Assembly: GCA_019635285.1 (NCBI GenBank) | Contig: JAHBZS010000014.1 | Location: forward strand, 1 to 64,000 | DNA: 64,000 nucleotides | Source: Rubrivivax sp. | GTDB taxonomy: Bacteria > Pseudomonadota > Gammaproteobacteria > Burkholderiales > Burkholderiaceae_C | Reading direction: 5' to 3' | Part shown: one piece after another, positions 1 to 64,000 of the stretch | How positions within the stretch are numbered: position 1 is the stretch's first letter | Layout of the letters: every line of letters begins with the position of its first letter | The notes under the pieces: model-generated | Seen by the model: the letters and a program-made list of their open reading frames with translations, nothing else | The model's database searches: none | Told to the model about the DNA's origin: nothing | Program-made: the position numbers and the translations under genes

Positions 1-149
1 GAGTGCCCATCGTGCTGAACTTGACGCTGGCTGCCGTCGCGGCGCTACAACGGCCCGCGCGTTGCTGCACACTGCGCTACCGCGCCGGCAACCGACGCCG
101 GCATCAGGTGCCCTTCCCGGCTCGAGTCCGGCGGGCCGCTCGCCCGTGA
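1..149 (+). CDS. C-terminal tail of an unidentified upstream gene (partial)
   Basis: The frame beginning at base 3 is open from the left edge and ends at TGA 147-149, sharing the four bases GTGA with the next gene's proposed start. Its codons are mostly G or C in the third position, as in the neighbouring genes, whereas the other open frame here is poorer in that respect. The roughly 48 visible residues open with a short hydrophobic run and end in an Arg-rich tail. I recognise no family. If the next gene really starts upstream at TTG 62, this tail may be noncoding. Confidence 0.35.
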   Translation, partial: VPIVLNLTLAAVAALQRPARCCTLRYRAGNRRRHQVPFPARVRRAARP

Positions 150-1351
150 AGATCCTGCACGTCCTGGACCACTCCATCCCGCTGCACAGCGGATACACCT
201 TTCGCACCGCAGCCATCCTGCGCGAGCAGCGCATGGCCGGCTGGAAGACGGCCCATCTGACCTCGCCCAAGCAGGGCGTCAGCCCGGCGGACCCTGAAGA
301 GGTGGACGGCCTGTGGTTCCATCGGTGCCCGGCGGCGATCGACGGCCCCCCGCTGTTGCGCGAGTGGAAGCTGATGCGAGCGCTGGAAGCACGGCTGACG
401 GCCCTGGTGCGGGAGTCGCGCCCCGACGTGCTGCACGCGCACTCGCCCGCGCTCAACGCGGTGCCCGCCATCCGCGTCGGTCAGCGCGAGGGCATCCCGG
501 TGGTCTACGAAGTGCGGGCCTTCTGGGAGGACGCCGCGGTCGACCACGGCACCACGTCCGAGGGCAGCCTGCGCTACCGTGCCACGCGGGCGCTCGAGAC
601 CTGGGCGCTACGGCGCGTGGATCATGTCTTCACGATCTGCGAGGGGCTGCGCGCCGACATCGTGGCCCGCGGCATCGCACCGTCGAAGGTCACGGTCATC
701 CCCAACGCCGTCGATGTGGACTCGTTCCAGCTCTCGGGCGAGGCCGACCCCCAGTTGCGTGCCTCGCTGGGGCTGACCGGCTGCACCGTCGTCGGCTTCG
801 TGGGGTCGTTCTACGGCTACGAAGGCCTCGACCTGCTCATCGACGCCTACGCGAGCCTGGTTGCGCAGCGGCCGGACCTGCGCTTGCTGCTGGTCGGAGG
901 CGGTCCGCAGGAGGCGCGGTTGAAGGCCAAGGCGCAAGAGCTGGGTGTGGCCGACCGGGTGGTGTTCACCGGACGCGTCCCGCATGCACAGGTCAGCCGC
1001 TACTACGACCTCATCGACCTGCTGGCCTACCCCCGCCTGTCGATGCGCCTGACCGAGCTGGTGACCCCGTTGAAGCCGCTGGAGGCGATGGCGCAGGGCC
1101 GCGTGTTCGTCGCCTCGGACGTAGGCGGCCACCGCGAGCTGATCCGGGACGGCGAAACAGGCCGGCTATTTGCCGCGGGCAGCACTCCAGCGCTGGCGGC
1201 GGCAATCAACGACATGCTCGACGGCCGCGACCATTGGCCCGCCATGCGCAGCGCCGGCCGCGACTTCGTCGAGCGGGTGCGAAACTGGCGGCGCAGCGTC
1301 GCCAACTACGGGCCCGTCTACGGTGCGCTTGCGGGGCGGAGCGCGCGATGA
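146..1351 (+). CDS. Glycosyltransferase family 4, exosortase A-associated
   Basis: A 401-residue GT-B glycosyltransferase that should move a sugar from a nucleotide-sugar donor to the growing lipid-linked EPS repeat in the cytoplasm. The N-terminus (KILHVLDHSIPLHSGYTFR) is the characteristic opening of the XrtA-associated glycosyltransferase family TIGR04063. The second Rossmann half begins near TVVGFVGSFYGYEGLDLL, followed by a donor-site segment with two Glu residues (TELVTPLKPLEAMAQG). I chose GTG 146 because family members begin at this lysine-rich strand; an in-frame TTG at 62 would add 28 low-complexity residues. It overlaps the next gene by ATGA, so the two are translationally coupled. 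Confidence 0.88.
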   Translation: MKILHVLDHSIPLHSGYTFRTAAILREQRMAGWKTAHLTSPKQGVSPADPEEVDGLWFHRCPAAIDGPPLLREWKLMRALEARLTALVRESRPDVLHAHSPALNAVPAIRVGQREGIPVVYEVRAFWEDAAVDHGTTSEGSLRYRATRALETWALRRVDHVFTICEGLRADIVARGIAPSKVTVIPNAVDVDSFQLSGEADPQLRASLGLTGCTVVGFVGSFYGYEGLDLLIDAYASLVAQRPDLRLLLVGGGPQEARLKAKAQELGVADRVVFTGRVPHAQVSRYYDLIDLLAYPRLSMRLTELVTPLKPLEAMAQGRVFVASDVGGHRELIRDGETGRLFAAGSTPALAAAINDMLDGRDHWPAMRSAGRDFVERVRNWRRSVANYGPVYGALAGRSAR

Positions 1352-2460
1352 CCTTCGGCGACCTGCACATCTGCATGGTGGGCCCGCTGCCGCCGCCCTC
1401 CGGTGGCATGGCGAACCAGACGCGCCAGTTGACCGAGCTGTTGCGCAGCGAGGGGGCCACGGTGTCGCTGGTGCAGGTCAACGCCCCGTATCGGCCCGCC
1501 TGGATCGGCGGTGTGCGTGGCCTGCGTGCCGTGTTCCGCATCCCCGACTACGTGCGGCGCCTTTGGCGCGCCGTCGGCCCGGCGGACGTCGTGCATGTCA
1601 TGGCCAACTCGGGCTGGTCCTGGCATCTGTTTGCGGCCGTCGCCGTGCGCGTGGCCGCCTGGCGCGGCACTCCCGTGGTCGTCAACTACCGCGGCGGCGA
1701 GGCCGATGCCTTCCTGCAGCGCGCCGGCGCGAGCGTGCGGCGGACCATGCGGCTCAGCAGCGGCCTGCTGCTGCCTTCGGGCTTTCTTCAAGAGGTGTTC
1801 GCGAGGCACGGCATGCCTGGGAAGGTGGTGCCGAACATCGTCGACACACACCGCTTCCGCCCCGGCGCCGACAAGCTGCTCGGGCCCGGGACGGCGCAAT
1901 TGCTGATTGCACGCAACCTCGAACCGATCTACGGCATCGACGTGGCGCTGCGTGCGTTTGCACGTGTGCTGGCGGCGCAACCCCGTGCGCGGCTGGTCAT
2001 CGCGGGCAGCGGCCCGCAGCGCAGCGAGCTGGTCGCGCTGGCCGAGTCCCTCGGCATCGCCGAACGGGTGCACTTCGCCGGTCGGCTGGAGCGCGACGAG
2101 ATGGCAAAGCTCTATCGCGAGTCGACGCTGTCGATCAATCCCAGCCATGTCGACAACATGCCCAACTCGGTGCTGGAGTCGATGGCCAGCGGCGTGCCGG
2201 TGGTGAGCACCGACGTCGGCGGCGTGCCCTTCATCGTTGCCCACGAACGCAGCGCCTTGCTCGTGCCTCGCGCGAACGACGAGGCGCTGGCGCAAGCCGT
2301 GCTGCGGCTGCTGGGCGATGACGCCCTGTACCGCCAACTGCGTGCAGCGGGGCTCGCGGAGGTGCAGCGCTATCGCTGGGAGGCGGTGCGCGGGCTGCTG
2401 CTCGCCGCGTATGGCGAGGCCATCCAGGCCTCCGGGCCACGTGCCCAGCGGGCTGCCTAA
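1348..2460 (+). CDS. Glycosyltransferase family 4
   Basis: A 370-residue GT4 glycosyltransferase, predicted to add one sugar of the EPS repeat unit. It opens with a glycine loop (PPPSGGMANQTRQL) typical of GT-B N-domains. It carries the family EX7E-type donor motif in the segment NMPNSVLESMASGVPVV near the C-terminus. The ATG overlaps the previous stop (ATGA). The same frame stays open far upstream, inside the preceding gene, but those codons translate to an Arg/Ala/Gly-rich shadow, so the ATG at 1348 is the real start. The next gene follows after 13 bases. Donor and acceptor cannot be read from sequence. Confidence 0.86.
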   Translation: MTFGDLHICMVGPLPPPSGGMANQTRQLTELLRSEGATVSLVQVNAPYRPAWIGGVRGLRAVFRIPDYVRRLWRAVGPADVVHVMANSGWSWHLFAAVAVRVAAWRGTPVVVNYRGGEADAFLQRAGASVRRTMRLSSGLLLPSGFLQEVFARHGMPGKVVPNIVDTHRFRPGADKLLGPGTAQLLIARNLEPIYGIDVALRAFARVLAAQPRARLVIAGSGPQRSELVALAESLGIAERVHFAGRLERDEMAKLYRESTLSINPSHVDNMPNSVLESMASGVPVVSTDVGGVPFIVAHERSALLVPRANDEALAQAVLRLLGDDALYRQLRAAGLAEVQRYRWEAVRGLLLAAYGEAIQASGPRAQRAA

Positions 2461-2473
2461 GGCACGACGACCG

Positions 2474-3832
2474 ATGGACTCGCTCTACACAAGCTTCGTC
2501 GCCGGGCTGCTGTTCCCGGCGCAGGAACGGCTGAAGGGCCACGATTCACCCCGTATCCGCCGCGCCATGGAGGCGAGCCAGTGGTGGCCGCGCGAGCGGA
2601 TCGAAGCGCATCAGGCGCAGCGGCTGAGGGACCTGCTGGTCGAGGTGGGTCAGCATGTGCCGTACTACCGGGAGGTCTTCGCGAAGGAACACTTCGACCC
2701 GGCGACGGTGCGTTCGTCGGCCGATCTGCAACGCCTGCCGTTCTTGACCAAGGCATTGATCCGCAGCCACACCGACCGCCTGCGCGCCGACAACGCGCGC
2801 GGCCTGGCCCGGTTCAACACGGGCGGATCGAGCGGCGAGCCGCTGATCTTCTACATCGGCAACGAGCGCGTGAGCCATGACGTCGCCGCCAAGTGGCGCG
2901 CCACGCGCTGGTGGGGCGTGGACATCGGTGACCCTGAAATCGTCGTCTGGGGGTCGCCCATCGAACTCGGCTCGCAGGATCGCGTGCGCCAATGGCGTGA
3001 CCGTCTGATGCGTACCGAGTTGCTGCCGGCCTTCGAGATGTCGGACCAGATGGTGGGGGGCTTCATCGAGCGCATCCGCCAGCGGCGACCGCGCATGCTC
3101 TTTGGCTACCCGTCCGCCATCGGCCATATTGCGCAACATGCGCGACGGACCGGCCAGCGCCTGGATGATCTGGGCGTGCGCGCCGTCTTCGTGACCTCCG
3201 AACGGCTGTACGACCATCAGCGTGAGCTCATCAGCTCGGTCTTCGGATGCCCCGTGGCCAATGGCTACGGAGGCCGCGATGCCGGATTCATCGCCCACGA
3301 ATGCCCGCAGGGGTCGATGCACATCACGGCAGAGGACATCGTCGTCGAGATCGTCGACGACCAGGGACGGGTGCAGCCGGCGGGCTCCCGTGGGGAGATC
3401 GTGGTCACGCATCTGGCAACGCGCGACTTCCCTTTCATCCGCTACCGCACAGGCGATATCGGTACGCTGGACGAGCGCGGCTGCGCCTGCGGACGAGGCC
3501 TGCCCGTGCTGAAGGAGATCCACGGCCGCTCGACCGATTTTGTCGTCGCGACCGACGGCACCGTCATGCACGGCCTGTCGCTCATCTACGTGCTGCGCGA
3601 CCAGCCTGGCATCGCGGGCTTCAAGATCGTGCAGGAATCGCTGTCGCTGACACGCGTGATGATCGTGCCGACCCCCCAATTTGCCGCAGCCACCGTGCAG
3701 GTCATCCAGAGCGGGCTGAAGGCTCGGCTGGGTGCCGAGGTGGCCGTGGAGGTGGCGCTGATGGACGAGATCCCCGCGGAAGCGTCGGGCAAGTTCCGCT
3801 ACGTCGTCAGCAAGGTGGCCGCCCATGCCTGA
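2474..3832 (+). CDS. Phenylacetate-CoA ligase-like (PaaK/CapK) adenylating enzyme
   Basis: A 452-residue member of the PaaK/CapK branch of the ANL adenylating enzymes. The phosphate-binding loop reads TGGSSGEP at residues 116-123, and the later core segment RYRTGDIG includes the Tyr/Arg-Thr-Gly-Asp region of the hinge. A Cys-x-Cys pair follows directly (CACGRG). PaaK-like genes are frequent in capsule and EPS loci, where they are thought to activate an acid for attachment to sugar or lipid; the substrate here is unknown. It lies in the + strand EPS operon, 27 bases before the O-ligase gene. Assignment to the family is firm, the role is inference. Confidence 0.85.
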   Translation: MDSLYTSFVAGLLFPAQERLKGHDSPRIRRAMEASQWWPRERIEAHQAQRLRDLLVEVGQHVPYYREVFAKEHFDPATVRSSADLQRLPFLTKALIRSHTDRLRADNARGLARFNTGGSSGEPLIFYIGNERVSHDVAAKWRATRWWGVDIGDPEIVVWGSPIELGSQDRVRQWRDRLMRTELLPAFEMSDQMVGGFIERIRQRRPRMLFGYPSAIGHIAQHARRTGQRLDDLGVRAVFVTSERLYDHQRELISSVFGCPVANGYGGRDAGFIAHECPQGSMHITAEDIVVEIVDDQGRVQPAGSRGEIVVTHLATRDFPFIRYRTGDIGTLDERGCACGRGLPVLKEIHGRSTDFVVATDGTVMHGLSLIYVLRDQPGIAGFKIVQESLSLTRVMIVPTPQFAAATVQVIQSGLKARLGAEVAVEVALMDEIPAEASGKFRYVVSKVAAHA

Positions 3833-3859
3833 GGCCACCCACGCCTGCGGGGAGGGGTC

Positions 3860-5203
3860 ATGAGAGACGTCCTGATGGTGTTGCTGTTCGCGACCGCAGG
3901 CGTGGCGGCGCTACGCCGTCCCTATTGGGGCGCGCTGCTCTGGGTCTGGATCGGTCTGATGAATCCGCACAAGCTGGCCTACGGCTTCGCCCAGAGCCTG
4001 CCTTTCGCGATGGCGACCGTGATCGTGGTGGCGCTGGGCATGCTGATGCATCCGAAGGAGGTCCGGCGCCCGTCGGGTGCCCTGGTCGGCATCTTGATGC
4101 TGTTCATCATTTGGATGACGATCACGACCGCCTTCGCCATCGTGCAGTTGGCGGCCTTCGCCAGATACACGGAGGTCCTCAAAGTCCTGGGCATGACCCT
4201 CGTCGTGGCATCGTTGGTGCACACGCGCGAACAGATCATGGGCCTGATCTGGGTGGTCGCGGGTTCTATCGCGTTCTACGGTATCAAGGGTGGCGTCTTC
4301 ACGATCCTCACGGGCGGTGGATACCGTGTCTGGGGCCCCCCCTCCAGCGTGGTCGCGGGCAACAACGAACTGGCCGTGGCACTGATCACGGTCATTCCTC
4401 TGCTGTATTTCCTGGGCCGACATGCGGAGGTGGCGCGCGACTTCGTGCTCGTGCGCTTTTTGCCGGCGCGCTGGCTGCGGATCGGCATGTACGTTTCCTG
4501 CGTGCTGTGCGCCGTGTCGGCGCTGGGCAGCCAATCGCGAGGTGCGCTGCTGGCCATCGCCGCGATGTCCAGCATGCTCTGGTGGCGCAGCCGGTCGAAG
4601 ATCCTGCTGGCCTGCGTGTTCCTGGCCTTGGTGCCGATAGGCCTGTCGCTGATGCCCGCCAGCTGGTTCGAGCGCATGAACACCATCCAGACCTACGAAG
4701 AGGACGTTTCGGCGCTGGGTCGATTGAATGCGTGGCAAACCGCGATCAATATCGCGCGCGACCGCATCACCGGGGCCGGGCCGGTCACCGCGACACCCAC
4801 GGTATTCGCGATGTATTCGCCGCGGCAAGGGCCGCAATGGATCCTGGTGGCGCACAGCATCTACTTCCAGATACTGGGCGACCATGGCTACATCGGGCTG
4901 GGCATCTACCTGCTGTTCTGGGTCATCAGCTATCGAATGGCGGGGCGCGTGGTCCGCCTCAGCGCCAAGGATCCCGGTCTGGCCTGGGTCGCGGAACTGG
5001 GCAACATGGCCAAGGTGAGCATGGTCGGCTTTGGCGTGGGCGGGGCCTTTCTGAGCGTGGCCTACTGGGACATGCCGTACTACATTCCGGTGATCCTGGC
5101 TGCGACCGAGCGGCTGCTGCGCGAGTCGCCTGCCGAAGCGCGCATGCCCTCCCTCCCTGCGGCCGACACGGGGCCGCCCGGCGCGCTGGCCAGCCGCTCC
5201 TGA
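3860..5203 (+). CDS. Probable O-glycosylation ligase, exosortase A-associated
   Basis: A 447-residue polytopic membrane protein of the Wzy/WaaL (O-antigen ligase-like) superfamily. Its start (RRPYWGALLWVWIGLMNPHKLAYGF) is diagnostic of the XrtA-associated ligase family TIGR03097. The Wzy_C region contains the periplasmic loop with SQSRGALLAIAAM, and near the C-terminus is an AHSIYFQILGDHGYIGLGIY segment matching the His-containing motif of these ligases. It is proposed to polymerise EPS repeats or transfer glycan to another acceptor, possibly exported protein, on the periplasmic face. About ten membrane segments are visible. It sits between the PaaK-like gene and two deacetylases. Confidence 0.88.
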   Translation: MRDVLMVLLFATAGVAALRRPYWGALLWVWIGLMNPHKLAYGFAQSLPFAMATVIVVALGMLMHPKEVRRPSGALVGILMLFIIWMTITTAFAIVQLAAFARYTEVLKVLGMTLVVASLVHTREQIMGLIWVVAGSIAFYGIKGGVFTILTGGGYRVWGPPSSVVAGNNELAVALITVIPLLYFLGRHAEVARDFVLVRFLPARWLRIGMYVSCVLCAVSALGSQSRGALLAIAAMSSMLWWRSRSKILLACVFLALVPIGLSLMPASWFERMNTIQTYEEDVSALGRLNAWQTAINIARDRITGAGPVTATPTVFAMYSPRQGPQWILVAHSIYFQILGDHGYIGLGIYLLFWVISYRMAGRVVRLSAKDPGLAWVAELGNMAKVSMVGFGVGGAFLSVAYWDMPYYIPVILAATERLLRESPAEARMPSLPAADTGPPGALASRS

Positions 5204-5216
5204 CGCGCCCGGCAGC

Positions 5217-6206
5217 ATGCTCCTCAAATCCTCCCTTGCCATCGCGTCGCCGGCCGGGCGCAGCGCCCGGCTGTCAGTGGTCATCTATCACCGCGTGCTT
5301 GCGGCACCCGATGCAAGGCGGCCCACGTTGCCGGACATGGCCCGCTTCGACCAGCAGTTGCATTGGCTGAAGACCTACTTTCGCGTGATGCCGCTCGAAG
5401 ATGCGGTACGCCGGCTGCGCGAGGGGACGCTCCCGTCGCGCGCTGCAGCGATCACCTTCGACGATGGTTATGCCGACAACTACACCTGTGCGCTGCCGGT
5501 CCTGCAAAGGCATGGCTTGCATGCGACCTTCTTCATCGCCACGGGCTACCTGGACGGCGGCATCATGTGGAATGACGCCCTCAGCCATTGCATCCATTCG
5601 ACGCGTCGCGACCGCGTCGACGCGTCTGCACTCGGCTTGGGAGAACTGGACCTCGGTGCGGGCCCCGGCCGCTATGCCGCACTTCAGCGCTTGAACCTGT
5701 CCATCAAGTACCTGCCCTTCGATCAGCGGCAGGCGGCGGTCGAGGGCCTCTGCCAGGCCTGTGGCGTCGACCCGCCCACCGACCTGATGATGTCGACAGG
5801 ACAGCTGGTTGCGCTGAGAGCCGCAGGCATGGGAATTGGCGCCCACACGGTTCGGCACCCCATCCTCGCGCAGTGCGACGCCCAGACCGCCTGGCGCGAG
5901 ATGTCTGATGGCGCCCGCTGGCTGCAGGACGCGCTTGGCGAGCCGGTCCGGCTCTTTGCCTACCCCAACGGAAAACCCGGCGCCGATTACCTGCCCGAGC
6001 ACGTCAGGATGGCCCGGGAGCTGGGTTTTGCCGCGGCCTTCACCACGGCCATGGGGGCGGCTCGTGCGTCGGACGACCCGTACCAACTGCCGCGCTTCCT
6101 GCCTTGGGACCGATCGCGCATGGCCTTCGGCCTGCGCATGCTCCGCAACCTGCGGACGGGAGGGCGCAGCGAGTCAGCGGAGTCCATGCCTGCCCTTCAG
6201 TCATGA
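5217..6206 (+). CDS. Polysaccharide deacetylase (NodB family)
   Basis: A 329-residue carbohydrate esterase family 4 protein. Both metal-site motifs are intact: TFDDGYADN, with the catalytic and metal-binding Asp pair, and the histidine motif HTVRHP. This suggests removal of N- or O-acetyl groups from EPS sugars. No clear signal peptide is seen, so it may act on lipid-linked intermediates in the cytoplasm. It is the more conventional of two tandem deacetylases and overlaps the second by ATGA. A third, XrtA-specific deacetylase lies at 21770-22630. Confidence 0.87.
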   Translation: MLLKSSLAIASPAGRSARLSVVIYHRVLAAPDARRPTLPDMARFDQQLHWLKTYFRVMPLEDAVRRLREGTLPSRAAAITFDDGYADNYTCALPVLQRHGLHATFFIATGYLDGGIMWNDALSHCIHSTRRDRVDASALGLGELDLGAGPGRYAALQRLNLSIKYLPFDQRQAAVEGLCQACGVDPPTDLMMSTGQLVALRAAGMGIGAHTVRHPILAQCDAQTAWREMSDGARWLQDALGEPVRLFAYPNGKPGADYLPEHVRMARELGFAAAFTTAMGAARASDDPYQLPRFLPWDRSRMAFGLRMLRNLRTGGRSESAESMPALQS

Positions 6207-7222
6207 GGGAAGGACTTCTGCGTCTTGTCCGCGCGCTGGGCATCTTCAGGGTCTGCCGCTGGCTGACGCGCAAGCACCTGCGGGTCCTCTGCTACCACGG
6301 CATCTGGATCGGGCCCGCGCCCCACTACGGCGACAGGCTCTTCATGAGTGCACAGCGCTTTCGCGAGCGTATGGCGCTCATCGAGCGCTGTGGATATCGC
6401 GTCATTCCGCTCGCCGAGGCCGAACGCCGACACGCCCGAGGCGAGACCCGGGGTGATGACGTCGTCATCACGATCGACGACGCCTGGATCGGCACCTACC
6501 TTCACATGCTCCCCGAACTGGAGCGTCGCGGCTATCCGGCCACGCTCTACGTTCCGACCTACTACGCCGGCGCGCAGCGCCCTGTGCTGAACGTGCTGCT
6601 CGGCTATTTGTGTTCTCGACCCGGCGCACCCGATGCTCTGGAGCAGTTGCAGCTAGGCCCGGGAACGCATGCGCAACGCGTCGAGGCCTTGGTCGCACGC
6701 GTAGAAGCCCTTCCGACATTGAACGAACGCTGGGCCGACACACGGCGCCTGGCCGCGCAACTGGCGCCGGGCATCGACATCGACGCCCTTGGCGAGGCGT
6801 TCCGCCTGATGGACGCGCCCCAGTTGCGTGACGCCGCCGCGCGGGGCATCGACGTTCAACTGCACACGCACACGCATCGCATGCACGGCCACGACGCAGC
6901 CCTGGTGGAACGGGAGATCGCACTCAACCGCGCCGCCCTGAGCACCATGCTGGGCAGGCCCGCCGAAGACTTCGTGCACTTCTGCTACCCGAGCGGCGAC
7001 TTCGTGGACGGCGACCGCAGGGCCCTACAGAGTTGCGGCGTCCGATCCGCCACGACGACCCGGATCGGGCTGGTCTCGCCCGGATCGAACCCCTATGCCA
7101 TGCCGCGCATTCTGGACGGCGAGTCCATGAGCGAGATCGAGTTGGAGGCGATGCTCAGCGGATTCTGGAGTCTGGCGCTGCGGCTGCGCGACGCCTTGCA
7201 CGCCGGCTCGCCAAGAACCTAG
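6203..7222 (+). CDS. Polysaccharide deacetylase-like protein, divergent NodB motif
   Basis: A 339-residue protein of the NodB/CE4 fold. The first motif is altered to TIDDAW, keeping both Asp residues but losing the usual Phe and Gly. The histidine motif appears as HTHTH. The C-terminal barrel segment HFCYPSGDF matches the usual YPxG strand. It starts at ATG 6203, overlapping the previous stop, and is the last gene of the leading + strand operon. It may act on another sugar or have a changed acyl specificity; loss of activity cannot be excluded. The gene then converges on the unknown gene at 7249. Confidence 0.78.
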   Translation: MREGLLRLVRALGIFRVCRWLTRKHLRVLCYHGIWIGPAPHYGDRLFMSAQRFRERMALIERCGYRVIPLAEAERRHARGETRGDDVVITIDDAWIGTYLHMLPELERRGYPATLYVPTYYAGAQRPVLNVLLGYLCSRPGAPDALEQLQLGPGTHAQRVEALVARVEALPTLNERWADTRRLAAQLAPGIDIDALGEAFRLMDAPQLRDAAARGIDVQLHTHTHRMHGHDAALVEREIALNRAALSTMLGRPAEDFVHFCYPSGDFVDGDRRALQSCGVRSATTTRIGLVSPGSNPYAMPRILDGESMSEIELEAMLSGFWSLALRLRDALHAGSPRT

Positions 7223-7248
7223 GTCAGCCCTGTCGAGTCACGCCGGCG

Positions 7249-8166
7249 CTAGCGGCCGAACGCCTCGATCAACGCTTTGCGCGGCCAGATCATCATGTGT
7301 ATCTGGGGCACGTACTCGCCGCGTTCGAACATCGCGCGGCGGGTCGGGGATCTGGCGAGCGCCCCGCTCGTGCCATCGGTGTCGTGGCTGACGAACAGGA
7401 ACGTCGCGCCGTGGGCCGCCGGAACCTCACGCGTGTAGACGAGGTGCGGGCTGATGCTCGCGATCTGCGGATCGATGAACCAGTTCGCCCGGGTCACGCC
7501 TCGCAGATGCGGGTTCAGACGCAGCATCTCCGCGAGGATGCGGAAGGACGCCAGCCATCCGTCGGGGCTGAAGCCCGAGATCGACTCGGTGTGGGCGTGC
7601 AGTTCCAGAAACGGCTCGCGACCGCCGGCGCTCGTCAGGGCACGAAGGCCCTGCAGGAACTGCGACACACCGCCGCGCAAGAGGTAGCTTCTTGGCACGC
7701 CGGCCTCGAAATCCACGAAACCGGCGCCCACGGGCAACAGCCTGCCGGAGGCGATCAGCAGTTCCTTGCGCCAGCTGTCCGCGCGCAGGTCGGCGTCTTG
7801 GCCCGCGACCAAGAGCCGTTGGGCGATGCGGTGACACTCGCGGGCCCAGAACACCCGGACTGCGTCGGGCAGGACCACGGGAAGTTCCGGTCTGGGCGCG
7901 GCGAGCAGTGCCCGAGCGACGGCGAGGCGCGTCAGGGCGTCGCCAGCCTTGGCGCTCAGCGCCGGCAAGGACGCCGCGAACGATTCGGGCACGGCCTGCC
8001 GGAAGCGCACGGCATGCCTCGCCAGACCGTCCCACATGCTTGCGGCCTGGGCTTCGCCGAGTTCATCGGCAAGCACCCGGCGCCAGTGCCTGCCACGTTC
8101 ATCCAGCCGAGCGCGGGTCTCGGGATCGAACTGTGCAGAGGGGTCGCCGGGCAGGTTGTCGGTCAT
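7249..8166 (-). CDS. Conserved-looking protein of unknown function
   Basis: A 305-residue soluble protein with no signal peptide or membrane segment. I do not recognise an assigned family. The C-terminal half looks the more constrained, with ELHAHTESISGF, then RGVTRANWFIDPQIASISP, then SPTRRAMFERGEY and a final MMIWPRKAL. That pattern of His/Asp/Trp/Arg positions suggests a real enzyme or binding fold rather than filler. Start chosen at ATG 8166; a GTG at 8178 is an alternative. It lies downstream of the amidotransferase on the same strand, so it may be co-transcribed with it and take part in EPS decoration. Function is unknown. Confidence 0.7.
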   Translation of the reverse strand: MTDNLPGDPSAQFDPETRARLDERGRHWRRVLADELGEAQAASMWDGLARHAVRFRQAVPESFAASLPALSAKAGDALTRLAVARALLAAPRPELPVVLPDAVRVFWARECHRIAQRLLVAGQDADLRADSWRKELLIASGRLLPVGAGFVDFEAGVPRSYLLRGGVSQFLQGLRALTSAGGREPFLELHAHTESISGFSPDGWLASFRILAEMLRLNPHLRGVTRANWFIDPQIASISPHLVYTREVPAAHGATFLFVSHDTDGTSGALARSPTRRAMFERGEYVPQIHMMIWPRKALIEAFGR

Positions 8167-8349
8167 CAGGCAACGCACGGCGACTGGCTGGGGGTCCGGG
8201 CAGCCGGAGCAAGTCTCCGCGCTGACACTCGCAGGGGCGTCAGGGCCGGACGGCGCCGACGCGCATTCGAGCCGCTCGCACGCACCGGCGCCGGATCCGG
8301 GAGGCGACGAAGAACGAGCGCACGGCAGCCTGCCGCTGAGCCGCGCGAC

Positions 8350-10296
8350 TCATGCGGCGACACGTTCGGTCTGGGCACCTTCCCCGAGGCCCGAGTCTGC
8401 GTGTGCGCCGACCACGTTGCGCAGGAACGCCTCGAACATCAGGAGCGTCCACAAGGGTGCGCTGTAGTCGTGTGCGCCTGACTGGTGCGCGTCCACCAGA
8501 TGCTGCAAGTAGTCGCGTTGGAACCAGCCGGTATCCGCTAGGCGCGGCCCCAATACCGCATCGCGGACACGTTGCTTCAGCGGCCCACGGAACCAGCGAG
8601 CCAAGGGTACGCTGAAGCCCATCTTCGGCCGATACAGCACGTCGTTGGGCAGCATGGGTTCCATGGCCTTCTTCAGCAGGAACTTGCCCTCCTGCCCGCG
8701 AATCTTCAGGCCGCTCGGCAATGTGGCCAACCATTCCACCAATGGGTGGTCCATCAACGGCTCTCGCACCTCCAGGCTGTGCGCCATGCTCGCCCGGTCG
8801 ACCTTGGTGTTGATGTCGCCCACCAGATAGGTCTTCATATCCAGGTACTGGATCAAGGCGAGCGGATCGTCCGTACCGGCCTGCGCGGCATGGCGGTCAA
8901 AGACGTCCTGCGCGTCGGAGCCGTCGATTCGGCGCTTGAAAGCGTCGCTGAACATCCGTGCCCGCATCGGCCCACGCAATATGGACACCGAATGGAAATA
9001 GGCTTCGACCGCACCCCGCGACATGCCTTCGAAGGTGGTCTTGGCGCGCAGTACGCGCGGCGCCCAGTCGGCTTTCGGATAGACCCGCCCCAGAAGTCCG
9101 AACAGCGGCTGGCGGATCCCGGCGGGCAGCGCACCGCGCAACCGCTCCTCCATCAGATGCATGCGGTAGCGCCGGTAGCCCCCAAAGCTCTCGTCGCCGC
9201 CATCACCGGACAGCGCGACCGTCACCTGCTTGCGCGCGAGTTGGCAGACACGGTAGGTGGGGATGGCACTGCTGTCCGCATAGGGCTCATCGTAGAGTCG
9301 AGCCAGCGTGTCGATGAGGTCGAAGTCATCGCTCCTGACCGTCTCGACATAGTGGTCCGTGCGGTAGCGATCGGCCACTGTCTTGGCGAACTCCACTTCG
9401 TTGAAAGCGGGGTCGTCGAAGCCGATCGAGCAGGTGTGCACCGGTGTTGCGGACAGGCCCGCCATGGTGGCCACGACGGCGCTGCTGTCGACGCCACCCG
9501 ACAGGAACGCACCCAGCGGCACCTCGGAGATCATGCGCAGGCGCACGGACTCTGCCAGACGTGCGCGCAACTCGTCGCAGGCGTCCTCGGCGGAAATGGG
9601 GTTGTCGAGCGTGAAGCGCACGTCCCAATACAGCCTGGGCTGCGGCAACGGCTCTCCTCGCCGGACGGTCAGGAAATGACCCGGCGACAGTTTCGATGCC
9701 TGTTCGAAGATGGTGCGCGGCTCCGCCACGTAGCCGAGCGCGAAGTACTCCTGGACCGCAACCGGGCTGATGTCTCGGCGCAGCGCGCCGTGCGCCAGCA
9801 GCGACTTCAGCTCGGAGCCGAACAGCAGCATGCCGTCGTCCAGCACCGCATAGAACAACGGCTTCACGCCCAGGCGATCGCGAGCCAGGAACAAGGTCTG
9901 CCGGTTGCGATCCCACAGCGCAAAGGCAAACATGCCGCGCAGGCGCTGGACGCAGGCCTCGCCCCAGGCCTCCCACGCATGCACGATGACCTCGGTATCG
10001 CTCTTCGTGCGGAACACGTGGCCCAGCGCCTGAAGCTGCGGAATCAGTTCCTGGAAGTTGTAGATCTCGCCATTGAAGACAATGGCCACGGACCCGTCCT
10101 CATTGAACAGAGGCTGCTGCCCGGTGGCCACATCGATGATCGAAAGACGCCGGTGCCCGAAGCCCACGCCTGGCTCGAGGTGCAGGCTGCCTTCGTCGGG
10201 GCCGCGATGCACCTGCGACTGGTTCATGCGCTGCAGGGCGGCACGGGAGATCGGTCGGTCGGCCCTGGTATCAAAGATGCCGGTAATGCCGCACAT
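8350..10296 (-). CDS. Exosortase A system-associated amidotransferase (asparagine synthase-like)
   Basis: A 648-residue class II glutamine amidotransferase of the AsnB type. Cys2 after the initiator Met is the glutaminase nucleophile (MCGITGIF). The PP-loop synthetase motif LSGGVDSS sits around residues 265-272. The overall sequence fits the XrtA-associated amidotransferase family TIGR03108, which is consistently found in PEP-CTERM/EPS loci and probably amidates a carboxylated sugar of the polysaccharide. I moved the start to ATG 10296 because the Cys must be residue 2; an upstream extension of 13 codons is not native. The gene faces away from the propeller-hydrolase across a 398-base intergenic region. 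Confidence 0.92.
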   Translation of the reverse strand: MCGITGIFDTRADRPISRAALQRMNQSQVHRGPDEGSLHLEPGVGFGHRRLSIIDVATGQQPLFNEDGSVAIVFNGEIYNFQELIPQLQALGHVFRTKSDTEVIVHAWEAWGEACVQRLRGMFAFALWDRNRQTLFLARDRLGVKPLFYAVLDDGMLLFGSELKSLLAHGALRRDISPVAVQEYFALGYVAEPRTIFEQASKLSPGHFLTVRRGEPLPQPRLYWDVRFTLDNPISAEDACDELRARLAESVRLRMISEVPLGAFLSGGVDSSAVVATMAGLSATPVHTCSIGFDDPAFNEVEFAKTVADRYRTDHYVETVRSDDFDLIDTLARLYDEPYADSSAIPTYRVCQLARKQVTVALSGDGGDESFGGYRRYRMHLMEERLRGALPAGIRQPLFGLLGRVYPKADWAPRVLRAKTTFEGMSRGAVEAYFHSVSILRGPMRARMFSDAFKRRIDGSDAQDVFDRHAAQAGTDDPLALIQYLDMKTYLVGDINTKVDRASMAHSLEVREPLMDHPLVEWLATLPSGLKIRGQEGKFLLKKAMEPMLPNDVLYRPKMGFSVPLARWFRGPLKQRVRDAVLGPRLADTGWFQRDYLQHLVDAHQSGAHDYSAPLWTLLMFEAFLRNVVGAHADSGLGEGAQTERVAA

Positions 10297-10694
10297 GGTC
10301 GTCGTATCGTCCTGTTCCAGTGGCGTTCGTTCCACACGACCCCGTGAATGCGGGGGTACGAGTCTGCGACTCGACAGCCGTCCCCGGGAGCCGCTCGTGC
10401 ATGGTAGGCGATTTGCCGGTTTCCGGACGCCCGATCCGGCGCGACGGAATGGGCGGCATGACTTTCGCCACTCTCATAGGGCGCGTGCGGCGATGACCCG
10501 CTCGCCTCGGGGATGTAAACGCGGTCTGGCCATCGGGATTTGGTGTAGCGTCTGAGTTGCAGCGAGGTTCGGTGCCGGGCGATGCGCGAGCCGAACGAGA
10601 GACCCAGTCTGGCGCGACCCGCAGGTTGCCGACCTACGGGGGATCGGCTCATATCGAGCCCGGCCGCTGAGGGCATGTGCCCGGGGAGAGCATC
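10297..10694. other. Divergent intergenic region, probable promoters for both flanks
   Basis: This 398-base gap separates two divergently transcribed genes, so it should hold promoters for both. I see no convincing sigma-54 -24/-12 pair and no clear sigma-70 pair. It contains the 12-mer GATGTAAACGCG at 10512-10523, which recurs exactly at 53482-53493 upstream of the priming sugar transferase. A purine-rich GGGGAG just before ATG 10695 is a good ribosome binding site. No protein-coding frame here looks real. Confidence 0.4.
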
Positions 10695-13600
10695 ATGGAT
10701 CGCAGAAGGTTCTCGGCAACGTTGATTGCGTCGGCGATTTCCAGCGCCACGTGGGCAGCCAAGCGCGGCGGACGACCGGGGGCCGGCGATGAGGACGGCA
10801 AGGACCACAGCGACGCCGAAGACACCCAGGGCCGCGAGCTGGCTCTGCGTGTGCCGCCCGCCGAGGGCGTCACCGTGCAGAAGCTCAACCTGCAGCGCAT
10901 GGTGTACTTTGACACTTGGCACGCCAGCGGGCTCTATGAGCGCTTCCAGCGCCTGGTGGTGTGGGAGGGCAACGATGCCGAGGTGCGCTTCAACCGAGGC
11001 AACCTGACGCAAGACCGGTCGCTCGAAGCGTTTCGGCCCGCGCGGCGCTACACGCTGCTGGTGGATGGCGTGGAGCGCGCGTCGGCCAACTTGGCCGCCG
11101 GCGACAAGGAAGGGGCGTTCAAGCTTCCCCTTGGCCAGATGTCTGGCGGCTGGCATACGCTGGATATCGCGGGGCTTGCCGATGGCGAGACCTGCCCCAA
11201 GTGGTTCGCCTTCATGTTGCGTGAGGGCGTCAAGCCGGAGAAGATGCCCGTTTGCACGGGGTCATACGACATCTCGAAGGCGCGCCTGGCCTCGGAACAC
11301 GCCTGGGCCTGGGTGCCGACGTACTACCACCCCACGCCTTCGCCCCTTTCTCCCGCACCGCACCCGCACTTCAGCGAGCCCGTGCGCGATCTGTACGTGC
11401 AGTCGATGTCCTGTCACGTCGACGGCAATGTTCTGATCCCCAATGTCGACCGACGCGGCATCGTCAACACGTTCGGCATGCACAGCTATTTCTATGACGA
11501 CTTCATCAGCAAGTACCCACGCGTCCCCCTGCTGGACGGGCCACGCGGCGTGGGCGCACTGTCCTTCGCGTCACACATAGACATCGGAACCGCCACGCGG
11601 GATGCCGACCCTGCGAGCCCGCCCATGCTGAATGTGTACGTGCTCGACCCCTGGCGCATCACCCGCCTGACCGATTCGGGGCAGATCACGACCCTTGCGG
11701 GCTGGCGCCACAAGGGCATGGCCAGTTACTACGGCGACACCGAACGAGGCACCACCAAGGGCAAGCCCGGTGCCACGCTCGAACTTGTGGGCGACTGGTC
11801 CGCAGTTCCGCAGGACCGACGCGGCTTCCACGAACTCTGGGGGCTGGCGTGGGACAGGAATTCCCTCACCCCCGACCCCTTGGCCGCGCCGATTCCCGCC
11901 GAAGAGAACCGCCGACCTCACGTCGGCAACCCCGCTTGCTTCGTCACGGACTCGCAGAACAACCGGGTATGCCGCATTCAGTTCGACGGCCGCAGCCACC
12001 TGACCCCGGCCAAGGTCACCGAGTTCTTGACGGGCCTGAAGGATCCCTGGGACATCGTCACCTGGCGTGGTTCGGTCATCGTCAGCGAGCGGCAGGCCCA
12101 TCGCATCGCGCAGTACGACGCCAAGACCGGCGCACTTCAGCGGGTGGTCGTGTCCGGGGAGCCGCTCGCGACCGTGGTGCAGACGACCCGCAGGGTCCAG
12201 GTGCGCGCGCCGCTGAACGATGTCAGAGCGCAGGCTTGCGTGGCGCCGGAAGGGCTGTACGTGGTTGACGACTGGTTGTACTACGGGAGCTTTGCGCAGC
12301 GCCAGGTGCGCCGCGTCAACCTGGTGAGCGGCGAGCGCGAGGTCGTCGTTGCCGAGCTGCCGTTGGGGGGCAACAGCAAATTCGTCAAGTTCTGCGTTTC
12401 CGACGGCACCTTCGGGCCCAAAGGCACCGTGTTCGTCCAATCGTGGGCCAATCGGACGCCGAGCATCGGCTATCTTCCCGACGGTACGGAATGGAAGCTC
12501 GGCCTGGCCGGTTTCGACCTGTCCGGCTACGGCACTGCCGTGGCGGTCCGGAATGGCCGCCTGTACTTCGGCACCAGCCGCTTTGGCATCTGGCGCGTCG
12601 CGAAGGGCGCGCCGATGGACGCGCAGCTCTTCAAGCAGGGATCCGAGGAGTACAAGGCTGCGCACTACAAGCTGCTGCATGGGACGGGCGGGTACGGCTA
12701 CTACGGCATGCCATTGCCCTGGGGGAAGAGCAAAGCCATCGACTACTACCTGACGCAGTACGGGCACGAGCGGAGTTCGTTCGTCAAACTCAGTTCTTTC
12801 GATGCCACGCCTGCAGCGTCGGACGTCGACTTTCCGAAAGAGCCCACGAAGAGAGGAACGAACAGCTCGTGGTTTCTGGGGGCTTTCACGCCGGCGCACG
12901 GGCGCCATTACGACAACGACGGCTTCGTCTATGCGGCGGCCTACGCGGTCAGGAACAAGCTGCCGCCGGCGCCGCGCCTGGGCGTGACGCTGCATGCAAG
13001 CGGAGGCTTCAACGCCGTCGCCAAGGCCGCCTTTGCGCCCTTTGAAGGCGTGGATATCGAAGTCCGCACACAAGATGGCCAGGCCAAGAAGGCGCAGGAC
13101 CCGAAGGCCTACAGCGAATGGTGGTGCTATGGCCGGGACGGCCAGCCCTACCCGGCCCGCAGAGTGGCCGCGATCCTCCAGACGATGGCCGCCACCTACC
13201 CGCAGATCGACTTTGATCGCAAGGGCATCGTCTATGCGGGCAACAGCATGGGCAACGGTGGGGTGCTGCACACGATGATCCTCCCGTCCCCGTGGCGCGA
13301 GAAGATCGCTTACGCATGCGGCGGCGTCGGCGTGTTCATGCCTCGGCGCGTGAATGCAAAGAATCCAGGGCAGTACCGCGGTTGGCCACCCGACAGTGGC
13401 CAGACTCGGGCGCTCTGGGACGCCATCGACTTCAGCATCCAGGCCGCGCGCGATGCCATTGTGCGCGGCATGCACTACCGCCAGCAGTTCAGCACCGACG
13501 ACTGGTTCAGCGAGGGACCCGAAGGCAATACCCAGCTCGAGTGGGTGAACCTGTGCGAAGCCCACAAGATCAGCGCGGTCGCCACATGGGTGAAGAACGG

Positions 13601-14087
13601 CCACAACGCCTCGGAGAAGGGCATCGCGCTGCCCGACATCAAGAACTTTGAGGTGCCGGAACAGGATGTGACCTTGGATCGCGCCCATCCATGCTTCACG
13701 GGGTCGACCGGCAACTGGCCTCTGGATGCTGCGCAGCGCGTCAACCGCAACGCCCATCCGCGCGGTCACTACAACATCGGGCTGGTCTGGGACCACGCCC
13801 GGGTCGTCGACAGCGGCCAGGAGATCGTGTTTCCGCTGCGCTACACGCGCCGCACGGGCTTGGGCGAAGGCATTCCCGACCAACCCGCACAGATCACGGT
13901 CGACGTCACGCCACGGCGCGCGCGGCGCTTCGCCATGCGCGACGGCGAACGCATCCGATGGGATTGGGATGGTGGTGCCGCCACGGGCGCTGCGACGGTG
14001 AGCGGTGACGTGGTGACGGCCACCGGCATCCCGCTGGTGTCCGGTGCGGGCTACAAGCGACTGCGGTTCTTCAGGACCGGGGCTTAG
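10695..14087 (+). CDS. Large Tat-exported protein: beta-propeller region plus alpha/beta-hydrolase domain
   Basis: A 1130-residue protein. The N-terminus (MDRRRFSATL) fits a twin-arginine signal, followed by an Ala/Ser h-region ending near TWAA. Residues about 60-200 look like a beta-sandwich. Residues about 300-680 have spaced segments such as NPACFVTDSQNNRVCRIQFD and GLYVVDDWLYYGSF that resemble NHL-type propeller blades. The C-terminal third resembles a serine hydrolase: an LHASGG strand-loop, the nucleophile motif GNSMG with Ser851, and a His in NGHNAS (His970). A role in trimming or deacylating the extracellular polysaccharide is inference from location. ATG 10695 has a GGGGAG ribosome site. 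Its 3' end overlaps the convergent glycosyltransferase by 17 bases. I know no named family with this architecture. Confidence 0.85.
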   Translation: MDRRRFSATLIASAISSATWAAKRGGRPGAGDEDGKDHSDAEDTQGRELALRVPPAEGVTVQKLNLQRMVYFDTWHASGLYERFQRLVVWEGNDAEVRFNRGNLTQDRSLEAFRPARRYTLLVDGVERASANLAAGDKEGAFKLPLGQMSGGWHTLDIAGLADGETCPKWFAFMLREGVKPEKMPVCTGSYDISKARLASEHAWAWVPTYYHPTPSPLSPAPHPHFSEPVRDLYVQSMSCHVDGNVLIPNVDRRGIVNTFGMHSYFYDDFISKYPRVPLLDGPRGVGALSFASHIDIGTATRDADPASPPMLNVYVLDPWRITRLTDSGQITTLAGWRHKGMASYYGDTERGTTKGKPGATLELVGDWSAVPQDRRGFHELWGLAWDRNSLTPDPLAAPIPAEENRRPHVGNPACFVTDSQNNRVCRIQFDGRSHLTPAKVTEFLTGLKDPWDIVTWRGSVIVSERQAHRIAQYDAKTGALQRVVVSGEPLATVVQTTRRVQVRAPLNDVRAQACVAPEGLYVVDDWLYYGSFAQRQVRRVNLVSGEREVVVAELPLGGNSKFVKFCVSDGTFGPKGTVFVQSWANRTPSIGYLPDGTEWKLGLAGFDLSGYGTAVAVRNGRLYFGTSRFGIWRVAKGAPMDAQLFKQGSEEYKAAHYKLLHGTGGYGYYGMPLPWGKSKAIDYYLTQYGHERSSFVKLSSFDATPAASDVDFPKEPTKRGTNSSWFLGAFTPAHGRHYDNDGFVYAAAYAVRNKLPPAPRLGVTLHASGGFNAVAKAAFAPFEGVDIEVRTQDGQAKKAQDPKAYSEWWCYGRDGQPYPARRVAAILQTMAATYPQIDFDRKGIVYAGNSMGNGGVLHTMILPSPWREKIAYACGGVGVFMPRRVNAKNPGQYRGWPPDSGQTRALWDAIDFSIQAARDAIVRGMHYRQQFSTDDWFSEGPEGNTQLEWVNLCEAHKISAVATWVKNGHNASEKGIALPDIKNFEVPEQDVTLDRAHPCFTGSTGNWPLDAAQRVNRNAHPRGHYNIGLVWDHARVVDSGQEIVFPLRYTRRTGLGEGIPDQPAQITVDVTPRRARRFAMRDGERIRWDWDGGAATGAATVSGDVVTATGIPLVSGAGYKRLRFFRTGA

Positions 14088-15249
14088 ATCGGCCAAAGGC
14101 CGCGCGTGCCTCCGGCGGGCGGGCGCTGTACAGCCGCCTGTACGCATTCACCATCGCGGGCAGGCTGAAGCGCAGGTCCACATCCGCGCGGCCCTCGCGG
14201 CCCATGCGTCGGCACGCGGCGGGGTCGGACGCCAGACGCGTCAAGGCTTGCGCCAGCGCGTCCACGTCGCCTGAAGGAACGATCTCTCCGGTGCGCCCAT
14301 GGGCCACCAGTTCGGCATTGCCGCCGACTTGCGTGGCCACGACGGGCAGGCCGCTGGCCATCGCTTCCAGGATGGTGTTCGACACGCCCTCGGCCAGTGA
14401 CGGCAGCACGAAACAGTGAAGCCCCTGCATGACCGCAGTCACGTCGGAGCGCTCACCAGGAAGCCAGGCCAGCTGCCCGGCGCCGGCGTTGTCGAGGACC
14501 GTTTGCGCTTCGGACCGCAGGGGCCCGTCGCCGACCATCACCAGGCGCGCGGTCTCCCGCAATTCGGGCTGCAGTTCGAGCATGCGCACGAACGCGCGCG
14601 CCAGAAGCGTCTGGTTCTTGATCGTCTGCATGCGGCCGACCGTGCCCACGATCCAGTGCTCGGACGGACCAAACGGCGCGCCCGGGATCGCCAGAGGTTG
14701 TCCCGCGACTGGGCGAAATCGCTCGACGTCGACACCGTTGTAGATCTGCTCCACGCGCTCGGGCGCGATGCCCACCTTCGTCGTCAGGTAGCGCGCAAGA
14801 TCCTGGGACAGCGCCACATAGCGATGCACGAAGGGCGAATACAGGCGCCTCAGGCGCTGGTGGCGCAGGCTGCTACCGTCAACGTCCTCCACGTCGCGCC
14901 CATGCTCGCCATGGATCCGCAGCGGCACCCGCGCCGCCCAAGCAACCGCCTGCATCTCCAACGCGGCCAGGTTGCGGGTATGCAGCACCGTTGGCCGATA
15001 TCTGCGCAACACCTGCCAGAAGCGCGGGTAGAGCTTGGCGCCGTGACCGTCGGGTTTGTGCAGCGCCAGACACTGCACATCGGCATTGCGCAGGCGCTTG
15101 CGGAAGTCGGTCACTTCGGTCAACGCCACCACCATGTGCCTGCATTCGCCCTCGGGCCAGTGGTTGATCAGGTTGACCACGCCGTTCTCCAGGCCACCGG
15201 TGTCGAACCGGTGCAGGACGTGCATCACGAGCGGCAGTTCACCCTTCAC
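14071..15249 (-). CDS. Glycosyltransferase, PEP-CTERM/EpsH1 system-associated (stp2 type)
   Basis: A 392-residue GT4 glycosyltransferase. The opening LPLVMHVLHRFDTGGLENGV and the segment RIHGEHGRDVEDVDG are hallmarks of TIGR03088, the second sugar transferase of XrtA loci. The EX7E-type donor motif lies in SLAEGVSNTILEAMASGLPVV. The start is GTG 15249, which shares GTGA with the stop of the SGNH gene upstream, so it closes the long minus-strand operon. Its last 17 bases overlap the end of the convergent propeller-hydrolase gene. Acts at the cytoplasmic face on the lipid-linked repeat. Confidence 0.9.
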   Translation of the reverse strand: MKGELPLVMHVLHRFDTGGLENGVVNLINHWPEGECRHMVVALTEVTDFRKRLRNADVQCLALHKPDGHGAKLYPRFWQVLRRYRPTVLHTRNLAALEMQAVAWAARVPLRIHGEHGRDVEDVDGSSLRHQRLRRLYSPFVHRYVALSQDLARYLTTKVGIAPERVEQIYNGVDVERFRPVAGQPLAIPGAPFGPSEHWIVGTVGRMQTIKNQTLLARAFVRMLELQPELRETARLVMVGDGPLRSEAQTVLDNAGAGQLAWLPGERSDVTAVMQGLHCFVLPSLAEGVSNTILEAMASGLPVVATQVGGNAELVAHGRTGEIVPSGDVDALAQALTRLASDPAACRRMGREGRADVDLRFSLPAMVNAYRRLYSARPPEARAAFGRSKPRS

Positions 15250-16301
15250 CTGAGCCTGCCCGCAACCTGCTCCATCACCAAGTGCACCCCCAGGCTGTTC
15301 AGATGCCCGTCATACGGGCCGACCTCCAGGGATAGCGGTGATGCGGCCTTGTGCTGTCGATACACGGGCGCCAGGTCGATCACTTCAACCTGGCGCGCGC
15401 GCAAGCTGTCGATCAGGTACTGGCGCTGGAAGAACGCTTCCTTGGGGTCCCGTGGCGCGGCCCCGCGGTAGTCATCGACGATGAAGATCGTGCGCCCCAC
15501 CAGATAGGGGCCCGCAGCCTCGAAGAAGCGCTCGAGCACGGCATCGACCACGCGACGCCCGCGTTGTGCGGTCTCGTTCGCCGCATCGCGCTCGCGCATC
15601 GACGCGGACGCCGGCTTCGAGTCGCTCGCGTCCGGGGTGTTGCGCGTGAACATGGCTCTCAGGAAAGGGCCGGCACGAAACTTCAACTGTCCGGCAATGT
15701 ATTGTGCCAATGCGCTGTGACGGGCCAGGCGCTTGAGCCAGGACGGCTCCGGAAACCGCTCCGTGCGAGGTTCCAGGCTGACAGGGTCCAGGCACCGACT
15801 GTGGACGTTGCCCGACCCGCACAGCGCCTGCACGGCATCCCCGCGTTCAAGCCAGATCACGAAATCGCGAACGCCGAGCTTCTGCGATGCAAAGCGCACG
15901 CGCTGCGCATAGTCGAGAAGCGCTGTGCCGGGACTGCCGAACGCATAGACCGGTCGCTTCGGGCCCAGCAGGGCCTGCAACTGGCCTGCCGGGCGCAGCG
16001 GGGCGTCGAGCATCGATGATTCGACGAAACTGTCGCCCACCAGGGCGACCGCGCCAGGATCCGGCACGAAGTCCTTATCGGCGACAAAACCGAAGTTGTT
16101 GCTGCGAAGGGACTGCGCATTGCGCAGGTCCCACCCGGTCGAGACGGTCCAGCGGTGACCAGCGGGGTAGCTGAGGATGTCGGGGTCGAAGTAGTAGCCA
16201 CTCAAGGTCGCTGTGGACACCGGCATGAGGCGCAGCAACAACTCCAGCACCAGCAGCGCAAACAACAGGCCGCCCAGCGCAAGCATGGTCCTGCGCAGCA
16301 T
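15246..16301 (-). CDS. SGNH-fold acyltransferase/esterase partner of the MBOAT protein
   Basis: A 351-residue protein with one N-terminal membrane anchor (residues about 5-25) and a periplasmic SGNH-like domain. The nucleophile block is GDSFVESS with Ser91, and the C-terminal block DGHLNSLG supplies Asp331 and His333. This is the arrangement of AlgJ/AlgX-type proteins that take acyl groups handed across the membrane by an MBOAT protein and place them on polysaccharide. The MBOAT gene lies one base upstream. Predicted role: O-acetylation of the EPS in the periplasm. The fold call rests on the motifs and on the partner gene. Confidence 0.72.
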   Translation of the reverse strand: MLRRTMLALGGLLFALLVLELLLRLMPVSTATLSGYYFDPDILSYPAGHRWTVSTGWDLRNAQSLRSNNFGFVADKDFVPDPGAVALVGDSFVESSMLDAPLRPAGQLQALLGPKRPVYAFGSPGTALLDYAQRVRFASQKLGVRDFVIWLERGDAVQALCGSGNVHSRCLDPVSLEPRTERFPEPSWLKRLARHSALAQYIAGQLKFRAGPFLRAMFTRNTPDASDSKPASASMRERDAANETAQRGRRVVDAVLERFFEAAGPYLVGRTIFIVDDYRGAAPRDPKEAFFQRQYLIDSLRARQVEVIDLAPVYRQHKAASPLSLEVGPYDGHLNSLGVHLVMEQVAGRLR

Positions 16302-16302
16302 C

Positions 16303-17802
16303 TCAGAAATTGAAGTAGATGAACGCGCTGACCGAATCGCGCGTGGTGTTCAACACGACGAGGAACACGACCCCCGCCACCGCCACCGAACCCCAGAACC
16401 AGCGTGCGGTCTGCGACCGCTCGAACCATGCCGACACACGCTCTCCGATGAGATTGCTGTTGGGTGCCACAAAGGCGATTGCCGCCAGTACAGCGCACCA
16501 CGTCAGACCGACAGCGCTGGACAGCCCTGCGTTCCACAGCAGCGCATCCACGCCGCCCGCGGCGCCGCTTTGCCCAACCATGGAGCGCAGCACACGCAGG
16601 GCGCCGGGAAAGGTCTCGGCGCGGAAGAACACCCAGGCCACCACGGTGACGAGGAGCGTCAAGGCCCAGGAGAACAGCGCAAAACTCCGACTTGCGGCAA
16701 GCGCGTCGCTCCAACGCAGCCTGTCGCAAACCGCTCTAAAGCCATGGTTCACCATCAAGTAGGCCCCATGTAGCGCGCCCCAAAGAACAAAGGACCAGCT
16801 GGCACCATGCCAGAGCCCGCCCAGAACCATCGTGATCGCCAGATTGAGATAGCGGCGAACAGGCCCTTTTCTGTTGCCGCCCAACGCGATGTACAGGTAG
16901 TCGCGCAGGAACGTCGACAGCGTGATGTGCCAGCGGCGCCAGAAGTCAGTGATGCTGGTGGATTTGTAGGGTGAATCGAAGTTGTAGGGCAGGCGGATGT
17001 TGAACATCCAGGACAGTCCGATCGCCATATCGGAGTAGCCGGAGAAATCGAAGTACAGCTGAAACGTGTAGGCAAGCGCTCCGAGCCAACCCTCTGTCGG
17101 GCTGGGTACCGCGGCCATGCGATCGGCGGGAGCAAACACCGCGTCGGCGTACGGTGCCACGCCATCCGCGAGGACCACCTTCTTGAACAACCCAATGCAG
17201 AAGATCACCATGCCGGCCATGAAGTGCCGGGAGTCGAAGCGATAGACCGCCGCATTGGCGAACTGGGGCATCATCTGACTGTGATGCAGCACAGGCCCTG
17301 CAATCAGGTGCGGGAAGTAGGTGACGAACAGGCCGTAGTGCAGCGGCCGGTATTCCTTGACCTTGCCATGCCACGTGTCGACAAGGAAGGCGATCTGCGT
17401 GAAGGTGTAGAACGAGATGCCGATTGGCAGAACGACCTTGCCGATGACCCAGTGCTCGCCAAACAGGGCGTTGATGTTGTCGACGAAGAAGTTCGCGTAC
17501 TTGTAGTAGGCCAGCAGCCCCAGATTGAAGACGACACCCAACACCAGCCACCGCGTCGCCCTGGCCCGATCACCCTCCCCGCCGGCAACAGCCACGCCGA
17601 TGCGGGCGCCCACCAGGAAGTTGACGGTGATCGACCCCACGAGCAGCAACGTGAACGCGGGCATCCAGTAGCCATAGAAGAAGATCGAGGCGGCAAGCAG
17701 CCACGCTGCAGCCAAGGACGGCGATCTGCTTCCCAGGAGAAAGAACCCGAGGAGTACGGAGGGCAGGAAGAGGAGTGCGAAGGTGGCGGTGGTGAAGAGC
17801 AC
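16303..17802 (-). CDS. MBOAT family membrane O-acyltransferase (AlgI-like)
   Basis: A 499-residue polytopic protein of the membrane-bound O-acyltransferase family. It shows the AlgI/DltB pattern: FDFSGYSDMAIG, then FWRRWHITLSTFLRDYLYI, and the conserved-His stretch GGLWHGASWSFVLWGALHG. It should move acetyl groups from cytoplasmic acetyl-CoA across the inner membrane for transfer by the SGNH protein encoded next. Length is normal for AlgI. It is separated from the exosortase gene by 143 bases in which I see no clear terminator or promoter. Confidence 0.92.
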   Translation of the reverse strand: MLFTTATFALLFLPSVLLGFFLLGSRSPSLAAAWLLAASIFFYGYWMPAFTLLLVGSITVNFLVGARIGVAVAGGEGDRARATRWLVLGVVFNLGLLAYYKYANFFVDNINALFGEHWVIGKVVLPIGISFYTFTQIAFLVDTWHGKVKEYRPLHYGLFVTYFPHLIAGPVLHHSQMMPQFANAAVYRFDSRHFMAGMVIFCIGLFKKVVLADGVAPYADAVFAPADRMAAVPSPTEGWLGALAYTFQLYFDFSGYSDMAIGLSWMFNIRLPYNFDSPYKSTSITDFWRRWHITLSTFLRDYLYIALGGNRKGPVRRYLNLAITMVLGGLWHGASWSFVLWGALHGAYLMVNHGFRAVCDRLRWSDALAASRSFALFSWALTLLVTVVAWVFFRAETFPGALRVLRSMVGQSGAAGGVDALLWNAGLSSAVGLTWCAVLAAIAFVAPNSNLIGERVSAWFERSQTARWFWGSVAVAGVVFLVVLNTTRDSVSAFIYFNF

Positions 17803-17945
17803 AGCGGTCTACCGCCTCTGTAGGGGTGCAGCCGTGCAGCGCCCGCACTGGCCCGCTTCACGCAGGCCCCCGCTGAACCAGGAACTGCGAAGCGAGTTCA
17901 TGATTCGCGAACGACGGGGCATGCGGTGCTGATCTGCCACGCAGA

Positions 17946-19505
17946 TCAACGCGCCTGGCGTGCTGCAGCCAATGCCTGACGAATGGCTGTGCCTTGAGCT
18001 GCGAATGCCTGCTGGAGCCTGGTGTCCGTGTCGGCATCCACGGGTGTGGCCAGCATGACGACAGCGCCGTCGCCTCCTTGACCGTTGAGGCGACTGAAGG
18101 CCTGCAGCAGCTTCACCCGCGCATCGCCGGCGTCGAAGCGCCCGTCCACCCAGTAGAAATGGAGTACTCGCAGGCGTTGCTCGCCGACCGCCGTCATCGG
18201 GACGTCGCTGCGCAGGTCCACGGACTGCACGCGCGATGCGCTTCCATTCAAGGGCAGATCCAGACTGCCTCGGGTTGCGGTGGTCCAGCGGCGGTCCTTG
18301 CGCTTGGCCGCTTCGTTGACGGAACTGACGAGTTCGGCGCCATCGCCGCTCGGTCCGTAGTAGCCGACCCACAGCCACACGGGCGGGCCATTCGTCTCCA
18401 GCCGCGCAGCGGCCGTTGCCGCCGGCCCGACCCAACCGGGGGTGAATGGGAACTCATCCTCCGGCACGGCAACCCCTGGCAGTGTCAGCATCACGGCACG
18501 AGGGTCCGTGCGTCCTTCGAGACGCGACAGCAGCGAGTGCGTGCCCACCAATAGCGCCAGCACCGCGATGGCGACACCCCAGACGGGGAAGGGAAAGGAA
18601 GCCGGCGCAAGCTCTCTTGATGCGGTCGCGCGTGGCGGCTCGGGCACGACCTCCGGATCGGCCCACTTGGCGCCCGCATAGAACATCAGGCCCACCACCG
18701 CGCCGAAGATGAACCAGCCATAGGTCTGATGACCGACACCCATCAGGTAGGTGCTGCCCGTGACGTGGCTGATGTACACGATGCTGTAGGCACGCAGCCA
18801 GTTGGCCAGCACCGGCACGACCAGAGACAGAAGCAAGAACCCGATGCGCTTGGTCGTGGACCGATAGTTCAGATACGCGAACAAGCTGCCGACCATCAGG
18901 CAGGCGATCTGGTAGCGGATGCCGCTGCAGGCCTCCACGACGGACCAGTTGCCCGAGGGGATGACGAACTGCATGCCCTCCCGATAGAGGGGAACGCCAC
19001 TGGCACGCAAGGCGAACACCGTCATGTCCGCCGTCCACAACTGCAGCGTGGGAACGGCGAATTCGCCGAACGGCACCGCGAAGAAAAGAAAGGCCAACGG
19101 GAAGGCCAGTGCCCTGGTGATCGCCCATCCAAACAGTGCCGGGACCGTCAACACGAGCATGGCCACCAGACCGAACTGCGAGGCCGCGTTGACCCCCGCC
19201 AGTTCGCCCGCGAGCCAGAGCAGGCAGGCCAGCAGCATGGGAACGAGCGCCCAGGGCCCGGGTCGTGCGCTCAGACGCGCCAGGTCGGCACGTCGGCGCC
19301 AGATGAGCCAGACGCAGATGGGGACCACGAGGAACGCGTGCTGGAAGGTCTCCGAGCGCCACCAGATCTCGACCATGCCGGCCGCCGTGGACCTGAAGAT
19401 CCAGAGGATCGCGGCGATCAGCAGGATCAGCGACACCCAGTTGCCAGCGCTGCGCCCGGAAGGAACTGCCACGCCACCGGCACGCCTGCGGGAGAGGGTA
19501 TTCAT
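17946..19505 (-). CDS. xrtA: Exosortase A fused to an EpsI domain
   Basis: A 519-residue fusion. The N-terminal half has about eight membrane segments and the exosortase catalytic set: Cys193 in EACSGIRYQ, Arg238 in NWLRAYSIVYISH and His259 in GVGHQTYGWF. It is the transpeptidase-like enzyme expected to recognise and cleave the C-terminal PEP-CTERM signal of exported proteins on the periplasmic side. The C-terminal half (from about residue 310) is a periplasmic EpsI domain after one more membrane segment, with the typical LWVGYYGPSGDGAEL and LHFYWVDGRF strands. ATG 19505 overlaps the stop of the upstream glycosyltransferase (ATGA), so I prefer it to a start ten codons earlier. The PEP-CTERM protein at 40515 is a visible substrate. 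Confidence 0.95.
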   Translation of the reverse strand: MNTLSRRRAGGVAVPSGRSAGNWVSLILLIAAILWIFRSTAAGMVEIWWRSETFQHAFLVVPICVWLIWRRRADLARLSARPGPWALVPMLLACLLWLAGELAGVNAASQFGLVAMLVLTVPALFGWAITRALAFPLAFLFFAVPFGEFAVPTLQLWTADMTVFALRASGVPLYREGMQFVIPSGNWSVVEACSGIRYQIACLMVGSLFAYLNYRSTTKRIGFLLLSLVVPVLANWLRAYSIVYISHVTGSTYLMGVGHQTYGWFIFGAVVGLMFYAGAKWADPEVVPEPPRATASRELAPASFPFPVWGVAIAVLALLVGTHSLLSRLEGRTDPRAVMLTLPGVAVPEDEFPFTPGWVGPAATAAARLETNGPPVWLWVGYYGPSGDGAELVSSVNEAAKRKDRRWTTATRGSLDLPLNGSASRVQSVDLRSDVPMTAVGEQRLRVLHFYWVDGRFDAGDARVKLLQAFSRLNGQGGDGAVVMLATPVDADTDTRLQQAFAAQGTAIRQALAAARQAR

Positions 19506-20725
19506 GCGGCGCAAGTCCTCGCGTCCGCGGCGCACAGCCAGCGATCCAAAGCCGCCAGCTGCGCGGACCAGCCGTACACGGCCAAGACCCGTTCCCGGGC
19601 CGCACGGCCGATGGCTTCGGCCCTCGACGGGTCGTCGAGGAGCATCTCGACCGACCTCACGTACTCTTCGGCGCTGAATGCGGCAATGACATCCTTCCCG
19701 GCCTGAACATCCAGGGCCTCGACGCAGGGTCGCGCGGCAACCACCGGACGCGCCATCGCCATGGCTTCAAGTACCTTGTTCTGGACGCCTCGCGCGAGGC
19801 GCAGTGGCGCCACGACGACCGCGGCATGCTGAAGATAGGGCCGCACGTCCGGCACCGTCCCGGTGACCAGGACTTGCTCACCGGCCAACGCCTTGACGGC
19901 AGGCGGCGGATTGCGTCCGACGATGTACAACCTGAGGGCGGGGTTGCGCCGGCACAGCGCAGGCAGCATGGCTTGCACGAACCACGTCACTGCGTCGACA
20001 TTGGGCCAGTAGTCCATGGCCCCGGTGAAGACCACCGGAACCTCATCACGGGCGAAGGGCGACGGCCTCGCTGCATCGGGGGAGAAGTAGTCCGCGTCGA
20101 CCCCGTTGCCCAGCCAGTTCACACGCTGCGCACACTCGGGGGCCAGCGTTCGAAAGAGCAGCGCCTCCTTCTCGGTGACGAAGAACGATTGCTCCGAGCG
20201 CGCCGCCACCAGGCGCTCATACGCCAGCAACTGCCGGCCTTCGCGTCGATAGAGCCAGGACATGGGCCAACGATGTGCGCCCGCATACTCGGTCCACTTT
20301 GCCGAATCCACGTCGACGAAGTCGACCAGCACCGGGGCCGTGAAGCCGTGGGCGTACTGCGCCATCGAGGATGAAAAGACGACCACGGCATCGATGCTGC
20401 CGCTGTCGCGCAGCCGCCGCACCCAGAGGTCCAGGCCCGCGTCGCGGTAGTAGGCCAGCGTCAGCGGCTCGTCCCGCCACAGCCCCGTCAGGCTGGCAAT
20501 GCGGGCGCGCCTCGGATACAGCCGCGCCACATGCAGCTGCTTGCACCACTGACGCAAGGTGGCGACATGCGCTTCGTCCTCCGGGTCGTCGACGAAGGTC
20601 CCCAGGTACACCTCATGCTTCTCTGCCAGGTGGCGCAGCAGATGGTACGAGCGCACCTTGTCGCCCTTGTTGGGCGGGAACGGCAGCCTGTGCACCAGGT
20701 AGAGGATGCGCGCCAAGCCGGTCAT
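19502..20725 (-). CDS. Glycosyltransferase, PEP-CTERM/EpsH1 system-associated (stp1 type)
   Basis: A 407-residue GT4 glycosyltransferase. The N-terminal ILYLVHRLPFPPNKGDKVRSYH and the later VPVVFTGAMDYWPNVDAVTWF are typical of TIGR03087, the first sugar transferase of XrtA loci. It is directly coupled to the exosortase gene downstream and to the FemAB-like gene upstream, with four-base overlaps at both ends. It probably adds a sugar to the lipid-linked EPS unit in the cytoplasm. The donor is not deducible. Confidence 0.92.
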   Translation of the reverse strand: MTGLARILYLVHRLPFPPNKGDKVRSYHLLRHLAEKHEVYLGTFVDDPEDEAHVATLRQWCKQLHVARLYPRRARIASLTGLWRDEPLTLAYYRDAGLDLWVRRLRDSGSIDAVVVFSSSMAQYAHGFTAPVLVDFVDVDSAKWTEYAGAHRWPMSWLYRREGRQLLAYERLVAARSEQSFFVTEKEALLFRTLAPECAQRVNWLGNGVDADYFSPDAARPSPFARDEVPVVFTGAMDYWPNVDAVTWFVQAMLPALCRRNPALRLYIVGRNPPPAVKALAGEQVLVTGTVPDVRPYLQHAAVVVAPLRLARGVQNKVLEAMAMARPVVAARPCVEALDVQAGKDVIAAFSAEEYVRSVEMLLDDPSRAEAIGRAARERVLAVYGWSAQLAALDRWLCAADARTCAA

Positions 20726-21765
20726 CCCAGGCTGCGGACCACGAAGGGCCCCAGCCAGTTGGCCACGCCCAATGGCAGGCGCCGCCAGGTTTCGATCATC
20801 AGCTTGTACTTGGCGTTGGCCGGGTTGTTCTGCGGCACCGCGTCGCGCTTGTAGAGCTGGTATTCGTAGTGCAGCGGCGTCGGCTCGAAGCCCCAGTTCT
20901 TCTTGAACGCATAGGGACCGGTGCCCTGCTTGCTGCGGCCGTAGTCGAAGACCTTGATGCCGCGCGCGCAGGCGCGGCGCATCAGCTCCCAGTACTTGAA
21001 GTCGTTGGCCGCCAGGTCCCGTGCGGCCACGTCGTCGCCGGCGTAGTACGGCAACACCTCGTCGCGGAAATAGAAGCTCAGCACGCTGGACAACGCACGG
21101 CCGTCGGGCGCGCTGACGGTGAGCACCTCGCAGTCGTCGCCGAATTCCTTGCGCAGCGCCTGGAAGTAGCGCTTGGGCAGCGCAGGGGTGCCATGACGGT
21201 GCACGTTGTCCGCATAGAGCGCGAAGAACCGGTCGACATCAGGGTCCAGGTCGCTGCGCAGCTCGTTCTTGATGCCCTTGCGCACCATCGCCCGCTGCTT
21301 GCGCGGGATGGCCAGCATGTTGGCCTCTTCATCCGCCAGGATGGACTTGCGGAAGGTGACGTAGAGATCCTGCCGCGGCCAATCGGGATGGCGCGCCTGC
21401 ACATGCCGCAGTTCAAGGTGCGCCACACCCAGCCGTTGGGCAAGCTGCGCTGCATGCCGCTCCAGCGCTTCGGCCACGTCGTCGCGCATCGCGGCGACGC
21501 CGCCGTACACCGCAAACGGCAGGCTCACCAGCGCGTTGCCGAAGAGCAGGCTGCTGACGTGCGCCAGCGGCAGCACCCCCTCGATGCGCCCATCGACCTG
21601 CGCCTGGAAGTAGTAGGTGTCGTGCCTGAAGACCTGCTTGATGATGCGTTGCCAGCCGGCACGGTGGAAGAAGCTTGCCTGGGGGCAGCTCTGCACGAAC
21701 GCGTCCCAGCGCGCGGCACCGCTCGCGTCGTTGGGCTCCAGGCGCTGGATGTCGATGCGCGTCAT
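20722..21765 (-). CDS. FemAB-related protein, XrtA/PEP-CTERM system-associated
   Basis: A 347-residue protein with tandem GNAT-like folds in the manner of FemAB aminoacyl transferases. The segments SFFHRAGWQRIIKQVF, LSFYFRDEVLPYYAGDD and DYGRSKQGTGPYAFKKNWGF match the XrtA-associated FemAB family (TIGR03019). FemAB proteins add amino acids from aminoacyl-tRNA to peptidoglycan. In EPS loci the acceptor is unknown and may be a sugar amine exposed by the deacetylase encoded five bases upstream. Coupled to the next glycosyltransferase by ATGA. Confidence 0.9.
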   Translation of the reverse strand: MTRIDIQRLEPNDASGAARWDAFVQSCPQASFFHRAGWQRIIKQVFRHDTYYFQAQVDGRIEGVLPLAHVSSLLFGNALVSLPFAVYGGVAAMRDDVAEALERHAAQLAQRLGVAHLELRHVQARHPDWPRQDLYVTFRKSILADEEANMLAIPRKQRAMVRKGIKNELRSDLDPDVDRFFALYADNVHRHGTPALPKRYFQALRKEFGDDCEVLTVSAPDGRALSSVLSFYFRDEVLPYYAGDDVAARDLAANDFKYWELMRRACARGIKVFDYGRSKQGTGPYAFKKNWGFEPTPLHYEYQLYKRDAVPQNNPANAKYKLMIETWRRLPLGVANWLGPFVVRSLG

Positions 21766-21769
21766 GGTG

Positions 21770-22630
21770 TCAGTGCCTGAGGGACTCGACCGGGCGGTCC
21801 AGGAAGACCCGGTCCATGCGACCCCATTTGAAGTCGCCCAGCAGGCTCTTCAGGCGGCTTTCCATGCGATGGATGTTCAGGTAGTGGCGGAAGCGGGTCT
21901 TCGCGTCGATGCCGGCGACCCGCGGCTGTTCGGTATCGATCTCCCACGGGTGAAAGTAGAAGACGGCCGATTCCCCGTCGGCCCCGTTCACCTGGCGCAG
22001 CATCCAGCGCGACAGCGCATAGGGCAGCAGCCTGAAGTAGCCGCCGCCGCTGGAGGGCAGGTTGCGATTGAACAGGCGCAGCGTGGTGATCGGGATCTCG
22101 ATCAGCCCGTCGGTCGCCTGATGCGCGAAGCGCGGGGCGTCCGGCATGCCGTAGTGGTCGTGGCGGATCGGATAGATGCTGGAGCTGTAGCGATGGCCGG
22201 TCTGCGCCAGCGTGTCCAGCGCCCACAGATTGCCCGGCCCGATGGAGAAGCTGGGGGCGCGATAGCCGGCCACCTCGTGGCCGCTCAGGTCTTCGAGCAC
22301 GGCCTTGGCGCGCTCGATGTCGGCGCGAAAGGCCTGCCGGCTGAGGTCGCTGGCGCGCTCGTGCCCGTAGCCGTGGCTGGCAATCTCGTGGCCCTGCTCG
22401 GCGATGCGCCGCACCAGCTGCGGATAGCGCTCGGCGATCCAGCCCAGCGTGAAGAAGGTGGCCTCGGTTTCGTGCTCGTCCAGCAACGCGAGGATGCGGT
22501 CGACATTGCGTTCGACGCGGCACTCGCGCCGGTCCCAGTCGGCACGCGCGATGTACGGCGCGAAGGCCGAGACCTGGAAGTAGTCCTCGACGTCGACCGT
22601 CAACGCATTGGTGATCAGGGCACTCGACAT
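21770..22630 (-). CDS. XrtA system polysaccharide deacetylase
   Basis: A 286-residue NodB-family deacetylase with the family opening NALTVDVEDYFQVSAF and the histidine motif GHEIASHGYGH. The YRAPSFS and FYFHPWEID strands follow, which together fit TIGR03006. Predicted to remove acetyl groups from the EPS or its precursor. ATG 22630 is chosen because family members begin just before the first strand; GTG 22642 would add four residues and cannot be excluded. It lies between the ATPase gene (28-base gap) and the FemAB gene (4-base gap). Confidence 0.9.
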   Translation of the reverse strand: MSSALITNALTVDVEDYFQVSAFAPYIARADWDRRECRVERNVDRILALLDEHETEATFFTLGWIAERYPQLVRRIAEQGHEIASHGYGHERASDLSRQAFRADIERAKAVLEDLSGHEVAGYRAPSFSIGPGNLWALDTLAQTGHRYSSSIYPIRHDHYGMPDAPRFAHQATDGLIEIPITTLRLFNRNLPSSGGGYFRLLPYALSRWMLRQVNGADGESAVFYFHPWEIDTEQPRVAGIDAKTRFRHYLNIHRMESRLKSLLGDFKWGRMDRVFLDRPVESLRH

Positions 22631-22658
22631 GGCGGGTTGCACGAGTAGGCGGCGCGGC

Positions 22659-23762
22659 TCACTTGGCCGTGTCGGCGGAGTTCTTCTTCACGGCATTGAC
22701 CAGTTTCTTGAGCATGCCCAGCGTCTGCACGTTCATGCGCTCCAGGCGCAGCACGCTGCGCTCTAGACGCTGCAGCTGGTCCATGAACTGGTCCGCCCCC
22801 AGCACGTCGATCTGCCGGTTGAGGCCCTTGGCCACGGCCGGGTCGAGCCTCAGATTCGAGAGATCGCCTTGCACACCGTCGTCGGCCAGCGCCACGTGTC
22901 CGTTCACGCCTTCGCCGTCTTCGTCCGCGCTGACCGGCTTGCGGGGCACGACCGACTCGTTGGCGAACTCACGCACCACCTCTTCCACGTCGGCCACCGT
23001 CAGATGCGTACGCTCGCACAGGAAGCCCAACAGCAGCAGGCGGTCGCAGACGGCGTTGATGCGTCGCGGAATGCCCTGGCTGGCCTGGTAGATGGCGTCA
23101 AAGGCTGCCGGCTCGAAGGTCGGCCGGTCGGTGGCGCCGGCGCACTTCAGCCGGTGTTCGATATAGGCCTTGGTCTCGTCCGCGTCGAGTGGCCCGATGT
23201 GGCAGGTGGCGGCCACGCGCTGCCGGAACTGCTCCATCTCCGGGCGCTGCAGGATCTCGCGGAACTCGGGTTGCCCGACCAGGAAGGTCTGCAGAAGCGC
23301 CTGGTTGCCGTACTGGAAGTTCGACAGCATGCGCAGCTCTTCCACGGCGCGCTGCGTCAGGTTCTGCGCTTCGTCGACGATCAGCAGGCAGCGCTTGCCC
23401 TGGCTGGTCTGGCTCAGCAGGAAAGCCTCCAGCGTGACCAGCAGCTCCGACTTGGCCACATCCTTGACCTTGAAGCCGAAAGCTGCGCCCACCATGCGCA
23501 GCGTGTCCTCGGCGTCGAGCTGGGTGGTCACCAGGTGGCCGATGACCACGTCGCTGCCGTGCAGCCCGTCGATCAGCGCACGCAGCGTCATCGTCTTGCC
23601 GGCACCGATCTCGCCGGTGATGACGACGAAGCCCTCGTGCCGCGACACGCCGTACTCGAGATAGGCCTTGGCGCGGCTGTGCTGCTTGCTGCCGAAGTAG
23701 AAGTTCGGGTCGGGGTTGAGTTGGAAGGGCTTGCTGCCCAGCCCGTAAAAGGCCTCGTACAT
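22659..23762 (-). CDS. XrtA-associated ATPase (ExeA/GspA-like AAA)
   Basis: A 367-residue ATPase opening with MYEAFYGLGSKPFQLNPDP, the signature of the XrtA-associated ATPase family TIGR03015, related to the type II secretion ATPase ExeA. Walker A is GEIGAGKT at residues 50-57 and Walker B is CLLIVDEAQN. A C-terminal tail of about 100 residues with spaced Leu/Met suggests a coiled coil ending in a Lys-rich tail. Its exact role in EPS export is not known; regulation or assembly of the secretion apparatus is the usual guess. Three bases separate it from the barrel gene upstream. Confidence 0.92.
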   Translation of the reverse strand: MYEAFYGLGSKPFQLNPDPNFYFGSKQHSRAKAYLEYGVSRHEGFVVITGEIGAGKTMTLRALIDGLHGSDVVIGHLVTTQLDAEDTLRMVGAAFGFKVKDVAKSELLVTLEAFLLSQTSQGKRCLLIVDEAQNLTQRAVEELRMLSNFQYGNQALLQTFLVGQPEFREILQRPEMEQFRQRVAATCHIGPLDADETKAYIEHRLKCAGATDRPTFEPAAFDAIYQASQGIPRRINAVCDRLLLLGFLCERTHLTVADVEEVVREFANESVVPRKPVSADEDGEGVNGHVALADDGVQGDLSNLRLDPAVAKGLNRQIDVLGADQFMDQLQRLERSVLRLERMNVQTLGMLKKLVNAVKKNSADTAK

Positions 23763-23765
23763 CGT

Positions 23766-25397
23766 TCAGAAGCTCATGTTCAGCAGCGCCAGCAGTGCCG
23801 TCTCGTTGTAGGACGATGTGCCGCTCTGCGTCGTGTAGCGCGCGCTCAGCGACAGTCTCGAGCGCTGGGCAAGTTGGTAGGACCACATGGCCAGGCCGGT
23901 CCAGACAGTGGTCTCCTGGCCACCGAAGGTTTCGCTCGTACGTCGTCCGATGGCATTGACGCTCAATGTGGCAAGCGGCGTCAGGCGATGCGACCAGTTC
24001 GCTGTCAGCCCTCGCCATTGCAGGACGTTCCCACCGGCCAATGGCTCGTCGGGATTGAGCACGCCGGGCTGCAGGCTCTCGGACTGCGTCTGGTAGATGT
24101 TGAGGACCACCGTGTCCCGTGCGCCCAGCCACGACACCGAGGCTTCCTGCCGGCGTTCCAGAACGACCTGGTTTGGCAGGTAGCCGTTGTTGAACGATGA
24201 ATTGGGATCGATGCCGTTGGCGCGCATGAAGTCGTTGACCAACTGTGCGCGAGCCACCGGGTCGGGTTCGATCTTCGCGAACTGCGCGAACAACAGATCG
24301 AAAGCCGACGTCGAGCTTCCTCGGCCATTGTTGAACTGGCCCGTGGAGAGGCCTTGCCGGTTGCTGATGGCCCACACCGTGCGCGGCGTGCGGTAGTCGA
24401 AACTGAGCAGGTGGGAGTTGCCGAAGACTCGCTTGTCGTACTCGGCGACGAAGGTGGTGCGCGGACTGGGCTTCCAACGCAGGCCTCCACCCCAACCGGA
24501 CGTGGTTTCATTGTCCAGCGTGGTGAGGTTGCTCGTCTCGACGTTGCCTCGCACCGTGAGGCGCAACTCCGGGGTGACGGCGTAGTTCAGCGACAGGACG
24601 TTCAACTGGTCGAACTCGTTCCTACGGTCGGTAAACATCGCCTCGCGGTAGCTGAAGTCGAGGCCCCAGCTGAGGCGCGACCAGCGCGTGGTCGAGTCGA
24701 ATCCGAGCAGGGCGCCCCATACGGTGGAGTTGGAGGCCAGTGATGTGCCGCTGTCCGTGTAGGTGTAGAACGCGCGGCCGATGTAGTTCACCTCTCCGGC
24801 AATCTGGCCTTGCACATACGGTGCGACGTTGACCGTTGTGACTTCTGTGCGATTGCTGTTGTTCAGGCTCGAATCCGGCGACTGCGTTCCGAACGGCGAG
24901 ATGAACTGCTGCGAAATGCTCGCACTGGCATCGACGAACAGCCAGCTCGGCACGACCTCCGCGTCTACGTTCGCCCGCAGATAGTTCCTGAACGTGCTGG
25001 TTTGCTGGTTGCGGGCGTACAGCGAAGCCCCAAGCGTGTAATCGAGGTAGCCACGCACTCGCCCGGACTGCCCGCCAAGGTGGATGCCGGGCCTCACGTC
25101 GAGAATGAGATCCGATTCCTTGTTGGTCGCGCTGAGGTTGACGTTGTTCGTCAGGGTCGTGCCGACAACCAGGGTCGGCGTCATGTAGAAGCTCCGGCCA
25201 CCGCTGTCGCTCTCGCTGCCGGCGGAACTCCTTCTCGCACCGGCACCATGCAGGTTGCCGCTGGCATTGCCGTAGCCGAGGCCAAGGTCGCTGCCCATAC
25301 CGCCCGACAGGCCCTGCGCGCCGGCTCCCGCCGCGGCCACGAAGAGCAGGCCGCACAGCGGCCGGCGCGCGGCCGAAGCACGGGGTCGCGTCTTCAT
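23766..25397 (-). CDS. Outer-membrane beta-barrel protein, PEP-CTERM system-associated (TIGR03016 type)
   Basis: A 543-residue secreted protein with a signal peptide (Arg-rich start, Leu/Val core, cleavage near AGAGAQ). Many alternating amphipathic strands follow and the end is LLALLNMSF, a terminal-Phe beta-barrel signature. Strand-like runs such as RVRGYLDYTLGASLYARNQQ recur throughout. Size, composition and location match the XrtA-associated barrel TIGR03016. It could form or line the outer-membrane path for the polysaccharide. ATG 25397 gives the signal peptide at the correct place; earlier in-frame codons add an unlikely Ser/Arg-rich leader. Confidence 0.85.
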   Translation of the reverse strand: MKTRPRASAARRPLCGLLFVAAAGAGAQGLSGGMGSDLGLGYGNASGNLHGAGARRSSAGSESDSGGRSFYMTPTLVVGTTLTNNVNLSATNKESDLILDVRPGIHLGGQSGRVRGYLDYTLGASLYARNQQTSTFRNYLRANVDAEVVPSWLFVDASASISQQFISPFGTQSPDSSLNNSNRTEVTTVNVAPYVQGQIAGEVNYIGRAFYTYTDSGTSLASNSTVWGALLGFDSTTRWSRLSWGLDFSYREAMFTDRRNEFDQLNVLSLNYAVTPELRLTVRGNVETSNLTTLDNETTSGWGGGLRWKPSPRTTFVAEYDKRVFGNSHLLSFDYRTPRTVWAISNRQGLSTGQFNNGRGSSTSAFDLLFAQFAKIEPDPVARAQLVNDFMRANGIDPNSSFNNGYLPNQVVLERRQEASVSWLGARDTVVLNIYQTQSESLQPGVLNPDEPLAGGNVLQWRGLTANWSHRLTPLATLSVNAIGRRTSETFGGQETTVWTGLAMWSYQLAQRSRLSLSARYTTQSGTSSYNETALLALLNMSF

Positions 25398-25419
25398 CAA
25401 TCGCGACGGGCCACGCGCG

Positions 25420-26328
25420 TCACGCCGGCTGCTGCTTCTGCCCGTAGCCATAGCCGTAGCCATACTTTCCGTTGGCTTCGACACGGACCTTGTTCAGGAG
25501 CATCATCTTCACGGGACACGACTCGATGGTCGCCAACGCGTGCTGCACATCGGCCTGCAATGTCTTGTCGGCCTGAACCACCATGACCACCTGGCCCATC
25601 TGCGTCGCCAGCACGCGCGCCTCGGTGGTCAGCAGCAGCGGCGGCGAATCGAAGATGACGATCCGGTCCGGATAGCGCCTGGAGATGTCATCGAGCAGCA
25701 AGCGCATGGCATCGCTCGCCAGCAGTTCCGTGGCCCGCGCATGCGGCGTCCCGCTGGGTAGGATGGTGAGCTTGTCGATGTTCGTCTTGAGCAGCACGCC
25801 GGACATCTCGGCCTTGCCTTCGAGCAGGTCGAGCAACCCCGGCCCCTGGGGCAGCCCCAGCATGCGCAGGACGGACGGGCGCGCCACGTCGGCATCCACC
25901 AGCATCACGGTGTGGTCCAACTCGGCGGCAATGCTCATGGCCAAGTTCACCGAGGTGAAGCTCTTGCCTTCGCCGGATACCGCGCTGGTCACCATGATCA
26001 GGTTGCCATGTGCAAGCGCGGCGGCTCCGCGCCCCATCGCGTTGCTGATCAGGGGTCGCTTGATGACACGAAACTCATCGGCAACATAGGAGCGTGGGGC
26101 GTTCGGCGTGACGATGCCGGCGCTTTCCAGCAAGGCCATGTCCAGCATCACGCGCCGGGACGAGGCAGCCGCCTCGTCCGCGTTGCGCGTGCCATCGACG
26201 TCCGCGGTCTGCGGTCCCGCAGGCACCGGCGCAGGCGGTGTCGGCGTGCCGACCGTCTCCGGAACCGCGATCCCTGCGCGGCGCAGCTGTTCCAGCCGCT
26301 GCGCCGCTTGTTCGATCAGGCTGCTCAT
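25420..26328 (-). CDS. XrtA-associated tyrosine autokinase (BY-kinase)
   Basis: A 302-residue cytoplasmic bacterial tyrosine kinase domain. Walker A is SAVSGEGKS at residues 115-123, Walker A' is VMLVDADVARPS, and Walker B lies in IVIFDSPPLLL. The C-terminus has an autophosphorylation cluster of alternating Tyr and Gly (YGYGYGYG). It fits TIGR03018. It works with the chain-length protein encoded immediately upstream, which it overlaps by four bases; cycles of phosphorylation control EPS chain length and export. The first 80 residues are a Pro/Ala-rich linker that probably docks on the membrane partner. Confidence 0.93.
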   Translation of the reverse strand: MSSLIEQAAQRLEQLRRAGIAVPETVGTPTPPAPVPAGPQTADVDGTRNADEAAASSRRVMLDMALLESAGIVTPNAPRSYVADEFRVIKRPLISNAMGRGAAALAHGNLIMVTSAVSGEGKSFTSVNLAMSIAAELDHTVMLVDADVARPSVLRMLGLPQGPGLLDLLEGKAEMSGVLLKTNIDKLTILPSGTPHARATELLASDAMRLLLDDISRRYPDRIVIFDSPPLLLTTEARVLATQMGQVVMVVQADKTLQADVQHALATIESCPVKMMLLNKVRVEANGKYGYGYGYGQKQQPA

Positions 26329-27917
26329 AGCGTACCCGCCCTCCTCGCAGCCATGACCGACATGACGATCATGACGACGATGAACGTGCCCAGCAATCCA
26401 CCTGAGCCCGCCATGAATCTGATCAGGCCAGCCCGCTCCTGACGCAAGTCGGCCGCACTGGCGACCTTGGAGACCATGCCCAGCAGGGGTATGGCCACCT
26501 TCTCCCTGAGTTCGCCCGCGCTGTGGAAGACCGGCCGCAGCTGACTGCCCGCAAACGCGACGAAGAGGCCCGCCGCCAAAGCCACCGCAAAGGCCAGCGG
26601 CAACAACAACATGCGGTTCGGCGAGACCGGGTTGGGCGAAACACGCGGCGGATCGACCAGCCGGAAATCGGCCACGCCCGATGCCACCTCCAGTTCGCCG
26701 GACATGGACGCCGACTCGCGACGCGCCACCAAGTCCTCGTAGTTCTTCTTGTGAACGGAATAGTCGCGGTTGAGTTGCGCAGCCTCGGCTTCGACCTGCG
26801 GGGCGGTCTTCAGCATCTCTCGGGCATTGTCGTAGCGCGTCTGGTACTCAGCGACACGCGCGCGCAACGCCGCCACCTGCACCTCGGACGAGGCGAGCAG
26901 GCGCCCCATCTCCTGCTGAGCGAGGCTGCTCGGCCCACCGCTGGCCACTCCGTTGGGGCCCGACGACGCCGCCTTGCGAAGCTCCTGCACTTCCTTGCGC
27001 TTCTGCTCCTCGAGTTCCTTGATCATCCGGCGCGTGCTAACGACATCGGGGTGCTGCTCGGTGAATCGCTGCAGCAACGAGTCAAGGTTCCTCTTCTGCA
27101 CGTCGATTCGCGCGTCGATCTCAGGCGTGGAAACGCCGACCGTCGATTCCTGCAACAGACTCTGCGTCGCGAGACTGGCACCCTGCGCCTTTTCGGTCAT
27201 CAGTTGCTGCTTTGCCGCGTCCCGCGCCTGCTCGGCCTCGCGCAGGGCCAGCCGCGCCTGATTGAGTTGCTCACCCAGCTCACCCAGACGCGCCGCCGAG
27301 TCCTTGCCCTCGGAGTTATGCAACTGGATGTTACGCAGGCGGAATTCCTTGAGTCTGGTTTCAGCCTCTTCAAGCTTGGCTTCGTAATTCTTGATCTGCT
27401 CGTCGAGGAAAACCTTTGCGGTCGCTGCATCCTTGCGCGTGGCGCCGAGGCTCGACTCGACGAAGATCGACACCAGCGACTGAACCACCTTCTGCGCCTT
27501 GGCGGGCTCGGGATTCCTGTAAGACAACGAGTACAGGTTGTCCCGACCGACATTCCTGATCTGCAGGTCGCGCATCAGATCGGTGATCAATGCCTCCTGC
27601 TGCGCTTTTGAATCGCTCTTCAGGTCCAGGTCGGCCATGCGCACCAACTTCTCCATGTTCGGCCGGCTGATGAGCGTGCGGCTGAGCATGATCACCTGCT
27701 GCTCGACATTGGGCTGCACGGCCAAGCCGGACATCAGCGGCTTCAGGATCGACTGGGTGTCCACATAGATGCGAGCCGTGGCCTCGTAGTTGTCCGGCAC
27801 CCTGAAGACGATGACCATGCCGATCACGGCGACCAGCCAGGCCACCGCCAGGGATGGCCAGCGGAACCGCCACATGCCCTTGGCAATGGTGACGATCTGG
27901 GCAATCAGTTGTTCCAT
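26325..27917 (-). CDS. XrtA system polysaccharide chain-length determinant (Wzz/PCP family)
   Basis: A 530-residue inner-membrane polysaccharide co-polymerase. One membrane segment lies near residues 20-40 and another near the C-terminus after the Pro-rich motif RVSPNPVSPNRML. Between them is a Wzz domain (NYEATARIYVDTQSILKPL) and a long heptad-rich coiled coil (about residues 160-400). These features fit TIGR03007. It sets polymer length together with the separate tyrosine kinase encoded downstream, so this is the split form rather than the fused Wzc form. Confidence 0.94.
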   Translation of the reverse strand: MEQLIAQIVTIAKGMWRFRWPSLAVAWLVAVIGMVIVFRVPDNYEATARIYVDTQSILKPLMSGLAVQPNVEQQVIMLSRTLISRPNMEKLVRMADLDLKSDSKAQQEALITDLMRDLQIRNVGRDNLYSLSYRNPEPAKAQKVVQSLVSIFVESSLGATRKDAATAKVFLDEQIKNYEAKLEEAETRLKEFRLRNIQLHNSEGKDSAARLGELGEQLNQARLALREAEQARDAAKQQLMTEKAQGASLATQSLLQESTVGVSTPEIDARIDVQKRNLDSLLQRFTEQHPDVVSTRRMIKELEEQKRKEVQELRKAASSGPNGVASGGPSSLAQQEMGRLLASSEVQVAALRARVAEYQTRYDNAREMLKTAPQVEAEAAQLNRDYSVHKKNYEDLVARRESASMSGELEVASGVADFRLVDPPRVSPNPVSPNRMLLLPLAFAVALAAGLFVAFAGSQLRPVFHSAGELREKVAIPLLGMVSKVASAADLRQERAGLIRFMAGSGGLLGTFIVVMIVMSVMAARRAGTL

Positions 27918-27960
27918 GTTGCGAGCACCGACGCGGTCAAGGCTGCAGGCCGCGAGAAGA

Positions 27961-28593
27961 CTAGAAGAAGCTTTGCGGAATGATCAGGATGTCGCCCGGC
28001 TTCATCTGCACGTTGGCGGAGACGTCCCCGCGACGGATCAGGTCCCGCAGCCTCACCGAGTACTGCTTGCCGCCGTCAGCGGTGCGCAGGATGGTGGCCG
28101 AGTTGCCGTCGGCAAAGTCGGTGAGTCCGCCGACGGCGATCATCACGTCGAGCACGGTCATGTACTGCTTGTAGGGCAGCGCCTGCGGTTTCGCCGCTTC
28201 GCCCACGACCCGGATCTGCTGGTCGTAGGGGCCGACAAAGCTGGTGACGATGACAGTGACGACCGGGTCACGAACATACTTCGCCAGGCTCTTTTCGATG
28301 TCCCGCGCGATCTCGACCGAGTGCTTGCCCTGGGCCGTCAGCTCATCGATGAGCGGCGTCGAGAACTTGCCGTCGGGCCGCACAGGCACCGACATCGACA
28401 ACTCCGGGTTGCGCCAGACGATGATGTTGAGGGCGTCACCCGGGCCGACGATGTAGTTGTAGTCTTGCGTGGACGCCAGGGCCGGCGCCGGCGGGAAGTT
28501 GTCCGACGTGGCACACGCCGTCAGCAGGCCGATGCCCACACACGCTGCCACCCACCGCACCGATCGGGCCCAATGGCGGGTGAAGTTCTTCAT
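27961..28593 (-). CDS. XrtA exopolysaccharide export lipoprotein (Wza-like, SLBB)
   Basis: A 210-residue outer-membrane export protein. A lipobox LTAC ends the signal peptide, so the mature protein should be a lipoprotein. YIVGPGDALNIIVWRNPELS begins the Poly_export domain, and VVGEAAKPQALPY begins the SLBB domain. It fits TIGR03027, the short Wza relative of XrtA loci. ATG 28593 has a good GAGGAAGGG ribosome site. It is the first gene of the core minus-strand operon running to 14071; the promoter is probably in the 262 bases upstream, where an AT-rich patch lies around 28705-28720. Confidence 0.94.
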   Translation of the reverse strand: MKNFTRHWARSVRWVAACVGIGLLTACATSDNFPPAPALASTQDYNYIVGPGDALNIIVWRNPELSMSVPVRPDGKFSTPLIDELTAQGKHSVEIARDIEKSLAKYVRDPVVTVIVTSFVGPYDQQIRVVGEAAKPQALPYKQYMTVLDVMIAVGGLTDFADGNSATILRTADGGKQYSVRLRDLIRRGDVSANVQMKPGDILIIPQSFF

Positions 28594-28855
28594 GTCGGCT
28601 GCCCTTCCTCGATCCGATGTTGTGTCGCGCCCGCACTTTTTGCGGCGGCAATGATGGCACAGCCGTAGAACCCGTCGCAACGCTCAGGCAAGGGGGAACG
28701 TGCAATAGCCAAATATGCACGGACGCAATCGGCACGGCCTGGCGCCCGTCGACGCCCTCGGCTCTTCGGCAGCAACCCGCCCGGAGTTGACCGCCAGGGG
28801 AGCCCCCGCGCCGGTCGCTCGGCGCAAGCCCCGCCGGCGGCGTGCTCGCGGCAGG

Positions 28856-30136
28856 CTACAGATAGATCCGTAGCACCAGCTGAACGGTCTGCCGCTGCGG
28901 CACGGCATAGAACACCGTCCCAGGCGACCCCGAGAATGCCTGCCATTGCAGCGCCATCTCGGCGCGATCCCAGGCGTAGCGCCCCTCCAGCCAGACAGCG
29001 CGACTGGGGGATTGCATGTCCTGCCGCAGGAACCCCGACAAGTTGAAGCGCTTGACCCACAGGTCCTTCCACACGGCATGGAGAAACCACTGGCTACGCG
29101 TGGGCAGGTCCTGCAGCGACTGCGCCGAAGCCAGCACCTGCTGCTGGGCCTGTCCTGGCAACTGGTCCCACTGATCGCCACGCGGCGCCGCACTGTTGTA
29201 CTCGGCCTCTCCCGTGAGGGTGAGGTTGAAGGGCGTGGTGTAGGTCAGCCCGACCGACGCGCGCTGCTGATTTTCGTCAGGTTCGGCCAGTGAGAGGGCC
29301 TGCGAGACAAGAGACTGGCCCTTGCCTGCCGCGATCTCGCCATACAGAACCACGGCGTCAGTGACCAGTGCCGACAGATTCATGCCGACTTGCACGGGAA
29401 TGTCCGTGCCGCCATAGACCAGCAACTGCGGATTGAACTGGTCGCTGACCTTGTAGCTTCCCGCCACCAGGTAGCGATTGCTCGGGTTGGTGGCGCCGGC
29501 ATTGAGCGCGAAGGTCTCGGGGTCGGGCGAGCGGCCGAGCTTTGGCGAGAACGCCACCGTCAATGAGGCACGATCCCAGAGCTGTTGCCCCTGAAGCACC
29601 ACCGTGCCTTGGCGGTTTTCGCGCAGCAAGGCCGGGTCCGGGTCGACGATGGCACGCAAAGCATTCGCCTTGAACCAGTCGGTCGGGTTGAAGCCCGTCG
29701 CCGCGCCATTGCGGATGTTGACGCGGCCCAGGTCCAGGATCTGGTCCTCGGTGCGCGCCCAGCTGAGATAGGCCTCGCGCAGGGTGTTCACGTTGTCACC
29801 CGGCGGCACACCGTCGCTATCGATGCCGTCCAGCCGATCGGAGAACACCGCGCGCAACCCCGGCGCCAGGTGCCCGTCGAAGCGGAAGTCGATCGACCCG
29901 CGGTAGAGGCTCACCTTGTCGTCCGACCCGCGCAACCGGCCTTGGCCGACCGCTCCTTCGACGAACAGGCGCCATGCCCTCGCAGGGCGGGCATCGGCAT
30001 CCGACGCCTTGTCGGCCAGCGACAGCGCGTCCAGGTCATCCGGCGGCGCGCCGGGGCCGTCGTTTGCCGCGCGCGCCGGAAGGCCGCTTCCGAGCAACAA
30101 CAGCAGGAGCCACGGCGCAAGAAGGTGATGTCGCAT
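28856..30136 (-). CDS. Outer-membrane beta-barrel protein of the Lol-like cassette
   Basis: A 426-residue protein with a signal peptide (a run of Leu, cleavage near PARAAN) and porin-like strands. Repeated alternating segments such as YRGSIDFRFDGHLAPGLRAV and a final strand TVQLVLRIYL are present. It has the look of DUF1302/alginate-porin-like barrels, but I cannot fix the family. It is the last gene of a four-gene set with an ABC ATPase, an FtsX-type permease and a LolA-like carrier, two bases from the latter. That placement suggests it is the outer-membrane end of a lipid or lipoprotein export route. Confidence 0.72.
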   Translation of the reverse strand: MRHHLLAPWLLLLLLGSGLPARAANDGPGAPPDDLDALSLADKASDADARPARAWRLFVEGAVGQGRLRGSDDKVSLYRGSIDFRFDGHLAPGLRAVFSDRLDGIDSDGVPPGDNVNTLREAYLSWARTEDQILDLGRVNIRNGAATGFNPTDWFKANALRAIVDPDPALLRENRQGTVVLQGQQLWDRASLTVAFSPKLGRSPDPETFALNAGATNPSNRYLVAGSYKVSDQFNPQLLVYGGTDIPVQVGMNLSALVTDAVVLYGEIAAGKGQSLVSQALSLAEPDENQQRASVGLTYTTPFNLTLTGEAEYNSAAPRGDQWDQLPGQAQQQVLASAQSLQDLPTRSQWFLHAVWKDLWVKRFNLSGFLRQDMQSPSRAVWLEGRYAWDRAEMALQWQAFSGSPGTVFYAVPQRQTVQLVLRIYL

Positions 30137-30138
30137 GT

Positions 30139-30921
30139 TCAGCTTGGTTTGTAGCGCGGAAGGTAGTCACGCTGCAGCCAGGCCTCCGGCACATCTCGCC
30201 ACGCGAAGTCCTGGTAGCGCATGACCGTGACCCAGCCAGGATCCAGCCCGTCGATGATGACCACTTCCGTCGGCCGCTCGCGCCCCAACTGTGGCTGGAA
30301 CTTGCGGTAGTAGGCCGTTTTCAGCAGATGGCCACTCTCGGCGAAGAAGCGCGCCTTGATCGGACGAGACGTACCCACCTCGACCCACATTTCAACACGA
30401 TGGTAGGGGGCGTCGGGCGCAGCCGCCGACAGCTTGAGCTTGTAGGCGCGCCGCGTGGTCTTCTCGCCGTCCACCGTGTCTTCCTCGGCCAGCAGTTCCG
30501 CGCGGTAGTCCTTGGCCAGGTTGACGGTGACGACATCCCCGTTCGACACCTGTCCGAGCAGGCGCTGCTGCGGCGACAGGCGGATGCTCGATTGACTCGC
30601 CGGGTCATAGAACCACAGGTCGTTGCCGCTCTTGAGCATCAGCTTGTTCGCATCGCGCTCGGGCGACACGATGCGGATCAGCGTGCGGAACTGGCCGCTG
30701 CCTTCGTCGGCCTTGGACAGCACGTTGATGACGCTGGTATCGGTCTGCTTGCCTTGCCGGTACTCGAGCAGCGTCACCGTCGTCGAAAAGGGGCGCGACG
30801 GATTGCGCACTGCGTCACTCGCCGTCAGGATGGCCTGGGCATCGGTGTTCGCGTGTGCGGCAGCGCACGACGCCCACAGCAGCGCTATCGTCAAGCTGCG
30901 CCGCCACCTGTTCATGTTCAT
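30139..30921 (-). CDS. LolA-like outer membrane lipoprotein-sorting protein
   Basis: A 260-residue periplasmic protein with a signal peptide (cleavage near AHANT). The sandwich pattern is that of the LolA-like/PF17131 family: RIVSPERDANKLMLKSGNDL, LWFYDPASQSSIRLSP, EMWVEVGTSRPIKARFF. Such proteins bind a lipid or lipoprotein acyl chain and carry it across the periplasm. The neighbouring ABC permease and ATPase would load it and the barrel encoded downstream may receive it. The cargo is unknown. Confidence 0.82.
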   Translation of the reverse strand: MNMNRWRRSLTIALLWASCAAAHANTDAQAILTASDAVRNPSRPFSTTVTLLEYRQGKQTDTSVINVLSKADEGSGQFRTLIRIVSPERDANKLMLKSGNDLWFYDPASQSSIRLSPQQRLLGQVSNGDVVTVNLAKDYRAELLAEEDTVDGEKTTRRAYKLKLSAAAPDAPYHRVEMWVEVGTSRPIKARFFAESGHLLKTAYYRKFQPQLGRERPTEVVIIDGLDPGWVTVMRYQDFAWRDVPEAWLQRDYLPRYKPS

Positions 30922-30937
30922 AGAGCATGGCCCTCCG

Positions 30938-32335
30938 CTACACGTGACGCAACGCGTCGACGATGTTCATCCTGGAGGCACGCGCCGCCGGCACGAGCGA
31001 CGAGGCTGCGGCCACCAGAATCAGCCCTGCCGCGCACCAGAACATCATCCAGTACTCCCCGCCAAAGCCGATGGACAACGGCACGGGCTCGACGCGGGAA
31101 GGAGGAATCCACTCGAAATTGAGTCGATTGACGATCCAAGCCAGCAGCAACGAAGCCACGATGCCCGTCGCGGCGGCGGCAACACCCAGCACCAGACCCT
31201 CGATGACGAACATCTGGCGTGCGCCGAAGCGGCGCAGCCCGATCGCCCGCAGCGTGCCGATCTCCACGGTCCGCTCGACGACGGTCATGCTCATCGTGTT
31301 GGTCACCGTGAAGAGGACGACACCGCCGATCAGCACAGCCATGAAGCCGAAGATCGTGTCGAACATCTGGATGGTCTGACCATAGAACGGATTGAGGGTG
31401 GCGAAGTCGACGATCGCCAGGGGCTTGTTCGAGAAGCGATCCTTCAGAAGCCGGGACAAGCGATCCTGAGCCGCCTGCAGATCCTCGCTGTGGTGCAACT
31501 GGATGGCGATGGCAGTCACCTGCTTGGCCGATGAACCGTACACCAAGCGCTGCGCGAGCGACAGATGTGCCGTGACGGCCACCTCGTCCAGTTCCTTGAC
31601 GCCTTGGAACTCGGCGCTGACTGGGCGAACGCTGGCCACGTTGGGCGCGCCTTTAGGCCCGCTGGCCAGGATCTCGATCTGCGGGCCGCGTGAAGGCCCG
31701 GATTCCGCCGGCCCGTTGCCTGCGGCCAGGTCCTTGATGTCGTCCGGCAGCGACGCATCGCCTTTCGAGGCGGCCGCCGCCTCGTCGGCAGGCATGCAAT
31801 CCGCCACCTTCAGCGCCGCGCACAGGTTCAGCACACGCGCCAGGCCGACCCCCAGCACCACGCTGTCCGCATCGGTGCCCTGCAGCGAGAGGGGGCGGAT
31901 GAGAATGCGCTGACCGTAGCCATTCCACAGCCGCATGCGGTTCTGCTCCTCGGGAACGATGCCCGTGACCAGCACGGTGCGCGAAGTCCCCGACGCGAAA
32001 TTGCCGGCGATGCCGCCGAACTGAAGAATGGGCGTCACTTCGGTGACCAGCGGCGCCAGCACGGGGTCGCCCTTGATGGCGGCGACGATCGATTCGGGAT
32101 CACCGATGCCATAGGCGGCAGGGTTCCCGCCGCCCAACAGGAAGTAGTCCTTGTGCTGCACCTGCAGGTGGCCCGTGCGCCGCACGAAGTCGGTCTGCAT
32201 GGCGTACTTGATGTCCCGCACGTAGCCGCCGAAGAGCAGCACCGTGGTCAGTCCCAGCGCCATCGCAAACAGCGTGACCAGCGACCTGCGCCGATTGCGC
32301 ACGAGGTTGCGGCACGCCAGCACAACCGCATTCAT
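30938..32335 (-). CDS. ABC transporter permease, FtsX/MacB/LolCE family
   Basis: A 465-residue permease with the type VII ABC layout: one membrane segment at the N-terminus (LVTLFAMALGLTTVLLFGGY), a large periplasmic domain (about residues 45-310), then three segments near the C-terminus. The FtsX core NTMSMTVVERTVEIGTLRAI is clear. Unlike transporters that pump through a pore, this family moves lipids or lipoproteins out of the outer leaflet by a mechanical stroke. It overlaps the ATPase gene by ATGA. Together with the LolA-like protein it forms a Lol-type extraction system of unknown cargo. Confidence 0.9.
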   Translation of the reverse strand: MNAVVLACRNLVRNRRRSLVTLFAMALGLTTVLLFGGYVRDIKYAMQTDFVRRTGHLQVQHKDYFLLGGGNPAAYGIGDPESIVAAIKGDPVLAPLVTEVTPILQFGGIAGNFASGTSRTVLVTGIVPEEQNRMRLWNGYGQRILIRPLSLQGTDADSVVLGVGLARVLNLCAALKVADCMPADEAAAASKGDASLPDDIKDLAAGNGPAESGPSRGPQIEILASGPKGAPNVASVRPVSAEFQGVKELDEVAVTAHLSLAQRLVYGSSAKQVTAIAIQLHHSEDLQAAQDRLSRLLKDRFSNKPLAIVDFATLNPFYGQTIQMFDTIFGFMAVLIGGVVLFTVTNTMSMTVVERTVEIGTLRAIGLRRFGARQMFVIEGLVLGVAAAATGIVASLLLAWIVNRLNFEWIPPSRVEPVPLSIGFGGEYWMMFWCAAGLILVAAASSLVPAARASRMNIVDALRHV

Positions 32336-33123
32336 CCCCGTTCCCCCCCGCGAACGACAGAGAGGATCCGACCGTCCTGGATGCGCACGATGTCGTCGGC
32401 GGCTTCCAGCACCTTGGCATCGTGCGAAGAGAAGATGAAGGACACCTGCCCCTCCTTCTGCACCTGGCGCATCAGTTCGATGATCTCGGTGCCCGTCTTG
32501 CTGTCCAGGTTCGCCGTCGGCTCGTCCGCCAGGATCACGGCGGGCTGCCTGGCCAGCGCGCGGGCGATCGCCACCCGCTGGCGCTGACCGCCGGACATCT
32601 GGCCGGGACGCTTGCCGGCGTGCGCGCCAAGGCCGACCGCATCCAGCAGCCGCGTCACGCGCTCCCTGCGCAAGGCGGGTGCCATGTGGGCCATCACCAG
32701 CGGGTATTCGACGTTTTCGTAGGCCGTCAGCACCGGCAGCAGATTGAAGTTCTGGAACACAAAGCCGAGGCGTTGCGCCCGGAAATCGGACAGTTCGTCA
32801 TCGCTCATCGTGTAGACGGATCGGCCTGCGACCATCAGCGTCCCGGAGTCCGCCCGATCGATGCACCCAATCAGGTTCAACAAGGTGGTCTTGCCGCTGC
32901 CGGACTGACCGGAAATCACCGTGAACCGGTTGGGCAGGATGACCAGATCGATGTCCTGCAGCGCAGGGACGTCGACGTCGTCGAGCCGGTAGTGCTTGTT
33001 GATGCCCTTCAGGATCACCGGGTGGACGACGGCGCGGCGGTCGCCGGCCACGGACACCGGATCGCCCGCGGCATGGCCGCCGCCCGAGGCGGAGCGGAAC
33101 CAGCTTGACCAACCGAGGCGCAT
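32332..33123 (-). CDS. ABC transporter ATP-binding protein (LolD/MacB type)
   Basis: A 263-residue ATPase. Walker A is GQSGSGKTT, the signature is MSGGQRQRVAIARAL and Walker B is ILADEPTANLD. The spacing and GxPxNxD-type segments are those of the LolD/MacB/FtsE group. It powers the FtsX-type permease encoded next. The start is uncertain: ATG 33123 gives about 35 extra low-complexity residues before the first strand, and GTG 33018 is a possible alternative; neither has a strong ribosome site. Confidence 0.9.
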   Translation of the reverse strand: MRLGWSSWFRSASGGGHAAGDPVSVAGDRRAVVHPVILKGINKHYRLDDVDVPALQDIDLVILPNRFTVISGQSGSGKTTLLNLIGCIDRADSGTLMVAGRSVYTMSDDELSDFRAQRLGFVFQNFNLLPVLTAYENVEYPLVMAHMAPALRRERVTRLLDAVGLGAHAGKRPGQMSGGQRQRVAIARALARQPAVILADEPTANLDSKTGTEIIELMRQVQKEGQVSFIFSSHDAKVLEAADDIVRIQDGRILSVVRGGERG

Positions 33124-33311
33124 GAGGGCGATGGTAGCGGCACAAAACCGCCACTCCCGGGAGATAACCGGTGTGCTCCACCGCCATCTGTGACGCGTTG
33201 CGACCGCCGGACGCCGTCCGGGGCCACTTTCGCCGCGAACCCTAAAGGCTGGCCCGACGGTGCCGAAGTGAAGGACTGGGCCACAGCGTTTTTGCGGGCC
33301 GAGGAGAGCAC

Positions 33312-34631
33312 ATGCCTACCGGCGTACACGAGCGAAAGCCATCCGCAGGCTTGCACCGGCTGGCCCGATCCGCGGCCAGCCGCCTCCCGCGCGAGGTGCG
33401 CTTCAATTTGCTGAGACGCATGGTCGACTGCGATCCGAGCCCGGATTCCCGCCTGCAGTTGGACATCGCTTCCACCCAGACGGATCTGGAAGCCTGCTTT
33501 GCCTTGCTGCACGATGCCTATGTGGGCAGCGGCTTCATGAAGCCCGACCCCTCCGGCCTGCGCGTCACGCCGTACCACGCGCTGCCCACGACAACGACGC
33601 TGTGCGCGCGCTTCGACGGGCAAGTCGTCGGCACGCTGTCCATCATTCGTGAGGGGGTTTTCGGCTTCCCGATGCAGACGGCCTTCGACCTCAGCGAAGT
33701 GCGCACGCTGCCAGGCCGGATTGCGGAGATCTCCGCCTTGGCCGTGCACCCTGATTTCCGGAGCACGGGCGGAAAGATCCTCTTCCCGCTGATGAAGTTC
33801 ATGTACGAGTACTGCACCCGGTACTTCGACGTCCGCCACTTGGTGATCGCCGTCAACCCCAAGCACATCGACATGTACGAGGCGCTGCTGCTCTTCCGGC
33901 GCCTCGCGACGCAGGAAATCAGCAGCTACGACTTCGTCAACGGGGCACCGGCGATCGGCGCGACACTGGACCTGCAGGGTGCACCGGCGCAGTTCAGGGC
34001 AGCCTACGCCGGCAGAACGCCGCGCAAGGATCTGTATCACTATTTCACTGAAGTTGCGTTGCCTAACATTCGCTTCCCGGCACGCCGCTACCACGTCACC
34101 AACGACCCGGTGATGAGTCCGGAGCTGCTGGCGCACTTCTTCAATGGCCGCACGCAGGTATTCGGCGCGCTGGACGACCGCCAGCGAGCGCTCCTGCGGG
34201 CCGTCTACCCCGAGGTCGCCTACCGCGGCGTTCTGCCCGCTCCGAGCAACCAGGCGTCGCGGCACAAGTTGCGCAGCTTTCGCCGCTACTCCGTCAAGTG
34301 CCCGGCGCTGCTGGACGCAGAAGGGAGCCCGACCATCGACCTGGACGTGCTCGACGGGTCCCGCCATGGTTTTCTGGCCCGCGCCGACCAGCCGCTCGTG
34401 CCGCTGCGTTCCGGCACAGCGAGGATCCAGCTGGGTGCAGGCATCATGGCCAATGAGCGGGTTCGTGTTGTGCGCAAGGTGACGAGCCTGGCGGGCCTGT
34501 ACTACGGCTTCGAGATCGAATCACCCAGTACGGAGTGGACGCGCTTCGTGCGCGCGCTCGAATCGGGCGAGTCAAGCGCCTCCGACGCGGGCCAGCGGGT
34601 CGAACGGGTGGCCGAGCCGGCCGAGGTCTAG
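33312..34631 (+). CDS. N-acyl amino acid synthase-like GNAT domain fused to a PilZ domain
   Basis: A 439-residue fusion. Residues about 45-240 resemble the FeeM/autoinducer-synthase GNAT fold, with LLHDAYVGSGFM, then EISALAVHPDFRSTGGKILF and VIAVNPKHIDMYEALL. FeeM enzymes move a long acyl chain from acyl-ACP to an amino acid. The C-terminal third is a PilZ domain with both c-di-GMP motifs: RxxxR at Arg321-Arg325 and DxSxxG at Asp348-Gly353. Acyl transfer may therefore be switched by c-di-GMP. Linkage of N-acyl amino acid synthases to PEP-CTERM/exosortase loci has been described for Gram-negative bacteria. An inverted repeat CCGGAC-GCC-GTCCGG lies upstream at 33207-33221. Confidence 0.85.
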   Translation: MPTGVHERKPSAGLHRLARSAASRLPREVRFNLLRRMVDCDPSPDSRLQLDIASTQTDLEACFALLHDAYVGSGFMKPDPSGLRVTPYHALPTTTTLCARFDGQVVGTLSIIREGVFGFPMQTAFDLSEVRTLPGRIAEISALAVHPDFRSTGGKILFPLMKFMYEYCTRYFDVRHLVIAVNPKHIDMYEALLLFRRLATQEISSYDFVNGAPAIGATLDLQGAPAQFRAAYAGRTPRKDLYHYFTEVALPNIRFPARRYHVTNDPVMSPELLAHFFNGRTQVFGALDDRQRALLRAVYPEVAYRGVLPAPSNQASRHKLRSFRRYSVKCPALLDAEGSPTIDLDVLDGSRHGFLARADQPLVPLRSGTARIQLGAGIMANERVRVVRKVTSLAGLYYGFEIESPSTEWTRFVRALESGESSASDAGQRVERVAEPAEV

Positions 34632-34746
34632 CCAGGGATCAATCACAAGCCGGCGTCCCTCGTCGCGCTGCGTGCCAGCGGCATGCACCAATGCGAGAAT
34701 GACGCCCCTAACTGATGGCCGCCCAAGGCCGCCCGGGAGGGCTTGA

Positions 34747-35895
34747 ATGCGTGCATGCCGAAACTGCCTGCTGCCGGAAGCAGTACCGGGCGCTGAATTG
34801 AATGCCGCAGGGCTTTGCAGACCCTGCCGGGAATACAACCCCTCGAGCGGCGTGGCCGTGGAGCAGCGCCGGCTGCGCTGGGAAGCGGATCTGGAACTCG
34901 CGCTGAAAGCGTGCCGCCATCAGGGCGGCGCCTACGACTGCCTCGTGCCCCTGTCGGGAGGCAAGGACAGCGTCTACCTCATACACAAGCTCAAGAACGA
35001 CTATGGCCTGAGGGTGCTGGCACACACGACTGACATCGACATCGGTCCGGTGGCCTGGGACAACATCCGTCGCGCGGTGGACCGGCTGGATGTGGAGCAC
35101 ATGGTCTACAGACCGTCGATGGCCTTCTACCGCAAGCTCTTCCGCTGGCTGTTGATGAACCAGGAAGCGCGTGGTGCGGTGCATACCGTCTCGTACGTGT
35201 ACGCGCCGTTGTTCGAAGGCAATGCGCTGCAAGCGGCGACCCAGCTGAACATTCCGCTGGTGTTGGCCGGCTACTCGCCCGGGCAACCCCTGCCCGAACG
35301 CATGGAGTACGAGTTCCCGCGGCTGGCGATTTCGCAGGTCGACTGGACTCCCCCTGAACTGCGCGATTCCGGCGAGTTCGATGAACAGGAGCTGGCACGC
35401 TTCTGGAATCCGGCCCGCTTCCCCGCGGGGACCCGTTTCCCGCGCTATCTGGCGCCGTACCACGCCTGGCGCTACGACCAGGACGACATGATGAAGAAGG
35501 TGGTGGAACTGGGGCTCATCGCATCGAGCAAGAGCGCGAGCCCGGTGTTCTCCAACTATCCGATCAACTGGCTGCTGATGTATTCGGACCTGAAGAACTT
35601 TGGCTACAACCCGTATGCGCCGGAGTTCTCCGCGTTGATCCGGGAAGGCAAGGCCAACCGACAGTACTGGAAGCTGATGGGCAAGGTCGTGGATTTCATC
35701 ACCTTGCGCAAGATCTACCTGGGCCGGCACGTGGCCCAGCACATGAAGTGGCTGGGCCTGCGCGACGAGGACTTGCGCATCAACCGCCCCAGCAGGCCCG
35801 AATGGCCTGAACACGTGCGCAATGACTGGCAGACTGCCGCGCCGGGCGCGGGTGCGCCGGTGGCAAAAGAGGACGCTCGGCTGGTCACCGCATGA
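34747..35895 (+). CDS. PP-loop N-acetyl sugar amidotransferase-like protein (WbpG/WbuX type)
   Basis: A 382-residue PP-loop ATPase with the pyrophosphate motif SGGKDS at residues 70-75 and two CxxC pairs (Cys4/Cys7 and Cys24/Cys27) that look like a structural zinc site. It resembles the LPS enzymes that, with a glutaminase subunit, turn a sugar keto/hydroxyl group into an amidine. No partner glutaminase is seen nearby. Because its neighbours are an N-acyl amino acid synthase and lipid enzymes, it may act on a small molecule rather than a sugar. It overlaps the flavoenzyme gene by ATGA. Confidence 0.83.
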   Translation: MRACRNCLLPEAVPGAELNAAGLCRPCREYNPSSGVAVEQRRLRWEADLELALKACRHQGGAYDCLVPLSGGKDSVYLIHKLKNDYGLRVLAHTTDIDIGPVAWDNIRRAVDRLDVEHMVYRPSMAFYRKLFRWLLMNQEARGAVHTVSYVYAPLFEGNALQAATQLNIPLVLAGYSPGQPLPERMEYEFPRLAISQVDWTPPELRDSGEFDEQELARFWNPARFPAGTRFPRYLAPYHAWRYDQDDMMKKVVELGLIASSKSASPVFSNYPINWLLMYSDLKNFGYNPYAPEFSALIREGKANRQYWKLMGKVVDFITLRKIYLGRHVAQHMKWLGLRDEDLRINRPSRPEWPEHVRNDWQTAAPGAGAPVAKEDARLVTA

Positions 35896-37526
35896 ACATC
35901 GGACACGAACATGCGGTGCTCGGCCTGGAGCACGAGCTGAGGACCATCGTCGGCGCGGATGGGTTGGTCACCGATCCATCCGCCATAGAGATGCGCTCCC
36001 GCAGCTGCCTGCCGTTCAAGGCCACGCCGACCTGCATGGTCTATCCCTCCACCGTCGAACAGGTGCGTGCGGTGTTGGCGGCTGCGCAGCGCGCCGATGT
36101 GCCGGTCTGGCCCGTCAGCACCGGCAAGAACTTCGGCTACGGCGAAAGAACGGCGGCCTATGAGGCCGGCATCACGATGGTGCTGGAGCGCATGAACCGC
36201 ATCCTGCATGTAGACGAGGAGCTGGGCTACGCCGTCATCGAGCCCGGCGTGACGTACAAGCAACTGAACGACCATCTGAAGTCCAGCGGCTCACGCCTGT
36301 GGGCCGACACCGCGGGCAGCACGAAGTTCGCAAGCGTGCTGGGCAACGCGCTGGACAAGGGCCGCGGCCTCACGCCGATGGCAGACCACTTCGGCGCGCT
36401 TTGCGGCATGGACGTGGTGCTGCCCGACGGCACCCTGGTGGAGACCGGCGGCGGGCCCGAGGGCAACAACCAGGTCAGGCATACCTACAAGTGGGGGGTC
36501 GGGCCGTACATGGACGGGCTCTTCGTCCAGTCCAACCTCGGCATCGTGGTGCGGGCCGGGATCTGGCTGATGCCTGCACCGGAGGTCTTCGATTTCGCGG
36601 CATTCGAATACAAGGCCTCGCCGGACCGGCTGGGGGCATTCATCGACGACCTGCGTGAACTGGTGATGTGCCGTGCGTTGCGTTCGTTCCCGCACCTGGC
36701 CAACGACTTCGCCATGATGTGCATCCTGGCTCAATACCCGCACGAGATGCTCGGTGGGCGGCGGCACCTTAGCGACCAATCGGCAGCCACGTGGCGCAAG
36801 ACGCACGGCGTCGCGCAATGGACCTTCGGCTGCGGCTTGTATGGAAGCCGCGAGGAAGTGCGCTATCAGCGGCGCATGCTGCGCAAGGTGCTGGGGCGCT
36901 ACGGCATGATCCAGTTCATCGGCGCAGCCATCCGCGACGACTGGTACGGGCGGCTGGTGCGCAAGGCCGCGCCGATCGCGAATCGCATGCTGGGCAAGTC
37001 CCCCGAGTTCACCAACGTGATGATCCCTGCGATCAACCTGTATCGCGGCATCCCCACCGACGAGTTCGTGCGCCAGGCCTACTTCAAGTCGCACACGCAG
37101 AAGCCGGCGACCGACATCGATCCGGCGCGCGACCGCTGCGGCATGGTGTGGATCGGACCGGTGGTGCCGTTCACCTCGACGCATGTGCTGAAGGCGCTGT
37201 CGCTGACCAAGCGCATCTTCGATCGGCACGAGTTTGACTTCTTCGTGGAGGTCATCGTCGAAAGCGCCCGCTCGGTCATCGTGCTGGTGGGCGTGTTCTA
37301 TCAGCGCGAGGACCCCGCCGACGCTGCGCGTGCGAAAGCCTGGTACGACGAAGCCCTGGCGGCCTACACCGAGCACGGTTATCCCCCGTACCGCGCGACG
37401 ACCATGAGCACCCCACACGCCCTGGACGCCAACCCGCGTGTTCGAGATCTGCTGGCTTCGATCAAGCGTGCAGTCGACCCGCAGAACCTGCTGGCACCGG
37501 GCCGGTACGGCACGCCGATGCGCTAG
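35892..37526 (+). CDS. FAD-linked oxidoreductase of the vanillyl-alcohol oxidase / 4-cresol dehydrogenase family
   Basis: A 544-residue flavoprotein. The FAD-binding PCMH-type half includes TCMVYPSTVEQVRAVLAAA, VWPVSTGKNFGYG and AVIEPGVTYKQLNDHL. The later ADHFGALCGMDVVLPDGTLV is close to the 4-cresol dehydrogenase/VAO subgroup. Such enzymes oxidise para-substituted phenols. An acyl-tyrosine or related product of the upstream synthase would be a chemically sensible substrate, since a flavin enzyme acts on acyl-tyrosine in the fee pathway; this link is inference. Start ATG 35892 is fixed by the four-base overlap. Confidence 0.87.
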   Translation: MNIGHEHAVLGLEHELRTIVGADGLVTDPSAIEMRSRSCLPFKATPTCMVYPSTVEQVRAVLAAAQRADVPVWPVSTGKNFGYGERTAAYEAGITMVLERMNRILHVDEELGYAVIEPGVTYKQLNDHLKSSGSRLWADTAGSTKFASVLGNALDKGRGLTPMADHFGALCGMDVVLPDGTLVETGGGPEGNNQVRHTYKWGVGPYMDGLFVQSNLGIVVRAGIWLMPAPEVFDFAAFEYKASPDRLGAFIDDLRELVMCRALRSFPHLANDFAMMCILAQYPHEMLGGRRHLSDQSAATWRKTHGVAQWTFGCGLYGSREEVRYQRRMLRKVLGRYGMIQFIGAAIRDDWYGRLVRKAAPIANRMLGKSPEFTNVMIPAINLYRGIPTDEFVRQAYFKSHTQKPATDIDPARDRCGMVWIGPVVPFTSTHVLKALSLTKRIFDRHEFDFFVEVIVESARSVIVLVGVFYQREDPADAARAKAWYDEALAAYTEHGYPPYRATTMSTPHALDANPRVRDLLASIKRAVDPQNLLAPGRYGTPMR

Positions 37527-37550
37527 CTTGAAACCTGGCTCACTCGACCT

Positions 37551-38675
37551 GTGCGACGCATCTTCCTGACAGGCTGTACCGGCACCATCGGCAGCGCCAT
37601 CGTGCCGCGTCTGCTCGAGGGCACCGATGACCGGGTGACGCTGCTCATCCGCGCCCGCGACGACGCGGATCTGCAGTCCCGCCTGCAGGCGATGCATGAA
37701 TACTGGGGCACGAGCCGCACGGACCAAGCACGCCTTCATGCCTTGCGCGGCGACATCGAACTGGTGGACTTCGGCCTGAGTCCCGCCGAGGTCGATGTGC
37801 TTGCGCAGTCGACGACCCACATCGTCCACGCGGCCGCGAGCGTGAAGCTCAACATGACGATCGAGCAGGCACGGTCGACGGCCGTGCGGCCGACACGCAC
37901 GATCCTGGACCTGGCACGTCGCGCTGCAGACGCGGGCGCGCTGCGCAAGCTGGACATGGTCAGCACCGTGGGGGTCTGGGGCCGGACACCAGGCGCCATG
38001 CCCGAACGGCCACTGCCGGAGGTGCGTGAGTTCCACAACACCTACGAGGAAGCCAAGGCGGAAGCCGAACGGGTGATCTGGCAGGAAGGCGCGGACCTGC
38101 CCGTCACGGTGCACCGGCCGAGCATGGTGGTGGGCGATTCGCGCAACGGCCGCGTGATTCACTTCCAGGTCTTCTATCACCTCTGCGAATTTCTGTCGGG
38201 GGCGCGCACCTTCGGCGTCATGCCTCCCCTCGGCGACACGCGGCTGGACACGGTTCCCGTGGACTGGGTGGCCAACGCCATCGTCTGGGCCAGCCGCACG
38301 TCCGAGACGGTGGGGCGGATCCTTCACCTGTGCAGCGGGCCTGCGCACGCATTGGCCTTGCCGCCGCTGCAGGACGTTGTGCGCGAACTTTGGGCCGAGC
38401 GGGGCCGGCGCCTGCCGCGGCTGCGCACCGTCAGTCAGAAGCGGCTTGAAACGGCGGTGCCGGTCATCGGGGCCCTGGTCGGCGCCAAGCGCCGGCGTGC
38501 TCTGCAGGCGCTGCCGGCGGTGCTGGCCTACCTGGCGGAGAACCAGGCCTTTGCGAACGAGCAGACGGCCGCCACGTTGGCGGCGGCCGGCCTGCCGTTG
38601 CCACTGCCCCGAGACTACCTGCGCGCCGTCCTGGCCTACTACCTGGACGTCCGGGAATCCGGAAAGCGAGCTTGA
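37551..38675 (+). CDS. NAD(P)-dependent reductase, extended SDR / thioester reductase-like (NAD_binding_4)
   Basis: A 374-residue extended short-chain dehydrogenase. The dinucleotide loop is TGCTGTIGSAIV near residues 7-18, and an active-site YxxxK appears as YEEAK in the segment HNTYEEAKAEAERV. The layout, with THIVHAAASVKLNM and TVHRPSMVVGDS, fits the male-sterility/thioester-reductase group that reduces acyl-CoA or carrier-bound acyl groups to aldehyde or alcohol. With the synthetase encoded next it could form an acyl-activation and reduction pair. The start is GTG 37551, and its stop overlaps the next gene's TTG. Confidence 0.83.
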   Translation: MRRIFLTGCTGTIGSAIVPRLLEGTDDRVTLLIRARDDADLQSRLQAMHEYWGTSRTDQARLHALRGDIELVDFGLSPAEVDVLAQSTTHIVHAAASVKLNMTIEQARSTAVRPTRTILDLARRAADAGALRKLDMVSTVGVWGRTPGAMPERPLPEVREFHNTYEEAKAEAERVIWQEGADLPVTVHRPSMVVGDSRNGRVIHFQVFYHLCEFLSGARTFGVMPPLGDTRLDTVPVDWVANAIVWASRTSETVGRILHLCSGPAHALALPPLQDVVRELWAERGRRLPRLRTVSQKRLETAVPVIGALVGAKRRRALQALPAVLAYLAENQAFANEQTAATLAAAGLPLPLPRDYLRAVLAYYLDVRESGKRA

Positions 38676-40438
38676 GCCCCGCGGGCGCCACCTTGCCTGC
38701 CCTGCTGGCGCACCGTGCGGCAGCGACACCGCGGGCCATCGCCTACAGAGTGGACGACGCGCGAGGCGGCTGGCAGTCGACCGGTTGGGCCGAATTCGCA
38801 GATCAAGTGCAGGTGCTCGCGGGGCGCCTGCAAGACGCCGGCCTGCGCCATGGCGATCGGCTGGCGATCATCTGTCCGGTGTCGCTGCAGTGGGAGCTCA
38901 TCCACCACGCCGCGCTGGCATTGGGCGCGGTGGTGGTCGGGCTGGACACGCACGACCTGCCCGCTCGCGTCGCGGCAATGGCCGCCAAGGCCGAAGTCTC
39001 GGCCTTCGCCATCAGCGACGGCCGCTCGCTGAGCGCACTCGGACCGGCGGACTGGCAACGCACGCGCTTCGTGCTCGCGCTGGACGAAGCACTGCAACTG
39101 CCTGCACCGGTTCGCCGCCTGGACTGGCACGATGTCACGGCCCCAGCGCCTTCCCGCGCCGTCATGCCCGCCGTGCACCCGGGGGATCTGGCGACGATCA
39201 TCTTCACCTCCGGCACCACGGGCGAACCGAAAGGCATTGCCTATCGGCACGAGCAGGTGTGCCTGGCCATCGATGCCATCCGCGATGCCTTCCCCTTTGC
39301 GGGCCCAGGCACCCGCTTGCTGTGCTGGCTGCCCCTGTCCAATCTGTTTCAGCGCATCGTCAATCTGGCGGCGGTCGCCACGGGCACCACCACCTACCTG
39401 TGGGCCGATCCGCGCCGCGTGATGGAGGCCTTGCCTCGCGTCGAGCCCGATGTCTTCATCGGCGTGCCGCGCTTCTTCGAGAAGCTGCATGAAGGCATCA
39501 CCGCCCGCATTGCTGGACAAGGCCGTACGGCGCGGGCGCTGGTGGGCTGGGCCTGGCAGACGGGCCGGGAGTTCAGCACGCGCCAGCGCTCCGGGCGACC
39601 CTCGGGAGTCGGCCTGAAGCTGAGGCACGCGCTGGCCGACCGGCTGGTGCTGCGCCGCATCCGCAGTGTCATGGGGCAGCGGCTGCGTTGCATGGTGACG
39701 GGCTCGGCGCCGGCATCGAAGCACCTACTGGAGGAATTTCACGCCCTGGGCTGGCTGGTGCTGGAGGCCTACGGCATGAGCGAGAACGTCGTGCCGATCG
39801 CCATGAATCGCATCGACAGGTTCCGCTTTGGCACGGTGGGCCAGCCGGTCTCGGGCAACGACATCCGCGTGCGCGAGGACGGTGCCGTGCTCGTGCGCGG
39901 ATCAGGTGTGTTCGAGGGCTACCTGAATGAGGGTGCCAAGGCCGCGGCCGCGCGCGACGCCGACGGCTTCTACGCGACCGGCGATCTGGGCGCTTTCGAC
40001 ACCGACGGCTTCCTGACCCTGACGGGCCGCGACGGCGACTTGATCAAGACATCGACCGGCAGGCGCATCGCGCCAGCAGCCGTCGAAGCGGCGTTGCGGT
40101 CGGTGCCCGGCATCGACCAGGCCGTGCTCATGGGCAATGGGCGCAAGCTGCCGATTGCCCTGTGCGCGTTGACCACGCCGACCACCGACCACGACATGCT
40201 GGCGTCGCTGGCTGAACGGCTGACTGCGGCGCTGGCACCCATCAACGAACGCGACCGACCCGCAGGCCTGGCCTTCCTGCAGCGGCCGTTGAGCCTGGAA
40301 ACCGGCGAGCTGACACCCAATCTCAAACTGCGGCGCGCTGCGATCGAGAAGCTGCACGAAGAGTTGCTGGGCCGGCTGGACACCAGGCTGGCGCGCCGCG
40401 ACGCGGTGGCGCCGGCCGGCCTTCCCTTCGTCTGGTAG
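38672..40438 (+). CDS. AMP-dependent long-chain acyl-CoA/acyl-adenylate synthetase
   Basis: A 588-residue ANL enzyme. The A3 loop TSGTTGEPKGIAYRH, the A5 segment LEAYGMSENV and the hinge FYATGDLGAFDTDGFLTLTGR are intact, followed by a C-terminal swivel domain with a catalytic-Lys region (PNLKLRR). It resembles FadD15/long-chain fatty acid ligases and would supply activated acyl chains to the reductase upstream or to the N-acyl synthase. Start TTG 38672 overlaps the previous stop, which supports coupling. It is the last gene of the + strand lipid cassette and ends before a strong hairpin at 40471. Confidence 0.87.
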   Translation: MSPAGATLPALLAHRAAATPRAIAYRVDDARGGWQSTGWAEFADQVQVLAGRLQDAGLRHGDRLAIICPVSLQWELIHHAALALGAVVVGLDTHDLPARVAAMAAKAEVSAFAISDGRSLSALGPADWQRTRFVLALDEALQLPAPVRRLDWHDVTAPAPSRAVMPAVHPGDLATIIFTSGTTGEPKGIAYRHEQVCLAIDAIRDAFPFAGPGTRLLCWLPLSNLFQRIVNLAAVATGTTTYLWADPRRVMEALPRVEPDVFIGVPRFFEKLHEGITARIAGQGRTARALVGWAWQTGREFSTRQRSGRPSGVGLKLRHALADRLVLRRIRSVMGQRLRCMVTGSAPASKHLLEEFHALGWLVLEAYGMSENVVPIAMNRIDRFRFGTVGQPVSGNDIRVREDGAVLVRGSGVFEGYLNEGAKAAAARDADGFYATGDLGAFDTDGFLTLTGRDGDLIKTSTGRRIAPAAVEAALRSVPGIDQAVLMGNGRKLPIALCALTTPTTDHDMLASLAERLTAALAPINERDRPAGLAFLQRPLSLETGELTPNLKLRRAAIEKLHEELLGRLDTRLARRDAVAPAGLPFVW

Positions 40439-40460
40439 AGGGGGCGCGGCAAGTCGGCCC

Positions 40461-40494
40461 GCAAAAAGCAAGTGGGGGCCCGAGGGCCCCCACT
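40461..40494 (-). terminator. Rho-independent terminator between convergent genes
   Basis: A 10-bp perfect stem (AGTGGGGGCC paired with GGCCCCCACT, 40471-40494, four-base loop) lies between two convergent genes. On the minus strand it is followed by TTGCTTTTTGC, a U-rich tail, so it should stop the PEP-CTERM transcript. On the plus strand the tail is weak, but the same hairpin may also stop the lipid cassette. Confidence 0.8.
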
Positions 40495-40514
40495 GTCTTA
40501 CTGCGTACCTACTC

Positions 40515-41396
40515 TCAGCCGTTCTTGCGCGAAGAACGACGGGCCGCGCCCAGCGAGAGCAGCGCCAAACCGACCAGCGCCAGCGAGGTGGGCTCAGGCA
40601 CGCTGTTCACCGCGAAGATGATGTTGCCCGAGCCAGAGCCCTTTGCCAGCGGCGTCACGTTGGTCGTGATGCGCGTCTCGCCACCAGCAACAGTCCACGA
40701 CGTGCCGTTACCACCGGTCAGCGGCGTCCCCGTGGCCGAGGCCGACAGGTCCACGTCGAACGGCACCGGCGCCTGCCAGAAGCCACCGATGCCCGTCGTG
40801 CCAGCCGCCGGCACGAAGTCCAGCAACGCATTGAAGGTCGTCGTGGCCACGTTGCCCGGGCCGATCTGCGCCTGACCATTGATGGCCGTGTTCAGCGTCG
40901 CCGTGCCCAACTGGAAGTCCGTCGCGTCCGGAGTGATACCGAACAGATTGGCGGTCGTAGGCGTCGTCGGATTCACGCTACCGGCCCCCGGGCTGCCCCA
41001 CAGCGTCGCCGTGACGCTCAAGCCCGACAGATCTGCGCTGAAGAAGTTGGGGGCGAGCCACGAACCTGTCCCCGTGATCGTGAACAGCGCATAGACGTTG
41101 TATTTCTCAGTCACGCCGGACACGGAATTGGCGGCGCCGGAGAAGCTCTCCACCAGCAGGAAGCCAGTCTCCGTGAAGTTCCTGGTGGCGCCCACCGAAG
41201 GCGAGCCAGCAATTCTCAGCAACGACGCGAAGTTGGTCGTCGCCTTATCGGTGTCGAACGCGCCGTTCGACGCGCTGAGGGTACCCGCACCGCCATTGGT
41301 GGCCGACGGGTTGAGGGTCACGGTATCGGCGAACACGTTGGTCGCCATCGTGGCCCCAGCCACGCATGCGACCATGGCCAGTCTGTTGAGTTTCAT
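40515..41396 (-). CDS. PEP-CTERM sorting domain protein (PepA-like)
   Basis: A 293-residue exported protein. It has a Sec signal peptide (KLNRLAMVACVAGATMATN, cleavage near VFAD). The body is Gly/Ser/Thr-rich and low in Cys and Lys. It ends in a complete PEP-CTERM signal: VPEPTSLALVGLALLSLG then an Arg-rich tail. This is the expected substrate of exosortase A. The pattern of the body, including YNVYALF and the end SGNIIFAVNSVPEP, resembles the flocculation-associated PEP-CTERM protein PepA, though I cannot confirm this. It is preceded by a sigma-54 promoter and an inverted-repeat box, and PrsR, encoded at 45281, is a sigma-54 activator. Expression is thus probably PrsK/PrsR controlled. Confidence 0.93.
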   Translation of the reverse strand: MKLNRLAMVACVAGATMATNVFADTVTLNPSATNGGAGTLSASNGAFDTDKATTNFASLLRIAGSPSVGATRNFTETGFLLVESFSGAANSVSGVTEKYNVYALFTITGTGSWLAPNFFSADLSGLSVTATLWGSPGAGSVNPTTPTTANLFGITPDATDFQLGTATLNTAINGQAQIGPGNVATTTFNALLDFVPAAGTTGIGGFWQAPVPFDVDLSASATGTPLTGGNGTSWTVAGGETRITTNVTPLAKGSGSGNIIFAVNSVPEPTSLALVGLALLSLGAARRSSRKNG

Positions 41397-41479
41397 TCAA
41401 TGCTCCTAGAAAGTTGCTGCCGGGGCTCTGTCACACTTCTTGCGAAGTCGCCGTCTTTAGACGCCGCGCAACCATCAAG

Positions 41480-41496
41480 AGCAAGTGGCATGCCAA
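41480..41496 (-). promoter_or_regulatory. Sigma-54 (RpoN) promoter of the PEP-CTERM gene
   Basis: On the minus strand the sequence TTGGCATGCCACTTGCT has the -24 GG and -12 GC separated by exactly ten bases, as RpoN requires, and matches the TGGCAC-N5-TTGCT consensus at nearly all positions. Transcription would start near 41468, about 70 bases before the ATG at 41396. Haft and colleagues linked PEP-CTERM genes to sigma-54 control, and the activator PrsR lies 4 kb away. Confidence 0.82.
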
Positions 41497-41565
41497 GTTC
41501 GGGTCGAATCTCTAACTGCTTGAAAACAAAGGGAAATTCGATCGTCTCTAGAAACTCGGTCGGCG

Positions 41566-41599
41566 GGGTGTCTGTCGGCTGTAAAAAACCACGACACCC
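41566..41599 (-). promoter_or_regulatory. Nested inverted-repeat box, candidate PrsR binding site (PEP-CTERM box)
   Basis: Two nested inverted repeats share one centre region: GGGTGTC (41566-41572) with GACACCC (41593-41599), and TGTCG (41573-41577) with CGACA (41592-41596). They flank a TGTAAAAAA run (TTTTTTACA on the minus strand). The centre is about 110 bases upstream of the predicted start site, the usual distance for an enhancer bound by a sigma-54 activator. The site begins just downstream of the preceding gene's stop. Confidence 0.68.
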
Positions 41600-41611
41600 T
41601 GGGCGTCGGCG

Positions 41612-42337
41612 CTATTGAGCGACCCTGTCCGACGGCGACCGCAGCCCACGACGCAGGCGGGTCGTGATGCCGGCTTCTTCTGCTGCCGAAAACCCCAGCG
41701 GGTAGAGCGAGCGCTCGCTGTGCATGAGCTCGGGGTTGCCGCCGAGCTGGCGAATGCTCTGGTGCGCCTGCCACAGGTCCAGCGCCATCAGCACCGCCGG
41801 TGCATTCACACGACGGTTGTGCCGCCGGGGGCCGGCGACCTTGAAGCCGAGCTTGACTTCGTAGTACCGGACATGGCGGGGATTGACCTCGATCAGCAGG
41901 GTATCGCAGCCGCGGATGCAGTGCGCCTGGATGAACGCCACATGGAACAGGGCGGCCAGCACACGCTGCGAACGCAACACGCCCTCCATGGCGAGTTTCG
42001 TGAACTCGCACAAGCTCTGCCCGGCGGCACGCAGCCCATCGGCCTCGGCCTTGAAAAGATCATCGACAAGCAGGCCCTCGGGGGAATCGAAACCCACGGT
42101 CAGCGTGCCTACGATTTCGGCCCGATCGGCCGCCACCAGGGTCAGGCGATCATCGCCGGCGCTTCCCAGCATCGGCCCGACCTGATAGCCCCGGCTGGCA
42201 TACCGGCGGTTGACCAGAATGTTCGCCGAGCTTCGCACGCCGTGAGAATCAGCGGCGCGAATCTTGAAACCATCAGGGCCGCCAGCGCTCGCCAATACCT
42301 CGCCCGGGTTGAACGGGAAAGCCAACAGGGACTGCAT
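41612..42337 (-). CDS. PEP-CTERM/exosortase system-associated acyltransferase (FeeM-like GNAT)
   Basis: A 241-residue GNAT-fold protein. The segments SSANILVNRRYASRGYQVG, LTLVAADRAEIVGTLTVGFD and LLIEVNPRHVRYYEVKLGFK follow the N-acyl amino acid synthase/autoinducer synthase pattern, and it belongs near the exosortase-associated acyltransferases (TIGR03694). It likely moves an acyl chain from acyl-ACP to an amine, substrate unknown. This is the second such gene in the window; unlike the one at 33312 it has no PilZ domain. ATG 42337 is preferred, with GGAAGA upstream; an in-frame TTG at 42391 would add 18 residues. Confidence 0.75.
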   Translation of the reverse strand: MQSLLAFPFNPGEVLASAGGPDGFKIRAADSHGVRSSANILVNRRYASRGYQVGPMLGSAGDDRLTLVAADRAEIVGTLTVGFDSPEGLLVDDLFKAEADGLRAAGQSLCEFTKLAMEGVLRSQRVLAALFHVAFIQAHCIRGCDTLLIEVNPRHVRYYEVKLGFKVAGPRRHNRRVNAPAVLMALDLWQAHQSIRQLGGNPELMHSERSLYPLGFSAAEEAGITTRLRRGLRSPSDRVAQ

Positions 42338-42468
42338 GCTCGACGATTCTTCCAGAAACGGGGTGGCTTTCACACGCTCTCCGACAGACAACTGAAAGCA
42401 TTGTCGCTGCGAAGCGTTTCAGTCGCGCCGCCCGGCTGGAATCAGATGTAACAGGTTGCGTGGCCCTG

Positions 42469-45231
42469 CTAAAGGGTCTTGAGAAGCGCGCTCACTTCGG
42501 CTTGCCCATTGAACTTGTCACCGAGTTTGGCCAAGCTGTCCAGTTCGACCTTGGCCTTGGTCTTGTCGCCCGCGGCGATATAGATCTTGGCCAGGTTCAA
42601 TCGAAAGGTCGAATCGTCCGGCCGCAGCGCCACGACCTTGGACTGAAGCTCCACGGCCTTCGCGTGCTCGCCTTTCGCTGAGAGAACGGCCGCCAGGGTG
42701 TCCATGAAGGGCGGCTGGTTGGGGGCCAAGGTGGTTGCCTGCTCGGCCAGCTTCAGGGCGTTGTCCGGCCGCTTCAATTGCAGTTCGACCCAGGCCAGGT
42801 TGTTCAGGGCAACCACATTCTCGGGCTGCCGCTGCAGCACCGTCTGCAACTGCTTCTCAGCCAGCGGGAAGTCCTTGGCGGCAATGGCCGTCTCGCCAAG
42901 ATAGGCGGTGAAGGTCGTGTCGTCCGGATTCGATGACAACCAGGTACGCGAGAACTGCTCGGCGTCCTTGGCGCTGCCGGCTGCCAGCATCACCGAATGA
43001 AGCTTGATCGCGATCGGCGCCTGCGGCGCAAGCTGCAGCGCGCGCTTGTACGCGGCAATCGCCGCCGGCCATCCCTTGCGCGAGACCTCGATGTCGCCTT
43101 CCATGGACAAGCCGATGGGATCCTTCGGCCGCTGCTGCTGCACCGAGCGCGCCGTGGCCAGCGCATCCTTGTAGTTCTTGTCGTTGACATTGATCAGGAT
43201 CAGGCCGCGCTGTGCGTCGAGGTAGTCCGGCTTGATCTCCAGCGCCTTGCGCAAGCTCTGCTCCGCCGCCTTGTAGTCCTTGGCAGCCGTCTGCGCCTCG
43301 GCCAGCCGCACCAGTGGCACCGGCGACATCGGTTGGGCAGCCGCCGCCTTGCCGTAGGTGCCGATCGCCTGATTGACTTCACCCGACAGTTGCTGCACCC
43401 GCCCCAGTGCGATCTGCGCATCCAGATTGTCAGGAATGGCCGTGACGGCACTCTGCGCTGCCGAGCGCGCCTGTTTGTAGTCTCCGACGCGGACGTAGGT
43501 ATCGACCAGAAGCAGCCGCGGCGTGGGGTTGGTGGGTGCAGCCTCGATCGCCTTCTGCAGCCAGGCAACCACCTGATCCCGGTCATTCGTGTTGGCCGCC
43601 GCCAGTTGTGCCAACGCCAGCAGCGCCTGCACATTCTTCGGGTCCTTGCTCAGCAAGGCCTCGAAGCGCTTGCGGGCGTCGTCGGGTCGCTTCTCGGCCA
43701 TGTCCATGGCCGCCAGGCTCGCAACCGCGGGGAAGAACGCCGGATCGATCTCCAGCGCGCGTTCGAAGCTCTTGCGGGCGCCGGCGCTGTTCTGCTGCAG
43801 CATCTGGATCCTGCCGCGCATGTTGGCGGCCAGCGGCTTGCCCGGCTGCTTCTTCTCCAGCTGGTCGACTGCCGCGAGGGCCTTGTCGAATTCCTTGCGG
43901 CGCAGGTGCGCGCTGATCAATGCCATGTCCGCGGTCACGCCCGTGTCGCCACCCGCAATGTCCTGCAGTTCATCCAGGCCTGCTTCGGTGCGCCCCGTGG
44001 CAAGGCGCGTGACCGCCAGCGCCGTGCGCTTGCGGGCATCGTTGGGATCGAGCTTCAGCGCTTGAGCGAACGCGTCCTCGGCCTTCTTGGCATCGCCAGT
44101 CTGCAGATAGACCTCGCCGGCCAGGGCGTACATGCCGGCATCGAAGTCGTGCTTCTCATCCAGCGCATTCAGAATCGTCAAGGCCTTGGCAGGCTGCCCG
44201 GTGCGCAAGTAGCTTGCGATGAGCATGCGCCGCGCCATCACGAGGTGCGGCGCATACTGGAGCGCGCGCGTCAGATAGATCTCGGCCTGCCCAGGCGAGC
44301 CGCCCTGCAGTTCGGCGGCCCCGGCGAGTTGCAACACGCGCGGGTCCTTGGGCATCGCCTGCACCAGTTGCCGAGTCAGGTCGCGTGCCGTGGCGTAGTC
44401 CTTCTTCTGCAGTGACCAAGTCGCTTCCAGGAGCTTCGTCGTCGGATGCCTGGGGGCGAGCTTCTTCATCTGCTCGATCTGCTTGCCGGCGTCCTCCAGA
44501 GCGCCTTTGCGCATCAACAGTGCGGCCAACGCGTATTTGGGCAACAGCGATTCGGGAGCCGCCTCAGCCGCGTTTTTGTAGGCGGCCAGCGCCGCCGCAT
44601 CGTCAGCCTTGCCGTATTGCAGCAGATCGCCCTTCAGGAGCCAGGCTTCGGAGTTGCCTGGATCGGCTTGGAGCACCGAATCAGTCGTCACGAGGGCGGC
44701 GTCGAAGTCCTGAGCCGACGCCTTGCGGCGCGCGTCGAGCAACAGCGCCCCTGCAAAGGTCTTGTCCGCAGCGAGCGCCGCGTCAAGTGCACTCTGCGAC
44801 GGGCCCTGCTGACCCAGCGCGGCATAGGCGGACGCGAGCGAGGTCTGCAGGCTGGCCTGCGCGCTGGGCTTGGTCAACGCCGCGCCGGAGAACTCGTCCA
44901 CCAGCTTCTTGGGCTGGCCGAGGAGCAGCATCACGCGCGCGAGTTCCGGAACGACGAGGTCCTTGGGATACTGCGCGGCCAGCGCCTTGCGCAGTTCGAG
45001 CTCGGCGCCGGCCACGTCGCCCTGCCGCATCAAGGTCGTTCCCAGGAGGAATCTCGCCTCACCGGATTCAGGTTCCTTCTGGAGGACGTTCTTGACCTGA
45101 ATGGCGGCGGCCTTGAGATCCTTCTTCTCAAGGTACTCCTTGGCCGAGGCCAGCTGCTTTTCCGAGCTCTCGCTGCCGCAGCCCGCCAGCGCCAGGCCCA
45201 CGATGATGCTGGTCAAAAGGTGGCGCTTCAT
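42469..45231 (-). CDS. prsT: PEP-CTERM system TPR-repeat lipoprotein PrsT
   Basis: A 920-residue lipoprotein with lipobox LAGC (Cys18) followed by about 22 tetratricopeptide repeats spanning almost the whole protein. Typical repeat cores are PKDPRVLQLAGAAELQGGSP and PENVVALNNLAWVELQLKRP. Length and arrangement fit TIGR02917 (PrsT). The protein should sit at the inner face of the outer membrane or on the inner membrane as a scaffold for EPS or PEP-CTERM protein assembly. It lies next to prsR and prsK in the conserved order, 49 bases downstream of prsR. Confidence 0.94.
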   Translation of the reverse strand: MKRHLLTSIIVGLALAGCGSESSEKQLASAKEYLEKKDLKAAAIQVKNVLQKEPESGEARFLLGTTLMRQGDVAGAELELRKALAAQYPKDLVVPELARVMLLLGQPKKLVDEFSGAALTKPSAQASLQTSLASAYAALGQQGPSQSALDAALAADKTFAGALLLDARRKASAQDFDAALVTTDSVLQADPGNSEAWLLKGDLLQYGKADDAAALAAYKNAAEAAPESLLPKYALAALLMRKGALEDAGKQIEQMKKLAPRHPTTKLLEATWSLQKKDYATARDLTRQLVQAMPKDPRVLQLAGAAELQGGSPGQAEIYLTRALQYAPHLVMARRMLIASYLRTGQPAKALTILNALDEKHDFDAGMYALAGEVYLQTGDAKKAEDAFAQALKLDPNDARKRTALAVTRLATGRTEAGLDELQDIAGGDTGVTADMALISAHLRRKEFDKALAAVDQLEKKQPGKPLAANMRGRIQMLQQNSAGARKSFERALEIDPAFFPAVASLAAMDMAEKRPDDARKRFEALLSKDPKNVQALLALAQLAAANTNDRDQVVAWLQKAIEAAPTNPTPRLLLVDTYVRVGDYKQARSAAQSAVTAIPDNLDAQIALGRVQQLSGEVNQAIGTYGKAAAAQPMSPVPLVRLAEAQTAAKDYKAAEQSLRKALEIKPDYLDAQRGLILINVNDKNYKDALATARSVQQQRPKDPIGLSMEGDIEVSRKGWPAAIAAYKRALQLAPQAPIAIKLHSVMLAAGSAKDAEQFSRTWLSSNPDDTTFTAYLGETAIAAKDFPLAEKQLQTVLQRQPENVVALNNLAWVELQLKRPDNALKLAEQATTLAPNQPPFMDTLAAVLSAKGEHAKAVELQSKVVALRPDDSTFRLNLAKIYIAAGDKTKAKVELDSLAKLGDKFNGQAEVSALLKTL

Positions 45232-45280
45232 ATCTTCCCGACTGTCTGTAAGAACGTGTAGTGCTGATCCGCCGCCTGGG

Positions 45281-46642
45281 TTACTTCAGCCCCAGGCGGT
45301 GCATCAGGTCATAGAGCGTGGGGCGGCTGATGCCGAGCAATTCGGCCGCTCTGACGATGTGGCCGTTGGCGCGTCCAAGCGCGGCGAGCACGGTCTGCTT
45401 CTCGGCGGCATCCCTTGCCGCCCGCAGATCGAACTGGTTGTCGGCCCCGTCGTCGTCTACCGGCTTCAAACCCAGGTCGGCTGGAGAGATCTGGTTGCCG
45501 TCGGCCATGATCGTCGCTCGCCTGATGCAGCTCGACAGTTCGCGCACATTGCCCGGCCACGTGTGCGCCTCGATGGCACGCACGGCGTCCTCCGACAGGC
45601 CCAAGGAGCCGCGGTTCTGCTCCTGGGCGAACCGGCGCGCGAAAGCATGGGCCAGCAGGGCCAGATCCCCTACACGCGATCGCAACGGAGGGATGTTGAT
45701 GACGATCTCGGCCAGCCTGTAGTACAGGTCCTCGCGGAACCGGCCCTCCTTGACCAGCGCACCAAGATCCTGATGGGTCGCGCAGACGATGCGCACGTCC
45801 ACCGGAATCTCCTGCCGCCCACCCACGCGCTCGATCGACCGCTCCTGGATGAACCTGAGCAACTTGGCCTGCAGTGACATCGGCAGATCGCCTATCTCGT
45901 CGAGCATCAAGGTGCCCTTGTGCGCGGACTCGATGCGGCCCGGTGTCGTCTTCGCCGCGCCGGTGAAGGCGCCCTTCTCGTAGCCGAACAGTTCGCTCTC
46001 GAGCAGATTCTCGGGGATGGCCGCGCAGTTGATGGCCACGAACTTCGCGGCACGCCGCGGCGAGGCTTGATGCAGACCCTGAGCCAGCACTTCCTTGCCG
46101 GTGCCGCTTTCCCCCAGCAGCATCACCGTGGCGGTGCTGCTCGCGACTCTCTCGATCATGCGGCAGATGCGCAGCATCTCCGGGTCACGGGTGATCAGCC
46201 CGGACAGCGCGTCCGGCTGATGCATCTCCCGCAACCGGCGGTTCTCCTTCTGCAGTTCGAAGAGGCGGAACGCGCGCTCCACGGTCAGGCCCAGCAGCTC
46301 CGGCTCGAAAGGTTTTGCAAAGAAGTCGTAGGCCCCCATGGCCACCGCACGCAGCGCGTGGTTCTGGTCGTTCTGCCCCGTCAGCACGATGACCTTGATG
46401 TCCGAATCGATCGCCAGAATCTGCTCAAGCAGCTTGAAACCCTCGGACACCGAGTCGGCATCCGGCGGCAGACCCAGGTCCATGGTGACCACGGCAGGGT
46501 TGTATCGCCGCACCTGCACCAGCGCAGATTCCCGATCGCCGGCAACCACGGTCTCGAAGCGGTCCATCGACCACTTGATCTGCTTCTGCAGCGCCAGGTC
46601 GTCTTCGACGATCAGCAGCGAGCGTGAGTTGTCGGCAGTCAT
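45281..46642 (-). CDS. prsR: PEP-CTERM-box response regulator PrsR (sigma-54 activator)
   Basis: A 453-residue NtrC-type regulator. The receiver domain has acidic residues 13-15 and the phosphoacceptor Asp55 (VVTMDLGLPP). The AAA+ domain has Walker A GESGTGKE and the sigma-54 contact loop GAFTGA. The C-terminus is a Fis-type helix-turn-helix (HIVRAAELLGISRPTLYDL). It fits TIGR02915 and should activate PEP-CTERM genes through RpoN on phosphorylation by PrsK, whose gene overlaps by four bases. A target promoter is visible at 41480-41496. Confidence 0.96.
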   Translation of the reverse strand: MTADNSRSLLIVEDDLALQKQIKWSMDRFETVVAGDRESALVQVRRYNPAVVTMDLGLPPDADSVSEGFKLLEQILAIDSDIKVIVLTGQNDQNHALRAVAMGAYDFFAKPFEPELLGLTVERAFRLFELQKENRRLREMHQPDALSGLITRDPEMLRICRMIERVASSTATVMLLGESGTGKEVLAQGLHQASPRRAAKFVAINCAAIPENLLESELFGYEKGAFTGAAKTTPGRIESAHKGTLMLDEIGDLPMSLQAKLLRFIQERSIERVGGRQEIPVDVRIVCATHQDLGALVKEGRFREDLYYRLAEIVINIPPLRSRVGDLALLAHAFARRFAQEQNRGSLGLSEDAVRAIEAHTWPGNVRELSSCIRRATIMADGNQISPADLGLKPVDDDGADNQFDLRAARDAAEKQTVLAALGRANGHIVRAAELLGISRPTLYDLMHRLGLK

Positions 46643-48756
46643 GTTGTCTTCGATGCCATCAGATCCGAGCCGCCCTGCGCCTCGAAGAGGGGCAGCAGCA
46701 AGGTGACCTCGGTACCCACCTCGGGCTCGCTCTTGACGGCGATCGTGCCGCCAAGCTCCTGCACATACTGGAAGCTCTCGTAGGCACCGATGCCCATGCC
46801 CGAAGACTTGGTGCTCTGAAACGGTTTGAACAGGCGGTCTCGCACGAACTCCTGCGACATGCCATGGCCGGTGTCACCGATCTCGACCCGGGCCTGGCCC
46901 CCGTGACGATCCACCTTCAGCCACACGCGCCCGCTGCTCTTCTCGGTGGCATCCAAAGCGTTCTGCACGACGTGGCCGATGACCCGCTCGAGCCGGTCTT
47001 CGTGGCCGCGCGTGAAGACGCGATCGGCCAAGGCGACTTCGAGCTTGCGCCCCCGCTGGCCCGCATTGGTTTCGATGCGTTGTGCCACGCGACCGAGGTC
47101 GACGCCGAAGGCCGTGCCCGGCGGCGTGGCACCTTCGCGCAGTTGAAGCATGAGTTGACGCATCTTTTCGAGGGAGTTCTCGATTGTCATCAGCATGTCC
47201 TGCTGAAACTCCGGATTGGCGTGCAGGCGCTTGGCGTTTTTCATCAACAGTGACAACTGCGTCACGATGTTTTTCAGGTCGTGCACCACGAATGCGGACA
47301 TCCGATTGAACGCGTCGAACTTGCGCACCTCCAGCAGTGCCTCGGTGGCCTGCATCTGCGCAAGGAAACTCGCCGCTTGGCGACCCGCGGTCTTCAGCAA
47401 GTCGTTGACCTCCCAGTTCACGTCGACGGTGGTCCGTGCACTCGCCAAGATCGCGAAGCCGATCATGTCGTTGCCGACGCAAAGCGGCACGATGAGCCAC
47501 GCCCGAGGCAATTCGCGCAGCCATCCGGGCAGGGTCAACCCATCGTAGCGATGCGGTATCGAGCGGTACTCTTCCAGGTTGACGACCCACCCGGTGCGCA
47601 ACATGAACTGGCACAGCGGCGAGTCTTCACGTTCGGGCTCGTCGGACTGGGCCATGTTCCAGCGCGCTGCCTGGCGATAGGCTCCACCCGTGGCGTCCTT
47701 CAGCCAGAGACCACCGCCCGGGCTTTCGAGCATGTCGGCCAGGCCGCGGATGACCTGCTGCCCCGTCTGTTGCGGCTCGCTCTGCGCCGCCGACAGCGTC
47801 TGCGTGAAGCGCAGCCACTCTTCCCGATAGTCGTAGCGATAGCGGAAGAAATGCTTGCCAAGGAACACCCGCAGCTTCGCGCGTACGGAGCCCGAAATAG
47901 CCAGGGTGACCAGTGCCACCACCGCCAGGAACACCAACCCCACCTGCAGCGCGCGGCCCCACTCGCCACCGAAGAGGCGCACGTAGTAGCCCAGGCCGGA
48001 GATGAAGATCAGGTAGACCCCCGCGATCAGCAGGGTCGCCGAATGAAACGCCATCTTGCGCGAGACGCTCAGCATGCCGATCTGATCCTTGCCGCGCAGC
48101 ACGGCGAGCAGCAGCAGCGGCGCCATCAGCGCGTGTACCGCGCCGCGGATGCTCAGGACATCCGCGTCAAGGCCGTTGAAAAGCACGGCCGTCGAGAAAA
48201 GGTACAGGTCGAACAGGAAAGCGCCCGCCAAACCCAGGCACAGCGGCTTGGCGTTCCAGAGGGCGTCATCCTGCACGTTGCGCAGCAACTGCTCCACCAG
48301 CACCAGGGCCAGCACCGGCAACACCATCGATATCAGCAGCACCGCGGGCGAACGCTCGTCCAGGCCCTCACCATTAAAAATCACCATCAGCTGCAAGACC
48401 GCCGCGGCGACCACCGTGAGCCCGGCCGCCGCCCCCAACCAGGCCACGACGGCGCCCGGTCTCGTGCCCGAATCTGGCCGCAACAGGCGCAGCAGAAAAA
48501 GGAACCAGAAGGCGTAGGCCAGCAGATCGGCCACCGCCCCCAAGCGCATGAACACCACCGTGGGTGTGAAGAGATCCGCCAGCCCGAACCACGCCCACAG
48601 CGCGGTGGTCACGACCGCCGCAAGCATCCATCGCTCCGCGCCCTGCCCCGTCCGGTGCCCATGGCCGGTTCTCCACAGATGCAGCGCCAGTGCGGTATAG
48701 GCCACGCCAGCGAGGCCGTAGCTCCAAGCTGTCAACGCGGTTTGACCACTGTCCAT
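46639..48756 (-). CDS. prsK: XrtA/PEP-CTERM system histidine kinase PrsK
   Basis: A 705-residue sensor kinase. The N-terminal third has about eight to nine membrane segments, a GAF-like domain follows (WNMAQSDEPEREDSPLCQFM onwards), and the kinase core has the phosphoacceptor His492 in VVHDLKNIVTQLSLL. The HATPase region contains NALDATEKSSGRVW and DTGHGMSQEFVRDRLF. It fits TIGR02916. ATG 48756 starts just before the first membrane segment; an earlier in-frame start adds an unrelated leader. It forms an operon with prsR (ATGA overlap). The signal sensed is unknown. Confidence 0.94.
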   Translation of the reverse strand: MDSGQTALTAWSYGLAGVAYTALALHLWRTGHGHRTGQGAERWMLAAVVTTALWAWFGLADLFTPTVVFMRLGAVADLLAYAFWFLFLLRLLRPDSGTRPGAVVAWLGAAAGLTVVAAAVLQLMVIFNGEGLDERSPAVLLISMVLPVLALVLVEQLLRNVQDDALWNAKPLCLGLAGAFLFDLYLFSTAVLFNGLDADVLSIRGAVHALMAPLLLLAVLRGKDQIGMLSVSRKMAFHSATLLIAGVYLIFISGLGYYVRLFGGEWGRALQVGLVFLAVVALVTLAISGSVRAKLRVFLGKHFFRYRYDYREEWLRFTQTLSAAQSEPQQTGQQVIRGLADMLESPGGGLWLKDATGGAYRQAARWNMAQSDEPEREDSPLCQFMLRTGWVVNLEEYRSIPHRYDGLTLPGWLRELPRAWLIVPLCVGNDMIGFAILASARTTVDVNWEVNDLLKTAGRQAASFLAQMQATEALLEVRKFDAFNRMSAFVVHDLKNIVTQLSLLMKNAKRLHANPEFQQDMLMTIENSLEKMRQLMLQLREGATPPGTAFGVDLGRVAQRIETNAGQRGRKLEVALADRVFTRGHEDRLERVIGHVVQNALDATEKSSGRVWLKVDRHGGQARVEIGDTGHGMSQEFVRDRLFKPFQSTKSSGMGIGAYESFQYVQELGGTIAVKSEPEVGTEVTLLLPLFEAQGGSDLMASKTT

Positions 48757-48903
48757 GATGTGCAAAGCTCGTGATCGATTCCGTCGTGCGTCGCAACCGC
48801 CGGGGGCGACACAATCCGAGTTTAGGACCGACAGGCACGCGGACATCCCCTGCTTCCGGGGGTAAATGCCGGGCCTGCGCGCCGCTTTGTGGCGTTGTGC
48901 AGC

Positions 48904-50034
48904 TTAGGCGTCGATTCCTTCGCGATCGTCGCCCCGCACGGGACGACGACTGCTTCGCAGCTTGTGCCACAGATGGGGCACGAGCCGGCGCAACGGCAGG
49001 CGCCGCAGATGGTAGCGCGTGAGCAGCAGCGTGGCGGCCATCGACTGCATCGGCCGCCAGCGGCCGTCTGGTTCGATGGGCAAAAGCACTTGCCCGAACA
49101 ATGCAAGCAGCCCCGCCCGACGCAGGCGCCCGGGGCCGATGGACTCCACCGTGCGGATCGTCGCCTGCGGAATCGGCGTGCCGAACCATCGGACACAGAA
49201 ATGGCAGGCCAGCGCCAAGGGCTCTTCCAGCCCCAGTTCGCCGGCGCGCACAGGCAAGTCGCGCAGGAATGACGGGTCTGCGCCGAAATGCCTGAGCAGG
49301 TTGTCCAGATCAGCCAGGTCGCGAATGCGGTCGCGAAACTCCGAATCGAAGAACAAGTGCGCCGCGCTGTGCAGCACCTGATCCAGAGGTTGCAGGACCT
49401 GCCAGGGCGCCAGTTTCGACGGCCTCGTCGCGGCAAGCAGCCTGCCGGCATCGACGGCTGCATGTGCCATCGACGGAAGGATGTTGTGATGCAGATCCAG
49501 CTCCACCATGAGCAGCGGATGCGTCATCGGCGGCGCTTCGTGGCTCCATTCGTAGTAGTAGCGCAGATCGTGGCTGTCCAGGGGTTTTACGTTCCACCCC
49601 GCGCGGGCCAAGCGCTCCTGTGCATCGGCGAGGTGCACCTTGGGCACCAGCACGTCCAGGTCGGAGGGCAAGCGCCCGACGCCCAGCGGCAAGCCCTGCC
49701 CGATGTAGGCGGCGCCCTTGAGCAAGACCCGCGGGTACGGCGCATCACCCAGCGCCACCGCCACACGCTCCATCGTCCATAGCACGGCCGACGTACGCCA
49801 CCGGGACAGGCGATGCTCGGCCACCAGGTGCCGGCGCACTTGTGGGGGCATGTCGTCCAGCAAGCCCGCAGCCAGCAGGCCCTCGGCCAGACGGCCCAGA
49901 AGGCGCGTGCGCCTTGCCAGTCGGACCACCCGCTCCCATTCGGTCGGCGTCCAACCCTTGGCAAGCAAAGGATCCCGCAAGGCCTGCAGCCACGCCAGCT
50001 GTTCGGGCACCAGGCGCTGCGTTGCGTTGGTCAC
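48904..50034 (-). CDS. Nucleotidyltransferase family protein (NTP_transf_5)
   Basis: A 376-residue protein of the minimal nucleotidyltransferase superfamily. YPRVLLKGAAYIGQG precedes the catalytic strand RLPSDLDVLV, giving Asp125 and Asp127, and a third acidic strand is LLMVELDLHHNI. Such proteins occur beside lasso-peptide and other RiPP genes as well as EPS loci; substrates are mostly unknown. GTG 50034 is chosen because it shares GTGA with the stop of the kinase gene upstream, replacing an overlapping start at 50073. It is the last gene of a four-gene coupled operon. Confidence 0.85.
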   Translation of the reverse strand: MTNATQRLVPEQLAWLQALRDPLLAKGWTPTEWERVVRLARRTRLLGRLAEGLLAAGLLDDMPPQVRRHLVAEHRLSRWRTSAVLWTMERVAVALGDAPYPRVLLKGAAYIGQGLPLGVGRLPSDLDVLVPKVHLADAQERLARAGWNVKPLDSHDLRYYYEWSHEAPPMTHPLLMVELDLHHNILPSMAHAAVDAGRLLAATRPSKLAPWQVLQPLDQVLHSAAHLFFDSEFRDRIRDLADLDNLLRHFGADPSFLRDLPVRAGELGLEEPLALACHFCVRWFGTPIPQATIRTVESIGPGRLRRAGLLALFGQVLLPIEPDGRWRPMQSMAATLLLTRYHLRRLPLRRLVPHLWHKLRSSRRPVRGDDREGIDA

Positions 50035-50990
50035 ACCGTAGCCGCCGAGCGACGTTCGATCACCTGCGCCCATGCACCGTCAATGGCAACGAGCGCATCT
50101 TCCAGGTCGCTGTATACCAATTGCCAGGCTGGACATGCCCGCACCAGACGCACTGCAGCCTGGAAGCCCGCGGCGCCGAGCAATGCATAGTTGAAGGCAT
50201 TGAAGGCCAATGCCGGGAATGCGACGTGCTCGGCGATGGGCTCGAGACGGGTTGCGCTGCCGGCCTCCCAGCGCGGCAAGATGATGGCGCCTGGCCGGGC
50301 GCCCACGTGCCTGCGCGCCACGGCTTCGGGCTGTGGCGCCAGATGGGCCACCGTGCCTTTGCGGGTGTTCGGAAAGGCGGGCCCGAGCACGGCTTCTGGG
50401 GTGAACTGCCGAATCACTCCTATCGATTGATTCTTCAGCGCAACCGGCTTCAAGATGGCGCGAAATTCTGCCCGCGCCGGATCGAAAGCGCCAAACTCAT
50501 CGGACAGCAGGCGCCAGCCGCGCTGCGACAGGGCCGCCGTCAGCGTGCTCTTGCCGGATCCGGGCAATGCCGGGAGCAACAACGCCAGACCATCTCTCTC
50601 CAGCGCGCCCGCATGCAGCAGCAGCAGATCATTGAGGCGGCGACCGATCAGCCAGTTGCAACCCCACTCGTACAGCGGCAGCGGTGCGCCGGCGGGAAAC
50701 GGGTCGAAGGGCCGCTGGCCGTCGCAATGGAAGACGACCTGCGGGTTGATCCACCGTCGATATCCGACCGGACGGCGTACATCGACATGCAAGTCAGCCC
50801 AGTCTGCTCGATCGACATACGGAAACTGCCCATAGACCGAGCGCAGTTGTGTGGCGAACGGCCGCGAGTCGCTGCGCGTGCGAATGGTCGCCGCGCCCAC
50901 ATCGATCCACAGGCCATCGCCCGCCAACGCACGAGCGACCTCAGCCGCTTCGACCTCAGCCAGTGTGCGACGCGCCCCGGCGGCGCTCAC
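50031..50990 (-). CDS. HprK-related kinase A
   Basis: A 319-residue P-loop kinase related to HPr kinase/phosphorylase. The HprK-like block begins at HAGALERDGLALLLPALPG (His126) and runs into Walker A GSGKST at residues 144-149, followed by an SDE acidic strand (LLSDEFGAF). It fits the HprK-related kinase A family, whose members travel with a PqqD-like partner. True HprK acts on the PTS protein HPr, but there is no HPr gene here and the N-terminal region differs, so the target is more likely a protein made by this operon. It is joined to both flanking genes by GTGA overlaps. Confidence 0.9.
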   Translation of the reverse strand: MSAAGARRTLAEVEAAEVARALAGDGLWIDVGAATIRTRSDSRPFATQLRSVYGQFPYVDRADWADLHVDVRRPVGYRRWINPQVVFHCDGQRPFDPFPAGAPLPLYEWGCNWLIGRRLNDLLLLHAGALERDGLALLLPALPGSGKSTLTAALSQRGWRLLSDEFGAFDPARAEFRAILKPVALKNQSIGVIRQFTPEAVLGPAFPNTRKGTVAHLAPQPEAVARRHVGARPGAIILPRWEAGSATRLEPIAEHVAFPALAFNAFNYALLGAAGFQAAVRLVRACPAWQLVYSDLEDALVAIDGAWAQVIERRSAATV

Positions 50991-51277
50991 CGCGCCACGC
51001 AGTCATCGGGGCGCTGCTCGCGCGCCAACCCAGCCTCAATCAAACGCGGCCAGCATGCCTCGACGATCTCGGTAAGCGCGTCGACTGCCAGGCCGGTGTC
51101 TGCCGCCAGGCTCATACACACAGACTCGGTGCTCGCGGCGCCCAAGCTGAGGACCTCCAGAATCGAAGCCGATTCGTCGTTGAGCAACGACGTTTCGCCC
51201 GTCGCGGGACTGTAGGCCGCCCAGACATGACCCACCGGCTCGATCAGGACACCGTCCCTACGAGCGTAGCGGTTCAT
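50987..51277 (-). CDS. HPr-rel-A system PqqD family peptide chaperone
   Basis: A 96-residue PqqD-like winged-helix protein. VGHVWAAYSPATGETSLLNDESASILEVL is split by the turn typical of PqqD (the leader-binding strand followed by the N-D-E-S-A helix), and the C-terminal helices follow. PqqD domains hold the leader of a substrate peptide for a modifying enzyme. Here the enzyme would be the HprK-related kinase encoded next, and the substrate may be the small exported protein encoded three bases upstream. Confidence 0.9.
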   Translation of the reverse strand: MNRYARRDGVLIEPVGHVWAAYSPATGETSLLNDESASILEVLSLGAASTESVCMSLAADTGLAVDALTEIVEACWPRLIEAGLAREQRPDDCVAR

Positions 51278-51280
51278 CGA

Positions 51281-51802
51281 CTAGGCTAGGACATTGATCG
51301 AAGCCCAGCACGACGCGGCGACAGCGGTGCCGCCGGTCTCTATCCCTTGTATCCCGATGATCTTGCCGTCGGCGCCGACGCGGACAGCCACATACTGGCC
51401 TGTTCGCACCGGGCTGGCTGACCCTTTCGTCGGCGTCGACTTGACCACATCCTTGGCTTTGAAGTCCGACATGGTCGAGTTCAAGCATTGCCACTGCGTG
51501 CTGCTGAGATAGGGGTCAGGCGTATCGCTCGCCTTCAGAAAGTTCAGGTCATTGCCCCAGACCCAGGTGCTCGTTTTGCTACCGTTGGTGAGTTTCCACA
51601 CCTCAACGCGGACCCAGGTGCTCGTATCGGCCGGGGCATTGACGGGGTTCGCCACCGCATTGGCCAGACACTGCTGATTCGAGGCCGCCGCATAAACACT
51701 GCCGCTGCATAGCGTCAGCGCCGCTGGCGCGGCAAACGCACCGCGAATCAACCTGCGCCGCGCAGCAGTCACAGCGGTGCGGTCTGTCTGATCATTGTTC
51801 AC
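51281..51802 (-). CDS. Small Tat-signal protein, possible substrate of the HprK-related system
   Basis: A 173-residue protein of no family I recognise. The N-terminus has a twin-arginine motif (RRRLIRG at residues 15-21), an Ala/Leu core and a cleavage site near SVYAA (about residue 38). The mature part, roughly 135 residues, is rich in Thr, Ser, Val and Trp, with three Cys (CLA, CLN, CWA). The C-terminal third is Gly-rich. GTG 51802 has an AGGGAG ribosome site and removes an unlikely leader from TTG 51841. It is the first gene of the operon with the PqqD-like, kinase and nucleotidyltransferase genes, which suggests it is their target. Confidence 0.78.
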   Translation of the reverse strand: MNNDQTDRTAVTAARRRLIRGAFAAPAALTLCSGSVYAAASNQQCLANAVANPVNAPADTSTWVRVEVWKLTNGSKTSTWVWGNDLNFLKASDTPDPYLSSTQWQCLNSTMSDFKAKDVVKSTPTKGSASPVRTGQYVAVRVGADGKIIGIQGIETGGTAVAASCWASINVLA

Positions 51803-51912
51803 CGCAATCTCCCTAAAGTTCGGCGCGGCACGGCCGGGCAACGATTGTCGCGCATCCCGGCCAGGGCTCGATTCCGACGTTCAAGGGGGAGGTCGAACCG
51901 ACAAGTGACCAC

Positions 51913-53310
51913 CTACTGCCCCTCACGGAAAACTATCACGCTAACGGTTTCGATAAGCACAAGCAGATCCAGAACCAGCGAATTGTTCTTTACGTAGTAC
52001 AGATCAAACTGGTGCTTGCGCCGCGCGTCGTCCATCGTCGCACCGTAGTGATACCGGACCTGCGCCCAACCGGTCACACCGGGCTTGACCGTATGGCGGA
52101 TTTCGTAGAACGGAATCTCGCGCTTCAGTTCCTCGACGAACCCCGGCCGTTCCGGGCGCGGCCCGACCAAACTCATTTCGCCGACCAGAACGCTCCAGAG
52201 CTGCGGCAACTCGTCGATGCGCGTCTTGCGCATGAAGTTGCCGACGCGGGTGACGCGTGGATCGTTCTTGCTCGCCCAGCGCGCCACGCCATCCTTCTCG
52301 GCATCGTTGCGCATGCTGCGCAACTTCAGGCACATGAAGGTCCTTCCCCCCAGACCCACCCGCTCCTGCCTGTAAATCACCGGGCCCGGACTCTCCAGCT
52401 TGATGGCGATCATCGCCAGCAGGATCACCGGCGACAACAGCACCAGCAACAAGATGGAGCAGACGATGTCAAAGATGCGCTTCAGCACCTGCCGCACATG
52501 GCCCTGCACGAAACCGTGCCCGTAGACCAGCCAACTGCCCTTCAGACTGTCGATGGGGACCTCGCAGCGCGTCTTCTCCGAATAAGCTGCGAGATCCAGC
52601 ACCGGGATACCGCGAATCCGGCACGCCAGAAGTTCATCCATCGGCACACCGCCACCGCGCTGCTCGCGCACCGCAACGATGATCTCCTGCACACGATGGC
52701 GGGACACCAATTCGCTGATCGACTGCTGGCGCGTGAACACCCGGTGGCCGGCGGGCGCATCTGGGGACTCGTTGTCCTCGGAAGTCGGATACAGGCCCAC
52801 CACGTTTCGCAGATTGCGCGTCGACAACGTGAGATCGGACGCGAGTGTCAAAGCCTCCGGGCCGGTACCGACAATCAGCACTCGGGGGTAAGTGCGCACG
52901 CGGCGCATGAAGTAGAGCCCGCAGTGCACGAATACCAGGCCGACCGCCAGGTAGGCAATCGCCGCCGGCAACAGCTGCTCCACGTAGCCCCGGTCGGCCA
53001 CGATACGCAAGCTCAGGCTGGTCAGGTACCCCCCCACCAGCAAGCAGAACGCGGTGCGCCCCACGGTGGACAGCAGAGGAATCGACACGGGGCGGTACAG
53101 GCCCGCAATGCCATACATCAACGCCATCACCACGGCAAAAATCGTGGCGCCCACCAGAATCAGCGGCAATTCCGGCACCGCGCCTTGAATCATCCCGTAC
53201 CGCGTGGTCAGGGACGATGCTGCCAACAGGACGGCCAGGAAGCACAAGGCCATGTCCATCACCATCGCCGGCAACGCGCCGGGTGTCAGGGAATGACCGA
53301 AAACTCGCAT
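51913..53310 (-). CDS. Priming sugar transferase, PEP-CTERM system-associated (EpsB2 type)
   Basis: A 465-residue polyprenyl-phosphate hexose-1-phosphate transferase. Four to five N-terminal membrane segments lead to a Rossmann-like CoA-binding-type domain ([18 protein letters not shown]). The C-terminal catalytic domain has the membrane re-entrant helix ([20 protein letters not shown]) and the motifs [10 protein letters not shown] and [15 protein letters not shown]. It fits TIGR03013. It starts EPS synthesis by loading the first sugar onto undecaprenyl phosphate at the inner membrane. It lies at the right edge of the EPS locus with its own upstream region. Confidence 0.94.
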
Positions 53311-53665
53311 GGTGATATCGCCTTCTCGTCGTCACTGCTGCAACAAGGGCCAGTGCTCGCGGGCACTTTGCGTATGCAGCCAGTGCGAAGGATTATGTTG
53401 AGCAATGCCAGCAGCCACACCCCCGCAACTAAGGGGGACGCCCCTGGATGCGCGGCAAGGATGTCACGGGCGGGGGAGGGAGATGTAAACGCGCGTACCG
53501 CCGCCGTAGCGCCGTCCCCTCGCACCCGGTACGCAACGGGCTCCCGCAGCCCTCGCGGACGGCTCTATGGCTATGGCACGCCGGATGACACCCAGAATCC
53601 GAGCGAACCGGATGACATGCGCCCCTTTTGGTGACGGCGCATGCAACATAGTGCATGTCGCGAAT
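53311..53665. other. Intergenic region upstream of the priming transferase
   Basis: This 355-base region lies between two minus-strand genes, so it should hold the promoter of the priming transferase and the 3' end of nothing recognisable. It carries the 12-mer GATGTAAACGCG at 53482-53493, identical to 10512-10523. A sigma-54-like match near 53402-53416 has the wrong spacing. Open frames here look like GC-driven noise. Confidence 0.35.
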
Positions 53666-53911
53666 TCAGTTCGCGCGCGGCCCGGCCAGCCGATGCTGCT
53701 CACTGCAGAACATGCCGTCCTTCCCGACCAGCGCCTCGCTGAGCGGCAAGTGCACTCCACAGTGGCGGCAATTGACCATCGCCTGGGGGCCCGCCGCGCC
53801 CTTCTCGCGGTCGACGCCCTTCTGGGCGCGGGGCGGCGGCGCGGTCCGGCGGCTGCGGATGAGCAGCCAGACCCCGACCATAACGACGACGATGACGATC
53901 AGATACTTCAC
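53666..53911 (-). CDS. PP0621 family protein with a zinc-ribbon-like C-terminus
   Basis: An 81-residue protein. A single membrane segment near the start (KYLIVIVVVMVGVWLLIRS) is followed by a charged linker and a C-terminal CxxC...C...H pattern (CRHCGVHLPLSEALVG then FCSEQH) that probably binds zinc. This layout is that of the PP0621 family, often beside ypjD/ccsA in beta- and gammaproteobacteria. GTG 53911 is chosen because it begins at the membrane segment. Function is unknown. Confidence 0.82.
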   Translation of the reverse strand: MKYLIVIVVVMVGVWLLIRSRRTAPPPRAQKGVDREKGAAGPQAMVNCRHCGVHLPLSEALVGKDGMFCSEQHRLAGPRAN

Positions 53912-53940
53912 AGGCTTGGTTTGCGAGGACTGGCGCCCGA

Positions 53941-54756
53941 CTACTCTACCGTGCGCCCCAGCACGAACTGCATGACGAAGCGGGATCCGGCGTAGGCCAG
54001 CAGCAGCAGCACGGCACCTACATACAACCAGCGGGTCGCGCGACGCCCGCGCCAGCCTTGCAGCTTGCGGCCTGCCAGCAGGCCGCCGATCACGGCCCAA
54101 CCGAGCAGCGAGAACACCGTCTTGTGGTCCCAGCGCCAGTGCGGGCTGGTCAGCGCGCCCAGGACCAAGGCCGCGCTCAGCACCGCAAAGCCCGCCTCGA
54201 CAAAGCGGAAGGTCAAACGCTCCAGTTGCAGCAGGGGCATCCCAAAGGCCAGCGGCGGGCCGCCGGCATGCTGGCGCATGCGCGTTTCCGCGGCGTCCAG
54301 CATCGTCGCGTGCAGCACCGCCGCGCCGAACAGGCCGTAGGCACCCACCCCCAGCACCCAATGCAGTGGCGCCCAGGGCGAGCCGGTCAGCGGCTGCGGC
54401 TGGCCCGGCAACGCCCAGGCAAGCAGCACCGCGGCAGCCCCCAGCAAAGCCAGCACGCGGCGCACCCCTGGCTGCGGCACCAGCCGGCTCTCCACCGTGT
54501 GCACCGCCAGCACGAGCCACACCGTCAGCGACACCACCGGCCCGAAGCCCAGCCGGGCGCCGCCGCTGTGGCTGCCCAATCCGCTGACGTCCAGCGCCAG
54601 CAAGACCGCGTGCAGCAGTACCCCGACGATCAGCGCGGACGGCATTCCGCGGCCTTGCGCACGGCCAGGGAATGCCGCCACCACATAGGCCGCTACCGCG
54701 GCCGGCGCCAACATCCAGGCCCCGGGGATGCCCGTGGAGGCCGACGATAAAATCAT
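53941..54756 (-). CDS. ypjD: CcsA/HemX-like inner membrane protein (YpjD)
   Basis: A 271-residue polytopic protein with eight predicted membrane segments and the cytochrome c assembly fold. The core AFAVLSAALVLGALTSPHWRWDHKTV has a conserved-type His before the W-x-W, and a second His is in PLHWVLGVGAYGLFGAAVLH. The gene is next to and divergent from ffh, as is usual for ypjD in proteobacteria. ATG 54756 (ATG ATT TTA) starts at the first helix. Possible role in haem handling; not established. Confidence 0.87.
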   Translation of the reverse strand: MILSSASTGIPGAWMLAPAAVAAYVVAAFPGRAQGRGMPSALIVGVLLHAVLLALDVSGLGSHSGGARLGFGPVVSLTVWLVLAVHTVESRLVPQPGVRRVLALLGAAAVLLAWALPGQPQPLTGSPWAPLHWVLGVGAYGLFGAAVLHATMLDAAETRMRQHAGGPPLAFGMPLLQLERLTFRFVEAGFAVLSAALVLGALTSPHWRWDHKTVFSLLGWAVIGGLLAGRKLQGWRGRRATRWLYVGAVLLLLAYAGSRFVMQFVLGRTVE

Positions 54757-54807
54757 CGCGAGAGTGTACTTTCGCGGTCCCGCGCGCTGCGGCTGCCGCC
54801 CACCTGC

Positions 54808-56184
54808 ATGGCCTCCACCCTGACTGAACGCCTGTCGCGTCTCGTAAAGACGATGCGTGGCGAAGCCCGCATCACCGAAGCCAACGTGCAGGACATGCTG
54901 CGCGAGGTGCGCATGGCGCTGCTGGAGGCCGACGTCGCGCTGCCGGTGGTGCGCGACTTCATCGCCCGGGTCAAGGACAAGGCGCTGGGCCAGGATGTGG
55001 TCGGCTCGCTCTCGCCCGGGCAGGCCCTGGTGGGCATCGTGCACCGCGAACTCACCGCCACCATGGGCGAGCGCGACGACCACGGCGCGCTGAAGCCGGT
55101 CGCCGAGCTGAATCTGGCCACCCAGCCGCCGGCGGTGATCCTGATGGCCGGCCTGCAGGGGGCCGGCAAGACCACCACCACGGCCAAGCTGGCCAAGCAC
55201 CTGATCGAGAAGCGCAAGAAGAAGGTGCTCACGGTCTCGGCCGACGTCTACCGGCCGGCGGCCATCGAACAGCTGAAGACCGTGACGCGCCAGGCCGGCG
55301 CCGAGTGGTTCGCCTCCACGCCGCAGCAGAAGCCGCGCGACATCGCGCTGGCCGCGCTCGACCACGCCCGCCGGCACTATTTCGACGTGCTGCTGGTCGA
55401 CACCGCCGGGCGGCTGGGCATCGACGAAGCGCTGATGGCCGAAATCCGCGACCTGCACGCCGCGCTCCATCCCGTCGAGACGCTGTTCGTGGTCGACGCG
55501 ATGCAGGGCCAGGACGCCGTCAACACCGCCAAGGCCTTCAAGGACGCGCTGCCGCTCACCGGCGTGGTGCTGACCAAGCTCGACGGCGATGCGCGCGGCG
55601 GCGCGGCCTTGTCGGTGCGGCAGGTGACCGGCGCGCCGATCAAGTTCGCCGGCATCTCCGAAAAGATCGACGGGCTGGAGCAGTTCGACGCCGAACGTCA
55701 CGCCGGCCGCGTGCTCGGCATGGGCGACATCGTCGCGCTGGTCGAGCAGGTGCAGAGCAACGTCGACATCAAGGCGGCGCAGAAGCTGGCCGACAAGGTC
55801 AAGAGCGGCGGCAACTTCGACCTGAACGACTTCCTCGCGCAGATCACGCAGATGAAGAACATGGGTGGCCTGGCCGGGCTGATGGACAAACTGCCCAGCC
55901 AGCTCAGCGCCAAGGCGGCCGGCGCCGACATGGACCGCGCCGAACGGGATGTGCGTCGCATGGAAGGCATCATCTGCTCGATGACGCCGCTGGAGCGGCG
56001 CAAGCCCGAGCTCATCAAGGCCAGCCGCAAGCGCCGCATCGCCGCCGGGGCCGGGGTGCAGGTGCAGGAAGTGAACCGCATGCTCAATCAGTTCGACCAG
56101 ATGCAGGGCATGATGAAAAAGATGAAGGGCGGCGGCCTGATGAAGATGATGAAGCGCATGGGCGGCGGGGCCTTCCCGCGCTGA
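54808..56184 (+). CDS. ffh: Signal recognition particle protein Ffh
   Basis: A 458-residue SRP GTPase. The N domain is followed by the G domain with G1 GLQGAGKTTTTAKL, the DTAGR motif and TKLDGDARGG. The M domain is Met-rich, with FDQMQGMMKKMKGGG near the C-terminus, and binds signal sequences and 4.5S RNA. It directs nascent inner-membrane proteins to the receptor FtsY, whose gene lies under 1 kb away. Length is normal. Confidence 0.97.
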   Translation: MASTLTERLSRLVKTMRGEARITEANVQDMLREVRMALLEADVALPVVRDFIARVKDKALGQDVVGSLSPGQALVGIVHRELTATMGERDDHGALKPVAELNLATQPPAVILMAGLQGAGKTTTTAKLAKHLIEKRKKKVLTVSADVYRPAAIEQLKTVTRQAGAEWFASTPQQKPRDIALAALDHARRHYFDVLLVDTAGRLGIDEALMAEIRDLHAALHPVETLFVVDAMQGQDAVNTAKAFKDALPLTGVVLTKLDGDARGGAALSVRQVTGAPIKFAGISEKIDGLEQFDAERHAGRVLGMGDIVALVEQVQSNVDIKAAQKLADKVKSGGNFDLNDFLAQITQMKNMGGLAGLMDKLPSQLSAKAAGADMDRAERDVRRMEGIICSMTPLERRKPELIKASRKRRIAAGAGVQVQEVNRMLNQFDQMQGMMKKMKGGGLMKMMKRMGGGAFPR

Positions 56185-56346
56185 CCCGCCCCGCCCCGAG
56201 CGCGGAGCATTTCGCGCTTCGGCGGCCTTTGTCGCCGCAGGGCCGTCGCAGGCAACGGCTGGATACGAATTTCTCGCCTGGCGCGTTGACGCGGAGCAGA
56301 CACCCGCCTACGGTCGCGGTTACGTCCGCTGAGCCTTCGACACACC

Positions 56347-57057
56347 ATGGGACTGTCCGACCCGATCTCCGTTCTCGCCGCCTGTCTGGCCCTCGCCTTG
56401 CTGGCCCTGCTGTTCTGGCAGCGCCTGCAGGCCGGCGCACGCCGGACGAACACGCATCGCGAGGCGCTGGATACCGTGCAGGACTGGAAACCCGAGGCCG
56501 CACGCGTGCTGACCATCGCCGAGCGCCGGGCCTACGACCTGCTGCGCAACGCGCTGCCCGGCTTCCTGGTGCTGGCGCAGGTGCCGCTGTCGCGCTTCCT
56601 GCGCGTGCCGACCCGTCATTCGCATGCCGAGTGGATGCAGCGCGTGGGGAGCCTCAGTGCCGACCTGTTGGTCTGCAACGGCGGCTCCCGCGTGCTGGCC
56701 GTCATCGACATCTGCCCCGCGGATCAGAGCGAACGCAGCCGCCGCCGCCATGAACGCATGGCGCGTGTGCTCAAGGCGGCCGGCATCGAGGTGCAGGTGT
56801 GGGGCGAGGACCGGCTGCCCAGCGCGGCCGACGTGCGTGCGCTGCTCGGCAGCGTGCTCGAGCGCTCGGCCGGCGCCAGCGCGGCGCAGCCCAAGGCCAT
56901 CGGCTCGCGGCCCATGCCACTGATCCCGGTGGCCGAGATCGAGGAACTGCTGATGCACGGCGACGCCGCGGCGCAGGACACCTCTTTCGAGCCCGTGCCC
57001 TCGGCCTTCCTGGACGAGTTCGAACCGGCGCCGCGGGCCGCGCGCGCCGCCGCCTGA
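56347..57057 (+). CDS. DUF2726 domain protein
   Basis: A 236-residue protein with one N-terminal membrane segment (ISVLAACLALALLALLFWQ) and a DUF2726 domain (RVLTIAERRAYDLLRNALPG, then QVPLSRFL, then ADLLVCN and VLAVIDI). DUF2726 resembles nuclease-like restriction-endonuclease folds and is usually found in topoisomerase-like or stand-alone proteins of unknown role. The C-terminal 50 residues are acidic and Ala-rich. It is between ffh and the convergent ftsY. Confidence 0.82.
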   Translation: MGLSDPISVLAACLALALLALLFWQRLQAGARRTNTHREALDTVQDWKPEAARVLTIAERRAYDLLRNALPGFLVLAQVPLSRFLRVPTRHSHAEWMQRVGSLSADLLVCNGGSRVLAVIDICPADQSERSRRRHERMARVLKAAGIEVQVWGEDRLPSAADVRALLGSVLERSAGASAAQPKAIGSRPMPLIPVAEIEELLMHGDAAAQDTSFEPVPSAFLDEFEPAPRAARAAA

Positions 57058-57072
57058 GGCAGGACGCCGCGC

Positions 57073-58224
57073 TCAGGCCACCAGCGCCTGGGCGAACTCC
57101 AGCGCGTTGAAAGTCTGCAGGTCTTCCAGCGTCTCGCCGACGCCGATGAAGTAAACCGGCACCACCCGCCCCTGCTGCGCGCCCCAACGCGCGATGGCCG
57201 CCAGCACGCCGCCCTTGGCCGTGCCGTCGAGCTTGGTCACGATCAGGCCGGTCAGCCCCAGCGCCTCGTCGAAGGCCTTGACCTGCGCCAGCGCGTTCTG
57301 CCCGGTGTTGCCGTCCACCACCAGCAGCACCTCGTGCGGCGCGCCGGCCTGCGCCTTGGCGATGGTGCGGCGGATCTTCTTCAGCTCTTCCATCAGGTGC
57401 GCCTGCGTCGGCAGCCGGCCGGCCGTGTCGGCGATGACCACGTCGCAGCCGCGCGCCTTGCCGGCCACCACCGCGTCGAAGCTCACCGCCGCCGGGTCAC
57501 CGCCCTGCTGGCTGACGATCTCCACCTGGTTGCGCCCGGCCCACACCTGCAACTGCTCGCGCGCCGCCGCGCGGAAGGTGTCGGCCGCGGCCAGCAGCAC
57601 CTTGCCATCGGCCTGTGCCAGCCAGCGCGTCAGCTTGCCGATGCTGGTGGTCTTGCCGGCGCCGTTGACGCCCACCACCATGATCACTGTCGGCACCTCG
57701 CGCCCCACCTCCAGCGGCCGCTCCAGCGGCTTCAGCACCGCGGCCACGGCCTCGACCAGCAGGCCTTTGACCAGCGCAGGATCGGTGGCCTTGCTTTCCT
57801 TGACGCGGCGGCGCAGGTCGGTCAGCAGGTACTCGGTCGCCGGCAGCCCGGTGTCGGCGAGCAGCAGCGCCGACTCCAGTTCCTCGTAGAGCGCCTCGTC
57901 GATGCGCACGCCGGTGAACACCTGCGCGATGCCGGTGCTGGTCTTGCGCAGCCCCTGGCGCAGCCGCTGCATCCAGCCCGCACGGCCCGGCTCGGGCGGG
58001 GCGGGCGTGGCCGCCTCTGGCGGCGGCGGTGCCAACGTCGGGGATGCCGACGCCGGGGATGCCGACGTCGATGCGGCCGACGCTGGCGACGCCTGCGTCG
58101 ATGGCGCCACGACCGAGCTTGCCTCGGGCGCCGGCGCCAGCACGCCCGCATCGGACGGGGCAGGCGCATCGTTGGCCACCGGCGTCGCGGGCGCCGGAGC
58201 CTTCTTCCTGAAGAAGCTGAACAT
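57073..58224 (-). CDS. ftsY: Signal recognition particle receptor FtsY
   Basis: A 383-residue SRP receptor GTPase. The NG domain (from about residue 85) has G1 GVNGAGKTTSIGKL, DTAGRLPTQ and TKLDGTAKGG, and ends at the usual FAQALV. The first 80 residues, the A domain, are Ala/Pro/Ser-rich with little charge, unlike the strongly acidic A domain of Escherichia coli. This stretch is encoded by imperfect 15-base repeats. It docks Ffh-ribosome complexes at the membrane. Confidence 0.96.
   Translation of the reverse strand: MFSFFRKKAPAPATPVANDAPAPSDAGVLAPAPEASSVVAPSTQASPASAASTSASPASASPTLAPPPPEAATPAPPEPGRAGWMQRLRQGLRKTSTGIAQVFTGVRIDEALYEELESALLLADTGLPATEYLLTDLRRRVKESKATDPALVKGLLVEAVAAVLKPLERPLEVGREVPTVIMVVGVNGAGKTTSIGKLTRWLAQADGKVLLAAADTFRAAAREQLQVWAGRNQVEIVSQQGGDPAAVSFDAVVAGKARGCDVVIADTAGRLPTQAHLMEELKKIRRTIAKAQAGAPHEVLLVVDGNTGQNALAQVKAFDEALGLTGLIVTKLDGTAKGGVLAAIARWGAQQGRVVPVYFIGVGETLEDLQTFNALEFAQALVA
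58037..58111 (-). repeat. Imperfect 15-bp tandem repeat in the ftsY 5' end
   Basis: Five consecutive 15-base units, the first two differing at one base (GTCGGGGATGCCGAC and GCCGGGGATGCCGAC), then three more diverged. They encode a five-residue period of Ala, Ser and Pro in the FtsY linker. The in-frame unit allows length changes without frameshift. Confidence 0.7.
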
Positions 58225-58271
58225 ATGTGATGGTGCGGGGCGTGAGGGGCTGCCCGCCAGGAGGCGTCCGC

Positions 58272-58277
58272 TATAAT
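58272..58277 (+). promoter_or_regulatory. -10 box of the tRNA-Met promoter
   Basis: A perfect TATAAT lies 12 bases before the tRNA 5' end, followed by a GC-rich discriminator (TGCGGG) as expected of stringently controlled stable RNA promoters. No good -35 is seen at 17 bases upstream. Confidence 0.6.
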
Positions 58278-58288
58278 TGCGGGCTGCA

Positions 58289-58365
<77 letters not shown>

Positions 58366-58371
58366 ACATAC

Positions 58372-58405
58372 AACCCTTGCCGATCGACGATCCGCAAGGG
58401 TTTTT
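58372..58405 (+). terminator. Rho-independent terminator of the tRNA gene
   Basis: A 9-bp stem (AACCCTTGC at 58372-58380, GCAAGGGTT at 58394-58402) with a 13-base loop ends in TTTTT at 58401-58405, seven bases past the tRNA CCA. Confidence 0.85.
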
Positions 58406-58429
58406 CGTTCCGTGGCAGGCAGACCGCCG

Positions 58430-58680
58430 AAGCCGGTGCGACCTCCAGCCGACATCGGTTGCAACACCGACAGCGCGGGGCGGCCCGGCTGCCGGGCCTC
58501 ACGCTGCTCGCCCATGCCGTGCTCGACGACGCGCGCCACCACAGCGCCCATCGGGCCGGCAACGTCGCCTTCTCCTGTCTGCTGGCGGTGTTTCCGCGGC
58601 TGCTGGTGGTGGCGGCGACGGCGGGCTTCCCCGGCCGGCCGGGCGATGCCGCCGGCCCCTGTGGGCGGCGGCGCGGGGCG
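58430..58680 (+). pseudogene. Decayed fragment resembling the N-terminus of a YihY/BrkB membrane protein
   Basis: One frame around 58510-58655 reads HAVLDDARHHSA, then AGNVAFSCLLAVFPRLLVV and AATAGFPGRPGDA. This resembles the opening of YihY/BrkB proteins, in which a charged stretch precedes a helix ending in the L-x-x-FP turn and an AGFFG loop. No start codon is in a sensible place and the frame runs into the 3' end of the Rrf2 gene with no further membrane segments. The rest of the 324-base gap shows only the tRNA terminator. I regard it as a remnant, from family memory only. Confidence 0.35.
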
Positions 58681-58689
58681 GCGCGCCGC

Positions 58690-59088
58690 TCAGCCCTTGC
58701 CGATCATCTTCAGCATCGTGGCCACGGTGATCGAGCCGAAGGTCGCACGCGCGATCTCGTCGATCTCGGACAGCACCGTCCCCAGTGCACGGTCGACCGC
58801 GTTCGTCGGCGCGCCGCTGGAGCCCTCGCCGCCCAGCCCCTCGAACAGCAGGATCACGTCCAGCAGCGTCAGCCGGCGCGGATTGGCGACGAAGCGGTAG
58901 CCGCCGCCGACGCCGCGCACCGATTCGACGATGCCGGCGCGCGCCAGCTCCGACAGCACCTTGGCCAGGTGATGCGCCGATTCGCCGTGCTTGGCCGCCA
59001 CCTCGGCCGCCGGCACCAGTTCGTCCGGGCGGCCGGCGAACTCGAGCACGCTGTACAGCGCCAGCAGCGTGTTCTTCTGCAGCTTCAT
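58690..59088 (-). CDS. Rrf2 family transcriptional regulator lacking Fe-S cysteines
   Basis: A 132-residue winged-helix regulator. The N-terminal LQKNTLLALYSVLEFAGRP and the wing VRGVGGGYRFVANP are typical of Rrf2 proteins. IscR and NsrR carry three Cys in the segment after the wing, but here that region (LGGEGSSGAPTNAVDRALGT) has none, so it should not bind an Fe-S cluster. It is coupled to the GNAT gene by ATGA and may control it or the liv operon. Confidence 0.87.
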   Translation of the reverse strand: MKLQKNTLLALYSVLEFAGRPDELVPAAEVAAKHGESAHHLAKVLSELARAGIVESVRGVGGGYRFVANPRRLTLLDVILLFEGLGGEGSSGAPTNAVDRALGTVLSEIDEIARATFGSITVATMLKMIGKG

Positions 59089-59600
59089 CGCGCGCCGGCC
59101 TCGGTGCCGTCGGCCGTGCCGATCTCCAGTTCCAGCGGGATCAGTCTGCCGGCGCGCAGGCCCTGGCTGCGGAAGAAGGACAGGATCAGCGGGTTGTCGT
59201 TGGCCAGCATCGTGCGCAGCTTGCGCACACCGACGCGCTCGAAGCGCTCGCGGATCGCCCCGAGTAGCAGCGTGCCCACCCCCTTCTGGCGTACGCGCGG
59301 CTCGACGTCGATCGCGAACACCCAGCCGCACGGCGGCGAGCCGAACTCCCAGTCGCGCACTTCGCCGATGATGAAGCCGACGACGCGCCCACCGTATTCC
59401 GCCACCAGGAAGTGGCGCACGCCCTGGCCGGCGACGCCGTAACGGCGGTAGACGCGCTGCCAGTAGTCGGCCTTGTGCAGCCCGGTCACGGTGGCATCCA
59501 GGCCGATCACCTCGGGCAGGTCGGCGGCGCGCGCCGGTCGCACCCGCGGCGCGGCCGGCGCCGCGCGGCGCCGGGTGCTGGTAATCCCTCGGCTGCTCAC
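59085..59600 (-). CDS. GNAT family N-acetyltransferase
   Basis: A 171-residue acetyltransferase. VRPARAADLPEVIGLDATV opens the fold and the acetyl-CoA loop is EPRVRQKGVGTLLLGAI, a Q/RxxGxG/A-type motif. The final strand MLANDNPLILSFFRSQGL is typical of the RimI-like group. GTG 59600 is the best start in reach, without a strong ribosome site. The substrate is unknown. It is divergent from the liv operon across 114 bases. Confidence 0.83.
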   Translation of the reverse strand: MSSRGITSTRRRAAPAAPRVRPARAADLPEVIGLDATVTGLHKADYWQRVYRRYGVAGQGVRHFLVAEYGGRVVGFIIGEVRDWEFGSPPCGWVFAIDVEPRVRQKGVGTLLLGAIRERFERVGVRKLRTMLANDNPLILSFFRSQGLRAGRLIPLELEIGTADGTEAGAR

Positions 59601-59714
59601 GAGCAAAAGGCGATCCAGATCAAATCTGAAAGTCGCATTCCAGTACCACAATGAGTTTGAAAGCTGGCAACCATTGTAGGGCCTGGCCCCTTGGCAGCCC
59701 CGAAGGAGACCGAC

Positions 59715-60878
59715 ATGAGCCTGAAGCCGCCGCTTCGTTCGTTCGTCCGCCGCGCATTTCCGGCGCTGGCCGCCGCAGCGCTGCTGCAGGCGCCGGCCTT
59801 CGCCCAGGAGCCGATCCGCGTCGGCAGCTTCCTGGCCGTCACCGGCCCGGCGGCCTTCCTCGGCGACCCCGAGCAGAAGACGCTGGATATGCAGATCGAC
59901 AAGATCAACGCCGATGGCGGTGTGCTCGGCCGCAAGCTGCAGCTCGTCGCCTACGACTCCGCCGGCGACGCCGAGAAGGCGCGCACCTTCGTCAAGCGCC
60001 TGATCGAGCAGGACAAGGTCGACGTGATCATCGGCGGCTCGTCCACCGGCGAGACCATGGCCGCGGTGCCGCTGGCCGAGGCGGCGGGCATCCCCTTCGT
60101 GTCGCTGGCCGGTGCGGTGGTCATCGTCGAGCCGGTGAAGAAGTGGGTCTTCAAGACGCCGCACACCGACCGCATGGCCTGCGAGAAGATCTTCGTCGAC
60201 ATGAAGGCGCGCGGCTTCACCAAGGCCGCATTGATTTCCGGCAGCGGCGGCTTCGACAAGAGCATGCGCGCCGAATGCCTGAAGGTGGTCGGCAACTATG
60301 GGCTGCAGATCGTCGCCGACGAGACCTACGGCGCCGCCGACACCGACATGACCGCGCAGCTCACCAAGATCAAGGGCAGCGGCGCGCAGGCGGTGCTCAA
60401 CGCCGGCTTCGGCCAGGGCCCGGCGATCGTCACGCGCAACTTCAAGCAACTCGGCGTCGGCTTGCCGCTGTACCAGTCGCACGGCGTCGCGTCGAAGGAA
60501 TACATCAAGCTCTCGGGCGACGCCGCCGAGGGCGTGCGCCTGCCCGCTGCGGCGCTGCTGGTGGGCGACCTGCTGCCCGCCGGCGACGCGCAGAAGCCGG
60601 TGGTCACCGGCTACCGCAGCGCCTATGAAGCGAAGTACAAGAGCGACGTCTCGACCTTCGGCGGCCACGCCTACGACGGGCTGATGCTGTACGTCAACGC
60701 GGTCAAGGCCGCGGGCTCGACCGACAAGGCCAAGGTGCGCGACGCGCTGGAGGCGACCAAGGGCTATGTCGGCACCGGCGGCGTGGTCAACATGTCGGCC
60801 ACCGACCACATGGGGCTGGACCTCAGCGCCTTCCGCCTGCTCGAGATCAAGGGCGGCGACTGGACACTGGTCAAGTGA
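59715..60878 (+). CDS. Branched-chain amino acid-type ABC transporter substrate-binding protein (LivK-like)
   Basis: A 387-residue periplasmic binding protein of the Leu/Ile/Val family. The signal peptide ends after residue 30 (PAFA-QEP). The type I binding fold opens with IRVGSFLAVTGPAAFLGDP, and KRLIEQDKVDVIIGGSSTGE follows. ATG 59715 has AAGGAGA seven bases upstream. It delivers an amino acid, amide or related solute to the LivHMGF complex encoded next. Specificity cannot be read from sequence. Confidence 0.93.
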   Translation: MSLKPPLRSFVRRAFPALAAAALLQAPAFAQEPIRVGSFLAVTGPAAFLGDPEQKTLDMQIDKINADGGVLGRKLQLVAYDSAGDAEKARTFVKRLIEQDKVDVIIGGSSTGETMAAVPLAEAAGIPFVSLAGAVVIVEPVKKWVFKTPHTDRMACEKIFVDMKARGFTKAALISGSGGFDKSMRAECLKVVGNYGLQIVADETYGAADTDMTAQLTKIKGSGAQAVLNAGFGQGPAIVTRNFKQLGVGLPLYQSHGVASKEYIKLSGDAAEGVRLPAAALLVGDLLPAGDAQKPVVTGYRSAYEAKYKSDVSTFGGHAYDGLMLYVNAVKAAGSTDKAKVRDALEATKGYVGTGGVVNMSATDHMGLDLSAFRLLEIKGGDWTLVK

Positions 60879-60897
60879 GCCGCGCGGGGGCGATGTC

Positions 60898-61782
60898 GTG
60901 CAAGGCGCCTGGCTGCAGTTCGTCGCCGGCGGGCTGACCGCCGGGGCGATCTACGCGCTGGTCGCCCTCGGCTTCTCGATCGTCTACAACACCAGCCACG
61001 CGATCAACTTCGCGCAGGGCGAGTTCGTGATGCTCGGCGGCATGGGCGCGGTGGCGCTGGTCGGCTTCGGCCTGCCGCTGCCGGTCGCGGTGCTCGGCGC
61101 GGTGGCCGGCGCCGGCCTTGTCGGTCTGCTGGTGCAGCGGCTGGCGCTGGAGCCGGCGCAGGTGAGCGGCCGCGCCGACGTGACCACGCTGATCATCATC
61201 ACCATCGGCGTCTCGCTGTTCCTGCGCGGCGCCGCACAGGTGGTGTGGGACAAGCGCATCCACCCGCTGCCGGCGTTCTCGGGCAGCGAGCCGCTCAGCT
61301 TCGGCGGCGCGAGCCTGCTGCCGCAAAGCCTGTGGGTGCTGCTCGGCACGAGCTTCGCGGTGCTGTCCTTAAGCTGGTTCTTCGGCCGCACGCTGGCCGG
61401 CAAGGCGATGCGCGCGACCGCGATCAACGCGCAGGCCGCGCAACTGATGGGCGTGTCGACGCGCGTCGTAATGCGCGCGAGCTATGCGCTGGCCGCGCTG
61501 CTGGGCGCCTTCGGCGGCGTGCTGATCGCGCCGATCGCCTTCACCTCGTACGACGCCGGCGTGATGCTCGGCCTGAAGGGCTTCGCCGCGGCGATGCTCG
61601 GCGGGCTCGGCAGCTTCGGCGGCGCGGTCGCCGGCGGGCTGCTGCTCGGCCTGCTCGAGGCCTTCGGCGCGGGCTTCGTGTCGTCGGCCTACAAGGATGC
61701 GATCGCCTTCGTCGTGATCCTGGCGGTGCTGTTCTTCATGCCCGGGGGGCTGGCCGGTGCGCGCGGCAGCGAGCGTGTCTGA
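60898..61782 (+). CDS. livH: Branched-chain amino acid ABC transporter permease LivH-like
   Basis: A 294-residue permease with eight membrane segments. GGLTAGAIYALVALGFSIVYN opens the LivH fold, and MRATAINAQAAQLMGV is the cytoplasmic coupling region. Start GTG 60898, with a 19-base gap from the binding protein gene. It pairs with LivM to form the channel. Confidence 0.93.
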   Translation: MQGAWLQFVAGGLTAGAIYALVALGFSIVYNTSHAINFAQGEFVMLGGMGAVALVGFGLPLPVAVLGAVAGAGLVGLLVQRLALEPAQVSGRADVTTLIIITIGVSLFLRGAAQVVWDKRIHPLPAFSGSEPLSFGGASLLPQSLWVLLGTSFAVLSLSWFFGRTLAGKAMRATAINAQAAQLMGVSTRVVMRASYALAALLGAFGGVLIAPIAFTSYDAGVMLGLKGFAAAMLGGLGSFGGAVAGGLLLGLLEAFGAGFVSSAYKDAIAFVVILAVLFFMPGGLAGARGSERV

Positions 61783-62721
61783 GGCGGTCGCGCGGCGCAC
61801 GGCATGGCCGCGCCTGGGCGCGCTGGCGCTGTTCGCGCTGCTGCTCGTCGCGGTGCCGCTGCTCGCGCCGAACCCCTACGTGCTCGAAGTCGCGGTGCTG
61901 GTCGCGCTGAACGCGATCGTCTGCGTCGGGCTGAACCTGCTGGTCGGCTACGCCGGCCAGATCAGCCTCGGCCACGCCGGCTTCTTCGCGCTCGGCGGCT
62001 ACGCCAGCGCGCTGCTCGCCGCGCGCTTCGGCTGGCCGGTGGTGGTGGCGATGCCGGCGGCGGTGGCCGCGGTCGCGGTGCTGGCCTGGGTCGTCGGCCG
62101 GCCGACGCTGCGCTTGAAGGGCCACTATCTGGCGATGGCCACGCTCGGCCTGGGCGTGATCGTCTCGATCGTGCTGACCAACGAGGACCGCATCACCGGC
62201 GGCCCCGACGGCATGGCGGTGCCGCCGCTGCAGCTCTTCGGCTGGACGCTGCAGGGCGAGGCCACCTGGTACGCGGTGATCGCGGTCGCGCTGTGGCTGA
62301 CGGTGTGGGGCGCGCTGAACCTGATCGATTCGCCGGTGGGCCGCGCGTTGCGCGCGCTGCACGGCTCGGAGATCGCCGCCGAGACGGCGGGCATCGATTC
62401 GGCCAAGTGGAAGCTGCGCGTGTTCGTGCTGTCCGCCGCCATCGCCGCGGCCGCCGGCGTGCTGACCGCGCACTACGCGGGCTTCCTGACGCCGGCCAAG
62501 GCCTCGTTCCTGCACTCGGTCGAGTTGGTGATCATGGTCGTCTTCGGCGGCATGGCCTCGGTCTGGGGTGCGGTCGTCGGCGCCGCGGTGCTGACGTTGC
62601 TGCCGCAGCTGCTGACCGCGCTGAAGGACTACGAGATGATGGCCTTCGGCGCGATCCTGATCGCGACGATGATCTTCTTCCCGCGCGGCATCGTGCCGAC
62701 ACTGGCGCGGGCATTCAAGCG

Positions 62722-62725
<4 letters not shown>
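61757..62725 (+). CDS. livM: Branched-chain amino acid ABC transporter permease LivM-like
   Basis: A 322-residue permease with nine to ten membrane segments. It has the LivM signature GYAGQISLGHAGFFALGGYAS and the coupling segment VGRALRALHGSEIAAETAGID. The start is uncertain between GTG 61757 and GTG 61775, both overlapping the end of livH. Overlaps the ATPase gene by GTGA. Confidence 0.93.
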
Positions 62726-63503
<778 letters not shown>

Positions 63504-63504
<1 letters not shown>

Positions 63505-64000
63505 TGCTCGAGGTCGCCGCGCTCGCCAGCCGCTACGGCCGCATCCCGGCGCTGGACCAGGTGTCGCTGCGCGTCGCCGAAGGCGAACTGGTGGCCATCG
63601 TCGGCGCCAACGGCGCCGGCAAGACGACGCTGCTGAAGACGCTGTCCGGCGTGCAGCCGGCCAGTGCCGGCAGCGTGCGCTTCCAGGGCGCCGAGATCGT
63701 CGCCGAGCGGCCACGCACGCGCGTGCAGCGCGGCATCGTGCAGGTGCCCGAGGGCCGGCAGGTGTTCGGCCCGTTGAGCGTCGAGGACAACCTCGCGCTC
63801 GGCGCCTACGCGCGCGGCTCGGCCGCGACCGCCGAGCGCGTCTACGCGATGTTCCCGGTGCTGCACGACAAGAAGCGCGAGCCTGCCGGCACGCTGTCGG
63901 GCGGGCAGCAGCAGATGTTGGCCATCGGCCGCGCGCTGATGGCTGCGCCGAAGCTGCTGCTGCTGGACGAGCCGAGCATGGGCCTGTCGCCGAAGCTGGT
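63504..64000 (+). CDS. livF: Branched-chain amino acid ABC transporter ATPase LivF-like (truncated by window end)
   Basis: The first 165 residues of a LivF-type ATPase. Walker A is GANGAGKTT, the segment GIVQVPEGRQVFGPLSVEDNL is diagnostic of LivF, the signature is LSGGQQQMLAIGRAL, and Walker B LLLLDEPSMGLSP is the last visible feature. ATG 63504 shares its A with the livG TGA. The gene runs off the right edge. Confidence 0.93.

Follow-up and report, generated by a model that had tools for sequence, protein, structure and literature searches.

The closest described relatives of the gene set analyzed here are the clusters for linear polyphosphorylated peptides (LPPs) of Bacillota (Popov et al. 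2026, Nat Commun 17:6633; PMC13381572), in which the kinase LppK phosphorylates Ser3 of the core adjoining the RRE-bound leader and in which LppN, the nearest studied nucleotidyltransferase, could be deleted without effect in a heterologous host. Phosphorylated lasso peptides of the paeninodin and pseudomycoidin type also use an HprK-like kinase, a nucleotidyltransferase and an RRE; for pseudomycoidin, PsmN is needed to obtain a hexose on the phospho-Ser, a host glycosyltransferase also being possible (PMC9266682). Bufferins and other MNIO-modified RiPPs carry a Sec signal peptide in place of the leader, and their authors speculate that a partner protein masks this signal until modification is complete (PMC12452194). 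NCBIfam already names a pair of kinase A and PqqD, the "HPr-rel-A system" (TIGR04352/TIGR04353), to which we would add cargo proteins that, where scanned (the window protein and 28 + 18 mature rows), match no NCBIfam model. Literature searches on HprK-related kinase, HPr-rel-A, TIGR04352, or PqqD with a twin-arginine signal found no paper on the cassette, some records being judged by title and the start of the abstract.

The window, a 64,000-nucleotide stretch of a Rubrivivax sp. contig, encodes four adjacent genes on the minus strand (51802 to 48904): a Tat-signal protein, a PqqD-like protein, an HprK-related kinase A and an NTP_transf_5 nucleotidyltransferase. The first gene (51281..51802, minus strand, GTG start), recognized as an open reading frame and by signal-profile matches, encodes P0001, a protein of 173 aa with no family match in NCBIfam or Pfam scans. 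Three bases separate it from the gene for the RRE-type, PqqD-like P0002 (96 aa; 50987..51277, minus strand), which falls below the TIGR04353 cut-off (30.1 versus 35 bits) and was assigned by its position and by a profile in relatives; the proteins in the same place at loci L043, L061, and L114 pass this model with 59.6, 53.5, and 76.5 bits, respectively. The kinase P0003 (319 aa; 50031..50990, minus strand) passes TIGR04352 with 343 bits (cut-off, 200), and the nucleotidyltransferase P0004 (376 aa; 48904..50034, minus strand) passes PF14907 (NTP_transf_5) with 147.9 bits (cut-off, 31.2). Four bases, GTGA, are common to the PqqD and kinase gene ends and to the kinase and nucleotidyltransferase gene ends. 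All four reading frames of the tight operon described in an earlier note on this DNA, with its overlaps and 3-base gap, were recovered.

The joint presence of a discrete RRE (judged here by PqqD families and position), an HprK-like kinase and an NTP transferase is shared with LPP clusters, as is a precursor with a conserved N terminus and a variable C terminus (35 to 200 aa in LPPs) and, for the window, a location in a polysaccharide locus, where LPP clusters often lie (PMC13381572). The systems differ in their leaders, which contain a YxxP motif in LPPs and would be a Tat signal here, and in their hosts, which are Pseudomonadota among the matches listed; the available text of the LPP paper contains no word starting with "Tat." LPP clusters also have a dedicated SpI peptidase and MsbA-like exporter (PMC13381572), whereas neither gene is present in our operon and neither was seen by eye among the 18 recurrent neighbor groups listed. 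Unlike lasso peptide clusters, the four-gene operon contains no cyclase or B2 peptidase in NCBIfam and Pfam scans, and its cargo is a protein (65 to 228 predicted mature residues across loci). Compared with bufferins, the signal is Tat instead of Sec, and the enzyme is a kinase instead of an MNIO oxidase with its DUF2063 partner; the word "kinase" is absent from the available text of the bufferin paper (PMC12452194).

The operon is flanked by EpsB_2 and PrsK genes, and the window lies in an XrtA/PEP-CTERM locus. The exosortase/EPS setting proposed earlier therefore applies to the window, but it is not a general rule: PrsT-like and EpsB-like neighbors, named by eye, were found in at least 16 and at least 11 of 50 neighborhoods, respectively (lower bounds, since several of these neighborhoods, about 7 to 8 kb on each side, end at contig ends), and the recurrent neighbors of other loci resemble housekeeping genes.

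A genome scan yielded at least 592 stretches, of which 363 were confirmed; the best 80 of the 363 were retained, and phyla whose relatives are weaker may therefore have been missed. Isolates that have the set include Rubrivivax rivuli KYPY4 and Duganella sp. Root336D2. Our counts take kinase loci as they stand, kin included, and the total of 130 contains 6 repeats of an already counted kinase (124 distinct). A nucleotidyltransferase match lies downstream of the kinase in 49 of the 49 loci of the host's order, a profile detected PqqD in 126 of the 130 kinase loci, and the signal-peptide profile found the small Tat protein in 127 of 130, which together indicate that the association of these genes is not due to chance. 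The window and 38 order-level loci supplied the sequences for the signal profile, so matches there arise by construction; outside its building set, it matched 88 of 91 loci, 87 of them above 15 bits, and a new set gave a Tat protein in 48 of 53 further loci. When the 32-position signal profile alone was run against 150 genomes, the 19 best matches (E ≤ 9.7e-5) all adjoined the kinase. No recognized cargo was found near the kinase at L225 and L230, and the 3.8-kb loci L208 and L209 had no signal-profile match. Judged from these sequence patterns, the small Tat protein is a regular component of the kinase system, as the earlier note supposed, and since it belongs to the system, the contrary prediction, its absence from most loci with the kinase and PqqD pair, fails. 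At locus L052, PqqD and the kinase are naturally fused, with the PqqD part scoring 29.9 bits, below the cut-off.

The presumed catalytic residues of the enzymes are intact, as far as alignment can tell. In the kinase, the Walker A motif G144-S-G-K147-S-T149 (50544..50561, minus strand) retains G144, G146, K147, and T149 in 130/130 kinases, and D164-E165 (50496..50501, minus strand), which with H126 form an HPrK-type catalytic set, align to HPr kinases of solved structure; H126, K147, D164, and E165 are kept in 130/130, and the His, Walker A, and Asp of the kinase profile are aligned with those of HPr kinases. The nucleotidyltransferase contains the pattern D125-x-D127 (49654..49662, minus strand) and a third acidic residue, D180; the DxD, which we take to be the metal-binding motif of the nucleotidyltransferase superfamily, is invariant in 129/129 proteins.

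Residues 1 to 38 of P0001 (AARRRLIRG...APAALTLCSGSVYA; 51689..51802, minus strand) form a predicted Tat signal peptide, identified by sequence and profile matches, with the cleavage site placed by its AxA pattern. The twin arginine occurs in 44/44 rows, a Pro is kept in the signal of 45/45 window-type cargos, and TatC is encoded in the genome. The [Y/W]xxP leader motif of lasso and LPP RREs is absent; no Tyr or Trp occurs at that place in the consensus of 44 signal peptides. On the profile results, the signal peptide is system specific. The mature cargo of 135 aa (51284..51688, minus strand), represented in alignment A2, probably contains a Cys45-Cys165 disulfide: the N- and C-terminal Cys of window-type cargos are paired or both missing in 43/45 (26 both, 17 neither, 2 first only). 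Alignment rows were hand-picked, comprising named loci and the window (18 of 31 available in A2, 28 of 41 in A3, and 44 of 72 in A4). The mature parts fall into at least two unrelated kinds, window type and GYWK type, and those that were scanned match no family in Pfam or NCBIfam. Kinase phylogeny tracks cargo kind, with 2 changes in 120 rows versus a shuffled mean of 36, the kinds being assigned by pattern, on the C-terminal motif or GYWK/LN features and not on the Ser, after which 10 rows were moved by hand.

In window-type cargos, a Ser keeps a constant spacing to the signal core, as the third residue past the predicted cleavage site, in 41/45 (Ser41 here; codon 51680..51682, minus strand) and in 16/19 from the new loci, against a background of 7.4% Ser at the other first 30 mature positions. 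By sequence, this register matches Ser3 of the LPP core (PMC13381572). The preceding residue is Ser or Thr in 32/45, and the stretch after cleavage is generally rich in Ser and Thr. GYWK-type cargos have no Ser at this register.

We postulate, with a probability of roughly 60%, that the operon is a cassette for RiPP-like protein modification that works together with Tat export. PqqD would engage the hydrophobic segment of the signal in the way that other RREs recognize their leaders, would hold the cargo back from premature export, and would show the residues after the signal to the kinase, which would add one or more phosphates to Ser41 (in GYWK-type cargos, perhaps to one of two invariant Ser past the N-terminal Cys). 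The nucleotidyltransferase would then put a nucleotide or sugar onto that phosphate, Tat would export the folded, modified cargo, and signal peptidase would remove the signal; the released product may act in the matrix, at the surface or in signaling. To the phosphorylation or nucleotidylation supposed in the earlier note, this adds a specific candidate residue, Ser41. More tentatively, and at less than even odds, we propose that the Tat signal would serve as both export signal and RiPP leader, that PqqD would mask it and rule the distance to the Ser, and that folded cargos of unrelated folds would acquire, while still in the cytosol, a nucleotide or sugar linked through phosphate before passing through Tat.

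Points that favor this explanation are the cargo-kinase linkage, the specific signal profile, the agreement of tree and cargo, the Ser register, the L052 fusion, the kept catalytic residues, the LPP and pseudomycoidin precedents, and TatC. Points against it are the Ser33 column, Ser168 of CWxS, the Ser/Thr-rich stretch, GYWK-type cargos without the register Ser, the missing [Y/W]xxP, the sub-cut-off score of P0002, the null result for LppN, and loci L225, L230, L208, and L209.

An alternative hypothesis keeps the same cassette and places the modification at Ser168 (codon 51299..51301, minus strand) in the C-terminal S-C-W-x-S motif, by analogy with the C-terminal Ser on which lasso kinases act (PMC9266682). 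This Ser equals Ser41 in conservation, being invariant in 18/18 rows of A2 together with its Cys (C127 and S130 in mature numbering). Ser168 lies far from the leader, however, and choosing it would leave the fixed Ser register beside the leader unexplained; the motif was not seen in GYWK-type cargos (alignment A3) and may be structural, given that the two Cys are present or absent jointly. We consider this site unlikely, and the modified residue is probably N-terminal, unlike that of lasso peptides.

A less probable hypothesis is direct attachment: the cargo would itself be an enzyme or carrier that must receive a prosthetic group or nucleotide from these enzymes before export. Tat exports folded proteins, and Tat enzymes carry cofactors; this and the intact DxD suit the idea. 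It fits poorly with cargos that are only 19 to 29% identical to the window protein (alignment A2) and have few residues that never vary, which is not what an active site of an enzyme would show, and with the existence of two unrelated cargo kinds. The hypothesis overlaps our preferred explanation if the group sits on a phospho-Ser.

We regard as slightly more doubtful still the idea that the kinase targets Ser33 (TLxS) within the signal peptide to time export, the mark being lost at cleavage. The Ser33 column is kept in both cargo kinds (30/45 window type and 66/75 GYWK type), but 15/45 window-type cargos have another residue there though their kinases keep the catalytic residues, and there would be no point in a nucleotidyltransferase acting on a peptide that is then thrown away. 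Finally, it is very improbable that co-transcription alone ties the cargo to a kinase whose real substrate is HPr or some other protein of the cytosol: the kinase family resembles HPr kinase, but P0003 has no match to HPr kinase/phosphorylase TIGR00679 (cut-off, 240 bits) at E ≤ 1, the genome carries a separate, true HPr kinase gene elsewhere (TIGR00679, 322 bits), which makes HPr, the substrate that would have undercut the earlier note, an unlikely one for P0003, and the cargo is linked to the kinase and co-segregates with its tree.

The cassette extends a known kind of system, RRE-guided phosphorylated RiPPs. The kinase and PqqD pair is named in a database, and we know of no function assigned to it; if the proposed mechanism is true, the small Tat protein would supply its substrate. 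RRE-guided modification would then reach beyond peptides to folded Tat cargos, a mechanism that prevents premature export would be explained, and, on the more tentative reading, Pseudomonadota would possess a general, swappable-cargo system for secreted proteins decorated with phospho-glycans.

The four genes that the earlier note had read as one coupled unit were all confirmed on the minus strand (51802 to 48904), and their open reading frames (ORFs) bear out its order and spacing, with GTGA overlaps or a 3-base gap. The first encodes a 173-residue twin-arginine (Tat) signal protein, here called the cargo, which matched no family in Pfam or NCBIfam. The others encode a PqqD-like protein (TIGR04353, 30.1 bits, under the cut-off of 35), an HprK-related kinase A (343 bits against a cut-off of 200), and a nucleotidyltransferase (NTP_transf_5, 147.9 bits against 31.2). 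The cassette is flanked by a TIGR03013 glycosyltransferase gene on one side and by prsK/prsR/prsT of an XrtA/PEP-CTERM locus on the other. This locus also includes PepA, a flocculation-associated PEP-CTERM protein (40515 to 41396; NF033554, 81.2 bits; cut-off, 80). The genome encodes TatC and a separate HPr kinase; a second PqqD-like frame, at another place in this genome (G000:C34:30893-31090), scored 22.2 bits, slightly under the Pfam cut-off of 23.4.

Of 300 genomes from the order, 50 encode a kinase at or above the TIGR04352 cut-off, as do 41 of 369 in a class sample and 51 of 299 in a phylum sample (the samples overlap); none of 14 control genomes does. Our locus set comprised 130 loci with 124 distinct kinases: the window, 49 other loci of the order, and 80 named loci, the best 80 of 363 confirmed. 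Fifty stretches were taken as order neighborhoods; L053, a locus below the cut-off with no kinase match, was excluded.

The expectation that the small Tat protein accompanies the kinase and PqqD genes held. A signal peptide profile made from the window and 38 order loci detected a cargo at 127 of the 130 loci (a set that includes the best 80 of the 363), and at 88 of the 91 outside its building set. All but one of these 127 matches exceeded 15 bits; L158 reached only 11 bits (E = 0.1). Among the three misses, L036 nonetheless has a cargo-like protein visible by eye, and at L110 and L137 the available DNA starts only about 500 to 680 bases ahead of the kinase. The cargo gene is upstream and co-oriented in 119 loci, downstream on the other strand in 2, and downstream of the nucleotidyltransferase gene in 6 (L050, L034, L067, L075, L081, and L082); in L050 the PqqD gene is also behind the nucleotidyltransferase gene. 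PqqD was found by profile in 126 of the 130 loci, with a PqqD-looking ORF seen by eye in each of the remaining four; in L052 a single chain comprises PqqD (29.9 bits, under its cut-off) and kinase. The nucleotidyltransferase is present in 129 loci, the exception (L099) lying at a contig end. Fifteen of the 129 fall beyond a strict interval of -400 to +150: 11 look like ORF starts set too far upstream, those of L083, L046, and L114 are 225 to 652 bases farther along, and the L093 match is on the opposite strand. The four genes form one system.

Among 20 phylum-sample genomes, mainly from other classes, 18 had a cargo match, including a weak one at L228 (10.5 bits), and two (L225 and L230) had none. 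Of 53 new distinct kinase loci, which partly include those 20, 48 had a cargo match at E ≤ 0.01; the misses were L208, L209, L225, L228, and L230. A signal-only profile (32 positions; 44 signal peptides, the window's own being the sole one known to come from the genomes searched) was run alone against 150 whole genomes. It gave 19 matches at E ≤ 9.7e-5, every one adjoining the kinase; the next match, in genome G064 (1.5e-4), and later ones were not beside a kinase, except the cargo of G092 (E = 0.0046). With 25 kinase-positive genomes among the 150 (counted by handle number), 6 cargos were missed at E ≤ 9.7e-5. Since the top matches all adjoin the kinase, the cassette's signal peptide is, as judged by sequence, distinguishable from ordinary Tat signals.

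The 120 distinct cargos were assigned to kinds partly by hand: 45 resemble the window protein (kind A/C), and the remaining 75 are GYWK-like or of other types. Aligned window-type mature cargos share 19 to 29% identity with the window protein, and only C7, C127, and S130 are invariant (18 rows). Of the 45, 26 have both an N-terminal and a C-terminal Cys, 17 have neither, and 2 have the first alone (Fisher P = 1.6e-10, with cargos counted as independent and kinship ignored); given this paired presence and absence, the two Cys probably form a disulphide. In the GYWK-type alignment (28 rows), C4, S8, S12, P29, W39, and L122 are invariant. These 28 rows matched nothing in Pfam or NCBIfam, and the 18 window-type rows nothing in NCBIfam. 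The GYWK domain occurs in 36 of 300 order genomes, 32 of which have a match at the kinase locus; it lies away from the kinase in G108, G184, G245, and G067:C65 and at a second place in G088. Four of these five occurrences (G088:C22, G067:C65, G108:C33, and G184:C43) sit inside open frames of 1,046 to 2,888 codons. On the kinase tree (FastTree, 120 rows), cargo kind changes twice, against a shuffled mean of 36, and none of 500 shuffles reached as few changes.

When the A/C cargos were aligned by 13 signal columns alone, with the remaining columns free, 40 of 45 had Ala where the -1 site was expected, and 41 had Ser three residues past that site; of the four exceptions, three carry the Ser one position earlier and L046 is shifted. 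Elsewhere in the first 30 mature positions, Ser accounts for 7.4% of residues, although at the position directly preceding the register 18 of the 45 cargos have Ser and 14 have Thr. Applied unchanged to 19 new cargos, the profile placed Ser at the register in 16, and in the other three a Ser was one place off. In L194, L196, and L201 the AxA has moved by one, yet the distance from signal core to Ser is constant, which is what a ruler from a bound leader would give. Counting against Ser41, mature residue 3 of the window cargo, are a Ser inside the signal (column 8), conserved in 30 of 45 A/C and 66 of 75 other cargos, and the likewise conserved Ser of the C-terminal CWxS motif.

Kinase residues H126, G144, G146, K147, T149, D164, and E165 are identical in all 130 loci (including the best 80 of 363), as are nucleotidyltransferase residues D125, D127, and D180 (ORF numbers 138, 140, and 193) in 129 of 129. 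HPr kinases are the top solved relatives of the kinase profile (1jb1, E = 2e-4). Lasso kinases have a common His-Lys-Asp-Asp set (PMC9266682), whereas the present kinase has His-Lys-Asp-Glu. In L213, L220, and L221 a TPR-sulfotransferase gene (PF13469) is inserted between the kinase and nucleotidyltransferase genes, which suggests an additional modification step in that lineage. A trypsin-like protease gene, named by eye from its sequence, recurs near the cassette in 14 of 50 neighborhoods.

The nearest studied system is that of the linear polyphosphorylated peptides (LPP) of Bacillota (PMC13381572), with an RRE, an HprK-like kinase, an NTP transferase, and precursors with a conserved N terminus and variable C terminus. 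There, Ser3 bears up to four phosphates, the nucleotidyltransferase had no visible effect in the host used, and the final product and role are unknown (PMC13381572). In contrast, the leader here is a Tat signal without [Y/W]xxP, the operon has no dedicated peptidase or exporter, and cargo size and kind and the host organisms found differ. Sec signal peptides stand in for leaders in MNIO-modified RiPPs, where the authors speculate that a partner protein masks the Sec signal (PMC12452194), and PMC12636315 describes lipoprotein signals; the former paper contains no word starting with "Tat" or "twin," and the latter neither "Tat" nor "twin-arginine." Among the open-licence literature searched, we found no paper on a Tat cargo/PqqD/kinase/nucleotidyltransferase system.

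As the best reading of these sequence patterns, we propose that the PqqD-like protein would guide the kinase to phosphorylate the Tat cargo, with Ser41 of the window protein as the likeliest site, that the nucleotidyltransferase step would come after phosphorylation, and that Tat export of the cargo would then follow. To our knowledge, the HprK-related kinase A family has been named without an assigned function; the proposed pathway would give it a candidate substrate family and one testable residue.
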